NCBI GenBank assembly: GCA_017404665.1
Contig: JAFRBX010000074.1
Location: 1-55,430 of the forward strand
DNA from: Ruminococcus sp.
GTDB taxonomy: Bacteria; Bacillota; Clostridia; Oscillospirales; Acutalibacteraceae
Direction of reading: 5' to 3'
DNA: 55,430 bases
A program made the position numbers and the translations under genes. The notes below the pieces were generated by a model. That model had not been told where the DNA came from. It saw only the letters and a program-made list of their open reading frames with translations, and ran no database searches. Positions 1 through 55,430 of this stretch are shown piece by piece. Numbering within the stretch: the first letter of the stretch is position 1; every line of letters begins with the position of its first letter.

Positions 1-2
1 AG

Positions 3-131
3 AACCGCTATGAGCCTCGGGCTACCATCAGCGGCATTTTGAAGCGCAATCTCTTTGACCTCAACACCCTTTCTATCTTCCTCCACAATTTCATTGCTGT
101 AATTCAGATTACAGAGTTATTGCAGAATTAG
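3..131 (+). CDS. 3' end of an unidentified gene (partial)
   Basis: An open frame enters from the left edge and stops at TAG 129-131. The visible 42 residues end in a hydrophobic stretch rich in Leu, Ile and Phe and finish with ELLQN. I do not recognise the family. The tail does not resemble the C-terminus expected for the IS4-type transposase at the other edge of the window. Frame choice rests only on its openness, so it could also be a chance frame. Confidence 0.35.
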   Translation, partial: NRYEPRATISGILKRNLFDLNTLSIFLHNFIAVIQITELLQN

Positions 132-153
132 ATTGACGTGGTTAAATCCATGA

Positions 154-182
154 TTGACATTCCGTCATTTGTGTAGTACAAT
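154..182 (+). promoter_or_regulatory. Consensus sigma-A promoter
   Basis: A perfect -35 TTGACA at 154-159 and -10 TACAAT at 177-182 are separated by 17 bp. Transcription would start near 189 and read into the small TTG-start ORF at 231. Confidence 0.7.
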
Positions 183-230
183 ATATTATGCGTATTTATA
201 ATATTTTATTGTAGTTTGGAGTGAAATTAA

Positions 231-404
231 TTGGTTAAGTCATATACAGTCGATAACAGCATTTCTTTAAAAATGCCTAAAGTATCAGCGGCTGATCCCG
301 GAAGAGCAAAGTCATGCTTTGTAGATCCCAACCGTTGCTCCACTGTAAAAGTTCATCTAGATAAGATCGATTTCAACGAGCATTTGACCAACCGGAAAAA
401 ATAA
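231..404 (+). CDS. Small hypothetical protein, 57 aa, TTG start
   Basis: This short frame begins with TTG at 231, seven bases after a GGAGTG ribosome binding site (218-223), and lies 49 bp downstream of a consensus promoter. The peptide starts MVKSYTVDNS and ends NEHLTNRKK. It is polar, has two cysteines and shows no membrane segment. No family is recognised. Promoter, ribosome binding site and frame agree in spacing, which is why I treat it as a likely gene. It precedes the structured repeat at 448-575 and the metallopeptidase gene, so it could be the first gene of that cassette or an independent remnant. Confidence 0.45.
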   Translation: MVKSYTVDNSISLKMPKVSAADPGRAKSCFVDPNRCSTVKVHLDKIDFNEHLTNRKK

Positions 405-447
405 TATTTTTCACTAAAGGCAACTGCACGTGAGTGTGGTTGTTTTG

Positions 448-575
448 TTTTTATCATACAGGAAACTGCTCGTTTCCTGTATGATAAAAAGATTTGTATG
501 CCCGCCCAGTTTTCTGCTGCGCAGAAACGGACGATGGCTATGCGAAATGCGCGCGAAGCGCGATTTCTTATCGTA
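448..575 (+). repeat. Structured dispersed repeat, copy 1
   Basis: It begins with a perfect 19-bp inverted repeat (448-466 with 472-490, loop TGCTC). A second hairpin follows around the CTGCG loop at about 511-531, then a third with arms GAAAT/ATTTC and CGCGC/GCGCG around GAA. The same order of hairpins and linkers occurs at 28590-28713, with changed but still complementary stem bases. The element sits directly in front of the metallopeptidase start. The first hairpin could act as a terminator for the small upstream ORF, although it lacks a long T-run. Confidence 0.6.
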
Positions 576-592
576 TCATGCGGAGGACCGAA

Positions 593-3202
593 ATGGATAA
601 AAGATTGTTATCGCTGGGGAAGTACAACATCGAAAAAACCAAGACAAAGGATCTGGACGGGATCCTGCAATCTGAGTGTTACTTTGATTGGATAGAGCTC
701 AAAAGCATCGGGAACACACAGGACCTCGATACGGCAGATCATATCTTCGGACATGAGATCATCGAGAAATCCGTTGCGCAGCCCGGCAAGACACAGATGC
801 ATGTTCAGGAATCTATGATCCTTGTATCTGATTCTGACAGGGAGTTCCTATCAGATCCTAAGTGTGTTTATATCTCGATGATCAATATCCCTATGTGGAA
901 GGAAGATGTTTTCAAAGACGAACAGGAGTACGTTTCTGTCAGAGAGCGAATCTTTACCGATATCTCCGAAAAAGCAGGGGAGAACTGTAAGCTGTTTCAT
1001 ACCTTTGATCATTGTGATTTGATACTGATCGCAGACGGCGAGAAGGTGACCTTCTCGGATTATATGCGTACGCTCAGAAAGATCAGAAAACACAGCGTCG
1101 ATTCGGGCGGTAAAACGATAAAAGCGATATTGGATATCACTACGATCTACGGCTATACCAAAGACTATACCGCCAACTCCTCTCTTAGGGATGAGGATCT
1201 TTCCTTGACTCTTGAGATCAACTTCAAAACGCCCGAATACACCATCGAGTCTTTCCAAAACGAGGTCGTCCATGCTCCGGATCTGACGATAGAGACGATC
1301 GGAAGATATGACGCTCTGCTGTTTTGGAAAGATGCTTCCTGGAACGCTTTCGACGATATCGTAGATGTTTTGAGGAAAAACCACAGCAGTCTGTATACTT
1401 ACCGGATCATCATCGGCGAAAAGCAGGTCCTCGCCGACGGCGGTTCAAAAGAGGAAAAGCATTCCATTACACCCGGGACCTTGATGTCGGCTTTGCCGCG
1501 GTTTGCAGATGAAACGTTCAAGTTGATCTACAGCATGATCAAGGACGATCTGGGAAAACCGCTTGACAACGCCCTGATCGAGATCCAGAACTCTATCATC
1601 ACCATGCTGCACAGCGGCTTTGCGCAATATTATACCCTTTCTTTCTATGAGTCGTTCTATAGCTTTCTGCGATTTATCAACAGGCTGTACCGAAAGATCG
1701 AAGCGTCTGCAGCCGACAGCGATGAAAGAAAGAATACCTGTGAGACCGTGTATGATCTTTTCAGGCTGTATTTCGGATATCTGAACGCTTTGAACGCATG
1801 CACGATCCACAGCGAGAGACAGTTTTTGCAAACGGATTCGTACCAGCTCCTGTATTTTGACGCTTCTCCGAAGCTGATTGCCTTTTATACCGCGTTAGCA
1901 AACAAGATCGTATCGGTCGTTGAGAAAGACACCAGCAATAATTACACTTTTTTGATCACACCCGACTTTAAGGCTCATATCTTTGTAGAATCGCTGACAA
2001 ATGACCGAACCGTCAGGAATGAACGCAACATCCTCATTATCCATGCGGATGAAAACAGCCTGTACGATCTGTCTTCAACCGTGAAGATCATTACACATGA
2101 GATATTTCATCATATAGGGCAGAAGCCTGAGATGCGCCGCTTCAGAGCCAAGCTGTTTTTGAAGTGTTCGTTGGCTTTCATCCTCGCGCAAACGATCCCT
2201 TATGCGGTATTCAAGCTGCATGATGATTCTATCAGCGATTATCAGTTCTTTTGCCGTTTTACGGATCAGTTCTATGACGGTTTTTTCCATGATATCGATT
2301 GCGCTTCCACTACCGAGAGATTTTTCAGGTTCGTGGATCCGGATCAGATGGAGCTTGGCTATAAAGCGGAGCAGGAAACACATTATCTATCAAATCTTTC
2401 CCGTTCTTTCTTGTCTGAATTGATGTTGCTTTTTAAAAGCAAGTCATACAAATTGATCGTTGATATTCTGAACAGAACCGTTGCCGAGCCGCTTGACCGG
2501 TGCGTGTGCATGCTTGACCTTGAAGGATCAGCTGACAGTGAGACCGAAAAGAGCATTCTGACCGGATTCTCAAATGAATACCTGGCCGAAAGGATTTTTT
2601 CGAATATGTATGATTGGCTGATGGATAACTCAAAAGCAGACGTACTTGAGATCATTCGTCATACCTTCAGAGAAAGCTTCGCCGATCTGAATATGATCGA
2701 CTTGATTTGCGGCGGAAACGGCGAAATCGCGGATTGGTATATTCGGCTGATGCAGGAGAATCACGGCGATGAAAACCCTGAGGAGTACCCGAGAATCTAT
2801 GCGGTATTGAGGTCGCTCGGCGCCGGTTCGTGCAGCTGGGCGAAAAGCTTTGAAGCAAATTGCTTTAAAAAGCGTCCCGCAGAGTTGCCCGTTGATGATC
2901 TGTTGGAGGATAAAGAGGAGGTCGTGGGCTCCGTCAGTCGTGCCGAGCGGATATTAAAAGAGAATTACGGTATGTTTTACTATTATCTTGCCGAACAATC
3001 CTCCGAATATTTGAATCACTTCAAAAGCAGCAACGAGGAAACAAAAGACTTGACCGAACTGAAAGAAAGCCTATCTTCCATGATCATCAGTTTCAGCGAA
3101 GGAACGGTACAGGATATTGTTAACATCATGGACAGAGAGATCTTTGAATACAGGCAAAGACTGATTATTTCTCAGGAAGAGGATAGAAACAGAATAGAAT
3201 AA
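593..3202 (+). CDS. Large HExxH zinc-metallopeptidase-like protein, 869 aa
   Basis: I place the start at ATG 593 because GGAGG (582-586) lies six bases upstream; the open frame reaches back to 494, but that part is translated repeat sequence. Residues 502-507 read HEIFHH, preceded by a hydrophobic strand and VKIIT, which fits the HExxH zinc site of gluzincin peptidases. I see no signal peptide or membrane segment, so a cytoplasmic protein is likely. The N-terminal 300 residues and the C-terminal 300 are not recognised. The gene is followed after 187 bp, with no obvious terminator, by a NACHT NTPase gene in the same direction. Large effector plus NACHT sensor is a layout known from anti-phage and NLR-like systems, so a defence role with regulated proteolysis is inferred, not shown. 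The zinc-site assignment rests on one motif; a third zinc ligand was not identified. Confidence 0.75.
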   Translation: MDKRLLSLGKYNIEKTKTKDLDGILQSECYFDWIELKSIGNTQDLDTADHIFGHEIIEKSVAQPGKTQMHVQESMILVSDSDREFLSDPKCVYISMINIPMWKEDVFKDEQEYVSVRERIFTDISEKAGENCKLFHTFDHCDLILIADGEKVTFSDYMRTLRKIRKHSVDSGGKTIKAILDITTIYGYTKDYTANSSLRDEDLSLTLEINFKTPEYTIESFQNEVVHAPDLTIETIGRYDALLFWKDASWNAFDDIVDVLRKNHSSLYTYRIIIGEKQVLADGGSKEEKHSITPGTLMSALPRFADETFKLIYSMIKDDLGKPLDNALIEIQNSIITMLHSGFAQYYTLSFYESFYSFLRFINRLYRKIEASAADSDERKNTCETVYDLFRLYFGYLNALNACTIHSERQFLQTDSYQLLYFDASPKLIAFYTALANKIVSVVEKDTSNNYTFLITPDFKAHIFVESLTNDRTVRNERNILIIHADENSLYDLSSTVKIITHEIFHHIGQKPEMRRFRAKLFLKCSLAFILAQTIPYAVFKLHDDSISDYQFFCRFTDQFYDGFFHDIDCASTTERFFRFVDPDQMELGYKAEQETHYLSNLSRSFLSELMLLFKSKSYKLIVDILNRTVAEPLDRCVCMLDLEGSADSETEKSILTGFSNEYLAERIFSNMYDWLMDNSKADVLEIIRHTFRESFADLNMIDLICGGNGEIADWYIRLMQENHGDENPEEYPRIYAVLRSLGAGSCSWAKSFEANCFKKRPAELPVDDLLEDKEEVVGSVSRAERILKENYGMFYYYLAEQSSEYLNHFKSSNEETKDLTELKESLSSMIISFSEGTVQDIVNIMDREIFEYRQRLIISQEEDRNRIE

Positions 3203-3389
3203 AGCTTTTGTTATGATATCATGCCGGTATTGTTTGATTTTCTTATTGCCGATTCGTTGCTTTTGCTGTTTGCGGCTGTATTCCTGTCAGAGAAGAATTG
3301 ACCAGATGGATTCATAATGACAAATTCCGCATAATCATATTCCGGGATAAAAACGATGGAAACAGGAATCATTTTCAAAGGGTGAGATA

Positions 3390-6300
3390 ATGAAAGAGAA
3401 GCTGATCAGTAAAAAATTCACGTTCAGTGAAATTTGCAGTATTTTCAATGAAAGGAATGATGCTTACACCAAGCTGTTTCACCAGTTGTTTGACGCTGCG
3501 CTGTTATTCTGTCCGGCATTGAAGCTCCCTGCGGCGATCGCATCCGCCGTTTTTGAGCAGGATATTACTGTGAGTATCTTGGAAGCGAAGGAGCATTTGA
3601 AAACCTGCATTGAGGATGTTGCCGCGCTGATAAGAGAGAACACTCCGGGTTCCTATTATAAGAAGTATAACGATATGCTCCTTGCGCATTTTCTGTTGGT
3701 GTTTTCTGCATACTATGATGCTGTCAGAGCGCTTCTGCCCGAAAAGAATTATCATGTTCCTCTGGATGACGAAATAACATTATATATCACCGAGGACGCG
3801 CTGAAAAACTACGCCGAAAAATTCGAGGACAGCAGTAACAAAACGATCGAATGGGGAAGTATTCCCGATTTCCCGCATGACCTGACCTTCTATACTTTTT
3901 ATGAGGAAGAGTTGGAAAAGCTGTATCAGATGCTTACGGATGAGTTTTTCAAATTCTATCATCATATCCTGAACGAAGAGAAGATACCCTCCGCGGTCGC
4001 AGACGCGGTATCTGCAAGAATAAGAGGAGTACCGAAGCTCGCGAAGGATATATATCGGGCGCAGTATTTTTCGCTCAAGGAGAAGTTCAGCTTATTCTCT
4101 GAGTATTCAAACACCGGAGAACATAAGATCATAGCTGATAAGATCGATCAGCTGCTGCAGATTGCTCAAGAAACGGCGGGGAACAACGCTGTCAAGCGTG
4201 CCGCAGAGACGTTTAAATCGGAGGAGCGATACTGTAAATCTCAGGTCTGTAAAAAGATTCTTTACGGCGGTGATGATGAGTATGATATGCTGCCTGCGAT
4301 CGAAGACTGCTTCCTGCCGCAATCCTATAAATCGATTGTGTTCCGATCGGAAGGAAAGAATCGAACGGTACTGGGACCGGATGAAACATGGGCGGATGTA
4401 GAGGAAAAGGATGATCTGATTGCCTATATCGGACAAACCGTCAGTTCGCCTCCCTTTGACAGAAAACCTATCATCATACTCGGCGAGCCCGGCGGAGGAA
4501 AATCCACCCTGAGCAAAATATTGGCTGCAAAAGTATTTTCACTGCAATACTATGTGATCGTCGTCAAGCTTCGCGAGGTGAACGCGGGCGATCGCATCCC
4601 CGCTATGATCGAACAGCAAATCAAGCGAGATATTTCTGAGGATATTACATGGAGCGAAATGAGGAACTGTATCAGGGAAACCGATATCCCTCTGCTGATC
4701 ATTTTTGACGGTTACGACGAACTCCTGAGAGCAGGAGGAATAGAGTATGCCGGCTTTATCCGATCCGTGTATGATTTTCAAAAGAATCAGGAAGAGGTAT
4801 ACGATTTCCTGATCCGCACGATCATTACCGGCAGAAAAAATTTGATCGATCTGGCTGATTTACCCAACAACAGCGCTGTCATCTGTCTACAGGAATTTTC
4901 AGAAAGAAAGGTTGACGAATGGATAGAGAGATGGAATCAGCATAATGCTGCCCGCTTTGAAGCAAGGAGAGTACAGCCGTTTGCGGTACGTCCGCGGTAT
5001 GCCTATTTAACAAAGCAGCCCTTACTGCTGACTATGCTGGCAATGTATGATTATGAAGCAAATGCGCTGGCACAGGATCATGATTGGAACTCTGCGGATG
5101 TATACCGGAACCTGTTGGATAACTATGTGAAACTGGAATTGAAAAACACGAAACCCGCCGCAGCGGTATGGGGAACAAACGGCGAGGAGATCATGCATGA
5201 GTTTCTGCGTGTCGCTTCAATGGGAATGCTGAACCGCAGACAGCTGTATCTTACCAAGGAGCAGTTTGAACAGGATCTGTATTTCTATGGGGTCAGACGC
5301 TCAGACGAAAAGCCGCATGAATTGGATGACGGCGTCAAGCTGTTTGGCAGCTTCTTTTTTGTGAACACTTCAAAGGTGAAAGAGCTCTCAGGCGCTGTCA
5401 GCGTCGATAAATATACGTTTGAGTTTCTGCACGCTACCTTCGGAGAGTATCTTGCTGCAGATCATATATGGAAACAGTATGCACGTGTCATAACCGAGTG
5501 TTCGGAAGACGGACAGGTATCGGAAAAGACGATGCATGCTTTGTATGTGAGCATCGCTTTTATGTGTCTGTCGGAAAAGCCGAACCTGCTGCATATGATT
5601 ACGGAAATAAACGGTGAGATAACGGCGGAGCAGGCGTCTGACTATTTGACCGGTGAATTAAAAGAGGCTGTCACCGGGAAGCTTTTCCTGCGGATCAGCA
5701 AGTGGTTGGATGGCGTCGACGTCCCTTACGAGAGCTATACGCTGCTGCGCCATGCAGCTCTGTATGCCATGAATCTGATCAGTATTTCTGCTTTTGCCAA
5801 TTCTGAATGTCATGCATATTTATCGGCGGAAGAGTGGAGAACACTGATTCAGTTTTTGCGCGCAGGCTTGCGGGAGAAAGAACTGGAGGTTTTCTCTTAT
5901 CTCCATTACATTGAACCTTATACAGAGGGGTATCATATCTACCGTCAAAAACCGAGTCCCGGAATGATTTCCGCCATATCGAAAGCGCCTCATGTGGAAA
6001 AACTCCATCTGATCAATCATGCAATGGTGGATGAACTCAATCTCGCCTTTTCCGGCACGGTTTACGCGGATTACTTATCAGAACCGTATATTGATAAGCA
6101 TGGCTTGGAATTGAAAAGCGAACTGTATTACGGAATGATGGTCAAACGCATGTATCCTTCTGATAATGAGATAGGTACGCTGTTCAAGGCGCAGACAGCT
6201 TGCTTTGATGAATTCAAGTATGATGTACTGAGCGCGTTGTATATCTTTGCGCAGAGGAAATATGCATCAGACGTGAATGTTAAGAGGCAGCTTTTCCGAT

Positions 6301-7094
6301 TCTGCATCGAGGGAATGAAGCGGTTTGAAAGTATCCCCGAAACAAGCTTTTTTGACGCCGCTTACGGTGAAACGGTGATCGGCGCGTTTCTCGAACTGTT
6401 GAATCTCTCTCGGCTGGTGAGGATCGATTATCATATGTATGAACGTGCGATGGGTATCATCAGAAAACTGCCTCTGAGCAATCGGGAGGAACGGTTTGCC
6501 GTGATCGGATTTGCTGTTGACGCAATACCGCGAATCTCTCCGCGTTACAGATACTCGGAAATCGAAAGAACGCTGTCCGGAATCGGGAGTTATATCCATC
6601 CGGGAAAGCGTATCGGTTCGGCGGCAGCAAGCTTTTATATCCGGTCAATAGGAGAATTGTTCGGCGGATTTATGACGGTCAACGTGCCGCCGCCGGAAGC
6701 CGGGATTTACAGTCTGGCGGACAGGATCATGGGCGATATCATGGTCAAATGCCAATCGCTTCATGCCTCCTCGAAGGAGGCAAAGCAGGTCATACTTGCT
6801 TATATAACGCAGTTATATTTCAGAAATCACAATCTATATGATTGGCTGATTGAAAACCTGTCTCACAATCACAGTTTTATCCTTTTGTTTGAAGAATGGC
6901 TGCATGCTTTGCCGGATCATTCCGATCGAACGGTCTTAGTGATGTGGAAAACGGTGTCTTATCTGAAAGCACTGGATGTGCGCTTCCATCAGAAAACCAT
7001 TTCCCGCACCGCCGGTTGTTACTTGGCAAACAGAGTATCGGATACGGAGATTACAGCAGCGCTGAGGAGCGCCGCGGATGAATCTCTATCATAG
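3390..7094 (+). CDS. NACHT-family NTPase, 1234 aa
   Basis: This is a STAND-type P-loop NTPase. The Walker A motif GEPGGGKST lies at residues 365-373 and the Walker B region LLIIFDGYDEL at about 435-445. The motif FLHATFGEYLAA (679-690) is the conserved helical motif found after the NTPase core in bacterial NACHT proteins. An all-helical N-terminal region of about 350 residues precedes the core, and about 540 mostly helical residues follow, where sensing repeats usually sit. No nuclease, TIR or membrane effector domain is evident, so if it works in defence the neighbouring HExxH protein is the natural effector candidate. Start ATG 3390 follows GGGTGAGATA. Bacterial NACHT proteins are known anti-phage sensors; the trigger of this one cannot be told from sequence. 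Confidence 0.85.
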   Translation: MKEKLISKKFTFSEICSIFNERNDAYTKLFHQLFDAALLFCPALKLPAAIASAVFEQDITVSILEAKEHLKTCIEDVAALIRENTPGSYYKKYNDMLLAHFLLVFSAYYDAVRALLPEKNYHVPLDDEITLYITEDALKNYAEKFEDSSNKTIEWGSIPDFPHDLTFYTFYEEELEKLYQMLTDEFFKFYHHILNEEKIPSAVADAVSARIRGVPKLAKDIYRAQYFSLKEKFSLFSEYSNTGEHKIIADKIDQLLQIAQETAGNNAVKRAAETFKSEERYCKSQVCKKILYGGDDEYDMLPAIEDCFLPQSYKSIVFRSEGKNRTVLGPDETWADVEEKDDLIAYIGQTVSSPPFDRKPIIILGEPGGGKSTLSKILAAKVFSLQYYVIVVKLREVNAGDRIPAMIEQQIKRDISEDITWSEMRNCIRETDIPLLIIFDGYDELLRAGGIEYAGFIRSVYDFQKNQEEVYDFLIRTIITGRKNLIDLADLPNNSAVICLQEFSERKVDEWIERWNQHNAARFEARRVQPFAVRPRYAYLTKQPLLLTMLAMYDYEANALAQDHDWNSADVYRNLLDNYVKLELKNTKPAAAVWGTNGEEIMHEFLRVASMGMLNRRQLYLTKEQFEQDLYFYGVRRSDEKPHELDDGVKLFGSFFFVNTSKVKELSGAVSVDKYTFEFLHATFGEYLAADHIWKQYARVITECSEDGQVSEKTMHALYVSIAFMCLSEKPNLLHMITEINGEITAEQASDYLTGELKEAVTGKLFLRISKWLDGVDVPYESYTLLRHAALYAMNLISISAFANSECHAYLSAEEWRTLIQFLRAGLREKELEVFSYLHYIEPYTEGYHIYRQKPSPGMISAISKAPHVEKLHLINHAMVDELNLAFSGTVYADYLSEPYIDKHGLELKSELYYGMMVKRMYPSDNEIGTLFKAQTACFDEFKYDVLSALYIFAQRKYASDVNVKRQLFRFCIEGMKRFESIPETSFFDAAYGETVIGAFLELLNLSRLVRIDYHMYERAMGIIRKLPLSNREERFAVIGFAVDAIPRISPRYRYSEIERTLSGIGSYIHPGKRIGSAAASFYIRSIGELFGGFMTVNVPPPEAGIYSLADRIMGDIMVKCQSLHASSKEAKQVILAYITQLYFRNHNLYDWLIENLSHNHSFILLFEEWLHALPDHSDRTVLVMWKTVSYLKALDVRFHQKTISRTAGCYLANRVSDTEITAALRSAADESLS

Positions 7095-7536
7095 GTTTAG
7101 CTATCCACGAAAAAACCGCGGCTTAAGCAAGTGTGCCGCAGGGGAGTATTTATCCTCTTAGATGAATACCTCACCCGAGCAAAGCGAGGGTACAGGGATT
7201 ACTTCATACAGAGGAGATTGCTGCATATGAACAGCTTTAGATCAGAAAAGCTCGGTCTTTGAGAGTAAAAACTCAGTAAAATTGCAATGCATGACCCCGT
7301 CGTTGTTCATCTTGAACTTCCGACGGTTACGTCGTAACTTTTAGATTGGTATATTACATTTTGCGTGAAATATCAATAGAATAAAACTATGTCTTCTAAA
7401 TCACAGGACGTTTATGTCGCAAGTTTTAGATACAAAAGCTGATGATAAGCGAACAGGAGGAACGAATATATTATGCATTCCTCTGCCTCTGTTTCGGGTG
7501 ACTGTAACAATAATATCACGTAATGATTGTTTTGGA
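7095..7536. repeat. Intergenic stretch with one dispersed repeat
   Basis: Positions 7126-7196 hold a sequence with the cores TATCCTCTTAG and CGAGCAAAGCGAGGG that also occurs at 16371-16436. The rest of this 440-bp gap shows no convincing gene. The + strand open frame at 7414-7677 overlaps the oppositely oriented HTH gene and has no ribosome binding site. Confidence 0.5.
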
Positions 7537-8187
7537 TTAGCTTTCAGCGGAAATGGGTACCTTCTCCATCAAATCTTCCGGTTCACAATAGAGGGCTTTT
7601 GCCAATCGGATAACGTATTCTGCACGAGCTGCATTGATGTTTTTCTGCCGCTGTTCGTATTGCTGAATCGTCCGTAAAGGAACGCCGCTTTCCTCTGCAA
7701 GCTGAGATTGGCTCAGACCGGCTTTCAGACGGTATCGCTTTAAGTTTGTAATTGGATTTTTGCCGAGATACATCTCATTCAGCAAATCGCAAAAATGTCG
7801 TATATCCATCTCATGATACGGAGAATACAGCGCCTTGATTTTGAAAATATCCTCTGTGTCAAAAATATCCTTGAACGCGATACCGGTATCCCACTGGTAG
7901 TAAGCCAACGCCCATCCCAGCCAATATTCCTCGGAGCGATCGGCAGTCGGTCTTGCTTTTACACGCGGAACACTGTCGCCGAGAACGGCATACGCCATTT
8001 CAATACCGGACATCCCCGCAAGCAGTGAGGAATCGCCTCGCTCAAACCGCTTGCATGCCTCGCTGTTCAGAAATCTTGTCCAAAACTCACGCAGATCCAT
8101 ATGCAGATCATAAACAGCAAAATCCAACATACGCCCCAACGCGACGCGCGCCTTTTCCAGATAGACCTTATCGTAAGCGTGGATCAT
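7537..8187 (-). CDS. HTH (XRE) protein, likely antitoxin of the DUF3990 gene, 216 aa
   Basis: Residues about 148-207 form a Cro/CI-type helix-turn-helix (KRYRLKAGLSQSQLAEES, then VPLRTIQQYE). The first 145 residues are a separate, mainly helical domain that I do not recognise. The start ATG at 8187 lies inside the end of the upstream gene (20-bp overlap), with GGAGATG as ribosome binding site, so the two are translationally coupled. DUF3990 genes are commonly paired with a small regulatory partner. The HTH domain would bind the twin palindromes upstream of the pair and repress it. The partner role and operator binding are inferred from context. Confidence 0.75.
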   Translation of the reverse strand: MIHAYDKVYLEKARVALGRMLDFAVYDLHMDLREFWTRFLNSEACKRFERGDSSLLAGMSGIEMAYAVLGDSVPRVKARPTADRSEEYWLGWALAYYQWDTGIAFKDIFDTEDIFKIKALYSPYHEMDIRHFCDLLNEMYLGKNPITNLKRYRLKAGLSQSQLAEESGVPLRTIQQYEQRQKNINAARAEYVIRLAKALYCEPEDLMEKVPISAES

Positions 8188-8845
8188 TCGGTTTCATCTC
8201 CTCGTCCATGATAGCGGTGATGTACAGGTCGCCTCTTTGACGCCGATTGCGTTCGGTGTCAAAGTATTCTCTGCGAGCCGCCTTGTCGCGGTATTCTTTC
8301 TTCGCATACCACTCGCTGTAGAGTGCTATCTCATTCCCGACATATTGTATGCGGTCAAAAGCTGTTTTACTCTTCAGGACGATCTGCTGACCGAGCTTAC
8401 CTAAGTGCATGGCGTTATTGAGCTGTCGGTATGAGATCGTACCGTTGATGAAATCCTGTGCAAAGGAAAAGTAGCTGTCATCTGCACGGTATCCGATCAT
8501 AATATCCGCTTTAGAGTAATCGATCAGAAAGTTTTCCAAGATATACTCTCTCGCGTCGTAGGCAAGACCGGACGGAATATCAAACTCGCGGTTTTTCAGC
8601 AAGACAGCCAGCCAATGAAGGATACAGTAATCTTCACCGTTAAGATCAAGAATTGTCAGTCCGTCCATTTCAATATCATAGATATTTGCATAGCCGTTGC
8701 GGTCGGGAGCAACACCCCACTCCTTCGCCATGTCGATGGAATCGGTGCAGTAAAAACCTAGGTCGTAATCGTTATACGCCTTACCGTAACCGAACTCAGG
8801 CTTTTTGATAATGTCCTTTGATCCGTGATAAATACGCTGAATCAT
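8168..8845 (-). CDS. DUF3990 protein, ADP-ribosyltransferase-like toxin candidate, 225 aa
   Basis: The N-terminus reads IYHGSKDIIKKPEFGYGK, followed by DLGFYCT. This is the characteristic opening of DUF3990 proteins, which have an ADP-ribosyltransferase-like fold. I take ATG 8845 as the start because GGGGG precedes it by seven bases; the longer frame to 8953 would run through the promoter and operators. The gene is first in a two-gene operon with an HTH protein and is driven by a perfect promoter at 8894-8922. A toxin-antitoxin role is inferred from family and context. Target and catalytic residues are not established here. Confidence 0.75.
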   Translation of the reverse strand: MIQRIYHGSKDIIKKPEFGYGKAYNDYDLGFYCTDSIDMAKEWGVAPDRNGYANIYDIEMDGLTILDLNGEDYCILHWLAVLLKNREFDIPSGLAYDAREYILENFLIDYSKADIMIGYRADDSYFSFAQDFINGTISYRQLNNAMHLGKLGQQIVLKSKTAFDRIQYVGNEIALYSEWYAKKEYRDKAARREYFDTERNRRQRGDLYITAIMDEEMKPNDPRLR

Positions 8846-8861
8846 GACAACACCCCCTTGT

Positions 8862-8912
8862 ACTCCTTTGGGAGTATGTACTATGTTGATCATATTATAC
8901 TCCCAAAGGAGT
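8862..8912 (-). promoter_or_regulatory. Twin palindromic operators of the DUF3990-HTH operon
   Basis: Two palindromes with arms ACTCC and GGAGT occur at 8862-8875 (centre TTTG) and 8899-8912 (centre CAAA). Their centres are 37 bp apart and together they form a larger inverted repeat. The second overlaps the promoter spacer and the first lies in the leader. This is a typical autorepression layout. Confidence 0.7.
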
Positions 8913-8922
8913 AGTGTGTCAA
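8894..8922 (-). promoter_or_regulatory. Consensus promoter of the DUF3990-HTH operon
   Basis: On the minus strand, TTGACA (8917-8922) and TATAAT (8894-8899) are separated by exactly 17 bp. Both hexamers are perfect consensus. Confidence 0.8.
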
Positions 8923-9116
8923 TAGACGAACGTAAAATTCTTTGTATTATCATATAGTCAAGAAGTCAATAAGTACAGGGAGTGGTCGAAGGGGTTATCT
9001 ATCCCGACCGCTTCGTGCTTAAGGTATACGACGTTGTTGTTCTCTTTCAGCGAGCAACAAGCTGATATGATCACTAAAGACGTACTGACTGATGAAAGCA
9101 GTGTCTATTTATGAGG

Positions 9117-9155
9117 CGCCGCCGATCGGATGAAGGATCCGTTCGGCGGCGTGTT
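9117..9155 (+). terminator. GC-rich hairpin, possible terminator
   Basis: CGCCGCCGA at 9117-9125 pairs with TTCGGCGGCG at 9142-9151, followed by GTGTTTCTT. No clear + strand gene precedes it. A short frame at 8982-9062 (GTG start, 26 aa) may be the remnant it once served. Confidence 0.4.
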
Positions 9156-9184
9156 TCTTGTCATAATTGAGTTGACTTGCTTCT

Positions 9185-9883
9185 CTAGATCGTGATCACT
9201 CTTACCGGAGTGCCTTTGGTGATCCTTTTCAGGGCTTCAGCATCCCGCTCCGTGCAAAAAATGTAACTGTCTTGGCTGCAATACTCGGCGTCAAGGATAA
9301 ACATTTCGAGAGAGACCACGTCGACATTTCCCGCATAAACCAGAGCGGGAAAGCTTTCGATATATCCTGTCCCCACCACGATGCGGGGATTTCCGTACTT
9401 GTCCGTATCGGAGATATCGATGTTGTATTCTCTGACGATCCTCTGTTCCGTTTCGGTATGGTCCGCATACAGGTCGTTATAATGACTGAGAAAAGAATCA
9501 TCGCTCGGCAGTACATAGAAGTGTTGGTATTGCGCTGTGTTCATGCTTCTGTTTTTCTTATCATAGCTGATCCCGCGGATCAATTGATTCGATATATCGA
9601 CCACGGCTTCTGTGTCGTCGCAAATAAGGATCGCCGAATCGGCAAAGATATGGAAGTACCTGCGGATATACTCCGGCACTAACGCTTCGTGACTGCCGAA
9701 CGATTGGAGGAGCTGATAGGTTTTGTATACGGGGATCATCATCCCTTTACCTACAAGAAAACCAAAAACGCTGCTCCCTTTGATCAAGGACGATTCGATC
9801 CCCAAAACGCGTTTGAAATCGAGCGCGGTGTAAAAGAATACGTCATCATTCATGACAGCATCTTCGCTGATCGGCGGTTTCAT
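9185..9883 (-). CDS. Hypothetical protein, 232 aa
   Basis: The frame reads MKPPISEDAV at the start and ends TKGTPVRVITI. It is soluble-looking, with an acidic and aromatic middle part and no signal peptide, membrane helix or recognised motif. The ribosome binding site is weak (GAGATCG six bases before ATG). The frame is uninterrupted over 700 bp and its + strand shadow is shorter, which supports it as a gene. It lies between the DUF3990 pair and the glycosyltransferase remnant in the accessory island. Function unknown. Confidence 0.6.
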   Translation of the reverse strand: MKPPISEDAVMNDDVFFYTALDFKRVLGIESSLIKGSSVFGFLVGKGMMIPVYKTYQLLQSFGSHEALVPEYIRRYFHIFADSAILICDDTEAVVDISNQLIRGISYDKKNRSMNTAQYQHFYVLPSDDSFLSHYNDLYADHTETEQRIVREYNIDISDTDKYGNPRIVVGTGYIESFPALVYAGNVDVVSLEMFILDAEYCSQDSYIFCTERDAEALKRITKGTPVRVITI

Positions 9884-9990
9884 ATCGATCTCATATGTGA
9901 TTGCTGTCCGATCGAATAAAGCATAGATCCCGGCATACTTCCATCTTCTGTGTCTGCGCCCGATATCATACTGACGTCTGTCGTTGTTAA

Positions 9991-10722
9991 GACAATCACG
10001 GTATTTCGTATACTGAATTAGTTGATTTTGAAGGTAAGCGTATTCAGGGAGAGTTTTGTAAGAACTTTATTGATTCTTTAGGGCTGAATAACGGGGAATC
10101 AACGAAGATAAACAGGAGCGAGAATATTGAAAGAGCAATTTCTTCTCCTTTGGTAAGTGGTCCGGTACTCTCTTTCAGCAGCAAGATTAAGATTTATATC
10201 CTTCCTATTCCGACAAATGTTTTAGAGGATCAATGGATGGAGTTTATTGGGTTAGCGGAGGATGGCTTATATTTTCTTAATGATAAAACAACAAAATATA
10301 GAATCCATGACAGTATTACTCATACTGAAAATACATCTTTGTACCGAAAATGGAAAAAGAATGTTCGCAGAATCAGGACAGCATATGTTTCTCCTTTTTA
10401 TTTCTATAATCTCGGAGATGCAATGCTATCCTATTTTACAGAAAATAATCAAGAAGATTTTGATGGACGGGAGAATGCAATCGTAACAATTAATCATATC
10501 ATAGAGATAGGGAAAAAAGAATTAGAGATAATGAAAATGAACAGGATAAAGGGATCTGTTCAATTAATTAGACTGTATAAAAATGATATTCGCTATAGAA
10601 GATCTGGTTTTTCAGCGTTTATAATATGTTTGCTGTACATCATTTTATTTTCAAAGAAAAGAAGAAATAAGAATATAAATTTGGAAGAGCAAAAGACTGC
10701 TATAGTTATTAATCCTGATTAA
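9991..10722 (+). pseudogene. 5'-truncated family 2 glycosyltransferase
   Basis: The open frame starts abruptly after a TAA at 9988-9990 and has no good start codon; a TTG at 10150 is the first start-like codon. The text contains YTELVDFEGKRI, a PLVSGPVLSFSSKI block and VLEDQWMEFIGLAEDGLYFL followed by KYRIHDS. These match the acceptor half of GT2 enzymes (ground-state DxW-like segment and the terminal Y-R-x-H motif). The nucleotide-binding N-terminal half is absent. The sequence is much more AT-rich than its surroundings, pointing to a transferred fragment. The natural 3' end is kept, with a Lys-rich tail after a hydrophobic helix. It is unlikely to be functional. Confidence 0.65.
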
Positions 10723-10773
10723 AAAACAAAAACGGGTAATAGTTGATTACAAGCGGGAAATATAACTGTATGA

Positions 10774-12405
10774 CTATGAAGATATCAAACCTTCTATGTC
10801 CTTAAACGCATCGCAGAAGTTGAAGGTGATATCCAGCGTTCCATCCTCATGCACGACAATCTGATCGACCAGCTCGGTCAATAGCGGTCGGGTGAGGGCG
10901 TCGATGTTGCCGTGGCGCTTGAAATGCTCGACAAACGTGTTTGTTTGATCCGGAGAATCGGTATCGTTTATGGTCGCTTTGAGATGGTCGATACTTGCCT
11001 GCAATTGCGCCTGCGCCTGTTCATACTTCTCCTTATTCATCCGATACTGATCGGCATTGATGGTGCTGTCTTTGAAATCGGGGTAGAGATCGGCGAGCAG
11101 ATGCATGACCCTGTCGAGCTCCTTCTCCTGTTTCTCCAGCTGTTTTTGCAGGCTGCCGTTTACGTCGGCAGTCTGTTTTTGTTGCATCTGCCGCATCACC
11201 TCATCGGCGTCGACGGCGATATCCACCATCCGCTGGATGCAGTACAGTACGCAGTGATACAGCCGCTCATAGCGGATGGTATGCGCCGTACAGGCGCTCT
11301 TGCACTTGCAGCGGGTGGAGCAGCGGTAGTAGACATAGGTCTTATCGGGATTGTTGTTGACCTTTTTGATCAGCGCGTGACCGCAGCCGGCGCACTTGAG
11401 CAATCCGGCAAAGAGATCAACACTGCCGCTCTTCGCGGAGCCCTTCACACCGCTTTGCATCATTTTCTGTACACGCTCAAAATCCTCCTTGCCGATGATA
11501 GGTTCATGCGTTCCTTCGACGATGATCCATTCGTCCGGCGAACAGCCGTGGACACTTTTGGTTTTGTAGTTGATCTTGCGGTTTTTTCCCTGTACCATGT
11601 TGCCGATGTACATCTCATCCTGCAAGGTGCGTCGAACGGTCTTGTCGCTCCATAAGGATGAGTCGCCGACGCTCCGCGCCTTGAAATTCATCCCCTGCTG
11701 ACGCTTATAGGTCGAGGGGTTGACGATCCCGTTTTCGTTGAGACGCCGCACGATCCCGCGGATGCCGACGCCGCTCAGATACAGCTTAAAAATCAGCCGC
11801 ACATTCTCGGCGGCTTCCTCGTCGATCACCAGCTTGTGGTGGTCAGCGGGGTCTTTTTTATAGCCGTACTTGGCGAAGGAGCCGATGAAGTCGCCGCGGC
11901 GGCGCTCCATGTTCAGCGTGGAGCGTATGCTCTCGGAGTTGGCGGCGACGTAGTATTCGTTGATCATCCCGCGCATGGTGTTGTTGAGGAAGTCGACTGC
12001 GGCGCCCTGACTCTTGCCCGAGTCGATCAGGTCGTTGACTGCGATATAGCGCACCTGCAATTTCGGAAAGATCTCGCCGATATACCTGCCGCTTTCCGAA
12101 ACGTTTCTGCCGAAGCGCGAGCTGTCCTTGACGATCACGCAGTTGACTTTGCCTGCGTAAACGTCCGACATCATCCGCATAAAATCGGGTCGTTCGAAAG
12201 AGGCGCCCGACCAGCCGTCATCCACGTAGTATTCTCCGAGTTCGATATCGGGCTGAGAGCTGACGAAGTTCTCCAGTATTCTTTTCTGATTGGTGACTGA
12301 ATCGGATTCAGCCTTGTCGCCGTCCTCGCGGGACAGGCGGATGTAAAGAGCGGCTCTGTAGGTTTTGATCATCGCAGGCTGCTCGGCATAAGTACGATAT
12401 CGCAT
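10774..12405 (-). CDS. Large serine recombinase (site-specific integrase), 543 aa
   Basis: The catalytic domain (about residues 16-165) opens with ALYIRLSREDGD, where Ser25 is the expected nucleophile, and contains the DSSRFGRNV block with its conserved arginine. A recombinase domain follows (about 185-300), then a zinc ribbon (CAGCGHALIKK, with further cysteines near 362-372) and a coiled-coil region (about 400-480). Length and order match TndX/TnpX-type integrases. The start with AGAGG upstream is at 12405; an inner ATG twelve codons in is possible. It is the integration/excision enzyme of the accessory island and lies about 700 bp from the point where spoVAD is cut off. Such enzymes excise skin-type elements from sporulation genes, which makes the context notable. 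Confidence 0.93.
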   Translation of the reverse strand: MRYRTYAEQPAMIKTYRAALYIRLSREDGDKAESDSVTNQKRILENFVSSQPDIELGEYYVDDGWSGASFERPDFMRMMSDVYAGKVNCVIVKDSSRFGRNVSESGRYIGEIFPKLQVRYIAVNDLIDSGKSQGAAVDFLNNTMRGMINEYYVAANSESIRSTLNMERRRGDFIGSFAKYGYKKDPADHHKLVIDEEAAENVRLIFKLYLSGVGIRGIVRRLNENGIVNPSTYKRQQGMNFKARSVGDSSLWSDKTVRRTLQDEMYIGNMVQGKNRKINYKTKSVHGCSPDEWIIVEGTHEPIIGKEDFERVQKMMQSGVKGSAKSGSVDLFAGLLKCAGCGHALIKKVNNNPDKTYVYYRCSTRCKCKSACTAHTIRYERLYHCVLYCIQRMVDIAVDADEVMRQMQQKQTADVNGSLQKQLEKQEKELDRVMHLLADLYPDFKDSTINADQYRMNKEKYEQAQAQLQASIDHLKATINDTDSPDQTNTFVEHFKRHGNIDALTRPLLTELVDQIVVHEDGTLDITFNFCDAFKDIEGLISS

Positions 12406-12431
12406 GATTTACCTCTATTCAAATTCAGATG

Positions 12432-12629
12432 TTATCCCAGCATGGCATTGAACGCGTCGGCAAGCCTTGTGTTCAGGTCATCGCTGCCGCTGAAGCGCAG
12501 GTGAATTGTTGTGCTGTCGACGATCATGACCGAGGAAGAAGGCGCTTCCGTGATTTCCTCGTTGTATTCTGTTTCAATCGCTTTATAAGAGGATTGTGTA
12601 TTGTTTGAAAAGACGATGATGATATCCAC
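12432..12629 (-). CDS. Small protein upstream of the recombinase, 65 aa
   Basis: A 65-residue frame ends 26 bp before the recombinase start, in the same direction. It starts with GTG at 12629; the only purine-rich stretch (AGAAGG) touches the start codon, so the start is uncertain. It begins VDIIIVFSNN and ends DAFNAMLG. Small unrelated ORFs often sit in front of large serine recombinases. No family is recognised. Confidence 0.45.
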   Translation of the reverse strand: MDIIIVFSNNTQSSYKAIETEYNEEITEAPSSSVMIVDSTTIHLRFSGSDDLNTRLADAFNAMLG

Positions 12630-12768
12630 CTTCTGTTAATGATTCTCAGTTAGTTTCGGCAGAATACATCGACTTATTCAGCGTTATTCATTTAGAACGA
12701 TCGACGCTATGGATCGGCAGTAATGTTATGAGTGCCTTTCTGATTGTCTCTTATTTATGAAAAGGTTC

Positions 12769-13050
12769 TTAATGCTGATTATTCTCCCACCAGCATGGTT
12801 CGGTGGTGATGTTACCTTTTGCGGATCTGTGTGCGAGGTCGATTTGCTCGGCAAGGTTATTGCCGAGATCACGGTGATCGGTCCTTTGATCGTCGTCGAT
12901 ACGGATGATCGCGTAGGCGGGACGGTTGTTTTGGGTGATGATGGCGGAGCCGAACAATTCACAGACGGCGAGGGCTTCTTTGAGGTGCTTTTTGAGCTGA
13001 TCGATGGGGAAGAGGGTTTTCGCGTTGATGGTGAGTTTGGTTTTTGGCAT
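12769..13050 (-). CDS. Phd/YefM-like antitoxin, 93 aa
   Basis: The N-terminal part carries the Phd/YefM pattern: a short strand, then LFPIDQLKKHLKEAL, a turn, and SAIITQNNRPAYAIIRIDD. This is the DNA-binding and dimerising fold of type II antitoxins. The tail is polar and could hold a toxin-binding segment. The start ATG 13050 has AAAGGAAA upstream. I see no partner toxin gene next to it, so it is either an orphan or acts with a toxin elsewhere on the element. It is the last complete gene before the spoVAD junction. Confidence 0.7.
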   Translation of the reverse strand: MPKTKLTINAKTLFPIDQLKKHLKEALAVCELFGSAIITQNNRPAYAIIRIDDDQRTDHRDLGNNLAEQIDLAHRSAKGNITTEPCWWENNQH

Positions 13051-13098
13051 GGTGATTTTCCTTTCTGAATATGGATTTATGTTCCCAGTATACCACCA

Positions 13099-13488
13099 TC
13101 ACCTGCGGCGGCGGACACCATATATCGGTTTCTGCGGGCGTCTGAAAGCACAGTCACTGACTACGACATGATCTTTACCGGCGATTTAGGCAGGGTTGGT
13201 TCGCGCCTGCTGCGAGATCTGCTGGGCGAAAAGGGGATCGACATCGGCGAGCGGCACAGCGATTGCGGCGTGATGATCTTTGATGAAGCGCAGGACGTCC
13301 ATGCCGGCGGCTCCGGCTGCGGGTGCTGCGCTTCGGTACTGTGCGGCTATATCCTCGACAAAATGCGCGAGGGCGTCTATCGCAATATCCTGTTCATTCC
13401 CACGGGCGCGCTGCTCAGTCCAACCACCGTCATGCAGAAGCAGAGCATCCCGTCCGTTGCGCATCTGATTAATCTGAAATCCGAATAA
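13099..13488 (+). pseudogene. spoVAD: C-terminal part of spoVAD, cut at a mobile-element junction
   Basis: From about 13,099 the frame reads PAAADTIYRFL, then DYDMIFTGDLGRVGS, then GSGCGCCASVLCGYILDKM and LFIPTGALLSPTT. These are the conserved C-terminal blocks of stage V sporulation protein AD, a condensing-enzyme-fold protein needed for dipicolinic acid uptake into spores. The residues before PAAAD do not match the family, and the frame has a stop at 13066-13068, so about two thirds of the protein is missing here. No spoVAE follows. The break lies beside a serine-recombinase element. The fragment is either dead or one half of a gene rebuilt by excision. Confidence 0.85.
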
Positions 13489-13498
13489 GGCAGAGAAA

Positions 13499-13529
13499 AA
13501 AGAGCGGTTCACATACTGAACTGCTCTTT
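13499..13529. terminator. Bidirectional terminator between spoVAD fragment and nfo
   Basis: AAAGAGCGGTTCA (13499-13511) pairs with TGAACTGCTCTTT (13517-13529) around CATAC. A-run on the left and T's on the right allow use from both sides. Confidence 0.7.
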
Positions 13530-13553
13530 GTCGATATGAACGTTATTCAAATA

Positions 13554-14390
13554 TCAAGATTCCATCCATCCGAGGACAGTGTGGATCTCATCGATGTAGC
13601 CTTGGTCGTCATTGGGAGTTTCAAGAATGAACGGTCTGTTCTGAAGGGAGGGGTGGAGGGCGATGCGCTTCATCGCTTCCATGCCGATGTATCCCTTGCC
13701 GAGCTTTTCGTGACGGTCCTTGTGTGAGCCGCAGGGATTCTTGCTGTCGTTGAAATGTACGGCGCATAGTCTGTCCAGTCCGATGACCTTATCAAACTGT
13801 GTCAGCACGCCGTCGATGTCGCCGGCGATATCATAGCCCGCGTCCCACACATGGCAGGTGTCGAAGCATACGCCGAGCTTTTCACTGAGCTGTACGCGGT
13901 CGATGATTTCCCGCAGTTCTTCGAAGCTACTTCCTATCTCCGTTCCCTTTCCTGCCATCGTTTCAAGCAGAACGGTAGTCTGCATCTCGGGGAAGAGGGT
14001 ATCGTTCAGCGCTTCGGCAATCAATTCGATCCCTTTTTCCGTTCCCTGACCTGTATGTGCGCCTGGGTGAAAATTGTAATATTGTCCCGGAAAGGATTCC
14101 ATCCGTTCAACATCCTTTTGCAGCATATCAAAGCCGTTCGCACGGGTGGTTGAATTCGATGCGCACAGGTTCATCGTATAGCTGCCGTGGGCGACCAGCT
14201 TGCCAAAACCCTTTTCTTTCAGAAGTGTGTTCAGTGCTGCAGCGTCCGCAGGGATGATTTCTTTGCTTTTTCCGCCGCGCGGATTGCGGGTGAAGTAGGC
14301 GAAGGTGCTGCCGCCGAAATCGCACATGGTTTTGCCCATCGCCTCATAGCCGTTCGTCACGCTCAGGTGACAGCCGATATAGATCATCAT
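13554..14390 (-). CDS. nfo: Endonuclease IV (AP endonuclease)
   Basis: This 278-aa protein has the TIM-barrel pattern of Nfo: GCHLSVTNGY near the N-terminus, LVAHGSYTMNLC, YNFHPGAHTG, LLETMAGKG, CFDTCHVWDAGYDI and AVHFNDSKNPCGSHKDRHE. The His, Glu and Asp residues in these blocks form the three-zinc centre. The enzyme cuts DNA 5' to abasic sites in base excision repair. Start ATG 14390 (or 14387) follows CGGAGG. It points toward the island and shares the terminator at 13499-13529 with the spoVAD fragment. Nfo is also found near sporulation genes because it protects germinating spores in Bacillus. Confidence 0.95.
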   Translation of the reverse strand: MMIYIGCHLSVTNGYEAMGKTMCDFGGSTFAYFTRNPRGGKSKEIIPADAAALNTLLKEKGFGKLVAHGSYTMNLCASNSTTRANGFDMLQKDVERMESFPGQYYNFHPGAHTGQGTEKGIELIAEALNDTLFPEMQTTVLLETMAGKGTEIGSSFEELREIIDRVQLSEKLGVCFDTCHVWDAGYDIAGDIDGVLTQFDKVIGLDRLCAVHFNDSKNPCGSHKDRHEKLGKGYIGMEAMKRIALHPSLQNRPFILETPNDDQGYIDEIHTVLGWMES

Positions 14391-14493
14391 TTCCTCCGAT
14401 CAGAAAAATCATTTTCTCTATTCTGCCACAAATCAAAGGATTTGTCTATAGTCAGTTAAGATGCCGTATCCTCTTTTATCTGCGTGGTTTGTT

Positions 14494-14536
14494 AAAAAAC
14501 ACCCCTGACAGCATCGTTATATGAGCTGTCAGGGGT
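14494..14536 (-). terminator. Terminator of spoVT
   Basis: On the minus strand ACCCCTGACAGC pairs with GCTGTCAGGGGT (14525-14536 and 14501-14512), followed by a T-run (14494-14499). Confidence 0.85.
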
Positions 14537-14543
14537 ATCCGGG

Positions 14544-15086
14544 TTATCCTTCCATCTGCTTGCCGAGGAATGCTGCAGCAGACTGTGCGAGCTTGAGCTC
14601 GGTTTCGGTGGGTATCTGAACGCGGTCGCCTTTGAGCATGACCACCGCTCCGGTGACGTCACCCGAGGCAATGATAGGGTAGATGACGGCTGCGGCGTGC
14701 TCCAATCCCTCAACAGGCTGGATCTCGTCCACCGCATTTGGATGCGCACTGTAGCTTCGGCGGCTTTCCATGCAGTTTTCGAGTACCGGGGACACGCGGC
14801 GCTCAAGGTATTCTCGTTTGCTGACTCCTGCCGCTGCGATCACATGATCGCGGTCGCAGACCAAGGTCGGCATGCTGCTGATTCGCGACAGCACATCTGC
14901 GTACTGCGCCGCGAATTCGCTCAGTTCGCCCACCGGCGAATATTTTTTGAAAATGACCTCGCCGTCGGTAGCAGTGTATATCTCCAGCGGGTCGCCCTCG
15001 CGAATACGCAGGGTGCGGCGAATCTCCTTGGGGATGACCACGCGGCCGAGGTCGTCTATCCTTCTGACAATTCCTGTTGCTTTCAT
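14544..15086 (-). CDS. spoVT: Stage V sporulation protein T
   Basis: The 180-aa protein starts MKATGIVRRIDDLGRVVIPK, the AbrB-type swapped-hairpin DNA-binding domain, followed by a GAF-like C-terminal domain from about residue 55. Length and architecture match SpoVT, the forespore regulator of sigma-G dependent genes. I use ATG 15086, with GAGGAG nine bases upstream, rather than the longer frame. The strong terminator at 14494-14536 ends the unit. Its presence is good evidence that the organism or its recent ancestor forms spores. Confidence 0.93.
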   Translation of the reverse strand: MKATGIVRRIDDLGRVVIPKEIRRTLRIREGDPLEIYTATDGEVIFKKYSPVGELSEFAAQYADVLSRISSMPTLVCDRDHVIAAAGVSKREYLERRVSPVLENCMESRRSYSAHPNAVDEIQPVEGLEHAAAVIYPIIASGDVTGAVVMLKGDRVQIPTETELKLAQSAAAFLGKQMEG

Positions 15087-15444
15087 ATCTGAAATCTCCT
15101 CATTTACAAAATCTTGCAAGGATATTGTTTGCAGACACATCGGGATAATACCATCAAAAGACAGGAATAATCTGTCAGAATATTTTTGTTTCAGAGGATC
15201 TCACAAAAAACATTTTCTCCAAATCCTGTTAGTTTATGTTGTATTGCATAAAAGCCGATTGGTTCATAAAAACATTTGACCGGTCGGATGCTTACTTTTT
15301 CAAATGTCAGTTGGAGGGATTGTCGAGGATTCTGTTGCTGAGAAGCATCGCCGTCATCGTATCGTTCATGCTCACAAACACCTCCACATTTTACTGCGCA
15401 GCGGTGTATGATGATTTCATGTAAACGATAGATAAACATAATAC
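15087..15444. other. Gap without a recognised gene
   Basis: Two overlapping open frames exist here (+ 15236-15424 and - 15191-15439), but neither has a ribosome binding site or a recognisable product. I see no structured RNA. Confidence 0.4.
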
Positions 15445-15488
15445 AAAACAGACTCGGTGTAAATCAAATCACACCGAGTCTGTTTTTT
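15445..15488. terminator. Strong bidirectional terminator left of CRISPR array 1
   Basis: A 16-bp perfect stem (15445-15460 with 15471-15486, arms around ACTCGGTGT/ACACCGAGT) is flanked by A's and a T-run. Read leftward it would end the transcript of array 1. Confidence 0.8.
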
Positions 15489-15497
15489 TGCTGTCTC

Positions 15498-15856
15498 GTA
15501 TCAAACTCTTATGGGAATGGGCGCTGCGGGCGCTTTTCCGCGTCAAAAAGGGATTGCCCATCAATCTCGGGCTCGCGGACTGTTCCCTATGGGAAAGGTA
15601 AAGTCGATGAGTGGACAGTTAGGCTGTCCGATGTTTTCGTATCAATTCCCTATGGGAAAGGTAAAGCCGTTACGTGTCCAACCATGGATCCTAGTTATGT
15701 TGTATCAATTCCCTATGGGAAAGGTAAAGCAATCAACACGGCATGACCTCCAAGGGTAGGATTTATGTATCAATTCCCTATGGGAAAGGTAAAGATTGTA
15801 TGCGCTGGCTGATGAAAAATCGTATTTTGTATCAATTCCCTATGGGAAAGGTAAAG
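15498..15856 (-). CRISPR. CRISPR array 1, six repeats, transcribed leftward
   Basis: Four perfect 28-bp repeats lie at 15639-15666, 15702-15729, 15767-15794 and 15829-15856. A half-degenerate repeat lies at 15576-15603 and a strongly degenerate one at 15498-15525. On the minus strand each starts CTTTACCTTTCCC and ends AGGGAATTGATAC, with an internal TTCCC/GGGAA dyad. Spacers from left to right are 50, 35, 35, 37 and 34 bp and all differ. The 3' end resembles the ATTGAAA(C/T) handle of type I-B and III repeats. Degeneration at the left and a promoter-bearing conserved flank at the right put the leader on the right. No cas gene is in the window. Confidence 0.85.
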
Positions 15857-15935
15857 AACAACATTTTGTGTTGTGTTTTTATTTTATATGCAAAATATAG
15901 ATTTGTCAAGCAGAAATTATCTCCGCAGAGATCGT
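15857..15935 (-). promoter_or_regulatory. Leader of CRISPR array 1 with promoter
   Basis: On the minus strand TTGACA (15904-15909) and TAAAAT (15881-15886) are separated by 17 bp, 25 bp before the first repeat. The flank from the repeat through AACAACATTTTGTG and TTGTCAAG is shared, in mirror orientation, with the leader of array 2. Confidence 0.75.
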
Positions 15936-16247
15936 TAGTTTAGCTGTAATTAGTTATTAATAAAGAAATCTTATCATGAACGGACGATTATGCAGATGAT
16001 TTTTGATATAGAGTATACGATTAGCTAAATTCCTTCTTGACAAAAGCACGTTTTCAGTATATGGTCAATATGTGGTCAATTAGATGATTAACTATTAAAA
16101 GTCAATAAGGAAATTGAAATAAAACGACGCGCTTAAATAATGTACGTGATACCGGCAAATGACGTGAAACAGAGACGTCAAAGCAAGACAAGAAAGATAT
16201 GCAAGAAATATTTATTTCATACACAGAAATCTGTGTTTATTTAAAAT

Positions 16248-16339
16248 AGTCATTGCGAAGCCCTTAGGCTCCCTTTCCTAAGGGAGCTGTCACCGCAGGT
16301 GACTGAGGGTTCAGGGGCTGTGGCAATCTCAACCGAATA
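16248..16339. repeat. Nested palindromic repeat (TCATTGCGA family with inner CTCCCTTT element)
   Basis: The outer arms TCATTGCGAAGCCC and GGGCTGTGGCAATCTC form one repeat family seen across the window. Between them sits a second element with arms CTCCCTTTCC/AAGGGAG and a CACCGCAGGTG hairpin. The second type also occurs alone at 31403-31447 and 36422-36474, so one repeat has landed inside another. Confidence 0.7.
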
Positions 16340-16370
16340 AAAAGGGTCAAATACCCCGCGACTTGCCGCG

Positions 16371-16436
16371 AAGAAGCCAACAGGGGAGGATTTATCCTCT
16401 TAGGCTAATACCCCGCCCGAGCAAGGCGAGGGTAAA
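16371..16436 (+). repeat. Dispersed repeat shared with 7126-7196
   Basis: Shared cores are GGGGAGGATTTATCCTCTTA and CGAGCAAGGCGAGGG. It follows a TCATTGCGA element here but not in the other copy. Confidence 0.5.
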
Positions 16437-16479
16437 GTGTCCGGTGGATACTTTAGTGCTTGCACCGGGGAAGTTTATT

Positions 16480-16578
16480 AGCTAAGTTTAACTGGATGTG
16501 CAGCAGGAGAGAAGGAATTAATTTCTTGACAAAGCTACATCTATTCATTATAATGGAAACACAGCACAAAATGTTGTT
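16480..16578 (+). promoter_or_regulatory. Leader of CRISPR array 2 with consensus promoter
   Basis: TTGACA (16526-16531) and TATAAT (16549-16554), separated by 17 bp, are perfect consensus. The first repeat begins 25 bp after the -10 box, the same distance as in array 1, and the intervening CACAAAATGTTGTT is the mirror of the array 1 leader. Confidence 0.8.
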
Positions 16579-16674
16579 CGTTACCATTCCCATAGGGAAT
16601 TGATACCATTTTTCACCTAGAGGAGTGTTTGAAAACATAGCATCTCCTTCACCATACCCATAGGGGAACAAAAA
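16579..16674 (+). CRISPR. CRISPR array 2, minimal: two repeats, one spacer
   Basis: A repeat at 16579-16606 (CGTTACCATTCCC, then ATAGGGAATTGATAC) differs from the array 1 repeat at three or four positions. A degenerate repeat follows at 16647-16674, with a 40-bp spacer between. It is transcribed rightward, away from array 1, and ends at a strong terminator. The - strand open frame across it is spurious. Confidence 0.7.
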
Positions 16675-16710
16675 GAGCATGACCCGATGATCGGATCATG
16701 CTCTTTTTGT
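16670..16710. terminator. Terminator after CRISPR array 2
   Basis: AAAAAGAGCATGA (from 16670) pairs with TCATGCTCTTTTT, with an inner CCGA/TCGG pairing. It is symmetric and can work both ways. Confidence 0.85.
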
Positions 16711-16738
16711 TTGCGGGAAGGTTACCATAATTTGTGCG

Positions 16739-16800
16739 TTGAAAAAGTTTGCCTGCCGAGGTATGATAAAAACGGTTTAATTAAACAAAAGCGTTAACGC
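16739..16800 (+). promoter_or_regulatory. Promoter and palindromes upstream of the CAP protein
   Basis: TTGAAA (16739-16744) and TATGAT (16762-16767) are 17 bp apart. Two palindromes follow, TTTAATTAAA and GCGTTAACGC (16791-16800), which could be operator sites. Confidence 0.6.
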
Positions 16801-16824
16801 CCATCATTTCCCGGAGGTATAAAG

Positions 16825-17652
16825 ATGAAAATCTTCTCTAAGACGATGGCGGTCATTCTGTCCGCTGTTATGATATTGGCGTGCGCTGTTCCCACGGCGT
16901 GCGCCGCGCAAACCGCGCCGTGTGTGCCGATCAAGGTGATCCGCTGTCAGGCGCCGGGCTGCAGTGAGATCCAAAAGCTGATGGATCGCTTCTGCTGCGG
17001 CAGCGTTTGTTTGAACGATATTTTGCAATCCGTTAAGGACTGCTGCCCCGATGCCGGCAACTGTATACCTGTTTGTGGCACACCTGCTCAGCAGCCGACT
17101 GAGGCTGTTCCGTACCCGACTGCCGCGCCGACAGAATCGGTCATCACTCCCGCAAAACCGACTGCCGCGCCGACTCAGCCGGTTGAACCTTCTGCCGAAC
17201 CGACTGCGGCTCCGACCGAAAAGCCGACGCAGCCGGTTGAAACGATCGCTCCCGCACAGCCGGTATCCGCTGAATTCAATACCAACTATGAAGCGGAGGT
17301 TTTGAGATTGGTCAATGCCGAGAGAGCGGCATACGGTCTTTCTCCGCTGAGCATGGACGACGGCGCTGTGCAGGTCGCGCACCTGCGTGCAAAGGAGATC
17401 GTGCAGAGCTTTTCGCATACACGGCCCGACGGCAGCTCCTGCTTTACCGCTGCAAAGGAATTCGGCGTCTCCTACCGCACGGCAGGCGAGAACATCGCCT
17501 ACGGCTACCCTTCGCCCCAACAGGTGATGAACGGCTGGATGAACTCCGAGGGTCATCGGAGAAATATCCTTTCCGCATCGTTCAGCAAGGTCGGAATCGG
17601 CTGCTATGAGAGCCGCGGCGTCCTCTTCTGGTCGCAATTCTTTATCGGCTGA
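16825..17652 (+). CDS. Secreted CAP-domain (SCP/PR1, YkwD-like) protein, 275 aa
   Basis: A signal peptide occupies residues 1 to about 28 (Lys, hydrophobic core, AACAVPTACAA-like end). A compact cysteine-rich segment follows (about 33-84, eleven cysteines), then a Pro/Thr/Ala linker with PTAAPT repeats (about 86-147), then a CAP domain (153-275). The CAP signatures are FSHTRPDG (His198), GENIAYG and a SEGHRRNIL block (His244). The protein is exported and probably cell-surface or spore related. Function of bacterial CAP proteins is mostly unknown. CGGAGG lies eight bases before ATG. A terminator at 17673-17711 makes the gene monocistronic. Confidence 0.9.
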   Translation: MKIFSKTMAVILSAVMILACAVPTACAAQTAPCVPIKVIRCQAPGCSEIQKLMDRFCCGSVCLNDILQSVKDCCPDAGNCIPVCGTPAQQPTEAVPYPTAAPTESVITPAKPTAAPTQPVEPSAEPTAAPTEKPTQPVETIAPAQPVSAEFNTNYEAEVLRLVNAERAAYGLSPLSMDDGAVQVAHLRAKEIVQSFSHTRPDGSSCFTAAKEFGVSYRTAGENIAYGYPSPQQVMNGWMNSEGHRRNILSASFSKVGIGCYESRGVLFWSQFFIG

Positions 17653-17672
17653 ACTGTAAGTTAACACGACAG

Positions 17673-17711
17673 ACACCCCTTTTTCGGTTCATCGCTGAGA
17701 AAGGGGTGTTT
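17673..17711 (+). terminator. Terminator after the CAP gene
   Basis: ACACCCCTTTTTC (17673-17685) pairs with GAGAAAGGGGTGT (17697-17709), followed by TTTG. Confidence 0.75.
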
Positions 17712-17804
17712 GATACGATTTCACAAATGACAGCCTCTTACCGCACATCATCTTGACACAGCAGGGGGCAACGATTAAAATGATGATAACGGAGGTGAAG
17801 TGTG

Positions 17805-18560
17805 ATGCGCTTGATTATCAACGGCGACGATTTCGGACTGAATAAAAACTGTTCGTCCGCGATAGCGCTGGCGATGCAGAAAGGGCTGATATCCGATACG
17901 ACCATGATGGCAAACGGCGCATGCTTTGACGCGGCTGTCGCGCTGGCGAAGGAGCAGGGCTTTTTCGATAGGATCGGCATCCATTTCAATCTGACCGAGG
18001 GCGAGCCGCTGACGCGGGCGATTGGCCGCGATCCGCTGTTTGTCCAAAACGGCAGCTTTCATAAAGGGTATACGAAAGAGCCCTGCCGCTTGGATGAAAC
18101 GCAGAAGGACATGCTTTTCCGTGAGCTTTGCGCGCAGGCAGAACGACTGCTCAGCGCGGGAATCGCCATCACGCACGCGGATTCTCACCACTATATCCAC
18201 AATTATACTTATCTCGCGCCGATCGTGGCTGAGGTCTGCCGAAAATACGGTATCGGCAGGATACGGCTGAACCGGACGCTTGATACTCCTCTGCGTCCCC
18301 ACGTGACCGAGGGGCGTGTGGATAACGGCTATTGGCGGGAACAGGGTTTCGTCACGACGGAGCATTTCGGCAGGCTCTCCGATTTTCGGGAGCTTGCCGT
18401 GCCCGATAATACCGAGATCATGGTGCATCCCGATTTTGATAGGGACGGCAGGCTGATCGACCGCACCGCGGTCGCAGACGGCTTTCCGTGCGGTGAGGAG
18501 CTCGATATTATTGCGTCACTTGGAGAGGACATCTCGCTGATCTCCTATCGGGATCTGTAA
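17805..18560 (+). CDS. ChbG/HpnK-family carbohydrate deacetylase (YdjC-like)
   Basis: The 251-aa protein starts MRLIINGDDFGLNKNCSSAI, the family signature with paired aspartates, followed by GIHFNLTEGEPL and ITHADSHHYIH, which supply the metal-binding histidines, and EIMVHPDF near the end. Family members deacetylate N-acetylated sugars such as chito-oligosaccharides. The specific substrate is unknown here. I chose ATG 17805 with GGAGG nine bases upstream; GTG 17802 is also possible. It stands alone between the CAP gene and a nested palindrome. Confidence 0.88.
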   Translation: MRLIINGDDFGLNKNCSSAIALAMQKGLISDTTMMANGACFDAAVALAKEQGFFDRIGIHFNLTEGEPLTRAIGRDPLFVQNGSFHKGYTKEPCRLDETQKDMLFRELCAQAERLLSAGIAITHADSHHYIHNYTYLAPIVAEVCRKYGIGRIRLNRTLDTPLRPHVTEGRVDNGYWREQGFVTTEHFGRLSDFRELAVPDNTEIMVHPDFDRDGRLIDRTAVADGFPCGEELDIIASLGEDISLISYRDL

Positions 18561-18561
18561 A

Positions 18562-18656
18562 AAACGGGTACGCCTGTTTGTAAAAGTAAATGTGGGGTAT
18601 TACTTGCGTTTACTTTTACAATTAACGAGGGCATGCATGCCCCCAAAGTCCCGTTT
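18562..18656. repeat. Nested palindrome downstream of the deacetylase gene
   Basis: Outer arms AAACGGG and CCCGTTT enclose a perfect 12-bp inverted repeat (TGTAAAAGTAAA, 18579-18590, with TTTACTTTTACA, about 18610-18621) and a GGGCATGCATGCCC palindrome. It could be a terminator, an operator region for 18721, or a small mobile palindrome. Confidence 0.5.
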
Positions 18657-18720
18657 ATTGTCATCTTCTTCTGCTAAAATAACATTGTAGGAACGAAAAC
18701 AGTGTTATTGGCAAAGGAGA

Positions 18721-18993
18721 ATGAAGATGTTTGAAAGCTATGTAACGACCCCTGAGAACGTGATCGACGCCGCCAGACGGGAGACCTCCGCTATGCGCGA
18801 GCTGCGCATTCTGCGTGCGCGTCACAGCGAACGCGGCTGGCAGCTCAAGTATATAACCCTCGACGACGATTATCCCATCGCCGCCGTCGAGCGCCGCCTG
18901 ACCCGTATACTGGGCGAGGCGGTCAGAATGGTGAACCTGCACTATGACTTCGACACTGCCGCAAGACTGATATATGCAAGCAAGGCTGCCTGA
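18721..18993 (+). CDS. Small hypothetical protein, 90 aa
   Basis: The frame begins MKMFESYVTT with AAAGGAGA upstream and ends with a terminator overlapping its stop. It is Arg-rich in the middle (RELRILRARHSERGW) and has no signal peptide or membrane segment. The codon pattern looks like the core genes around it. Family not recognised. Confidence 0.7.
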   Translation: MKMFESYVTTPENVIDAARRETSAMRELRILRARHSERGWQLKYITLDDDYPIAAVERRLTRILGEAVRMVNLHYDFDTAARLIYASKAA

Positions 18994-19013
18994 GCGATCA
19001 GACAGCCTTTGTC
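18982..19013 (+). terminator. Terminator overlapping the end of the 90-aa gene
   Basis: AAGGCTG pairs with CAGCCTTT (19003-19010) around the stop codon region, followed by GTCATTT. Confidence 0.6.
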
Positions 19014-19015
19014 AT

Positions 19016-19228
19016 TTACGGAAATATCCATTCACCCTTTTGATAGCTTTTATAACACTGAGAACAGATGGTAGTATCCACGGTATTGACGGTGATGTGA
19101 TGCGGAATGTCGGTTTTTGTTTGATGACAGTGTTCGCAGTAAAAGGTTTCTTTTATCCCGCATGCGCTCAACAGCGCAATGGCTGCGAGAAAGATACTTA
19201 CGACGATAATCATAGAAATCTTCTTCAT
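19016..19228 (-). CDS. Small lipoprotein with a zinc-ribbon-like CxxC pair, 70 aa
   Basis: Start ATG 19228 follows AAGGAGG; the longer frame to 19276 is not needed. MKKISMIIVV and a hydrophobic stretch end in LLSACG, a lipobox with the acylated cysteine. The mature part contains CEHCHQTK and CSQCYKSY, two CxxC knuckles suited to bind zinc or form disulfides. It would be anchored on the outer face of the membrane. Function unknown. Confidence 0.75.
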   Translation of the reverse strand: MKKISMIIVVSIFLAAIALLSACGIKETFYCEHCHQTKTDIPHHITVNTVDTTICSQCYKSYQKGEWIFP

Positions 19229-19308
19229 GGATATTCCTCCTTTTTGGGCGCTTTTGTTTAAGTATCTTAATTGCATAACGAATCAAACAAGGGAAAGGGT
19301 TGCATGTT

Positions 19309-19767
19309 TCACTGCCTATCCAAAATAAATTCCAGCAGCGCCCGGCAGCCCTCGGTGACGTCGCGCCAAGTCGCTTCAAAATCGCCCGTGTACCACGGAT
19401 CGGCGACGTCGCGCTCACGCCCCGCGTATTCCATCAGCAAATGCACCTTATGCTCGGGATCGCTGCCGATGATGCGCATGATGTTGCGCCGGTTGTTGCG
19501 GTCCATGATCGGGATGTAATCATAGTATTGATAATCGGCGGGGGTCATCTGCCGCGCGGTTTTGCCGGAGCAGGAGATGCCGTGCTCCGTTAATTTGCGG
19601 CGGGCGGGAGGATAGACGGGATTGCCGAGCTCCTCGCGGCTGGTTGCGGCGGAGGCAATCTCGAATTGCTTTTCCAGTCCCGCTTCTTTGACATATTGTT
19701 TCATCACGAATTCCGCCATCGGACTGCGGCAGATGTTGCCGTGGCAGACAAATAAGATCTTTACCAT
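19309..19767 (-). CDS. Low-molecular-weight protein-tyrosine phosphatase, 152 aa
   Basis: The P-loop VCHGNICRS (Cys8 to Arg14) opens the protein, followed by the usual PMAEFVMK helix. DVADPWYTGDFE near the C-terminus holds the general-acid aspartate pair. Length fits the family. Substrates may be tyrosine or arginine phosphorylated proteins. A TCATTGCGA palindromic repeat (19788-19848) lies just upstream of its start and could affect its leader. Confidence 0.93.
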   Translation of the reverse strand: MVKILFVCHGNICRSPMAEFVMKQYVKEAGLEKQFEIASAATSREELGNPVYPPARRKLTEHGISCSGKTARQMTPADYQYYDYIPIMDRNNRRNIMRIIGSDPEHKVHLLMEYAGRERDVADPWYTGDFEATWRDVTEGCRALLEFILDRQ

Positions 19768-19787
19768 ATCGTACCTCGTTATTATAA

Positions 19788-19848
19788 ATAGTCATTGCGA
19801 AGCCCCGAACACGCGTGTTCAAGGGGATGTGGCAATCTCAACCGAATG
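19788..19848. repeat. TCATTGCGA-family palindromic repeat
   Basis: Arms TCATTGCGAAGCCCC and GATGTGGCAATCTC surround a GAACACGCGTGTTC palindrome. The same inner palindrome occurs in the copy at 46006-46055 in the opposite orientation. Confidence 0.75.
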
Positions 19849-19961
19849 ACTTCATTATATTGGTTTTTGCGCCTCGATTCAAGTGTGCACAGTGATTTTG
19901 CACAGATAATGGCGAAAAATCTTGTATGCTATGAGGATAGAAAAGAAGGGGCAAAAACTGG

Positions 19962-19967
19962 TATAAT
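19962..19967 (+). promoter_or_regulatory. Candidate -10 box of the glycerol operon
   Basis: TATAAT lies about 100 bp before glpK. No good -35 stands at the right distance, so an activator may be needed or the call may be wrong. Confidence 0.4.
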
Positions 19968-20007
19968 ATAAACGTATAACAAGAAGTCGAGAATGTCCCT
20001 GCAATGA

Positions 20008-21558
<1,551 letters not shown>

Positions 21559-21572
21559 AGCGAGGTACGAAA

Positions 21573-23018
21573 ATGTATGATATCATCATCATCGGCGCGG
21601 GCGTGATCGGCTGTGCCGCTGCAAGAGAATTAAGCAAATATAACGCAAAGATATTAGTGATTGAAAAGTGCGAGGACGTCTGCGCCGGCACCAGCAAGGC
21701 GAACAGCGGCATCGTCCATTCGGGCTATGACGCGCATAGCGGGACGCGCAAGGCGCGATTCAACGTCGAGGGCAACCGCATGATGGACAAGGTGTGTGAA
21801 GAATTGGACGTGCCCTTTCAGCGCATCGGTTCGCTGACCGTCTGCACGGATGAAAGCCAAGTGTCCGCGCTTTTTGCCCTGAAGGAGCGGGGAGAGCGCA
21901 ACGGCGTGGAGGGGCTTCGTGTGCTCAACCGCGACGAACTGCTCAAAACGGAGCCGCATATCGGGGACGGGGTCGTCGCCGCGCTGTGGGCGCCGACCGC
22001 GGGCGTCATCTGCCCGTTCAAGCTGACGATCGCCTTTGCCGAGAACGCCGCCGTCAACGGGGTGGAATTCCTCTTTGACGCTGAGGTGAAGAGCGTGTTT
22101 CCCGAGAATGGGATCTGGCATGTTAAGACTGCGGAGCAAGAATACACAGCCGCGGCTGTCGTCAACGCGGCGGGCGTATACGCGGATGTTTTCCACAACA
22201 TGGTATCGGCGCATAAAATCAATATCACCCCGCGCCGAGGCGACTATATCCTGCTCGACCGCGCGGCGGGCGGCTATGTACGGCACACGATCTTCCAGAT
22301 GCCGACCAAGCTCGGCAAGGGCGTGCTGGTGACGCCCACCGTTCACGGCAATACCATCGTCGGTCCGACCGCCGTGGATGTGGAGGATAGGGAAGCCACC
22401 GCCACCACTGCCGAGGGGATCGACAGCGTCACGCAAAAATCCGCGCTGAGCGTCAAGGGCTTGCCCGTTCGTCAGGTCATCACCTCATTTGCAGGTCTGC
22501 GCGCGCATGAGGACGGCGGCGATTTTATTTTAGGCGAGCCTGACGACGCGCCCGGCTTCTTTGACTGTGCGGGCATCGAAAGCCCCGGACTGACCTCCGC
22601 GCCCGCCGTCGGCGCATATATCGCCGGAAAGATCAAGGAAAAACTACAATTAAGCGAGAAAGAGGATTTCATCCCGACGCGAAAGGATATCCTCGATCCT
22701 AAGAAGTTAACGATAGAAGAACGCAACGAACTGATCAAAAAGGAACCGGCGTACGGTACGATCGTCTGCCGCTGTGAATCGGTCACTGAGGGCGAGATCC
22801 TCGATGCGATTCGCCGTCCAGTCGGCGCGCGCTCCCTCGACGGCGTCAAGCGCCGCACCCGCGCGGGAATGGGCCGCTGTCAGGCGGGCTTCTGCTCCCC
22901 GAAGGTGATGGAGATCCTGCGCCGCGAGCTGGGAAAAGACCTGACAGAGATCACAAAATGCGGCGGCGATTCGCGGATCGTCATTGAGAGAACAAAGGAT
23001 GGTGAGAAGGATGCGTAA
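21573..23018 (+). CDS. GlpO-like FAD-dependent oxidoreductase with BFD-type [2Fe-2S] domain
   Basis: MYDIIIIGAGVIGCAAAREL is a Rossmann FAD-binding start, and the fold continues like glycerol-3-phosphate and 2-hydroxyglutarate oxidases (GTSKANSGIVHSGYD, then LRVLNRDEL). The C-terminal domain has four cysteines at residues 399, 401, 436 and 441 (CRCESVTEGEI and GRCQAGFC), the BFD-like [2Fe-2S] pattern. It likely oxidises glycerol 3-phosphate to dihydroxyacetone phosphate and passes electrons to the next flavoprotein. I use ATG 21573, not the longer frame, since GCGAGG precedes it. The gene ends eight bases into the next one. Confidence 0.9.
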   Translation: MYDIIIIGAGVIGCAAARELSKYNAKILVIEKCEDVCAGTSKANSGIVHSGYDAHSGTRKARFNVEGNRMMDKVCEELDVPFQRIGSLTVCTDESQVSALFALKERGERNGVEGLRVLNRDELLKTEPHIGDGVVAALWAPTAGVICPFKLTIAFAENAAVNGVEFLFDAEVKSVFPENGIWHVKTAEQEYTAAAVVNAAGVYADVFHNMVSAHKINITPRRGDYILLDRAAGGYVRHTIFQMPTKLGKGVLVTPTVHGNTIVGPTAVDVEDREATATTAEGIDSVTQKSALSVKGLPVRQVITSFAGLRAHEDGGDFILGEPDDAPGFFDCAGIESPGLTSAPAVGAYIAGKIKEKLQLSEKEDFIPTRKDILDPKKLTIEERNELIKKEPAYGTIVCRCESVTEGEILDAIRRPVGARSLDGVKRRTRAGMGRCQAGFCSPKVMEILRRELGKDLTEITKCGGDSRIVIERTKDGEKDA

Positions 23019-24273
23019 GATCGATATCGTCATCATCGGCGGCGGTCCCGCGGGACTGGCGGCGGCTGTCGCGGCATACGACAGCGGCGTGGACGTCCTG
23101 ATCCTCGAGCGCGACGAGCAGCTCGGCGGCATTCTCAACCAGTGTATCCACAACGGCTTCGGTCTGCACACCTTCAAGGAAGAGCTGACCGGTCCCGAAT
23201 ATGCTTATCGCTATATCCGACAGGTGAGTCATCGACAGATTGATATCCGGCTGAACACGATGGTCATGGATATCTCCCCCGACAGGGTGGTGACTGCCAT
23301 GAACCGTGAGGAAGGGATGTTTCAGATACAAGCGAAGGCGGTCATCCTCGCGATGGGCTGCCGTGAGCGGCCCCGCGGCGCGCTGAATATCCCCGGCTAC
23401 CGACCGGCGGGCATTTTCTCGGCGGGCACAGCACAGCGGCTTGTCAATATCGAGGGCTATATGCCCGGCAAAGAGGTCGTCATCCTCGGCTCGGGCGATA
23501 TCGGGCTGATCATGGCGCGCCGCATGACCCTCGAGGGCGCGAAGGTGAAGTTGGTCGCGGAGCTGATGCCCTATTCCGGCGGCTTGAAGCGCAACATCGT
23601 CCAGTGTCTCGACGATTTCGACATCCCGCTGAGGCTGTCGCATACCGTGGTGGATATCGAGGGCAAGGAGCATATCACCGCCGTGACGATCGCTGAGGTC
23701 GGCGCTGACCGCAAGCCGATACGGGGCACCGAGGAACGCTATACCTGCGATACCCTGCTGCTGTCCTGCGGACTGATCCCCGAAAACGAGCTGAGTACCG
23801 CCGCGGGCGTGACGCTCAGCCCGATCACGGGCGGTCCCGTCGTCAACGAAAGCTTAGAAACCGATATTGAAGGCGTATTCGCGTGCGGCAACGTCCTGCA
23901 CGTGCACGACCTCGTCGACTATGTATCCGAGGAGGCAGCGAAGGCAGGGCAGACGGCGGCGTGGTATGTCCGAGGTGAGTTTTCGCGTGATCGCGGCAGA
24001 GAAATCGCACTCAAAGCCGAGGACGGCGTGCGTTATACCGTTCCCGCCACGCTCGATCCCAACCGCATAGAGGATAAGTTGACTGTGAGATTCAGGGTAG
24101 GGGACGTGTACAAGGACGCGTATGTCAGCGTATATTTTGATGATGCGCGCATCACACATAAGAAAAAGCGCGTGATCGCTCCGGGCGAGATGGAGCAGAT
24201 CATCCTTACCCGCAAGCAGCTCGATGAATACCCCGACCTGCGAACAATTACGATAAAGGTAGAGAGGGAATGA
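23011..24273 (+). CDS. Pyridine-nucleotide-type FAD oxidoreductase, partner of the GlpO-like protein
   Basis: MRKIDIVIIGGGPAGLAAAV gives the FAD fold. A second nucleotide site follows at EVVILGSGDIGLIMARRM, and a GVFACGNVLHVHDLVDYVS block near the end closes the FAD domain. The 420-aa protein lacks the redox CxxC of disulfide reductases. ATG 23011 overlaps the previous stop by eight bases, so translation is coupled. Genes of this type followed by DUF1667 are a recurrent trio with GlpO-like proteins in Clostridia; together they probably move electrons from glycerol 3-phosphate to a carrier. Confidence 0.88.
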   Translation: MRKIDIVIIGGGPAGLAAAVAAYDSGVDVLILERDEQLGGILNQCIHNGFGLHTFKEELTGPEYAYRYIRQVSHRQIDIRLNTMVMDISPDRVVTAMNREEGMFQIQAKAVILAMGCRERPRGALNIPGYRPAGIFSAGTAQRLVNIEGYMPGKEVVILGSGDIGLIMARRMTLEGAKVKLVAELMPYSGGLKRNIVQCLDDFDIPLRLSHTVVDIEGKEHITAVTIAEVGADRKPIRGTEERYTCDTLLLSCGLIPENELSTAAGVTLSPITGGPVVNESLETDIEGVFACGNVLHVHDLVDYVSEEAAKAGQTAAWYVRGEFSRDRGREIALKAEDGVRYTVPATLDPNRIEDKLTVRFRVGDVYKDAYVSVYFDDARITHKKKRVIAPGEMEQIILTRKQLDEYPDLRTITIKVERE

Positions 24274-24635
24274 CGATGGAAATACGAGAATTGACCTGTA
24301 TCAACTGTCCGATGGGCTGTCTGCTGACAGTGACGATGGACGGCGGCGAGATAAAAGAGATCAGCGGCTACACCTGTCCGCGCGGCAGGACCTATGCCGA
24401 AAAAGAGGTCACCAACCCTACCCGCATCGTCACCTCGACGATGAAGGTGACGGGCGGCAAAAAGGATCGCGTGTCCTGCAAGACGGAACACGACATCCCC
24501 AAGGATAAGATATTTGAAGTGATGGAGGCGATCAATGCCGCCGAAGCCGTCGCGCCCGTCGTCATCGGCGAGGTGCTGATCGCAAACGTCGCCGACACAG
24601 GCGTCGACGTGGTCGCGACCGCTCACGCGGTATAG
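24270..24635 (+). CDS. DUF1667 protein of the glycerol-3-phosphate oxidation trio, 121 aa
   Basis: The start overlaps the previous stop (ATGA). ELTCINCPMGCLLTV and YTCPRGRTYAEKEV carry four cysteines that could hold an iron-sulfur cluster or zinc. The rest (TRIVTSTMKVTGG, then IPKDKIFEVMEAIN) matches the known small DUF1667 family. Its place after a GlpO-like and a second flavoprotein is conserved in many Clostridia. Its exact role is unknown, probably electron transfer. Confidence 0.9.
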   Translation: MTMEIRELTCINCPMGCLLTVTMDGGEIKEISGYTCPRGRTYAEKEVTNPTRIVTSTMKVTGGKKDRVSCKTEHDIPKDKIFEVMEAINAAEAVAPVVIGEVLIANVADTGVDVVATAHAV

Positions 24636-24772
24636 CCTCGACCGATTTTCGCAAACGACAGCGAGTTCATAAGGGTGGCTTTATGGATCCGCTGAAATAA
24701 CAGCAATCGTCATAGCATCAATAACAATCAAACCGTCCAAAACGATCGATGTAATAATCTAGGAGGATTCGA

Positions 24773-26935
24773 ATGGCAGATTTCCGATTTTATACCAGAG
24801 GCGATTCGAGCCCGCAGGGCAAGCCGAGGGTCTATTTTACCGCACATCCCGATGATCACCGCTTCTTTGACGATATCGTCAAGGATATCATAGACCGCCA
24901 GAACTGCGCGGTCTACTATCTTGATCCCGGCGTCGACGCCGACGAGGTCGAGGATTACGAGCTGAGGCTGGGTCAGATGCAGCTCTTCGTCGTGCCGGTC
25001 ACACGAAAGCTGCTGACGAAGCAGAACCGCGCGATGGACGTCGATATCCCCTTCGCGCTCAAAAACCATATCCCCATCCTGCCGCTGATGCAGGAGAGCG
25101 GGCTCGACGAGATATTCAATCAGAAATTCGGCGACCTGAATTATCTGGACAAATCCAATACCGACCCCACCGCGATCGGCTATGGCGAAAAGCTGACCAA
25201 ATACCTTGGCGCCGTCATCGTCGGTGACGAGCTCGCCGAAAAGGTGCGCGCCGCCTTTGACGCGTACATCTTCCTGAGCTACCGCAAAAAGGATCGGAAA
25301 TACGCGCAGGAGCTGATGCGCCTGATCCACAAAAATCCGCTGTGCCGCGATATCGCGATCTGGTACGACGAATTCCTCGCTCCGGGCGAGAATTTTAACA
25401 GCGCGATCGAAGCGGCTCTGAAAAAGAGCGAGTTCTTCGCGCTCGCGGTCACCCCGAACCTGATCAATGAGATCAACTACATCCTGACGACCGAGTACCC
25501 GATGGCGAAGGAGCAGGGCAAGGAGATCCTGCCCGCTGAAATGCTCCCGACTGACAGAGAACGACTCGGCGAGATGTATGAGGGCATCCCGGAGCCGGTC
25601 GGCGAGGGAGATACCGAAGAACTGGCGAGAAGGCTGTCCGCGCTGCTGCGTCGGGTCGCTGTTATCGAAAACGACAGCGATCCGCAGCATAATTTCTTCA
25701 TCGGGCTCGCGTATCTGTCCGGTATCGACGTCGAGGTCGATCACGACAGAGCGGTCGGGCTGATCACCGGCTCAGCCGAGGCGGGCTGTATCGAAGCGAT
25801 CGAAAAGCTCGTCTCGATGTATCAGAACGGCGAGGGCGTACAGCGGGATTATCGCAAGGCGATCGAATGGCAGGAATACTTAGTCAAGGTGTTGAGCGAG
25901 GATTACGAAAAGGATCCCACTGCCGATAAGGGTTACGCAGTGCTTTACGCTCTATGGCACTTAGGGGATTTCAGTTATGACGTCCGGGCGCTGGAAAAAG
26001 CACAGTTGTCCTATGCGAAAATGGCAGAGCTTTCAAAGCAGTTGTATGACCGATACGGAGAAGGGCGATTCCAAAGACAGCTTTCTGTCAGCTCTAACAA
26101 GCTCGGTAATATCGCAAAAGCGCAGGGCAGACTGAACGAAGCGCGGGATTACTATGAAAAAAGTTTGGAAATCAGCTCAGCTTTCATGAGTGAAACGGAA
26201 ACTAATAGTGATTTATCTATCAGTTATGTCATGCTCGGCGATATCGCTATGGCACAGGACAGGCTGAACGAGGCGCTGGATTATTATGAAAAGAGTCTGG
26301 CAATCCGGGAAGCTATCGCGCGAAAAACCAAGGACAGAGGCGATATGAGAGATTTGGGTATTTGCTATCTCAGATTGGTCATTATCCTCAGAAAGCTGGG
26401 CAGACTTGATGAAGCGCGAAAATACAATGAAGAGGCAATGAAAATCTATGAAGCAATTGCACACGAAACGAATACTATTTCTGCATGGCGCGATTTGGCT
26501 GTATGCTATGGAGAAATGGGTAATATCGTAAGGGCGCAGGGCAAGCCGGATGAAGCAAAGGCATACTATGAAATGGATATGGTGATTTGCGAATCCTTAG
26601 TTCAGAATACTGAAACCATCGAAGCTAAGCGCGACTTATATGTCTGCTGTATCAAACTCGGCGAAAGCGCAGAGCTGCAAGGTGATTGGAATGATGCGCG
26701 GAAATATTATGAAAAGTGCATTGAAATCAGCGAAACCATCGCAAGAGAAACACATACCCTTGAAAGCTATAATGATCTGGCGTTATCCTATTATAAAGTA
26801 GGCATCATAAATCGTGATATACGATATTTGAAAGCGGCTTGCGATCTCTGGATGACGATGGCGGAACAGTGTCCCGATAATCCTTCCTTCAGAGAACGTG
26901 CTGAGATCGCGGCAGAAGCCATGAAAATGATTTAG
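24773..26935 (+). CDS. TIR-domain protein with Sel1/TPR repeats, 720 aa
   Basis: A TIR domain spans about residues 163-265: AYIFLSYRKKDRKYA opens it, then IWYDEFLAPGENF and the helix with Glu213 (AIEAALKKSE), the likely place of the NADase glutamate. Residues about 18-130 (PRVYFTAHPDDH, later MQLFVVPVT) look like a second, diverged TIR-like unit. A Sel1-type pair follows (about 300-370), then five or more TPRs of 45-48 residues, with repeats such as GRLNEARDYYEKSLEI. The C-terminal repeats would bind a partner or ligand. AGGAGG lies seven bases before ATG. Bacterial TIR proteins act in anti-phage NAD depletion or in signalling; which applies here is open. No defence neighbour is next to it. 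Confidence 0.85.
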   Translation: MADFRFYTRGDSSPQGKPRVYFTAHPDDHRFFDDIVKDIIDRQNCAVYYLDPGVDADEVEDYELRLGQMQLFVVPVTRKLLTKQNRAMDVDIPFALKNHIPILPLMQESGLDEIFNQKFGDLNYLDKSNTDPTAIGYGEKLTKYLGAVIVGDELAEKVRAAFDAYIFLSYRKKDRKYAQELMRLIHKNPLCRDIAIWYDEFLAPGENFNSAIEAALKKSEFFALAVTPNLINEINYILTTEYPMAKEQGKEILPAEMLPTDRERLGEMYEGIPEPVGEGDTEELARRLSALLRRVAVIENDSDPQHNFFIGLAYLSGIDVEVDHDRAVGLITGSAEAGCIEAIEKLVSMYQNGEGVQRDYRKAIEWQEYLVKVLSEDYEKDPTADKGYAVLYALWHLGDFSYDVRALEKAQLSYAKMAELSKQLYDRYGEGRFQRQLSVSSNKLGNIAKAQGRLNEARDYYEKSLEISSAFMSETETNSDLSISYVMLGDIAMAQDRLNEALDYYEKSLAIREAIARKTKDRGDMRDLGICYLRLVIILRKLGRLDEARKYNEEAMKIYEAIAHETNTISAWRDLAVCYGEMGNIVRAQGKPDEAKAYYEMDMVICESLVQNTETIEAKRDLYVCCIKLGESAELQGDWNDARKYYEKCIEISETIARETHTLESYNDLALSYYKVGIINRDIRYLKAACDLWMTMAEQCPDNPSFRERAEIAAEAMKMI

Positions 26936-27053
26936 CGCGGTAAACCGCTGAAAACTGCGCAATAAACCGATCCGATCAAAACCCATATTTGGTGAAAACA
27001 GAGTAAATGCCGATCGTCCGTTGACTTTCGGCATTTTCTTGTTTATAGTTTTG

Positions 27054-27112
27054 GTGAATAGTGAATGGTGAATGATGAATGGTTGAGGGTGGGCTTCGCC
27101 CACACCCATTAT
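27054..27112. repeat. Half copy of the heptamer-armed palindrome family
   Basis: One arm of GTGAATG-type tandem units is followed by GTGGGCTTCGCCCACACCC. The second arm seen in other copies is missing. Confidence 0.5.
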
Positions 27113-27115
27113 TAA

Positions 27116-27272
27116 TACTAAACTCTGACTAAAAAGATTGACAATCTATTGCGTAAAATTCCGCATAGCTTTGTTGTCGGTCTTGACAGGCGCCAGCCTG
27201 CCTGCGACCTCCGCCGCGCTCTGCGGAATTTTCCGCTAATATCTTATCAAATATTTTAATCAGAGTTTAGTA
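27116..27272. repeat. MITE-like element with 19-bp terminal inverted repeats
   Basis: TACTAAACTCTGACTAAAA (27116-27134) and TTTTAATCAGAGTTTAGTA (27254-27272) are inverted copies with one mismatch. Inside lies a second imperfect inverted pair, TAAAATTCCGCA and TGCGGAATTTT. The 157-bp element has no gene and could move only with help of a transposase elsewhere. Confidence 0.75.
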
Positions 27273-27302
27273 TAAGAACACAAGCGCTTTCTTCGCTTTA
27301 TG

Positions 27303-27360
27303 ACAGGAATCCAAAATGCAAGCGTTTCTCTGCACCGTTCACAATTACAGGAATCCAAAA
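27303..27360 (+). promoter_or_regulatory. Two 14-bp direct repeats before the PfoR-like gene
   Basis: ACAGGAATCCAAAA occurs at 27303-27316 and again, identical, at 27347-27360, a 44-bp step. The second copy ends 16 bp before the start codon. This may be a regulator site or an RNA element. Confidence 0.45.
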
Positions 27361-27376
27361 GAATCGAGGGCGATTT

Positions 27377-28450
27377 ATGAGTAAATTCACAGCGTTTTTG
27401 AAACGCAAAAATATTGAAATATCGTGGAAGCGCTACGGGATCGACGCGCTCGGCGCGATGGCGCAGGGTCTTTTCTGCTCTCTGCTCATCGGCACGATCG
27501 TCAAGACGATCGGCGTGCTGTCCGGCTTACAGTTCCTTACCGATATCGGCGCCTACGCGATGGCAGTATCCGGTCCCGCGATGGCAGTCGCCATCGGCTA
27601 TGCCTTAAAAGCCGATCCCATGGTGCTGTTCTCGCTGGCGGCTGTCGGCTGGGCGGCAAACGCCGAGGGCGGCGCGGGCGGTCCCTTAGCTGTTCTGATT
27701 ATCGCGATCATCGCTGCCGAATGCGGCAAGGCGGTCAGTAAGGAAACAAAGGTCGATATCCTCGTTACCCCCGCGGTGACGATCCTTGTCGGCGTAGCGC
27801 TCGCGAAGCTGATCGCGCCGCCTATCGGTACGGCGGCTTCGTGGTTCGGCGTGCTGATCGACAGTGCGACAAAGCTCCAGCCCTTCTTGATGGGAATTCT
27901 GGTATCGGTGCTGGTCGGTATCGCGCTGACGCTGCCGATCTCTTCGGCGGCGATCTGCTCCGTGCTGGGGCTGACGGGACTCGCGGGCGGCGCGGCTGTC
28001 GCGGGCTGCTGTGCCCAGATGGTCGGCTTTGCGGTGATGTCGTTCCGCGAGAACCGCTGGGGCGGTTTGGTCAGTCAGGGCATCGGCACCTCGATGCTCC
28101 AGATGCCGAACATCGTCAAGAACCCGCGCGTCTGGATCGCGCCGATCGTGTGTTCAGCAATCACAGGCCCCATCGCGACCTGTGTGTTCGGGCTTCAGAT
28201 GAACGGCGCACCGATCAACTCCGGCATGGGCACCTGCGGCTTCTGCGGTCAGATCGGCGTCATCACGGGATGGTATAATCCGAGTGAGGAAGCGATCGCA
28301 CGTGGCGCAGAAGTCATCGCGCCCGGAGCGCCGGACTGGATCGGGCTGATCCTCGTCTGCATCGTGCTGCCGGCAGTCATCACACCGCTGATCAACCTGC
28401 CGCTGCGCAAGCTCGGCTGGGTCAAGGACGGCGACCTCAAGCTCGCATAA
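27377..28450 (+). CDS. PfoR-like / PTS EIIC-type (PTS_EIIC_2) membrane protein, 357 aa
   Basis: The protein is polytopic, with about eight to ten hydrophobic helices. Gly-rich loops such as NAEGGAGGPLAVLI and PINSGMGTCGFCGQIG match the PTS_EIIC_2 family, which includes the PfoR proteins described near the perfringolysin gene. No EIIA or EIIB domain is attached and no PTS gene is adjacent, so sugar transport is doubtful and a regulatory or other transport role is possible. GAGGG precedes ATG 27377. A TCATTGCGA repeat follows its stop at 28466-28510. Confidence 0.8.
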   Translation: MSKFTAFLKRKNIEISWKRYGIDALGAMAQGLFCSLLIGTIVKTIGVLSGLQFLTDIGAYAMAVSGPAMAVAIGYALKADPMVLFSLAAVGWAANAEGGAGGPLAVLIIAIIAAECGKAVSKETKVDILVTPAVTILVGVALAKLIAPPIGTAASWFGVLIDSATKLQPFLMGILVSVLVGIALTLPISSAAICSVLGLTGLAGGAAVAGCCAQMVGFAVMSFRENRWGGLVSQGIGTSMLQMPNIVKNPRVWIAPIVCSAITGPIATCVFGLQMNGAPINSGMGTCGFCGQIGVITGWYNPSEEAIARGAEVIAPGAPDWIGLILVCIVLPAVITPLINLPLRKLGWVKDGDLKLA

Positions 28451-28465
28451 ATCGGTTATATAAAG

Positions 28466-28510
28466 AGTCATTGCGAAGCCCTTTAGGGCTGTAGCAATCT
28501 CAACCGAATA
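28466..28510. repeat. TCATTGCGA-family palindromic repeat
   Basis: Short copy with arms TCATTGCGAAGCCC and GGGCTGTAGCAATCTC. Confidence 0.7.
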
Positions 28511-28555
28511 ATAAGAGTCAAATACCCGCTTGTACCGAGAAGCTTGTTTGATGAA

Positions 28556-28713
28556 GCACCTGCTGTGAGAAACGGCAGGTGCTATTTTACTTTACAGGAA
28601 ACTGCTCGTTTCCGTAAAGTAAAAAGATTTGTATGCCCGCCCGGTTTGCCGCTGCGCGACAACGGGCGATGGTTATACGAAATGCGCGCGAAGCGCGATT
28701 TCTTGTTAAAATA
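28556..28713 (+). repeat. Structured dispersed repeat, copy 2
   Basis: A GCACCTGC/GCAGGTGC hairpin (about 28556-28582) is followed by ACTTTACAGGAAAC/GTTTCCGTAAAGT, then the linker AAAAGATTTGTATGCCCGCC, identical to copy 1, then the CTGCG-loop hairpin and the GAAATGCGCGCGAAGCGCG hairpin. Compared with copy 1 (448-575) the first stem differs but stays paired. It lies 109 bp before the beta-helix lipoprotein gene. Confidence 0.6.
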
Positions 28714-28821
28714 TCACATACTTTTCACATTACAGTCACGCACAATACATATTGACGGTTTATTATTTAGCCGTAATCAAAAAACAGCGCTTCAACAGAG
28801 CGATCCCAAGGAGGAATCATT

Positions 28822-30168
28822 ATGAAAAAAATCATTTCTTTATTATCGGTTATATTAGTGATCACCGCATCATTGGCGGCTTGTCAGACTGAAGAAACAA
28901 CAGCTTCGCCCGATACGACCGCGCAGATAGCATCAGCAGCCGCGACCGAAGCCCCCGCCTCGACAACTGCCGCGACACAAGCACAGGCGGCGACAACGGC
29001 GGCGTCACAGACGGGCACCACGCTCACGCAGTCTGCCGAGGTCATCACAACGGCAAACGTGACCTCAAACGGCGCGATCGACGCTTCCGATCTCTTCTCG
29101 AACCGCGATCTGCGCCAGACAGCCGATCTTTCCGAGGCGGTTTACTATGATCTGAGCTCCGGCAGCGATATCACCATCACCGCGGAAGGCGTGTATGTGA
29201 TCTCCGGCTCCGCCGAGAATGCCTCCGTCATCGTGGATGCGGGCGACAACGATAAGGTTCAGCTTGTGCTCAACGGCGTGACGATCACCAATGGCTCAAC
29301 CCCCGCGATTTATGTCAAAAATGCCGACAAGGTATTTGTGACCACCGTAGAGAATACGGTCAGCAGTCTGACGGTCAGCGGTACCTTTACTGCCGACGGT
29401 ACCACCAACACTGACGCGGTCATCTTCGCTAAGGATGACATCGTGCTGAACGGCTTGGGCACGCTGAATATCTCCAGCACCGACAACGGTATTTCCGGCA
29501 AGGATGATATCAAGATTACCGGCGGCACGATCAACATCACCTGTACCGCCGACGCGATCGAAGCGAACGAGAGCATTGCGGTCGCGGACGGCAATATCAC
29601 CATCAATACTGACAAAGACGGTCTCCACGCCGAGAACGACGAGGATAACACCACCGGAACCATTTACATCTGCGGCGGCACCTTCAACATTACCGCGGGC
29701 AGCGACGGTATTCAGGGCACGACGGTCGTCCAGATTGACGGCGGCAGCATCACGACGAACTCTTCGGAGGGTATCGAGGCGACTTATGTCCAGATCAACG
29801 GCGGCACGGTCGATATCACCGCCTCCGATGACGGTATCAACGGTTCAAGAAAATCGAACGCCTACAACGTGACCGTAGAGATCAACGGCGGCGACATCAC
29901 CGTCAACATGGGTCAGGGCGACACCGACGGCATCGACTCCAACGGCAACTTCTATATCAACGGCGGCACGGTGAGCGTCAACGCGAATTCTCCGTTCGAC
30001 TATGACGGTGAAGGTCAGCTCAACGGCGGCACCGTATATGTCAACGGCTCAAAGGTCACCGAGCTCACCAACCAGATGATGGGCGGCGGCATGGGCGGTC
30101 CCGGCGGCATGAACGGCGGCATGGGCGGCATGAACGGCGGCATGATGGGCGGTCACGGAGGCTTTTGA
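28822..30168 (+). CDS. Lipoprotein with parallel beta-helix carbohydrate-binding domain (Cthe_2159-like), 448 aa
   Basis: A lipoprotein signal ends at SLAAC (Cys21). An Ala/Thr-rich linker (to about residue 85) leads to a domain of repeating IDGGSITTNSS-, ITGGTINITCT- and INGGTVDIT-type rungs (about 100-415), the pattern of right-handed beta-helix proteins of the Cthe_2159 carbohydrate-binding type. The last 30 residues are an unusual Gly/Met tail with MGGPGGMNGG-type units. It is exported and membrane anchored, probably binding acidic polysaccharide with calcium. AGGAGG precedes the ATG. Some relatives sit next to CotH or polyphosphate polymerase genes; here it stands alone with its own terminator. 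Confidence 0.87.
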   Translation: MKKIISLLSVILVITASLAACQTEETTASPDTTAQIASAAATEAPASTTAATQAQAATTAASQTGTTLTQSAEVITTANVTSNGAIDASDLFSNRDLRQTADLSEAVYYDLSSGSDITITAEGVYVISGSAENASVIVDAGDNDKVQLVLNGVTITNGSTPAIYVKNADKVFVTTVENTVSSLTVSGTFTADGTTNTDAVIFAKDDIVLNGLGTLNISSTDNGISGKDDIKITGGTINITCTADAIEANESIAVADGNITINTDKDGLHAENDEDNTTGTIYICGGTFNITAGSDGIQGTTVVQIDGGSITTNSSEGIEATYVQINGGTVDITASDDGINGSRKSNAYNVTVEINGGDITVNMGQGDTDGIDSNGNFYINGGTVSVNANSPFDYDGEGQLNGGTVYVNGSKVTELTNQMMGGGMGGPGGMNGGMGGMNGGMMGGHGGF

Positions 30169-30282
30169 GGCTGAGAATCGGCATTTCATTTGGCAAGAAG
30201 AATCCGCATAAGGAGAAAACAATTTCCCTTTTGAAAAATCCGAATAATCCGCCGAAAATAAATAACAGCTTCATAAAATTTT

Positions 30283-30326
30283 CATCCCGACAGCTCACTC
30301 AAAGCCGTCGGGATGATTCTTTTGTT
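30283..30326 (+). terminator. Terminator after the beta-helix lipoprotein gene
   Basis: CATCCCGAC (30283-30291) pairs with GTCGGGATG (30307-30315), followed by ATTCTTTTGTTTT. Confidence 0.75.
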
Positions 30327-30419
30327 TTGAATCTGCTATAGCTACGCGCATCGACAATCTGAAAAATTGGTTTAGGAAAGGGATAAACCATACCGCTCTA
30401 TGGCGATTTTGTCGGTGGG

Positions 30420-30519
30420 TCGCGCTGACGCGATAATGGGGCCCCCCAACACGCCCCTGCGTGTTGGGGAGAGGAGGAGCGGCGCAGCGATATGGGAGCG
30501 GTCATGCCTGACCGCTCCC
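30420..30519. repeat. Three strong GC-rich hairpins, unknown element
   Basis: Stems TCGCG/CGCGA (30420-30433), CCCCAACACGC/GCGTGTTGGGG (30444-30469) and GGGAGCGGTCA/TGACCGCTCCC (30494-30519) each close a four-base loop. No gene is visible on either strand. It may be an RNA or a repeat remnant. Confidence 0.5.
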
Positions 30520-30657
30520 AATGAGTGCAGCCGGCGACGACGAGGCACGCTCGCCTTCGAGTCCCTTCCATCGCGCTTTGCTTTTATATGAAGCTGAACC
30601 ATGAAAATGATACAGTCGGGATATGCGGTCGGTGAGTAGCGATTTTCACTACTCTGT

Positions 30658-30783
30658 GTTCACTTTTTAGATCATCGCGTTCTCTTTTTCTATAGGCGCG
30701 TTCACTTTTCAGACTCTTACGTTCGTTTTTTAACTCTCTGTGTTCACGAGCGCCGGGGTTGCGTTCATTTTTGAGAAAACGGT
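30658..30783 (+). repeat. Six 21-bp tandem repeats upstream of ncRNA 1
   Basis: GTTC recurs at 30658, 30679, 30700, 30721, 30742 and 30763, exactly every 21 bp. Best units read GTTCACTTTTTAGA or GTTCACTTTTCAGACTC. A 21-bp step is two helical turns, and the array ends at the -35 box of the next promoter. Confidence 0.7.
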
Positions 30784-30811
30784 TACAAAAACACGATGGA
30801 TATGTTACGAT
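30783..30811 (+). promoter_or_regulatory. Promoter of structured RNA 1
   Basis: TTACAA (30783-30788) and TACGAT (30806-30811) are 17 bp apart. The RNA would start at the G of GCCAACAA, seven bases after the -10 box, as in copy 2. Confidence 0.6.
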
Positions 30812-30817
30812 AAGGAA

Positions 30818-31008
30818 GCCAACAAATTCACATTTGAATAATTAGCTTTTATAGCATTTTTATGGGATATTGTTATTATTTCCCGATAAAAACTATGCTC
30901 TTTTCTTGCTATCCCTTATTTGCTATAAAAGCGTGGTAGTGTGAATATGTTTGGCGACAGTTTGAGCGAAGTGTTTTTTGATGCGCGGCTCAGGCTGTGT
31001 GTTGTTTT
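30818..31008 (+). ncRNA. Structured RNA gene, copy 1 (unidentified, 6S-like shape)
   Basis: A long rod folds: a closing stem (30819-30832 with 30940-30954), then a bubble with TGAATAAT, a 12-bp stem GCTTTTATAGCA/TGCTATAAAAGC, a GGGATA/TATCCC stem and an apical hairpin ending in CCCGATAAAAAC and ATGCTC. After the closing stem come GTTTGGCGACA and GTGTTTTTTG, conserved with copy 2, then a weak terminator near 30981-31008 and a stronger one at 31071-31096. Lower stems differ from copy 2 but remain paired, while the apical part is nearly identical. Size and closed-rod shape recall 6S RNA, but the conserved apical part is not typical, so the family is open. Confidence 0.65.
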
Positions 31009-31017
31009 ATTATAAAT

Positions 31018-31060
31018 AGTCATTGCGAAGCCCGCTGGGGCTGTGGCAATCTCAACCGAA
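31018..31060. repeat. TCATTGCGA-family palindromic repeat
   Basis: Short copy between the two structured RNA genes, arms TCATTGCGAAGCCC and GGGGCTGTGGCAATCTC. Confidence 0.75.
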
Positions 31061-31070
31061 AAAACAGTAG

Positions 31071-31096
31071 AGCGCTTCCTCGTGGAGGCGCTTTTC
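31071..31096 (+). terminator. Hairpin terminator between the two RNA genes
   Basis: AGCGCTTCC pairs with GGAGGCGCT (one wobble), followed by TTTT. It may be the final stop for RNA 1. Confidence 0.6.
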
Positions 31097-31140
31097 GCAT
31101 ACTTGTACATTCTGCATAAAATAAGCGTAAATATTTTGGA

Positions 31141-31169
31141 TTGCGGTGCGCGCCGCAATATGGTAGAAT
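31141..31169 (+). promoter_or_regulatory. Promoter of structured RNA 2
   Basis: TTGCGG (31141-31146) and TAGAAT (31164-31169) are 17 bp apart. A GC palindrome (TTGCGG...CCGCAA) lies in the spacer region. Confidence 0.6.
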
Positions 31170-31175
31170 TAAAGT

Positions 31176-31387
31176 GCCAACAATTTACAAATGAATAATG
31201 CTGTTCTTAAGAATAATTAGACTTATTCATGGGGATAGTGTTTTTATTTCACGATAAAAACACTATGCTCTATTTCAACTATCCCTACAAGTCTAATTGT
31301 TCAAGGATTATTTGTAAATTGTTTGGCGACAATCGTAGGGCAACGTGTTTTTTGGCGCATGACCTTGCGGTTGTGCGCCTTTTTTTT
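31176..31387 (+). ncRNA. Structured RNA gene, copy 2 (unidentified, 6S-like shape)
   Basis: The closing stem is CAATTTACAAA/TTTGTAAATTG. A large bubble follows (TGAATAATGCTGTTC on the 5' side, GTTCAAGGA on the 3' side), then AATTAGACTT/AAGTCTAATT, GGGATAG/CTATCCC and an apical hairpin GTGTTTTTAT/ATAAAAACAC with a TTCACG loop. GTTTGGCGACA and GTGTTTTTTG follow as in copy 1, and the RNA ends with a clear terminator (31354-31387). Promoter, covarying stems and terminator make a gene very likely. It ends 133 bp before the CHAP-dockerin gene. Confidence 0.7.
31354..31387 (+). terminator. Terminator of structured RNA 2
   Basis: GGCGCA (31354-31359) pairs with TGTGCGCC (31372-31379), followed by eight T's. 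Confidence 0.9.
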
Positions 31388-31402
31388 CCGAATAAAGTCA
31401 AA

Positions 31403-31491
31403 AAGCCTCCCTTTCCTAAGGGAGGTGCCCGACAGGGCGGAGGGTTGCTATCGTCATAGCGAGGGCAAAGCCTGTGGCAATCCCGCAAAGA
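31403..31491. repeat. Two palindromic repeats before the CHAP-dockerin gene
   Basis: A CTCCCTTTCC/AAGGGAGG element (31403-31447) is joined to a diverged TCATAGCGAG...TGGCAATCCC element (31456-31491). Confidence 0.6.
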
Positions 31492-31520
31492 GTCAATACA
31501 TTTTTAAGGAGGTCATCTTT

Positions 31521-33377
31521 ATGTTGAGGAAAATCTTGTCGTTCCTACTAGCTGTTACTATGTTGTTCAGTGTTTTTATCACCCTGCCTTTCACCGCCTC
31601 GGCAGGTGAAACGGAGCTTTCTGAGGAAAGCGCTAAATTGGATATAGTCGCAACAGGTAATCCATATTCGGGCGGGTATGCTAACTGTACATGGACAGCG
31701 TGGCAGAAAGCATATGATGAAGCAGGAGTTAGCTTACCCGGATGGGGCAATGCGTGGACGTGGTATTCTTCGGCACAAGCCGCCGGTTACGCAACAGGCT
31801 CCGCTCCCCGAGCAAAATCGATTGCAGTTTATAATTATACTTCAACAAATTCGTACGGTCACGTTGCATATGTAAGCGACTATAACAGCTCAACGAATCA
31901 GATATACAAAAAAGAAGGCGGTTATCTTGGCGGGTATCATGAAGGCTGGGGACCGGCATACGAGAGTAATATGTTAGGGTATATTTATCTTGATGGTAAT
32001 CCTATTCCTCAAGGTCATGTTATGTCCGAGTCCGAGGCGGCAGGCAGAACGATTCCCGACGGCACCTACTGGATATGCAGTAAGATAGCGCAGGATTATT
32101 TTTGGGATATTCCCGCCGAAAACCGAGATACCTTCAACGGATGCAATTTACAGACTTGGATATGGAAAAATAAACCCGTCCCGAATGAATACGATGCGTT
32201 CTATGTTCAATATATTGACAACGGTTTTTATATCATTCTGCAAAAGGGTACTCAAATGGCGGTCGATGTTACCGGCGGTTCTCTCAACCAAGGGACTAAT
32301 GTGCAGATGTGGGAAGTGAATTACTCTAATGCACAGCAGTGGTCGATTGAGAGAACAGACAGCGGCTATAAGCTGCGTTCAAGATGCAACAATTACTACG
32401 CAGACGTATACAACTGTAACTACGCGGGAGAGACCAATGTCCAGACATGGGGAGGCAACGACACAAACGCGCAGCGATTCTCTTTTATCCCATACTATCC
32501 CGATGAAAGACCGATTGCGGACGGCGTTTATTCGATCGGCTCGATCGTAGGCGACACCTGTTATCTGGACGCTTTGGGTGTTCTCGGCAGTTATGTGGAC
32601 AAAACCAATGTGCAGATATGGAACGGCTCTGAAGATTTGTTTAAGATCGAGTATGACACAGACGGATACTACAGGATATATGAGGTTACGAGCGGGCTGG
32701 CGGTAGAAGTGACAAATGACGATAAATCGTATCTGGATAACAGCAGAAATGTGGCGTTGGGCACAAAGAGCGGCAGCAGAGGGCAGTTCTGGAAAATCAG
32801 GAAGAATTCCGACGGAATCTATTCGTTCATCAACAAGCAGTCCGGCTATTATCTCGACGTCAACGGAGGCGGAAGCGCTGACGGTACCAACGTAAAGCTT
32901 TATCCGTACAACGGCTCCGATGCGCAGAAATGGAGGATAAAGAAAGAGCTGCAAAGCAATATGGTGAAGGTCGTGGGCTGGTCGTTGAAAAACGGCTTTT
33001 ATCAGCCGAGCGTTGAGGTAAGCTATAACGGTCAGCTGTTGATAAAAGACAAGGATTATTCGGTGAGCACCTATATCGATAATGAAACGCTGTATGCGAA
33101 GATCACCGGAACGGGTGATTTCAGCGGGTCGGTTTCAGTGGAGTACAGCGATCAGCCTGTCCTCGGCGACGCGGACGGTGACGGGGCGGTGACCTCGGTC
33201 GATGTTACGCTGATTCAGCGCGTGTGCGCTAATCTCAGCGTCGGCATCGACGAAGATGTGCTGATGAACGCCGACGTCGACGGAAACGGCGTATTGGAGA
33301 TCATTGACGCGACGTGGATACAGCGGCATTTGGCGCAGATGAATGTGCCGTATGCGATCGGGAAAGCAAAAGGATAA
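31521..33377 (+). CDS. Secreted CHAP amidase/peptidase with ricin lectin repeats and C-terminal dockerin, 618 aa
   Basis: ATG 31521 follows AAGGAGG; the longer frame upstream is repeat sequence. A signal peptide ends near ASA (about residue 29). A CHAP domain follows (about 45-155), with the cysteine in ANCTWTAWQ and the histidine in SYGHVAYVSDY as catalytic pair. Two ricin-type beta-trefoil regions (about 170-480) carry several Q-x-W motifs. A short beta module comes next, then a type I dockerin (about 550-615): GDADGDGAVTSVDVTLIQR and NADVDGNGVLEIIDATWIQR are its two calcium loops. It would cut peptidoglycan or peptides while bound to sugars and to a cohesin scaffold. CHAP plus dockerin suggests cellulosome-like attachment of a wall hydrolase. 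Confidence 0.92.
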   Translation: MLRKILSFLLAVTMLFSVFITLPFTASAGETELSEESAKLDIVATGNPYSGGYANCTWTAWQKAYDEAGVSLPGWGNAWTWYSSAQAAGYATGSAPRAKSIAVYNYTSTNSYGHVAYVSDYNSSTNQIYKKEGGYLGGYHEGWGPAYESNMLGYIYLDGNPIPQGHVMSESEAAGRTIPDGTYWICSKIAQDYFWDIPAENRDTFNGCNLQTWIWKNKPVPNEYDAFYVQYIDNGFYIILQKGTQMAVDVTGGSLNQGTNVQMWEVNYSNAQQWSIERTDSGYKLRSRCNNYYADVYNCNYAGETNVQTWGGNDTNAQRFSFIPYYPDERPIADGVYSIGSIVGDTCYLDALGVLGSYVDKTNVQIWNGSEDLFKIEYDTDGYYRIYEVTSGLAVEVTNDDKSYLDNSRNVALGTKSGSRGQFWKIRKNSDGIYSFINKQSGYYLDVNGGGSADGTNVKLYPYNGSDAQKWRIKKELQSNMVKVVGWSLKNGFYQPSVEVSYNGQLLIKDKDYSVSTYIDNETLYAKITGTGDFSGSVSVEYSDQPVLGDADGDGAVTSVDVTLIQRVCANLSVGIDEDVLMNADVDGNGVLEIIDATWIQRHLAQMNVPYAIGKAKG

Positions 33378-33456
33378 CAGGAGAAAAAGGCTACGCCCTG
33401 CGGTTTGGATGCCGCGGGGCGCAGTTGTTGATGTAGGAAAGATTTGCTTCTATTTT

Positions 33457-33544
33457 TGGGATTGCCACGGCTCCCTTGGAGCCTCGCAATGACAGCGGGA
33501 GTTTGCGGGATCGTCCGCGCGAGCTGTTCCTCACAATGACAATG
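33457..33544. repeat. Two TCATTGCGA-family repeats, inverted orientation
   Basis: GGGATTGCCACGGCTCCC...GCCTCGCAATGAC is followed by a diverged second copy ending CTCACAATGAC. They fill the space between two convergent genes. Confidence 0.6.
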
Positions 33545-33555
33545 TTATTACAGCG

Positions 33556-34362
33556 TCAGATGATTCCCAGCTTTTTGAGGGCGAGAGCAATGCCGTCCTC
33601 GTCGCTGTCGGCGGTCACCATGTCAGCGGCGGCTTTGACCGCTTCTTCGGCGTTGCCCATGGCGACGCCCGTACCTGCCGCTTTCAGCATGAAGATATCA
33701 TTGTAGCTGTCGCCGAAGGCGATCGCTTCGCTGATATCGATTTCAGCGTCGTCACAGATCGCCTGCAGCCCCGTGCCCTTGTTGACGCCCTTCGGCATGA
33801 CCTCTAAAAACCACGGCGCGGAGAGATAGATGTCAACCTCCTCTCCGAGGGCAGTCAGCAGCCGCTGTTCGAGCTCTTTGAGCTCGTCAGGATCGCCCGC
33901 GATCAGGAATTTGTGGATATCCCAGTCGATGAACGAGGGCAGATCGTCCACCACATTCAGCGGCAGACCGATCACGTCGCTTTCAATATGGGTGTAGTCG
34001 TTGACCTTGCTGTCAGCATAGATGACTGCACCCTTGTGCACCATCGTGGTGACGTTGGTCGGGCGGAGGATATCGTAGACCGGTTCGATGTATCTGCTGT
34101 CGAGATAGCTCTTGCCGATCAGCTCGTTGCGGCTGTTCATAATCGCGCCGCCGTTGAAGCCCATGTAATAGCCGCCGTGACGGAGGATATCCAGCTTCTC
34201 GGCATAGGGGCGCACGCCGTAGGGGAGACGTCCCGACGCGACAGCGAGCTTGACGCCGTTTTCCTGCGCCTGCAGCAGCGCCGCTTTCGTCAGGGGAGTG
34301 ATCTCTTTCTTTCGGTTGAGCAGCGTGTCGTCGATATCGACCGCGATCAGCTTGTATTTCAT
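33556..34362 (-). CDS. HAD-superfamily (Cof-type) phosphatase, 268 aa
   Basis: The protein starts with IAVDIDDTLLNRKKEITP (nucleophile Asp9 and Asp11), has VASGRLPYGV (motif II), a lysine near 197 in the KGVNKGTGL block (motif III) and FGDSYNDIFML (motif IV). A C2-type cap lies between. Such enzymes dephosphorylate sugar phosphates, FMN and similar compounds; the substrate is unknown. It is transcribed toward the CHAP-dockerin gene and shares its upstream region with the Dlt-like operon. Confidence 0.93.
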   Translation of the reverse strand: MKYKLIAVDIDDTLLNRKKEITPLTKAALLQAQENGVKLAVASGRLPYGVRPYAEKLDILRHGGYYMGFNGGAIMNSRNELIGKSYLDSRYIEPVYDILRPTNVTTMVHKGAVIYADSKVNDYTHIESDVIGLPLNVVDDLPSFIDWDIHKFLIAGDPDELKELEQRLLTALGEEVDIYLSAPWFLEVMPKGVNKGTGLQAICDDAEIDISEAIAFGDSYNDIFMLKAAGTGVAMGNAEEAVKAAADMVTADSDEDGIALALKKLGII

Positions 34363-34539
34363 AATCCACCTCGTATAAATTTATTAATCATACCATACCA
34401 TAACTTCTGTTTTTTCGCAAGTATTGTTCGGTAGCGGTGAGCTGACGAGAGGGTGGGCGATATGCATAAAATCATAACGTTTATTTTGTGTATAATAACT
34501 ATATCGTATCGCTGAATTTTCCGAAAACCGAAATAATGG

Positions 34540-34567
34540 TTGAAATTGTGAGATTCTATGGTATAAT
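34540..34567 (+). promoter_or_regulatory. Promoter of the Dlt-like operon
   Basis: TTGAAA (34540-34545) and TATAAT (34562-34567) are 16 bp apart. The leader to the GTG start is about 90 bp and AT-rich. Confidence 0.65.
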
Positions 34568-34661
34568 GATAAATGTATTAATATGGAAAATTTAATTTGT
34601 TATATGTTGATAAAAAATGCATTTCATCATGCGTTGTTTGAATCGGAAAGGGTGATCAATC

Positions 34662-36167
34662 GTGCAGACATCCGTATTGGAACGTCTCGATCACGTTGCG
34701 GTGCAATATACCGATAAGGTGATGTTCAAGGATCCCGATAAGAGCCTGACCTTCGGCGAGTTTGACAGGCTCACAAAATCAATTGGTACTTATCTTGCGG
34801 GAGTGACCAATCCCGGCAACCCCGTAGCGGTCATGTCAGGCAGACATGTATTTACCCCGGCGTGCTTTTTGGGTGTCGTCCGAGCGGGCTGTTTCTATGC
34901 GCCGATGGACGGCGATATGCCGAAAGCGCGGCTCAATCAGATATTATCTGTCATCCAAGCGCCGTATCTGCTGGTGGATGAAGCGCATCTGGAGACGGCA
35001 AAGTCGCTGGAATTCGGCGGCAAAATCGTCGTGATGGAAGAGATCATGGAGACTGCTGCGGATGAAGCGCTCTTAGCGCAGCGTGCCGCGACGCTGGTAT
35101 GCACCTCGCCGCTGTATGTCATCTTCACCTCCGGTTCCACCGGCAAGCCCAAGGGCGTCATCACCTCGCATCTGTCGCTGATGACCTATATCGATTCCGT
35201 GTGCAAGGTGCTCGACATCAATGATACCGATATTATGGGCAACCAGAGTCCGCTCGACTACATCGCGGCGGTGCGCGATATCTACTTCCCGATATCTAAG
35301 GGCGCTTCCACCTTCATCATCCCGAAGAACGAGTTTGCCGTTCCGACGGAGCTGTTCGGTACCTTGAACCGAGAGAAGATCACGGCGCTGTGCTGGAGTG
35401 TAGCGGGCGTAGAGATCCCCGCAAAGCTGGGCGCTTTTGCCGAAGGCAAGCCCGAATATCTCAAGAAGCTGTGCTTCTCGGGCTCGGTGATGCCCTGCAA
35501 ATATCTGAAGATCTGGCAGGAAAACCTACCCGACGTGCTGTATGTCAACCAGTACGGTCCTACCGAGGCGACCGCGTCCTGCACCTACTATGTGGTCAAG
35601 GACAAGGTGGACGACGATACCGTTCTGCCGATCGGCAAGCCGTATGATAACTATAAGATCACGCTGCTCAGCGAGGACAACATCCTCACGCCCGACGGCG
35701 AGATCGGTCAGATCTGCGTCAGCGGTCCGATTCTGGCGCTCGGCTACTACGGGAACAAGGAAGTGACGGACGCGTCCTTTATCCAAAATCCGCTGAACCC
35801 GAACTACCGCGAGCTGATCTACAAGACCGGCGACCTCGGCAGATGGGGCGAGGACGGCAACCTGATGTTCCACGGACGTATGGACCGCCAGATCAAGCAC
35901 ATGGGTCACCGCATTGAGCTCGGCGAGATCGAGGAGACCGCGAAGCTGGTGGAAGGCGTCAGGGATTGCTGTGCGCTGTATCATAAGGAAAAGGCGACCT
36001 TGTACCTGTTCTATACGGGCGAGGCTACCTCGAAAGATATCGTGCTGTATTTCAGAGCCAACATGCCCGCCTTCATGGTGCCGCGCAAGCTGATCAACCT
36101 GGAAGAAATGCCCGCCCTGCCCAACGGCAAGACCGATATGCAGGCGCTGAAGGCGTATTTCAAATAA
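34662..36167 (+). CDS. Amino-acid adenylating ligase (DltA-like), 501 aa
   Basis: AMP-binding core motifs are clear: IFTSGSTGKPKGV (residues 154-166), YGPTEATASC, GEIGQI, YKTGDLGRW and GRMDRQIKHMGHRIELGEIE, with a terminal lysine in PNGKTD. It activates an amino or carboxylic acid with ATP and loads it on the carrier protein encoded next. Start is GTG 34662 with AAGGGTGATC upstream. It resembles DltA but is followed by a carrier, a PLP decarboxylase, an MBOAT and a DltD-like gene, so its substrate may not be D-alanine. Confidence 0.9.
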   Translation: MQTSVLERLDHVAVQYTDKVMFKDPDKSLTFGEFDRLTKSIGTYLAGVTNPGNPVAVMSGRHVFTPACFLGVVRAGCFYAPMDGDMPKARLNQILSVIQAPYLLVDEAHLETAKSLEFGGKIVVMEEIMETAADEALLAQRAATLVCTSPLYVIFTSGSTGKPKGVITSHLSLMTYIDSVCKVLDINDTDIMGNQSPLDYIAAVRDIYFPISKGASTFIIPKNEFAVPTELFGTLNREKITALCWSVAGVEIPAKLGAFAEGKPEYLKKLCFSGSVMPCKYLKIWQENLPDVLYVNQYGPTEATASCTYYVVKDKVDDDTVLPIGKPYDNYKITLLSEDNILTPDGEIGQICVSGPILALGYYGNKEVTDASFIQNPLNPNYRELIYKTGDLGRWGEDGNLMFHGRMDRQIKHMGHRIELGEIEETAKLVEGVRDCCALYHKEKATLYLFYTGEATSKDIVLYFRANMPAFMVPRKLINLEEMPALPNGKTDMQALKAYFK

Positions 36168-36190
36168 TTTAAGATAAAGGAGAAATCATC

Positions 36191-36418
36191 ATGGATGAAT
36201 TAATGGAGATCTTACAGGAACTCAGACCCGACGTAGACTTTGAGAGCGAAACCGCGCTGATCACCGACGGTATCCTCGATTCTTTTGATATCGTTGCTCT
36301 CGTAGGCGAGCTTAACGACGCTTTCGACATCGAGATTAAGCCCAACAATCTCGTTCCCGAAAACTTCAACTCCGCCAAGGCGATGATGGCACTGATCGAG
36401 CAGCTGCAGGACGAATAA
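36191..36418 (+). CDS. Acyl/aminoacyl carrier protein (DltC-like), 75 aa
   Basis: The acidic four-helix pattern and GILDSFDIVALV, with Ser31 as the phosphopantetheine site, identify a carrier protein. AAAGGAGAA lies upstream and the gap to the ligase gene is 23 bp. It would carry the activated amino acid as thioester to the decarboxylase and the membrane acyltransferase of the same operon. A phosphopantetheinyl transferase is not in the window. Confidence 0.92.
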   Translation: MDELMEILQELRPDVDFESETALITDGILDSFDIVALVGELNDAFDIEIKPNNLVPENFNSAKAMMALIEQLQDE

Positions 36419-36421
36419 TCA

Positions 36422-36655
36422 CGAGGCTCCCTTTGGTAAAGGGAGCTGTCAACGAACGTTGACTGAGGGGTTGCATAATTGATCGACCGAGACACTTGTG
36501 TCGCGGAAGAAACCAAAATATAAAAAAGGTTGCCATGATAATTGGCAATCAATACAATCCCTCCGACCAATTCGATGAATCGAATTGCCCACCTCCCTTT
36601 ACCAAAGGGAGGCTGATAGACGCGTCATTGTTGACTGATATTTCGCAATGACAAG
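36422..36655. repeat. Repeat cluster between carrier protein and decarboxylase genes
   Basis: A CTCCCTTTGG/AAAGGGAG element with a CAACGAACGTTG hairpin (36422-36474) is mirrored by an inverted copy (about 36557-36615). A short TCATTG...CAATGAC piece follows (36627-36653). The operon transcript must read through it. Confidence 0.6.
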
Positions 36656-36678
36656 ACTCTAATAAGGAAATGATTCTT

Positions 36679-37917
36679 ATGAACATCGACAAAATAAGGG
36701 AGCTCCTGCCTCGTGTAGGGACCCCCTCTTATATCTTTGATCTTGACGTGTTCGAGAAGCGTGCGCAGTTAGTCAAAAAATACTTCGGCGATACGATCGG
36801 CTTGTGCTTTTCAATCAAGGCGAATCCGTTTTTGCTGGGCAGACTGCCCGCGGTCTTTGACAAGATCGAGGTCTGTTCTCCCGGCGAGCTGGCGGTATGC
36901 GAGCGCACGAACGCCGATATGAGCGCCGTTATCTTCTCGGGCGTCAACAAGGGCTATGCGGACGTGGAGCGCGCCGCCGACGATAACGTCGGCACCTTCA
37001 CCGCCGAGAGTCCGCTCCATCTGGAGCTGATCAACGACGCGGCGAACCGCAGAGGCAAGGTGCTCGACCTGCTGCTGCGCGTGACGGATATCAAGGGCGG
37101 CAGTCAGTTCGGCATGAGCGAGGACGTCACGCTGGATATCATCCGCAGACGTGAGGAATATCCGGGCGTGAACATCGTCGGTCTTCATTACTTCACCGGT
37201 ACGGCAAAGCGCAAGGCAAAACCCATCGAGAAGGAATGCGATTATTTGATCGATCTGACCGCGCGCATCAAGAATGATCTCGGCTTTACCGTAGAGCGTA
37301 TCGAGTACGGTACGGGGCTTGCGGTGGATTACTTCTCCGAGACCGCAGATGCGGACGAGGAGGAGCGGCTCGCTTCGATCGCTCCGAAATTACAGGAATT
37401 GGCGCAGGCCGCCGCACTGACAGTGGAGATGGGGCGCTTTTTCGCGGCTCCGTGCGGATACTATCTCACCAAGGTCGTCGATACCAAAACCAACTTCGAT
37501 ATCAACTACGCCATCGTGGACGGCGGTATGAATCAACTCAAGTATAACGGTCAGCTGCAGGGTATGCAGATCCCCGAGATACTGCATATTCCTATTGAAT
37601 CGTCATCGCGAACCCCGTTGACGGGGTGTGGCGATCTCAACCGATGTGAGCAGGCTTTGGGAGAGAAGCAGCCGTGGACGCTGTGCGGCTCCATCTGCAC
37701 GACAGCGGATGTACTCGCGCGCGGCGCGATGTTCACCGACCTGCGGATCGGCGATATTCTCGTGTTCTGCCGCTCCGGCGCATACTCCTGCATGGAGGGT
37801 ATCTCGACCTTCCTCAGCCGAGAGATGCCCGTGATCGCCGAGTACAGCGAGAAAGAGGGCTTGCGTATCCTCAGAGAGATGCTTTTCTCGGATGTTTTCA
37901 ATACGCCGAAAAGATAG
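36679..37917 (+). CDS. PLP-dependent decarboxylase (fold type III) of the Dlt-like operon, 412 aa
   Basis: SIKANP holds the PLP lysine (Lys47). GLHYFTGT corresponds to the family's helix-binding His block, EYGTGLAVDYF to the phosphate-binding glycines and CGSICTTADVL to the catalytic Cys340/Asp344 of ornithine/DAP/arginine decarboxylases. Its place beside a ligase and carrier protein recalls BtrK, which decarboxylates glutamyl bound to a carrier protein. It may thus act on the carrier-bound amino acid. I chose ATG 36679, ten bases after AAGGA, over 36670. Residues about 307-325 (SSSRTPLTGCGDLNR) are encoded by a TCATTGCGA-type repeat and look like an insertion in a loop. Confidence 0.87.
   Translation: MNIDKIRELLPRVGTPSYIFDLDVFEKRAQLVKKYFGDTIGLCFSIKANPFLLGRLPAVFDKIEVCSPGELAVCERTNADMSAVIFSGVNKGYADVERAADDNVGTFTAESPLHLELINDAANRRGKVLDLLLRVTDIKGGSQFGMSEDVTLDIIRRREEYPGVNIVGLHYFTGTAKRKAKPIEKECDYLIDLTARIKNDLGFTVERIEYGTGLAVDYFSETADADEEERLASIAPKLQELAQAAALTVEMGRFFAAPCGYYLTKVVDTKTNFDINYAIVDGGMNQLKYNGQLQGMQIPEILHIPIESSSRTPLTGCGDLNRCEQALGEKQPWTLCGSICTTADVLARGAMFTDLRIGDILVFCRSGAYSCMEGISTFLSREMPVIAEYSEKEGLRILREMLFSDVFNTPKR
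37599..37648. repeat. Palindromic repeat inside the decarboxylase coding sequence
   Basis: TCATCGCGAACCCCGTTGAC and GGGGTGTGGCGATCTCAACC match the intergenic TCATTGCGA family, including its CTCAACCGA end. The frame stays open through it. Confidence 0.8.
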
Positions 37918-38062
37918 ATAGAAGATAGAAAATAGATCACAGATAATAGATAATAGTGAAGGAAGGACTCCGTCCTCACCTGATTCCTATTGAATGACCG
38001 AGCGCAGCGAGATACATTTACTGTTTACTGTTTACTGTTCTCTTTTCTCTGTTATCTGAATC
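37918..38062. repeat. Heptamer-armed palindromic element
   Basis: Left arm units like AGATAATAG and right arm units like TACTGTT/CTGTTATCTG flank a GGACTCCGTCC hairpin and CACCTGATTCCTAT. It separates the decarboxylase and MBOAT genes. Confidence 0.6.
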
Positions 38063-38075
38063 ATTTGGGTTCATT

Positions 38076-39707
38076 ATGACATATACATCGATCAAATTTA
38101 TTTTCTTTGTGTTGGCGACCGTGCTGGTCTACTTTGTTCTGCCGTGGAAGAAGTACCGCTGGATGGTGCTGCTCGCGGCGAGCGCGGTGTTCTATTGCCT
38201 TGCCAGCTATAAGTATGCCGTTTTCATTCTGTTTACGGCGCTGAGTACGCTGCTGATCGGCTTGTGGCTCGACGATGTGAACAGAAACGGCAAAAAGCTC
38301 TTGAAAGCCAACAAGGGCGAATGGGACCGCGAACAAAAGAAAGCCTTTAAGAACAAGCAAAAGATCAAGAAGCGCTGGATCATGGCGCTGTGTCTGATCC
38401 TGAACTTCGGAATACTGGCGTTTCTGAAGTATTACAATTTCTTCGCAGGCTCTCTGAACGACGTTCTGGGCTCCTTCGGCATCGGCTTTTCGGCTCCGAC
38501 CTTAAAGCTGTTTCTGCCGCTGGGTATCTCGTTCTACACCTTCCAGAGTATGGGATATATCGTGGACGTCTACCGCGAGAAGACCAAGCCGCAGACGAAC
38601 CCCTTCAAGTTCCTGCTGTTTGTGTCGTTCTTCCCGCAGATCATCCAGGGTCCGATCAGCAACTATGAGCAGCTCGGCCATCAGCTCTTTGAGGGTCACG
38701 ACTTCAGCTTCACACGCTTCAAATACGGGTCGCAGCTGATCTTATGGGGCTTCTTCAAAAAGCTGGTCATCGCGGACAGGGCGGTCGTCGCGATCAATAC
38801 CGTGACGGCGACCTATCATGGCTACAATAAGTATTCCGGCACAACGCTGACCTTTACCATCCTGCTGTACGCGTTTCAGCTGTACGCCGATTTCTCGGGC
38901 GGTATCGATATCTCCCGCGGCGTGGCGCAGCTCTTCGGCATCGATATGATCGACAACTTCAAGCGTCCCTATTTCGCGAAATCCATCAACGAGTACTGGC
39001 GCAGATGGCATATCTCGCTCGGCGCATGGATGAAGGATTACATCTTCAATCCGCTGGCGATCAGCTCCGCGTTCCTCAACGCGAGCAAAAAAATGAAAAC
39101 TACACGCTTCGGCAAGACGAAGGCGGGCGCGCATATCGCCAAGGTACTGCCTACGGCGTTTGCCTCGCTGATCGTTTTTCTGGTGGTCGGTATCTGGCAC
39201 GGCGCGAGCTATAAGTATGTTGCCTTCGGTCTGTGGAACGGCGTGATCATCATGCTCAGTACCCTGATGCAGCCGCTGTTTGACGGCGTGACCGATAAGC
39301 TGCATATCAACCGTCAGAACTTTTTCTTCCGCGTGTTCCAGATGGCGCGCACCTTCCTGGTGGTACTGGTCGGCTACGTGTTCGACGTAGCGCCGTCCTT
39401 CAAGCAGGGCATGCTGACCATCACCCGTTTCTTCAATGACCAGAGCCTGTCCCGCGGCAAGGCAGAGATTATGAAGCTGGGCGTCAGCTGGAAGGATTTC
39501 CTCCTGCTGGTCGTATGTGTGATCGTGATTTGGATCGTCAGCATCATTCAGGAGAAGCATTCCGATACCACGATCCGCGAGATGTTGGATAAGAAGCCGT
39601 TTATTCTGCGTTTTATTGTATTTTTCGCGCTGATCATGGCAGTTATCATCTTCGGCATTTACGGCTCGGGATACGCCGCCGCCGACTTTGTCTACATGCA
39701 GTTCTAG
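38076..39707 (+). CDS. MBOAT O-acyltransferase (DltB/AlgI-like), 543 aa
   Basis: The protein is polytopic, with about eleven hydrophobic segments. EYWRRWHISLGAWMKDYIF (His312) and VVGIWHGASYKYV (His375, the conserved active-site histidine) define the MBOAT family. It would move the acyl or aminoacyl group from the carrier protein across the membrane to a surface polymer. Ribosome binding is weak (TTTGGG before ATG), perhaps because a repeat element ends just upstream. Length is larger than classical DltB (about 400 aa) and closer to AlgI/PatA-type members. Confidence 0.93.
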   Translation: MTYTSIKFIFFVLATVLVYFVLPWKKYRWMVLLAASAVFYCLASYKYAVFILFTALSTLLIGLWLDDVNRNGKKLLKANKGEWDREQKKAFKNKQKIKKRWIMALCLILNFGILAFLKYYNFFAGSLNDVLGSFGIGFSAPTLKLFLPLGISFYTFQSMGYIVDVYREKTKPQTNPFKFLLFVSFFPQIIQGPISNYEQLGHQLFEGHDFSFTRFKYGSQLILWGFFKKLVIADRAVVAINTVTATYHGYNKYSGTTLTFTILLYAFQLYADFSGGIDISRGVAQLFGIDMIDNFKRPYFAKSINEYWRRWHISLGAWMKDYIFNPLAISSAFLNASKKMKTTRFGKTKAGAHIAKVLPTAFASLIVFLVVGIWHGASYKYVAFGLWNGVIIMLSTLMQPLFDGVTDKLHINRQNFFFRVFQMARTFLVVLVGYVFDVAPSFKQGMLTITRFFNDQSLSRGKAEIMKLGVSWKDFLLLVVCVIVIWIVSIIQEKHSDTTIREMLDKKPFILRFIVFFALIMAVIIFGIYGSGYAAADFVYMQF

Positions 39708-39751
39708 TACAAGGGAAAAGAAGTATTTGTATTGATTTTGAGGCTGTGCCT

Positions 39752-40963
39752 ATGAAAGCAAAATTATATATCACACGAGGCGTCAAGCTGATCGCTTTCG
39801 CGCTCGCGGTGATAGCGACAACCTATCTGCTTCAGACGTTCCTTTTGAAGCGTATCGACAACAACACCATGCGCATGGAAGCGTTCTATCTGGAGGATAA
39901 GGGCTCTCTGGACGCCGTGCTCATCGGCGCCAGCGATGTCTATGCCGGGTACTCCGCTCCCTACGCGTATGAAAAATACGGGTACACCAGCTATCCCTAC
40001 GCGACCCAGAGCTCGCCTGCCAGCGTTGTTCTGCCGCAGATCAAAGAGGTCATCAAGTATCAGAACCCCAAGATGATCATCGTCGAGATCAATGCCTTTA
40101 TGTATAAGGACAGCGAGCTGGCTGCCGAGGCGAGTCAGCGATTGTTCGCGGACAACGTCCCGCATGACGAGATCTGGCGGGAGTATCTCGCGGATGCGAT
40201 TCCGGCGGATAAGCAGCTCGAATACTATCTGCCTATCGTCAAGTATCACAGCTCGTGGAATGAGTATCCGTGGAAATTCAAGTATTTGAGCGCGGAGCTC
40301 GCGCTCAGGCAGTCAGGCTACTCGCTGTTCCGCGGTTACAAGACGGTTGCCAATGAGTTTCATCCAACCGTTAAGGTGTATAACAGCGAACTAGCGGATG
40401 ACGACAGCACCTATCCGCTCGGCGTTAACAGTGAACGTTACCTCAGACAGACCCTCGAGTATCTCAAGGAGAACAATATCAAAAACGTCGTGTTCATGCG
40501 TTTTCCGCACATCGTGCGCAAGGAAGCGTATTCGCGCTTCAGACGCTGCAACGAGGCGGGCAATATCATCGAGAGCTACGGCTATGATTTTATCAACCTC
40601 GAGCGTTACGGTGAAGAGGAAGGTTTCGTGGTCAACGAGGATTTCTACAACTGGGATCATTTGAATATTTACGGTTGCGAGAAGCTGACCGACTATATCG
40701 CCGATATGCTGCAGAACAAGTACGGCATGACTTCGGCGGAACTGACAGACAGTCAGAAGGCGGAATGGGACGACTCCGTGAATTATTATCATATGATCTA
40801 TAATTACAGTCAGGAGATGATCAGCCGCAGAAAAGAGCTCGGTAAAACGGGTATCGGCGGCACGGCGGTCGCGGAAGAGTCAAAAAGTATCCAAACAATA
40901 GAAAAATACGCGCGCAGCCATCCCGAAAACGGCAAGTATGATGTTGTGCTGGATGATGAATAA
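39752..40963 (+). CDS. DltD-like membrane-anchored SGNH protein, 403 aa
   Basis: One N-terminal membrane helix (about 13-31) is followed by an extracellular SGNH-type domain: LIGASDVYAGYS (Ser61), the strand IIVEIN, and YNWDHLNIYG (Asp302, His303). DltD proteins help to hand the acyl group to teichoic acid. ATG 39752 with GAGG eight bases upstream is preferred over GTG 39746. A terminator follows at 40971-41002, which ends the operon. Confidence 0.85.
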   Translation: MKAKLYITRGVKLIAFALAVIATTYLLQTFLLKRIDNNTMRMEAFYLEDKGSLDAVLIGASDVYAGYSAPYAYEKYGYTSYPYATQSSPASVVLPQIKEVIKYQNPKMIIVEINAFMYKDSELAAEASQRLFADNVPHDEIWREYLADAIPADKQLEYYLPIVKYHSSWNEYPWKFKYLSAELALRQSGYSLFRGYKTVANEFHPTVKVYNSELADDDSTYPLGVNSERYLRQTLEYLKENNIKNVVFMRFPHIVRKEAYSRFRRCNEAGNIIESYGYDFINLERYGEEEGFVVNEDFYNWDHLNIYGCEKLTDYIADMLQNKYGMTSAELTDSQKAEWDDSVNYYHMIYNYSQEMISRRKELGKTGIGGTAVAEESKSIQTIEKYARSHPENGKYDVVLDDE

Positions 40964-40970
40964 TGATAGG

Positions 40971-41002
40971 AAAGCTCCTGCTGAGTGATGCAGGGGCTTT
41001 TT
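40971..41002 (+). terminator. Terminator of the Dlt-like operon
   Basis: AAAGCTCCTGC pairs with GCAGGGGCTTT, followed by TT. Confidence 0.8.
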
Positions 41003-41104
41003 CGTTGAGAGTCAGAAGCAAGGAGTCGGGAGCCGGATGTAATGGGGTGCGCGGGATAATGGTGAAAAAATTGTAAAATATATGATAGAAATGTTACTTT
41101 TCTC

Positions 41105-41133
41105 TTGATTTTATCACGGAGATAGGTTATAAT
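41105..41133 (+). promoter_or_regulatory. Promoter of the dcw cluster
   Basis: TTGATT (41105-41110) and TATAAT (41128-41133) are 17 bp apart, 72 bp before the mraZ start. Confidence 0.75.
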
Positions 41134-41140
41134 GGGTGTG

Positions 41141-41170
41141 TTGGTGGCGCTTTGTGGCGTTTTGTGGCAA
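41141..41170 (+). promoter_or_regulatory. Putative MraZ operator, three 10-bp direct repeats
   Basis: TTGGTGGCGC, TTTGTGGCGT and TTTGTGGCAA stand in perfect 10-bp steps just downstream of the -10 box. MraZ is known to bind GTGG-type direct repeats at its own promoter, so autorepression is likely. Confidence 0.75.
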
Positions 41171-41205
41171 TAACGAACCGATTTTGCGAAAAAGGAGGCG
41201 GCAGA

Positions 41206-41625
41206 ATGTTCTTAGGTACAAGCGACCATAACCTTGACAGCAAGGGCAGAGTGATTCTGCCGACCGAATTCAGAGAAGAGCTCGGCGAGTCCTTTTATAT
41301 CACGATGGGCTTCCATCGCTGTGCGCAGGTGATGAGCACGGAAGAGTTCGACCGTCTGCGCGAGCAGATCCGTCAGCTCCCCGCCGACAAGGCGCTGTCT
41401 CTGCAATACCTGCTGATTTCGCCCGCTAAGTCGGTATCGCCCAATTCACAGGGGAGGATCATGATCCCGCAGAAGCTGCGCGAGGACGCGGGACTCAGCG
41501 GTGAAGTCACCGTAGTCGGCATGGATACGCGCATCGAGATCTGGGACAAGGCAACGTTCGCCGCCTTTATGGAGCAGCAGAAACAGGCTTCAATGAAAGA
41601 AGCGCTCGAACTGCTGAGGCTGTAA
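41206..41625 (+). CDS. mraZ: MraZ, transcriptional regulator of the dcw cluster
   Basis: The 139-aa protein has two tandem AbrB-like (SpoVT-AbrB) units: SDHNLDSKGRVILPTEFR and SVSPNSQGRIMIPQKLRE. ATG 41206 follows AAAGGAGGC, so the longer frame is excluded. It is the first gene of the division cluster and probably binds the triple repeat in front of it. rsmH starts two bases after its stop. Confidence 0.96.
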   Translation: MFLGTSDHNLDSKGRVILPTEFREELGESFYITMGFHRCAQVMSTEEFDRLREQIRQLPADKALSLQYLLISPAKSVSPNSQGRIMIPQKLREDAGLSGEVTVVGMDTRIEIWDKATFAAFMEQQKQASMKEALELLRL

Positions 41626-41627
41626 AT

Positions 41628-42551
41628 ATGGAATTCTCTCACATTACCGTGCTGTTAAAGGAAGCGGTTGACGGCTTGCATATCCGTCCCGACGGCATCT
41701 ACGTCGACGGGACCGCCGGGGGCGGGGGACACTCCGCCGAGATACTCTCGCGGCTGACGACCGGCGCGCTGTACAGTATCGATCAGGATCCCGACGCGAT
41801 CGCGGCAGTGACCGAACGCTTCAAAGGAGATCAACGCTCGCGTATCCTGCAAGGGAACTTCGGCGACATGAAGACGCTGCTGAACGGAGTCGGGGTCGAA
41901 GCTGTGGACGGCGTGCTGCTGGATATCGGCGTATCGTCTCATCAGCTGGATGAGGGTTCACGCGGGTTTTCCTACCACGAGGACGCGCCGCTGGATATGC
42001 GCATGAGCCAAAGCGGAGAGACCGCAGCTGATTTGGTGAACCGACTGAGCGTCGGTGAGCTGAGCAGGATCCTTTCCGTATACGGCGAGGAGAAATATGC
42101 CTATCCGATCGCGAAGACGATCGTAAGAGCGCGGGAGGAACAGCCGATCACAACGACCTTGCAGCTGGCTGAGATCGTCAAGGAGAACGTACCGCAGAAG
42201 GTAAGAAGAGAAGGGCATCCCGCCCGCAAGACCTTTCAGGCGATCCGCATCGCCGTCAACCATGAGCTGGATGTGCTCGAAAGCGGTTTGCAGGGCGCCT
42301 TTGAGCTGCTCGGCGTCGGCGGCAGGCTGAGTGTGATCACCTTCCATTCGCTGGAGGACCGCATCGTCAAGCAGTTTATGCGCGACAAGGCGCAGGGCTG
42401 TACCTGCCCGAAGGATTTCCCCGTATGCGTCTGCGGCAGGAAGCCGCAGATGAAGATCCTGACGCGCAAGCCCGTTTTGCCCTCTGACGAAGAATTGGAA
42501 CGTAATCCCAGAGCTCGCTCGGCGAAGCTGAGGGTATGTGAAAAGCTTTGA
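41628..42551 (+). CDS. rsmH: 16S rRNA (cytosine-1402-N4) methyltransferase
   Basis: The 307-aa protein opens MEFSHITVLLKEAVDGL, followed by YVDGTAGGGGHS (SAM site), DGVLLDIGVSSHQLD, FSYHEDAPLDMRM and VITFHSLEDRIVK, all standard for RsmH (MraW). It methylates C1402 in the decoding centre of 16S rRNA. It sits directly behind mraZ as in most bacteria. Confidence 0.97.
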   Translation: MEFSHITVLLKEAVDGLHIRPDGIYVDGTAGGGGHSAEILSRLTTGALYSIDQDPDAIAAVTERFKGDQRSRILQGNFGDMKTLLNGVGVEAVDGVLLDIGVSSHQLDEGSRGFSYHEDAPLDMRMSQSGETAADLVNRLSVGELSRILSVYGEEKYAYPIAKTIVRAREEQPITTTLQLAEIVKENVPQKVRREGHPARKTFQAIRIAVNHELDVLESGLQGAFELLGVGGRLSVITFHSLEDRIVKQFMRDKAQGCTCPKDFPVCVCGRKPQMKILTRKPVLPSDEELERNPRARSAKLRVCEKL

Positions 42552-42923
42552 ATCGGCATCCGATTTTTCCCGGTAGGAAGAATGATGCCATATTTCTAAA
42601 AAACTGCGCAATTTGGTAAGGTTTAAGCACTATATTTGTACAGTTTTACTATGGACATCGGCGACGGTATATAGTAGAATGATAACAAGATTGTAACAAT
42701 TGCCCGCCACTATAAATTGTGATAAGATTCGCGCTTTCACACATTATCCTGTGAAACATGCCCGAAATTGTCGCGGCTCAGGGCAAAACAGATTACAGAA
42801 AGATTACAGTCGTCATTTCGATCATTCCATTTTATTGATATAAACAGAAACCAAAACAGAAAGAACAGAAACCAAAGTGCTTGGAATGCACGCAGCGATC
42901 AAATAAAGGATTAGTGGTGCAGC
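42552..42923 (+). promoter_or_regulatory. 370-bp gap with internal promoter(s) before ftsL
   Basis: TGGACA (42652-42657) and TAGAAT (42675-42680) are 17 bp apart. TTGCCC (about 42700) and TAAGAT, also 17 bp apart, form a second possible promoter. The leader contains repeated CAGAAACCAAA and ACAGAAA words. No gene is seen here. Confidence 0.55.
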
Positions 42924-43481
42924 ATGGATTACTACTATCGCAGCAGCCTCGCCTATGATCTTACTCTTTTTGAAGAAACCGGTTCGGAAAAAGCATCCGA
43001 ACAGAGCGGATCAACGGCGGACAAGCCCGAAAGCAGGGACGGTAGTACAAGAAACGATCACAGCAGCAGACGCGGCAGAAACGCGAAAACAAAAAAAGGC
43101 AGCAAAAAGGATCGCCGCAGGACAAAGCTCGGACGCATTATCTTCGGCGTCATCGCAGGTTTGCTCATGGCGTTTGTCGTAGTCTCCATCATTCACGGAC
43201 AGGTCCAGCTAACCGAGCTGAATCAGGAGATAGCCGACGCGAAGGCGCGCCTCGCCGAGCAGCAGAGTATCTACACTCAGCTGGAGATGAAGGTGGATTC
43301 GTCTATCTCTACGACGGTCGTGGAGGACTACGCTAAAAACAGCCTCCATATGAGCAAGGCGTCAAACTCGCAGAAGGAGTTTGTGAATCTTTCCGACGGC
43401 GACAAGGCGGAGGTTACGCTGAGTGAGGACAAGAATATTTTTGAGTCGATTGCCGAGGCGATATCGTCCTTATGGTCATAA
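42924..43481 (+). CDS. FtsL-like septum protein, 185 aa
   Basis: A charged cytoplasmic N-terminal region (Lys/Arg-rich to residue 71) leads to one membrane helix (about 73-92, IIFGVIAGLLMAFVVVSII), then an extracytoplasmic coiled coil (about 93-125) and an acidic tail. Size, topology and place between rsmH and the PBP fit FtsL/DivIC-type proteins, which are poorly conserved in sequence. It would link DivIB and the septal synthase. Confidence 0.8.
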   Translation: MDYYYRSSLAYDLTLFEETGSEKASEQSGSTADKPESRDGSTRNDHSSRRGRNAKTKKGSKKDRRRTKLGRIIFGVIAGLLMAFVVVSIIHGQVQLTELNQEIADAKARLAEQQSIYTQLEMKVDSSISTTVVEDYAKNSLHMSKASNSQKEFVNLSDGDKAEVTLSEDKNIFESIAEAISSLWS

Positions 43482-43518
43482 CAGGTTATATATTTTTTGC
43501 GATTGAATAGAATGTAGA

Positions 43519-43553
43519 TGAGATAAGAGTTGAGATTTATCTTAACTCTTATT
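43519..43553 (+). terminator. Hairpin between the ftsL-like and PBP genes
   Basis: ATAAGAGTT pairs with AACTCTTAT, with further inner pairing. Only CTTTT follows, so it may attenuate rather than stop transcription. Confidence 0.4.
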
Positions 43554-43587
43554 CGTGCTTTTATACTGTAGAAAGGAGTGTTCGGAT

Positions 43588-45915
43588 ATGGGCGCCAACC
43601 AAAAACTCAGAAGAAGAACTGTATGGCTGCTGATCATCATATTGGCGCTTGGCTTCGGCGCGGTCATCACCCGTCTGGCTTATCTGCAGCTGGTTCAGGG
43701 TGAAGAGCTCCAGCGCAGAGCGATCGAGCAGCAGCTCTCGGATACTCCGATCTCCGCCAAGCGCGGCACGATCTATGACACCAAAGGCAAAATCTTGGCG
43801 CAGTCCGCATCGGTATGGCGGGTCGTGATGGCTCCCGCCTACTTTGACGACGGCGCCGACGGCGATGCGCAGAGGGCATTTGTCGCCTCGCGACTGGCGT
43901 CGATCCTCGGCTTGGACGAAGCGGAGCTTTTAGAGGATACCAAGCAGAATACCTACTATGTTTCCGTCAAGCGCAGGATAGAGAGCGCCGAGAAGGAGCA
44001 GATCATTGAGCTGCAGAACGAGCTGTCGGAAAAGTATCATAAATCCGGCATTATCTCACTGCTCGACGACTATAAGCGCTATTATCCCTACAGCGATCTC
44101 GCGTCCTCGGTCATCGGATTCACCGGTTCGGATGATCAGGGGTTGTGGGGCGTTGAGTATCAGTACAACGACTATCTCGCCGGTACGCCCGGACGCATCA
44201 TATCGGCGCAGAACGGCATCCAGACGGAAATGCCGTTTGACTATAACCAGAATATCGGCGCGATCGACGGCAGCTCGCTGGTGCTTACCATCGATGAGAC
44301 TGTCCAGAGCATCGTGGAAAAATATATGAAGCAGGGCGTTGTCGACAATGAGGTCCTCGAACGCGGCGTCTGCATCGTAATGAACGTCAATACGGGCGAG
44401 ATACTGGCAATGGCTTCGGTCAACGGCTTTGATCTGAACGATCCCTTTACCATTCTGCCGGATCAGAAAAAGGAGATCGAGGCGATCGATCTGGAATATC
44501 TGATCAAGAATGATTATTTCGAGGAGGATGAGGACCCGTACAAGATCAGCGACGCCAAAAAGAAAGAGCTGATCGAACGGGCGCAGAATGAGGCGGAGAG
44601 CGCGGCGCTGGCGCGCAACTGGCGCAATAAGGCGATCTCCGATACCTACTACCCCGGCTCCGTTTTTAAGATGGTCACCCTGTCGATGGCGCTGCAGGAG
44701 GGCGTTGTCAACTCGTCGAGCCGCTTCGGCTGTTCGGGCGCGTTCCAGCTCTATGAAGACACCATCCACTGTCACAACACCGCAGGTCACGGTACCCAGA
44801 CCTATCAGGAATGTCTGTGGAATTCCTGCAACCCCGGCTTTATCCAGATCGGCCAGCTGGTCGGCAAGACGAAATTCTGGGAATACTATCAGGCTTTCGG
44901 GTTCTCCGATAAGACTGGCATCGATCTGCCCGGCGAATCCGAGGACCAGTTCTTTGTCCACGACGGTATCGAGGGCAATATGCTCGATACCGACCTCGCG
45001 GTCGCGTCCTTCGGTCAGAACTTCTCTATCACCCCGATTCAGATGATCACGGCGGCAAGCGCTGTCGCTAACGGCGGCAAGATCGTGCAGCCCCATGTCG
45101 TCAAACAGATCATCGACAACGAGGGCAACGTTGTGAAAAACGCCTCCACCGAGACCAAGCGTCAGGTGATCTCCGAATCTGTGTCCAAGGAAATGTGCGG
45201 GATCATGGAGGAAAACTGCGCTACCGGTTCCGGTAAAAACGGCTATGTCGCCGGCTATCGCATCGGCGGCAAGACCGGTACCTCCGAGAAAAAGGTCGAC
45301 GCCAATAAAAACGGCGTGGAAGACGACTATATCGCGTCCTTCTGCGGCTTCGCTCCCGCGAACAATCCGCAGTACGCGGCGCTGGTGTTCTTTGATGAGC
45401 CGGTGGGCGGCAACTATTACGGCTCCGCGGTAGCGGCTCCGGTATTTGCCAGCATCATGAGCGAGGTCCTGCCTTATCTGGAGGTCGTCGCGCAGTATAC
45501 CGATGAAGAAGCAAGCAATATCGACACGGCAACCGGCGCCTACACCGGCATGAGCGTGGAGGACGCGATGGCGGCTGCCGAACGCGACGGCTTCAGCGTT
45601 ACGGTCAAGGGCGAAGGCTCAACGGTCGTTTCTCAGAATCCCGCGACGGGCACTTCGATACCGACGGGCGGCACGATCGTGCTGTACACGGATGAGAGCA
45701 GTACCGCCGAGACGGCGACAGTGCCGAATCTGATCGGCTTCAGCGTTTCGGAGGTCAACAGTATCGCGGCTTCCTACGGGCTGAATGTCAGTGTAACGGG
45801 CACGGTATCGGCTTCCGACAGCACCTCCGTTTCGCAGAGTGTTCCCGAGGGCACGGAGGTTGCACCCGGTACGGTCATCACCGTCACCTTCAGCAGCGGA
45901 GGTATCGCGGACTAA
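43588..45915 (+). CDS. Class B penicillin-binding protein with PASTA domains (FtsI/SpoVD type), 775 aa
   Basis: One N-terminal membrane helix (about 11-33) is followed by a PBP dimerisation domain. The transpeptidase domain has SVFK (Ser358, Lys361), SCN (413-415) and KTGT (562-565). Two PASTA domains (about 653-713 and 715-772) end the protein. It cross-links septal peptidoglycan together with FtsW. PASTA tails are typical of SpoVD and PBP2x; which of the division or spore role applies cannot be told, but position in the cluster favours division. ATG 43588 follows AAGGAG. Confidence 0.95.
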   Translation: MGANQKLRRRTVWLLIIILALGFGAVITRLAYLQLVQGEELQRRAIEQQLSDTPISAKRGTIYDTKGKILAQSASVWRVVMAPAYFDDGADGDAQRAFVASRLASILGLDEAELLEDTKQNTYYVSVKRRIESAEKEQIIELQNELSEKYHKSGIISLLDDYKRYYPYSDLASSVIGFTGSDDQGLWGVEYQYNDYLAGTPGRIISAQNGIQTEMPFDYNQNIGAIDGSSLVLTIDETVQSIVEKYMKQGVVDNEVLERGVCIVMNVNTGEILAMASVNGFDLNDPFTILPDQKKEIEAIDLEYLIKNDYFEEDEDPYKISDAKKKELIERAQNEAESAALARNWRNKAISDTYYPGSVFKMVTLSMALQEGVVNSSSRFGCSGAFQLYEDTIHCHNTAGHGTQTYQECLWNSCNPGFIQIGQLVGKTKFWEYYQAFGFSDKTGIDLPGESEDQFFVHDGIEGNMLDTDLAVASFGQNFSITPIQMITAASAVANGGKIVQPHVVKQIIDNEGNVVKNASTETKRQVISESVSKEMCGIMEENCATGSGKNGYVAGYRIGGKTGTSEKKVDANKNGVEDDYIASFCGFAPANNPQYAALVFFDEPVGGNYYGSAVAAPVFASIMSEVLPYLEVVAQYTDEEASNIDTATGAYTGMSVEDAMAAAERDGFSVTVKGEGSTVVSQNPATGTSIPTGGTIVLYTDESSTAETATVPNLIGFSVSEVNSIAASYGLNVSVTGTVSASDSTSVSQSVPEGTEVAPGTVITVTFSSGGIAD

Positions 45916-45924
45916 AGTATGAGT

Positions 45925-46056
45925 CATTCCGAGGAGGGACAAAGTTCCGACGTGGGAATCCCCCTGACGAAGATGCAATTCCGGAAGGAAAAATTCTCTG
46001 TTTGTGGGATTGCCACAGCCCTTGAACACGCGTGTTCGGGGCTTCGCAATGACAAT
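45925..46056. repeat. Two palindromic repeats between PBP gene and mraY
   Basis: A GTCATTCCGAGG...GTGGGAATCCC element (45925-45966) is followed by an inverted TCATTGCGA element (46006-46055) with a GAACACGCGTGTTC centre. Confidence 0.7.
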
Positions 46057-46081
46057 GTGGAATATAAATGAGGTGAATTGT

Positions 46082-47080
46082 ATGGAAACAGGATTATGGG
46101 CGTTCGGTGTGGCGATCATCGCGTTCGCCGTTACAGCGGTCATCGGAAAATATCTGATACCCTTTCTTCACAAGCTGAATTTCGGACAGACGATCCTGGA
46201 TATCGGTCCCAACTGGCATAAAAACAAGCAGGGAACCCCCACGATGGGCGGTATTATGTTCGTGATCGGCATCGTGATCGCGACCACGGCAGGCGTACTG
46301 CTGTATGCCGTCGGGCACGGCTTGGATTCTGTCAGCCGCTTTGTGTTCGCCGGTTTACTGTTTGCACTGCTCAACGGCGGTATCGGATTTATCGACGATT
46401 ATGTCAAGGTCGTCAAGAAGCGCAATCTTGGTCTGACTGCGATCCAGAAGCTCGTTTTCCAGTTTTTGGCTGCGGCGGTCTACCTCTTTGTGATGGTTCT
46501 GTGCAAGGATAATACCGAGATACTTGTTCCCTTCGTCGGTTATGTTGATCTCGGCTTATTCTACTATATCCTGATGGCGATCGTGCTGGTCGGCATTGTT
46601 AACGCGGTGAACCTGACCGACGGCATCGACGGTTTGGCGGGTTCGGTCACCTTCTTTGCCTGTCTGTTCATGATGCTGATCGCGAACGTGATGGGCGGTC
46701 ATGTAGCTAACGTTTTGTACGCGGCTGCCGCGGCAGGCGGTTGTCTGGGCTTTTTGATCTGGAACTTCCACCCGGCAAAGTGCTTTATGGGCGATACCGG
46801 CTCGCTGTTCCTCGGTGCGATGGTATGCACGATCGCGGTCGCGATGGATCTGCAGCTTTTGCTGATCCTGATCGCGCTGACCTATCTGATCGAGATGTTC
46901 TCGGTCGTGCTGCAGGTCAGCTACTTCAAGCTCACCCACGGCAAGCGGCTCTTCAAGATGTCGCCGATCCACCATCATTTTGAGATGTGCGGCTGGTCGG
47001 AGATGAAAATCGTTTGTGTGTTTTCCGGCTTTACCGCGCTGTGCGGCATCGGCGCGCTCCTGCTGGTGATATTTGGATAA
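46082..47080 (+). CDS. mraY: Phospho-N-acetylmuramoyl-pentapeptide transferase
   Basis: The 332-aa polytopic protein has the MraY blocks GTPTMGGIMF, FIDDYVKV with the aspartate pair, NAVNLTDGIDGLAG, GDTGSLFLGAM and MSPIHHHFEMCGWSE. It makes lipid I by joining UDP-MurNAc-pentapeptide to undecaprenyl phosphate. The start at 46082 follows GAGGTG; the longer frame upstream is repeat sequence. Unlike most clusters, no murE, murF or murD is next to it. Confidence 0.97.
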   Translation: METGLWAFGVAIIAFAVTAVIGKYLIPFLHKLNFGQTILDIGPNWHKNKQGTPTMGGIMFVIGIVIATTAGVLLYAVGHGLDSVSRFVFAGLLFALLNGGIGFIDDYVKVVKKRNLGLTAIQKLVFQFLAAAVYLFVMVLCKDNTEILVPFVGYVDLGLFYYILMAIVLVGIVNAVNLTDGIDGLAGSVTFFACLFMMLIANVMGGHVANVLYAAAAAGGCLGFLIWNFHPAKCFMGDTGSLFLGAMVCTIAVAMDLQLLLILIALTYLIEMFSVVLQVSYFKLTHGKRLFKMSPIHHHFEMCGWSEMKIVCVFSGFTALCGIGALLLVIFG

Positions 47081-47127
47081 AAAAGGCTCCCTTTGAGTAA
47101 CCGCCGAATCATGCGGGTTCCAGTTTG

Positions 47128-47240
47128 TATGTCATTCCGAGGCTCATTCTGTGAGCCGTGGGAATCCTACAAATTGGTGATGAAACGTAGTCTGACCGTT
47201 TTGTGGGATTGCCACGGGCTACCGCTCTCGCAATGACATT
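47128..47240. repeat. Two palindromic repeats between mraY and ftsW
   Basis: A GTCATTCCGAGGCTC...GTGGGAATCC element and an inverted GGGATTGCCACGGGC...TCGCAATGAC element stand side by side. A truncated GGCTCCCTTTGAG piece precedes them at 47085. Confidence 0.65.
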
Positions 47241-47297
47241 TTCATTAATCGATGTTTACTCGACGGGAAGGCTAATTAACAGGAAAGGACCCGGCAT

Positions 47298-48527
47298 ATG
47301 TTGACAATCGAAAATACCTCGCGCCGCAGGGTGCGGGATTATGAGCGCGAGCGTCATGCCCCGTCCAAAAAGGCAGGCGGCAGACGGAAAATCAATTTCT
47401 CGCTGCTGAATATCGGCAAGGGTATCGACATGCCCTTTGTTTTCCTGATTTTTATACTGCTTGCCATCGGCATCACGATGATGTTCTCGGCAAGCTATCC
47501 GGTTGCCTATTATGAGATCGGCGACAGTTATTACTACCTCAAGCGGCAGCTGATTTTCGCGCTGGTCGGTCTGGTGGTTATGATAGCGGTCAGCTTTGTC
47601 GATTACCACTATTACCATCGCTTTGCTGCGGTGATCCTCGGTATCAGCTACTTTGCACTTATGCTGGTGCTGATCCTGCCTTCGCAGGAGGGGGACGTTC
47701 ACCGATGGATCGGCGTCGGTATGTTCGGTATCCAGGCGTCGGAGATCAGTAAATTCGCGATCATCCTCTTTATGGCGCATTGGGGCAGCCGATATTATGA
47801 CAGGATGGATACGTTTAAGTTCGGCGTTCTGCCCGGCGCGGCGGTATTCCTGTCGACTGCGCTGCTGCTGCTGTTTGAGCCGCACTATTCCTGCATCGTT
47901 ATCATCGGCATCCTGACGGTCGTTATGATGTATGTGTCGGGCATCAAGCTCAAGTGGCTCGCCATCGGCGCGGCGATTTTAGCGGTGCTGATTCTGCTGC
48001 TGTGGGTTACCGGTATGCTGACCTACGCGATGGAGCGTATGGACGGCTGGGGTCAGGCGCTGAACGAGGACCTGGATCGCGATATGTGGAACGCGACGTG
48101 GCAGACGCGCAACAGCCTGTACGCTATCGGCTCCGGCGGCTTGTTCGGATTGGGCTTGGGACAGAGCAGACAAAAATATCTGTATCTGCCCGAACCGCAG
48201 AACGACTTTATCTTCGCGATCGTGTGCGAGGAGCTCGGCTTGATCGGCGCGGTTATCATCCTGTTGATTTTCGCCCTGTTGGTATGGCGCGGTGTTATCA
48301 TTTCGCTCAGAGCACGCGACCGCTTCGGAAAGCTGCTGGGCATCGGACTGACGTGCCACATCGGTCTGCAGGTCGTATTGAATATATTGGTTATCACGGA
48401 CTGGCTGCCGAACACGGGTATATCGCTCCCGTTCTTCAGCTACGGCGGTTCGTCACTGCTGACGCTGATGTTTGAGATGGGCGTCATCCTCGCAGTGTCC
48501 AGAACTTCGAATATTGAGAAATCGTAA
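47298..48527 (+). CDS. ftsW: FtsW-type SEDS peptidoglycan polymerase, 409 aa
   Basis: A basic N-terminal tail leads to about ten membrane helices. The SEDS family signatures are MMFSASYP, DVHRWIGVG, ASEISKFAI, NAT WQTRNSLYAIGSGG-type loop, NDFIFAIVCEELG and LPFFSYGGSSLL. It polymerises lipid II at the septum with the PBP encoded upstream. Position after mraY supports FtsW over RodA. ATG 47298 follows AGGAAAGG. Confidence 0.94.
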   Translation: MLTIENTSRRRVRDYERERHAPSKKAGGRRKINFSLLNIGKGIDMPFVFLIFILLAIGITMMFSASYPVAYYEIGDSYYYLKRQLIFALVGLVVMIAVSFVDYHYYHRFAAVILGISYFALMLVLILPSQEGDVHRWIGVGMFGIQASEISKFAIILFMAHWGSRYYDRMDTFKFGVLPGAAVFLSTALLLLFEPHYSCIVIIGILTVVMMYVSGIKLKWLAIGAAILAVLILLLWVTGMLTYAMERMDGWGQALNEDLDRDMWNATWQTRNSLYAIGSGGLFGLGLGQSRQKYLYLPEPQNDFIFAIVCEELGLIGAVIILLIFALLVWRGVIISLRARDRFGKLLGIGLTCHIGLQVVLNILVITDWLPNTGISLPFFSYGGSSLLTLMFEMGVILAVSRTSNIEKS

Positions 48528-48529
48528 TT

Positions 48530-48690
48530 TTCAGATAACAGATATCAGATAACGGATAACAGTTGCAGGAAAATCCTTGCGGATTTTTGAATTATAAACT
48601 GTAAACCGGACTTCTGATAACTAATCAATCGGGTGCGGGTGTCCCGCCCTTCACTGTTATCTGTTCTCTATTATCTGTTCACTTCTCGAT
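48530..48690. repeat. Heptamer-armed palindromic element between ftsW and murG
   Basis: CAGATAACAG-type units on the left pair with CTGTTATCTG-type units on the right. The centre holds AATCGGGTGCGGGTGTCCCG, the reverse of the core between murG and murA. Confidence 0.7.
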
Positions 48691-48715
48691 TATATCTTTT
48701 AACAGGAGCTAAGAT

Positions 48716-49852
48716 ATGAAGGTTTTATTAGCCGGCGGCGGTACCGCCGGACACATCAACCCCGCTCTGGCAATCGCGGGCTATATCAAAGGAAAAGAGC
48801 CGGATACGGAGTTTCTGTTCATCGGCAACCGTGACGGAATGGAACAGCGTCTGGTTAAGCAGGCAGGCTTTCCTATTGAGTCCGTCGTGATTACGGGCTT
48901 CAAGCGCAGTCTGTCGCCGAAGAACACGGTCCATAACTTCAAGACCGTGTATTACTCCTTCGAATCCCGCTCCAAAGCAAAGAGGATCATCAAGGAATTT
49001 GATCCCGATATCTGTATCGGTACCGGCGGCTATGTCAGCGGTCCCGTGATCCTCGCCGCGTGCAACCTCGGCTACAAGGCGATCATCCATGAGCAGAACG
49101 CCTATCCCGGCGTTACCAATAAAATGCTGGCGAAATCCGTCGATCGCGTGATGCTCGCCAACGAGGACGCCAAAAGCCGCTTTACGGACAAGGCGAAGTT
49201 TGTCCTGACAGGCAACCCGATCCGTCCATCCATCCTTTCCACCAAGCATGACGAGGCGAAGAAACGGCTGGGACTGGATGACAGCAAGCCCGTGATCCTG
49301 TCGTTCGGCGGATCGCTGGGCGCAGAGTGCATCAACCGCTCCATGGCGGAGCTGATCGCCCGTTCCGCAAAGGATAAAAAGTATTATCATATCCACGCCT
49401 ACGGTCAACAGGGCACATGGATGCCCGAGCTGCTGCAAAAGAAGGGCGTTGACACCAAGAACTGCGATAACCTCGACGTCCGTCAGTACATCGATAACAT
49501 GAACGACTGCTTAGCTGCCTGCGATCTTGTAGTCTCCCGCGCCGGAGCGATCACGCTTTCAGAGATACAGGCGAAAGGCAGACCCGCGGTGCTGATCCCT
49601 TCTCCGTTCGTGGCAGAGAACCACCAGTATCATAACGCGATGTCGATGGTGAACAAAAAGGCGGCAAAGCTGATCGAGCAGGCCGACCTTTCGGGAGAGC
49701 TGCTGATCGAGACCGTCGACAGCATGCTGACCGATCAAAGCGTTTTAGCAGAATACCGCCGAAACGCGCAGAAGATGGCGATCACCGACGCAAATGAGAG
49801 AATCTATCAGACGGTAAAAGAGGTTTTATCGGAGAACGGAAAAAATAGATAA
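48716..49852 (+). CDS. murG: UDP-GlcNAc:lipid I N-acetylglucosamine transferase
   Basis: The 378-aa GT28 enzyme starts MKVLLAGGGTAGHINPALAI (glycine-rich loop), with GTGGYVSGPVILAA, IHEQNAYPGVTNK, SFGGSLGA and SRAGAITLSEI as the other MurG blocks. It completes lipid II at the inner membrane face. CAGGAGCTAAGAT precedes the ATG. It is flanked on both sides by heptamer-armed palindromes. Confidence 0.97.
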   Translation: MKVLLAGGGTAGHINPALAIAGYIKGKEPDTEFLFIGNRDGMEQRLVKQAGFPIESVVITGFKRSLSPKNTVHNFKTVYYSFESRSKAKRIIKEFDPDICIGTGGYVSGPVILAACNLGYKAIIHEQNAYPGVTNKMLAKSVDRVMLANEDAKSRFTDKAKFVLTGNPIRPSILSTKHDEAKKRLGLDDSKPVILSFGGSLGAECINRSMAELIARSAKDKKYYHIHAYGQQGTWMPELLQKKGVDTKNCDNLDVRQYIDNMNDCLAACDLVVSRAGAITLSEIQAKGRPAVLIPSPFVAENHQYHNAMSMVNKKAAKLIEQADLSGELLIETVDSMLTDQSVLAEYRRNAQKMAITDANERIYQTVKEVLSENGKNR

Positions 49853-49985
49853 CGTTTAACAGAAAATAGATAACAGTAATGGGCGGGACACTCGCACCCG
49901 ATTCTATATTATAAATCTAAAGCGCGAAGCGTTTCCCTTAACTGTTCTCTGTTCTCTGAAATAGTTCTCTGTTCTCTGAATCAGT
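49853..49985. repeat. Heptamer-armed palindromic element between murG and murA
   Basis: AGATAACAG-like left units and CTGTTCTCTG right units surround GGGCGGGACACTCGCACCCG and an AAGCGCGAAGCGTTT hairpin. Confidence 0.7.
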
Positions 49986-50045
49986 CACCTTTCCCACCTA
50001 TCCAACATAGAATAGAAAGCAAGAGCTTTTGAAAGGGTGTTGGGT

Positions 50046-51299
50046 GTGTCGGTATTTGCAGTAGACGGCGGGAGAAGATTATCCGGAGAGGTGAAGCTGC
50101 AGGGCTCCAAGAACAGCGCTCTGCCGATTTTAGCGGCAACGCTATTATGCCGCGGCGAATGTGTGCTGCACAACTGTCCGCGCCTGAGCGATGTGGAAGC
50201 CTCACTTTCCATTTTGCGTTACATAGGCTGCACCGCGCGGCGCGAGGGCAGCACCGTAATCGTCGATACCGGCAGCGTGACGCGTTATGATATACCTGCT
50301 GAGCTGATGCACCGGATGCGTTCCTCCATCATCTTTCTGGGGGCGCTGATTGCTCGCTTTGACAGGGCGCGGATGTCATTTCCCGGCGGTTGTGAGCTGG
50401 GTCCCCGCCCGATCGATCTGCACTTGAGCGCCTTGCGCGCGATGGGCGCCGATATCAGCGAAGAGCACGGCGAGCTGGACTGCTGTACGCAGGAACGGCT
50501 TTGCGGCGCAAATATCTCGCTGCCGCTTCCGTCGGTAGGCGCGACCGAAAATATCATGATCGCGGCGGCGACTGCAGACGGCACGACCGTCATCAGCAAC
50601 GCGGCGCGTGAGCCTGAGATCGTCGATCTTGCGGATTTTCTGAACGTCTGCGGCGCGCGGATCCGCGGGGCGGGGGAGAGCACAGTGATGATCGACGGCG
50701 TTGAACGGCTGAGACCTGCGACCCATGTGATGATACCCGACCGCATTGTCGCGGCGACCTTGATGTCCGCCGCCGCGGTGACGGGTTCCAATATACGCTT
50801 GACGGGGGTTATCCCCGCGCATCTTCAGTCGGTGTTTCCCGTGTTCCGTGACAGCGGCTGTGAACTGGATATACGCGGCAATACCGTCCGCATCAGCGCA
50901 CCCTACCGGCTTCACAGCCCTAAGCTGATCCGCACGATGCCGTATCCCGGCTTTCCGACCGACGCGCAGGCGCCTGTGATGAGCATGGCGGCTGTCGCTG
51001 ACGGAATGACGGTGTTTGTTGAAAACATGTTTTTGAGCCGTTACAGTCATGTCAGCGAGCTGTGCCGCTTCGGCGCGGATATCCGTGTGGAGGGTAAGGT
51101 CGCTGTGGTGGACGGCGTGAGACGCTTGCTGAGCGCTGACGTCCGCGCGCATGACCTGAGAGGAGCCGCCGCTCTGGTAGCGGCGTCCCTGTGTGCGAAG
51201 GGACAGAGCGAGATCAGAGGGATAGAATATCTGGAACGCGGCTACGAGGATTTTGAACTGGTGTTGTCCTCGCTGGGCGCGGACGTCAAGAAAATATAG
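50046..51299 (+). CDS. murA: UDP-N-acetylglucosamine 1-carboxyvinyltransferase
   Basis: The 417-aa protein has the EPSP-synthase-like fold: GGRRLSGEVKLQGSKNSALP at the start, RMRSSIIFLGAL, FPGGCELGPRPIDLHL (with the active-site cysteine), GATENIMIAAA and PYPGFPTDAQAPVM. It makes the first committed precursor of peptidoglycan. The start is one of GTG 50037, TTG 50040 or GTG 50046; AAAGG at 50032-50036 is best spaced for 50046. Its place between murG and divIB is found in several Clostridia. Confidence 0.94.
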   Translation: MSVFAVDGGRRLSGEVKLQGSKNSALPILAATLLCRGECVLHNCPRLSDVEASLSILRYIGCTARREGSTVIVDTGSVTRYDIPAELMHRMRSSIIFLGALIARFDRARMSFPGGCELGPRPIDLHLSALRAMGADISEEHGELDCCTQERLCGANISLPLPSVGATENIMIAAATADGTTVISNAAREPEIVDLADFLNVCGARIRGAGESTVMIDGVERLRPATHVMIPDRIVAATLMSAAAVTGSNIRLTGVIPAHLQSVFPVFRDSGCELDIRGNTVRISAPYRLHSPKLIRTMPYPGFPTDAQAPVMSMAAVADGMTVFVENMFLSRYSHVSELCRFGADIRVEGKVAVVDGVRRLLSADVRAHDLRGAAALVAASLCAKGQSEIRGIEYLERGYEDFELVLSSLGADVKKI

Positions 51300-51414
51300 T
51301 GATTAGTGGTTAGTGACCAGTGGCTAGTTATCGGTGGGCTTTGCCCACACCCGATTCTATCATTTGGAGCGAAGCGACCTAATTTGCTCATCACTAACCA
51401 CTGACCACTAAAAA
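51300..51414. repeat. Heptamer-armed palindromic element between murA and divIB
   Basis: GATTAGTGGTTAGTGACCAG on the left is complementary to CACTAACCACTGACCACT on the right. The centre GTGGGCTTTGCCCACACCCG is shared with the 27-kb half copy. Confidence 0.75.
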
Positions 51415-51426
51415 GAAAGGAGGGTC

Positions 51427-52887
51427 ATGATGGCGAAAAAATCGGATAAAAAGCGCAGGAGAACCGCGCGCAATTCTGCAAGGGAAGAACAGCGGCGCCG
51501 TGCGCGCAGGCCCGTGGAACCGATGCGGGATGACGAAGAACCGTATGATGATTTTTCCGACGGGTATACCGAAGAGATCGATTTCCGCGATTTTGAGGAT
51601 ACCTCCGAGAAGCGCCGCCCGCGCAGACCTTCCGAGCCGGCGCGCGATGATGAACCATACGGAGATTACCCGGACGAGACTAACACGCGCCGTTTTGAAA
51701 AAAAGAAAAAGAAAAATAATAGCCGTCAGCGCCGTCCTCAAACGCGGCCGACGCGCGACGATGAGGACATGCTCAGCGAGTTCTCCGACGAGACTAACAA
51801 CTTCTTTACCGATGAAAGCGCGTCGGCTGAAGAACACAGACGCCGCCCTCAGCAGCAAAAGAAGAATGGGAAAAAGCCGAAGAAAAAGCAGGAAAAGCGC
51901 AAGCCGCAATCTCCGCTGCAGCGTAAGATCATCCGTATCCTCAGTTACGGCGCGATCATCGCGGTGGTGCTGATCGTCGGTGTGGTGCTGTCACTGACGG
52001 TGCTGTTCAAGACGCAGGCGTATGAGGTAACGGGAATCACTGTTTATTCAGAGGATGAGATTGTCTCCGCCTGTGGCATCAACAAGGGCGAAAATATCTT
52101 TTTAGCGCCGAAGAGCGCTGCCGAAAACCGCCTGATAAAGCAATTCCCTTATGTGGAGGATGCAGACGTCAGCTTCAAGATCCCGGATACCATCCGCATC
52201 GCGATCGTCGAGGCGGACGAGGGATATTTGGTGAAGGTGAACGACAAGAATTATCTGGTCATCAGCACAAAGGGACGCATCCTCAATCAGACGGCGGACG
52301 CCTCCGCGTATGATCTGCCGATCTTCATCGGACCGACCTTGACCTCGGGCGAGGTCGGCGACTATGTCAGCTATGAGGATGACACCGTCGTCGAAATGAT
52401 CCGCAGCATCACCCAAACCTTTGCCGATAACGGCTATCAGGGCATCACCGAGATCGACGCTACCAATATGGCGAGTATCTCCTTTACCTATGACGACCGC
52501 GTCAAGGTGAAGCTCGGTATCCCGGAGGATTTGGACTATAAGGTCCGTACCGCTATGACGATTATCAACGAGAATCTTGATAAAAACCGGACAGGCACGA
52601 TCACGGGTATCCTGGATGTGTCACGGTGCAATTCCACCAAGCGCTCTTACTTCAACGAGCAGGAGATACATCCGACAGAGAACAAGCCTTCCGCGAAGCC
52701 TACCGAAGCGGTATCCGGCGAAGAATGGAGCGGCGAATGGAGCGATGACTGGAGCGATGACTGGAGCGACGATTGGAGCGATGATTGGAGCGATGATTGG
52801 AGCGATGACGGTTACTCCGACTACGGCGTATATGACGATTCTTATGCCGATTTTGGCTGGTATGATGGTGATGGTAGCTATGAATAA
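51427..52887 (+). CDS. divIB: FtsQ/DivIB-type division protein with long charged head and WSDD tail, 486 aa
   Basis: Residues 1 to about 170 are extremely charged and low in complexity (Arg, Lys, Asp, Glu). One membrane helix follows (about 176-197), then a POTRA domain (about 201-270, YEVTGITVYSEDEIVSACG) and an FtsQ beta domain to about 415. The tail holds eight WSDD/WSGE-type tetrads (about 433-461) and a Tyr/Asp-rich end. It stabilises the FtsL-PBP-FtsW complex. Start ATG 51427 or 51430, after AAGGAGGG. The head is longer than usual for DivIB. Confidence 0.9.
   Translation: MMAKKSDKKRRRTARNSAREEQRRRARRPVEPMRDDEEPYDDFSDGYTEEIDFRDFEDTSEKRRPRRPSEPARDDEPYGDYPDETNTRRFEKKKKKNNSRQRRPQTRPTRDDEDMLSEFSDETNNFFTDESASAEEHRRRPQQQKKNGKKPKKKQEKRKPQSPLQRKIIRILSYGAIIAVVLIVGVVLSLTVLFKTQAYEVTGITVYSEDEIVSACGINKGENIFLAPKSAAENRLIKQFPYVEDADVSFKIPDTIRIAIVEADEGYLVKVNDKNYLVISTKGRILNQTADASAYDLPIFIGPTLTSGEVGDYVSYEDDTVVEMIRSITQTFADNGYQGITEIDATNMASISFTYDDRVKVKLGIPEDLDYKVRTAMTIINENLDKNRTGTITGILDVSRCNSTKRSYFNEQEIHPTENKPSAKPTEAVSGEEWSGEWSDDWSDDWSDDWSDDWSDDWSDDGYSDYGVYDDSYADFGWYDGDGSYE
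52729..52807 (+). repeat. 12-bp coding tandem repeat (WSDD) in divIB
   Basis: GAATGGAGCGGC is followed by successive TGGAGCGATGAC-type units, varying only at third positions. Such repeats can change copy number. Confidence 0.85.
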
Positions 52888-52956
52888 AGCAGATATCCAT
52901 CTTTTCCCTGTGAATTTTTATCAATTTTTTGAAAAATATTCAGAAAAAGATTGAAT

Positions 52957-52984
52957 TTATCACAGTGATGTGTTACATTATAAT
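52957..52984 (+). promoter_or_regulatory. Candidate ftsZ promoter
   Basis: TTATCA (52957-52962) and TATAAT (52979-52984) are 16 bp apart. The -35 box is weak; readthrough from divIB is also possible. Confidence 0.5.
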
Positions 52985-53058
52985 ATGACGGAAAAGAATA
53001 TTAATTGTTGTTGATATAGAAAGACAGAAACCCGTCCAAGTGATAAGGAGGATATATT

Positions 53059-54177
53059 ATGGCTTTTGAATTGGAAAAGAACCCGGCAAGCGGTCTTCCG
53101 GTTATCAAGGTAATCGGCGTGGGCGGCGGCGGCGGTAACGCCGTTAACCGCATGATCAAAATGGACGTCAAGAACGTAGAGTTCATCGCTGTCAATACAG
53201 ACGAGCACGTGCTGCGTTACAACCAGGCAAATGAAAAGATCCAGATCGGCGAGAAGGCTACCCGCGGCAAGGGCGCAGGCTCGATGCCCAGCGTAGGACA
53301 GGCTGCCGCCGAGGAGAATCGTGAAGAGATATCGGCGATGCTGAAGGATACGGATATGGTATTCATCACCGCCGGCATGGGCGGCGGCACCGGTACCGGC
53401 GCTGCTCCTATCGTGGCGAAGATTGCAAAGGATATGGGTATCCTGACGGTTGCTGTCGTCACCAAGCCCTTTGCCTTTGAAGGCAAAAAGCGCATGGCGC
53501 AGGCTGAGCAGGGCATCGCGGAGTTGTCCGCGTGCGTTGACTCCCTGATTATCGTTCCCAACGAGCGGTTGAAGCATGTTTCCGATCAAACCATTACCCT
53601 GCAGAACGCGTTCCTGATTGCCGACGACGTACTCCGTCAGGGCGTGCAGAGCATCTCCGACCTGATCGTTGTTCCCGGTCTGGTCAACCTCGACTTTGCC
53701 GATGTTTCTGCTGTTATGCGCGACGCGGGCTTTGCCCATATGGGTATCGGCAAGGCGACCGGCAAGGATAAGGCGATCGTCGCCGCTGATATGGCGATCT
53801 CCTCCGCACTGCTCGAGACCTCGATCGACGGCGCAACCGGCGTCATCATCAATATCACCGCTTCGCCTGATATCACGCTTGACGATATCGACGCGGCTTC
53901 CACCATGGTCCAGCAGAAGGCGGCTCCCGACGCGAATATCATCTGGGGTGCTGTTATCGACGAGGATATGAAGGATGAGATCAGCGTTACCGTTATCGCT
54001 ACCGGCTGCGGCAGCACCACAGATAACTCCGGCGCGTTCCCGACCTCCGCTCCTGTTTCCAACCCCGCGACCGCTCCCGATCCGCTGGCGCCTCCCACAG
54101 CGCCCGCTCCCGTGGATGTGGACTCTACCGATGACGATGATTCGTTCTACGACATCATGTCTATCTTTAACTCGTAA
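53059..54177 (+). CDS. ftsZ: Cell division protein FtsZ
   Basis: The 372-aa tubulin-like GTPase has [18 protein letters not shown], the GTP loop [23 protein letters not shown] and the T7 synergy-loop area [13 protein letters not shown]. The C-terminal domain ends near residue 320 and a Pro/Ala linker follows. The last residues are [13 protein letters not shown], not the usual I-P-x-F-L-R/K peptide that binds FtsA and SepF. It forms the Z ring. AAGGAGG precedes the ATG. A terminator lies 70 bp after the stop. Confidence 0.97.
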
Positions 54178-54249
54178 TTCAATACGGTTACGTATGATAA
54201 AAGCCCTTCCGGGTTCGGCCAATGTCATTAAGCTAAATAACAAATAGAG

Positions 54250-54288
54250 AATACCTCGTACTCAAACAAGGGTACGGGGTATTTTTTG
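54250..54288 (+). terminator. Terminator after ftsZ
   Basis: AATACCTCGTACTC pairs with GGGTACGGGGTATT around AAACAA, followed by a T-run. Confidence 0.85.
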
Positions 54289-54331
54289 AAATATTTTCAG
54301 AAAACACTTGACAAATGAGTAAAAATGTGCT

Positions 54332-54362
54332 GTCGCTTTGTTGAATGAATCAACAAAGCGAC
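54332..54362 (+). other. Perfect hairpin at the left end of the IS element
   Basis: GTCGCTTTGTTGA pairs with TCAACAAAGCGAC around ATGAA. It lies 52 bp before the transposase start and may block transcription entering from ftsZ. Confidence 0.6.
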
Positions 54363-54413
54363 CCTTGTAGTTAAGAGGTAAAACCCGTGTGGATACTACA
54401 AGGAGGACGCACT

Positions 54414-55430
54414 ATGAAAATGAAGAAAGTAAAGGCAGTCTTGAAACAATCTATTCAAGCGTTAAACGAATGTAAAGATTATTTCGTAACGAAACCACTG
54501 AAAGATTATTCCAGAAAAGGAAAGCTTCTCTTTGACCGGATGATTGAGTCGATCCTGTGTATGGGAGCCGGTACTTTGTCAAATGAAATGATGGATTTCT
54601 TTGGCTTTAGCGATGATCTTGCAACAACATCCGCTTTTGTGCAGAAAAGGGCGAAAATCTTACCGGAAGCATTTGAGAGTTTGTTTGACCTGTTTACAAA
54701 AGAATTCGCTGAAGCTGAAACCTATCGCGGATTTCAGCTGCTGGCTGTCGACGGGTCGGATTTCCTTACTGCCGCAAATCCCGATGATCCGGATTCTTAC
54801 TTTCCGGGCAAGGAAGATCAAAAGCCGTATAATCTTCTTCATCTCAACGCTCTCTATGACGTTGTTCGTCACATCTACATAGACGCTTTGCTCCAAAAGC
54901 GAAGATGTGCCGATGAATGTTCTGCTTTAGTCAGCATGACTGACAGATCACTATTGAAAAATGTTCTTCTAATGGCAGATCGCGGCTATGAATCTTACAA
55001 TGTTCTTGCTCACATTCAGGAAAAGGGCTGGAAATTCCTGTTTCGCGTCAAGAACGGCACAGGCGGGATTGTCAGCGGCCTCAATTTGCCTGATGATCCT
55101 ATCTTTGATGTTCCTTTCACTCTCAATCTGACCAACAAACAGTCTAATGAGGTGAAGTCCTTACTAAAGGACAAAAACCGTTACAGGTTTATTCCCAATA
55201 CATCACGTTTTGACTTCCTCCCAAAACACTCAAAATGGCATGACCCTGCGGTTTTCTATCCTCTTTCTTTCCGTATCGTTCGCTTCCCAATCTCTGAGAA
55301 CACCTATGAAACCGTCATCACCAATTTGGAGGCTGACGATTTTCCTCCTGCCGACCTCAAAAAGCTTTATGCCATGAGATGGGGCATTGAAACTTCATTC
55401 CGTGAATTGAAGTACACTGTCGGTCTACAG
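54414..55430 (+). CDS. IS4-family (DDE) transposase, 3' end outside the window
   Basis: ATG 54414 follows AAGGAGGACGC, and the frame stays open for 339 codons to the window edge. LLAVDGSDFL holds the first catalytic Asp, LMADRGYESYNVLAHI the second and RWGIETSFRELKYTVGLQ the catalytic Glu with the Y(2)R(3)E(6)K(1)-like signature of IS4 elements. The element is inserted just downstream of ftsZ and its terminator, so it probably does not harm the cluster. Terminal inverted repeats could not be confirmed because the right end is missing. Confidence 0.88.
   Translation, partial: MKMKKVKAVLKQSIQALNECKDYFVTKPLKDYSRKGKLLFDRMIESILCMGAGTLSNEMMDFFGFSDDLATTSAFVQKRAKILPEAFESLFDLFTKEFAEAETYRGFQLLAVDGSDFLTAANPDDPDSYFPGKEDQKPYNLLHLNALYDVVRHIYIDALLQKRRCADECSALVSMTDRSLLKNVLLMADRGYESYNVLAHIQEKGWKFLFRVKNGTGGIVSGLNLPDDPIFDVPFTLNLTNKQSNEVKSLLKDKNRYRFIPNTSRFDFLPKHSKWHDPAVFYPLSFRIVRFPISENTYETVITNLEADDFPPADLKKLYAMRWGIETSFRELKYTVGLQ
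54414..55430 (+). mobile_element. IS4-type insertion sequence, left part
   Basis: The transposase gene and its leader hairpin mark the element. Its left boundary should lie between about 54290 and 54332, after the ftsZ terminator; the exact end is not visible without the right inverted repeat. Confidence 0.65.

What the first reader, a model, noticed from the sequence alone, without database searches (positions are those of the whole stretch)
30783..31387. Two tandem paralogous structured RNA genes of unknown family
Both have a 17-bp-spaced promoter, start at GCCAACAA seven bases after the -10 box, fold into a long rod, share GTTTGGCGACA and GTGTTTTTTG after the closing stem, and end at hairpin terminators. 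Lower stems differ in sequence but pair in both copies; the apical region (GATAAAAAC, ATGCTC, CTATCCC) is conserved. Size and rod shape recall 6S RNA, but a conserved tip suggests another bound partner.
Basis: partly seen in the sequence, partly recalled or inferred. Interest (0 to 1): 0.8.

Follow-up and report, generated by a model that had tools for sequence, protein, structure and literature searches.

The report
Orphan RNA switch before secreted-protein genes
Two neighbouring copies of an RNA switch, matching no catalogued family, sit in front of a gene for a secreted protein; relatives occur in many Clostridia and appear to decide, by refolding, whether the gene behind them is transcribed, but what they sense is unknown.

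Summary
In detail: two paralogous RNAs (30818-31012, 31176-31387) have matching promoters, rods, 3' motifs and terminators. They are not 6S RNA, and no Rfam 15 family matches at gathering score. They belong to a large multicopy family: a covariance model finds it in 99 of 295 genomes of the order, 92 of 391 of the class, and 1 of 398 across the phylum (the window's own). In 108 model-found members rod and terminator pairs covary strongly (508 two-sided changes; shuffles 129). Most members are mRNA leaders: a start codon usually follows the terminator within 100 nt, often of a secreted protein. The linker between rod and terminator can pair with the conserved tip (pseudoknot, 94.5% of cells) or, using the same bases, with the terminator's 5' arm (antiterminator, 92.5%). 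Best reading: a transcription-attenuation switch, riboswitch-like, trigger unknown. Weak points: no expression data; antiterminator covariation is weaker than the rod's; in the window's own nearly invariant subtype the pseudoknot test is empty; a small-molecule ligand is only inferred; c-di-GMP is unlikely. Supplementary motif catalogues could not be opened, so the family may be listed there unnamed.

The parts
30783..30811 (+). Promoter of copy 1: -35 TTACAA, 17 bp, extended -10 (TG at 30803-30804, TACGAT 30806-30811); predicted +1 = 30818
   Evidence: Read; same spacing conserved in relatives
30818..31012 (+). Copy 1 of the leader RNA (rod, tip, 3' linker, terminator)
   Evidence: Fold z -6.5; model hit 30818-31007, 61.8 bits, E 8.9e-12
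30888..30900 (+). Tip strand X of copy 1: AAAAAC ... GCTC
   Evidence: Sequence; pairing to linker -8.2 kcal/mol
30956..30979 (+). Switching linker Y2 of copy 1: GAGC plus GTGTTTTTT; can pair with X or with the terminator 5' arm
   Evidence: the antiterminator hairpin is in the minimum-energy fold
30979..31008 (+). Terminator hairpin of copy 1 and the start of its interrupted U-tract
   Evidence: -12.2 kcal/mol against -15.7 for the antiterminator
31141..31169 (+). Promoter of copy 2: TTGCGG, 17 bp, extended -10 TAGAAT; predicted +1 = 31176
   Evidence: conserved spacing in relatives
31176..31387 (+). Copy 2 of the leader RNA
   Evidence: Fold z -9.2; model hit 31211-31383, 64.0 bits, E 2.6e-12
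31238..31245 (+). Y1 of copy 2 (GTGTTTTT), first partner of X in the apical hairpin P3
31256..31270 (+). Tip strand X of copy 2: AAAAACAC TAT GCTC
   Evidence: Pairs with linker, -12.8 kcal/mol
31328..31353 (+). Switching linker Y2 of copy 2 (GGGC 31338-31341, GTGTTTTTT 31345-31353)
   Evidence: minimum-energy fold has a longer antiterminator-like hairpin that also takes the foot of the rod
31354..31387 (+). Terminator of copy 2 with U8 tract
   Evidence: -18.3 kcal/mol against -15.5 for the antiterminator
31508..31520 (+). Ribosome-binding site AAGGAGG (31508-31514) and spacer of the downstream gene
31521..33377 (+). Presumed regulated gene: 618 aa, N-terminal signal peptide by eye, CHAP, ricin-B-like lectin and dockerin domains
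   Evidence: Inside an ORF (start chosen by the RBS); Pfam

Best explanation
Each copy is a promoter plus a cis-acting attenuator leader. Transcription starts at the first base of the rod (inferred from promoter spacing). Four helices form a domino switch. OFF: tip strand X pairs with the linker Y2 (pseudoknot), leaving the terminator arm free, so RNA polymerase stops. ON: X stays in the apical hairpin with Y1, Y2 pairs with the terminator 5' arm (antiterminator), and the gene, often one for a secreted or surface protein, is transcribed. Supported by comparative evidence: rod, terminator, pseudoknot and antiterminator pairings, their use of the same bases, and leader position. Inferred: actual termination, which state the signal favours, and that the signal is a small molecule sensed by the rod and tip. 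The two tandem copies would give two decision points or a second promoter before the same gene.
For: Leader position: of 108 pattern-side records, 74 have an SD-preceded start under 100 nt after the terminator and 92 under 300, median 35 over all with an ORF; of the 108 model-found members 91 under 300 nt (median of these 23), 70 under 100. So close a start leaves little room for another promoter (inference). Rod and terminator: 33 pairs, 97.0% of 3528 cells paired, 508 two-sided changes against 129 shuffled, 0 of 500 shuffles reach it; slid structures 33-55% paired. Pseudoknot X:Y2: 94.5% paired, slid 40-67%, 55 two-sided changes against 21.4; in 159 elements helix length 4.73 against 3.70 free and 3.91 stratified shuffles, 0 of 500 each. 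Antiterminator: 92.5% paired, slid 30-62%, 33 two-sided changes against 18.7; 9.75 against 8.77 and 8.82, 0 of 500 each; 8.17 against 7.00 in 103 members including both window copies, 0 of 1000. Antiterminator and terminator are nearly equal in predicted energy, means -13.9 and -14.7 kcal/mol over 159, the antiterminator stronger in 69. Downstream ORFs pass a crude signal-peptide test in 72 of 89, against 42 of 338 other ORFs of at least 150 aa in the same loci.
Against: No RNA-seq or termination data. In the 33 distinct members of the window's subtype (GCCAAC start) X and Y2 are almost invariant and the pseudoknot test gives no signal (3.09 against 3.20 shuffled). The pattern-found set was selected on the 3' motif, so its invariance there is partly ascertainment. 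For the antiterminator, the number of pairs with two-sided changes is not exceptional (86 of 500 shuffles), and a version slid by one column has more two-sided cells (42 against 33) though only 29.8% of its cells pair. A first energy-based antiterminator test was modest (11 of 1000 shuffles as good over 102 members, 8 of 1000 over 59 distinct linkers; a 3'-arm control leaned the same way, 25 of 300). Shuffles do not fully remove relatedness. 41 elements failed automatic parsing. In the window the gene starts 133 nt after the U-tract, farther than the median. 17 of the 108 model-found members have no SD-ORF within 300 nt (some at contig ends), and in that set only 49 of 91 ORFs pass the signal-peptide test, so the secretome theme is not universal. 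Each window copy has its own promoter, unlike tandem riboswitches as I recall them.
Confidence: 0.83

Rival explanations
1. Stand-alone small RNA genes: the terminated, 5'-paired RNA is the product and acts in trans (for example on RNA polymerase or mRNAs); the nearby genes are incidental or read through constitutively.
For: Own promoter at fixed spacing, terminators, 5' end buried in the rod, tandem copies in the window each with promoter and terminator, 17 of 108 members without a close downstream ORF.
Against: Start codons mostly under 100 nt from the terminator; a covarying antiterminator has no purpose in a pure sRNA; ten strong copies in this genome, of which those examined stand before different genes.
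Confidence: 0.1
2. Same attenuator, but the trigger is a protein (or another RNA) that binds the rod or tip, not a metabolite.
For: Long rod with variable stems and few conserved loop bases; the regulated genes share no obvious pathway and no ligand-linked metabolic gene stood out (not a systematic search).
Against: Spread through 99 of 295 genomes of the order, often with several copies; no linked regulator gene was noticed, but none was searched for.
Confidence: 0.3
3. 6S RNA paralogues, as the first reader suggested by shape.
For: Rod shape and size; promoter and terminator.
Against: Separate 6S in the same genome (RF00013, 61.3 bits); no 6S match at the copies even with permissive search; leader position.
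Confidence: 0.02
4. A leader-peptide attenuator: a short ORF starting at the conserved GTG before TTTTT controls termination.
For: GGAG lies just upstream; 77 of 97 members have no stop from that codon to the end of the terminator.
Against: In typical members GGAG is only 2 nt from the ATG or 4 nt from the GTG (short for a ribosome-binding site), the U-run and so the frame into the terminator vary between members, 16 of 97 stop after 5 codons, and the bases are explained by two other helices.
Confidence: 0.03
5. A palindromic repeat (REP/MITE-like) that spreads in intergenic DNA without function.
For: Multicopy, variable stems, one decayed copy (L024).
Against: Same-strand placement before RBS-bearing genes, conserved promoter spacing, two covarying helices sharing one strand; no blastn hit of the window stretch in phage or plasmid records.
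Confidence: 0.02

Closest known systems
Transcription-attenuating riboswitches with a pseudoknot and antiterminator (general architecture; recalled)
   Same: 5' leader, conserved structured domain, linker that joins either the domain or an antiterminator, intrinsic terminator before the RBS, several unlinked genes per genome, tandem copies
   Different: No known ligand; no match to any riboswitch model of Rfam 15 at the elements tested; promoter and +1 locked to the first base pair of the rod; targets often exported proteins rather than one metabolic pathway
6S RNA (RF00013)
   Same: Rod-like, about 190-210 nt
   Different: Own 6S elsewhere in the genome; no model match at the copies; leader context
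c-di-GMP riboswitches (recalled to control surface genes in Clostridia)
   Same: Surface-protein genes downstream, attenuation
   Different: No Rfam match; GGDEF domains not found in 19 of 45 family-bearing genomes
raiA motif / ModT RNA (seen only in a search listing, PMC11706538)
   Same: Structured RNA of Clostridia
   Different: No Rfam model matched at the elements tested; that raiA is in Rfam is recalled
Candidate RNAs of human microbiomes, PMC8040213 (abstract and passages seen)
   Same: Large catalogue (3161 candidates), 508 directly upstream of genes, some with terminators
   Different: No candidate in the passages seen resembles it; its supplementary tables could not be opened, so overlap is not excluded

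Membership tests
Riboswitch (generic class) | Lies in the 5' leader of a coding gene | tested here: met
   92 of 108 records and 91 of 108 model-found members have an SD-ORF under 300 nt downstream
Riboswitch (generic class) | Conserved structured sensing domain with covariation | tested here: met
Riboswitch (generic class) | Expression platform with mutually exclusive structures | tested here: met
   (comparative evidence only; weaker for the antiterminator, controls)
Riboswitch (generic class) | Direct binding of a metabolite or ion without protein | not testable with these tools
   Needs in-line probing or transcription assays
Any of 4227 Rfam 15 families | Match at or above gathering score at the element | tested here: not met
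   Window, 0 matches; 17 member loci, 5 matches, none at the element; permissive searches of the window and 14 member loci gave only below-cut-off matches at or near elements
6S RNA RF00013 | Match to the 6S model | tested here: not met
   The only match in this genome is G000:C48:48373-48562
6S RNA RF00013 | Binds RNA polymerase holoenzyme through a central bubble (recalled) | not testable with these tools
   No binding data
c-di-GMP riboswitch | Genome able to make c-di-GMP (GGDEF) | tested here: not met
   No GGDEF match in 19 of 45 bearing genomes, present in 26
Leader-peptide attenuator | Conserved short ORF in constant frame | tested here: not met
   Of 97: no stop before the terminator end in 77, stop after 5 codons in 16, after 7-10 codons in 4; frame shifts seen by eye

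The most novel reading that the evidence does not exclude
A very common, unrecognised riboswitch class of Clostridia, up to about ten copies per genome, in which one diffusible signal sets transcription of a large part of the secreted and surface proteome through a four-strand domino switch (Y1:X + Y2:T5 against X:Y2 + T5:T3) locked to its own promoter.
Probability: 0.45. Interest if true: 0.9.

Novelty: new variant of a known kind. Interest (0 to 1): 0.77.

Why it matters
A leader family found in about a quarter of the sampled genomes of the class (92 of 391), without an Rfam 15 match, that often sits before leucine-rich-repeat, lectin, dockerin and lipoprotein genes could be a global switch for how gut bacteria present themselves to host and plant fibre. 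Finding its ligand would be a directly testable problem, because the predicted ON and OFF helices are defined base by base. The covarying expression platform also makes it a useful model: expression platforms have been hard to study by covariation (abstract of PMC13273304, seen in the listings).

Tried and rejected
6S kinship: rejected. Known Rfam families: none at gathering; the best permissive hits were far below cut-off (TarB 23.2 bits against 80). c-di-GMP as general ligand: made unlikely. uORF: not supported. Mobile or phage origin: one viral-contig pattern hit (L159), judged chance; no phage or plasmid match. A triple helix of the linker U-run with the apical A-U stem was considered and dropped, since the linker covaries in antiparallel Watson-Crick sense. 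A correlation of rod arm lengths (fold-back test) was planned and not run. RNAalifold's small hairpin of columns 151-166 in A2 was left out of the model, as four of its five pairs are G-U or A-U with the U-run. The antiterminator test was modest; my arm definition there cut the loop, and the later helix-length test uses the loop plus three bases.

Literature: listings (0 papers) showed nothing recognisable; passages of PMC8632094, PMC11109978 (passages, abstract and outline), PMC8040213 (abstract and passages) and PMC9481103 (passages) were seen; supplements were not available. So 'not in print' holds only for these searches.

One search used 97 elements: 3 without a clear terminator (window copy 1, L024, L033) and 10 without a well-paired 5' partner were dropped. 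Searches also left out L024, L033 and L076. One search gave 132 matches, of which the last 24 (weak, opposite strand of palindromic elements) were dropped. One search parsed 159 and failed 41; of the 12 failures printed, 9 are the GCCAAC subtype, which was tested apart. One search dropped repeated proteins and one ORF with a misplaced start.

Full report
Observation. Reading, copy 1 starts at 30818 and copy 2 at 31176; each has a -35 box, 17 bp, a -10 box with an upstream TG, and GCCAACAA as predicted first transcribed bases. Both fold far better than shuffles (z -6.5 and -9.2) and end in terminator-like hairpins. Rfam gives no match in the window at gathering score and only matches far below cut-off in a permissive search. 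The genome has one 6S match, on another contig.

A multicopy family. A blastn search of 39 related genomes (the window's own included) found the element repeatedly within the genus. From 42 short members I built a covariance model. It finds 10 copies in the window's genome at E 1.4e-6 or better, and matches at E 0.001 or better in 99 of 295 genomes of the order (60 of 148 genera), 92 of 391 of the class (54 of 223 genera) and 1 of 398 drawn across the phylum, that one being the window's own genome. The last number doubles as a negative control. Model E-values are rough, and in these large searches stricter filters were used and only 7-9 candidates per genome scored, so copy numbers are lower bounds and weak members are missed.

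Structure. To escape the bias of the motif pattern I fetched 100 model-found regions from 99 genomes, and took the 108 matches at E 1e-10 or better. In them the first base pairs of the rod, invariant in the window's subtype, vary with compensation: the third pair is C-G in 56, G-C in 41, U-A in 6 and A-U in 5. Over 33 pairs 97.0% of cells pair, with 508 two-sided changes against 129 in shuffles, and the structure slid by 1-3 columns pairs in 33-55% only. That alignment was fitted to the model, which favours the structure; but the 42-member alignment made by MAFFT alone agrees (95.8% paired, 141 two-sided changes against 43), and unaligned swapping of strands in 96 members does too (rod positions 10-14: 328 of 480 paired, shuffled mean 215, maximum 242; positions 1-9 are too invariant to tell, 754 against 750).

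Promoter. Counting upwards from the first rod base, an extended -10 and a -35 box sit at fixed positions: in 97 pattern-side members G(-14) 92, T(-12) 91, T(-7) 93; in the model-found set G(-14) 100 of 107 and T(-1) 102 of 107. Neither set was selected on the promoter. Transcription should therefore begin at the first rod base, leaving no single-stranded 5' end (inference).

Leader position. I looked for the next same-strand ORF with a ribosome-binding site after the terminator. Among 108 pattern-side records the median distance is 35 nt, with 74 under 100 and 92 under 300. Among 108 model-found members 91 have one under 300 nt, with a median of 23 nt. In the window the gene starts at 31521, 133 nt after copy 2's U-tract. 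Of 89 downstream ORFs, 72 pass a crude signal-peptide test, against 42 of 338 other ORFs of at least 150 aa in the same loci; in the wider model-found set 49 of 91 pass, and the rest include zinc-ribbon, helix-turn-helix, AbrB-like and adenylating-enzyme-like proteins (named by eye from sequence). Pfam tallies over 90 downstream proteins, some truncated at contig ends or at 700 aa: BspA-type leucine-rich repeats 34, dockerin 13, FNIP 12, List_Bact repeat 7, ricin-B-like lectin 7, CHAP 7.

The switch. Between rod and terminator lies a linker, GGAGC(UAU)GUGUUUUU in typical short members. Its bases can pair with the tip strand AAAAACAC...GCUC inside the rod (pseudoknot) and, alternatively, with the 5' arm and loop of the terminator (antiterminator). 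The linker GRGC and the tip four-mer are fully complementary in 101 of 104 members. In the model-found set the pseudoknot pairs are formed in 94.5% of cells (slid 40-67%), with 55 two-sided changes against 21.4 shuffled, notably linker C with tip G (69) and linker U with tip A (28) at one position. The antiterminator pairs are formed in 92.5% (slid 30-62%), with 33 two-sided changes against 18.7; but the number of pairs showing such changes is not unusual (86 of 500 shuffles), and the version slid by one column holds 42 such cells, though only 29.8% of its cells pair. Alignment-free tests agree with both: tip-linker helix 4.73 against 3.70 (free) and 3.91 (shuffled within groups sharing the first three bases), linker-terminator helix 9.75 against 8.77 and 8.82, none of 500 shuffles reaching either; 8.17 against 7.00 in 103 members including both window copies, and 7.42 against 5.96 in the 45 without a CUUCGG loop, 0 of 1000 each. 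Against this, within the window's subtype (33 distinct) tip and linker hardly vary and the pseudoknot test is empty (3.09 against 3.20), and the first energy-based antiterminator test was only modest (11 of 1000 over 102 members, 8 of 1000 over 59 distinct linkers, with a 3'-arm control at 25 of 300). At the second tip base after the A-run, tip G goes with linker C in most cases, also where the hairpin partner is U (36 of the 48 U-G cases listed), so the linker pairing is not a mere echo of the hairpin.

The four helices chain: hairpin Y1:X goes with antiterminator Y2:T5 (read-through), pseudoknot X:Y2 goes with terminator T5:T3 (stop). Predicted energies of antiterminator and terminator are close, -13.9 and -14.7 kcal/mol on average over 159 elements, the antiterminator winning in 69, as expected of a poised attenuator. 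For the window, copy 1 gives -15.7 against -12.2 and copy 2 -15.5 against -18.3; the minimum-energy folds of both copies contain the antiterminator hairpin, in copy 2 at the cost of the foot of the rod. Which state the signal stabilises is not known; because the pseudoknot belongs to the domain that would do the sensing, I lean to a signal that turns the gene off, without strong grounds.

Signal. Direct evidence is lacking. Because surface genes suggested c-di-GMP, I looked for GGDEF domains in 80 genomes of 94% completeness or more: 26 of 45 bearing genomes have them and 19 do not, against 26 of 35 genomes in which the RNA was not found. c-di-GMP is therefore unlikely to be a general ligand.

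Comparison with the known. By architecture this works like a transcriptional riboswitch or other attenuator. By membership it matched no Rfam 15 family in the loci tested. Papers searched did not show it, but the large human-microbiome catalogue of PMC8040213 may hold it unnamed in tables I could not open. I therefore rate it a new variant of a known kind: apparently a new class within cis-regulatory attenuators.

Tandem arrangement. Besides the window, eight further close tandem pairs were noticed in passing (G000:C29; six in the lists; G015:C7); this is not a systematic count. Where I saw the upstream bases of both copies (L032, L186, L235, L236) each has its own -10-like box, so tandem copies add both a promoter and a decision point.

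Noticed in passing
L024 (G000:C56:7162-7319, minus strand): A decayed relative of copy 2: 84% identical over most of the RNA but with the tip shortened and no terminator, followed by unrelated sequence.
   Followed up: partly
L161 (G000:C39:59848-59978): A family member with the GCGACAC/GTGTCGC rod base and promoter, but by eye no linker U-run or terminator behind it.
   Followed up: no
window 31019-31060 and 31450-31500; also L025 after its terminator: A short stretch of the type CATTGCGA...GTGGCAATC recurs between elements and genes in this genome; looks like a REP-like intergenic repeat (by eye).
   Followed up: no
L220, L224, L232: Three model-found elements in different genomes stand directly before similar ORFs with G(Y/F)PSIDKPWLKYY near the start, which look by eye like adenylating enzymes of a biosynthetic cluster; a possible clue to the signal.
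   Followed up: no
L235, L216: Some elements precede ORFs starting MPD, the L235 one AbrB-like by eye; regulators may themselves be under the switch.
   Followed up: no
L050, L072 (labelled Bacteroides sp. NALB_7823_8) and L065 (labelled Gastranaerophilales): Elements in metagenome-assembled genomes with non-clostridial labels; possibly mis-binned or mis-named contigs.
   Followed up: no
L083 6887-6992 and L231 1806-1918: SAM and TPP riboswitches lie in the same loci as family members.
   Followed up: no
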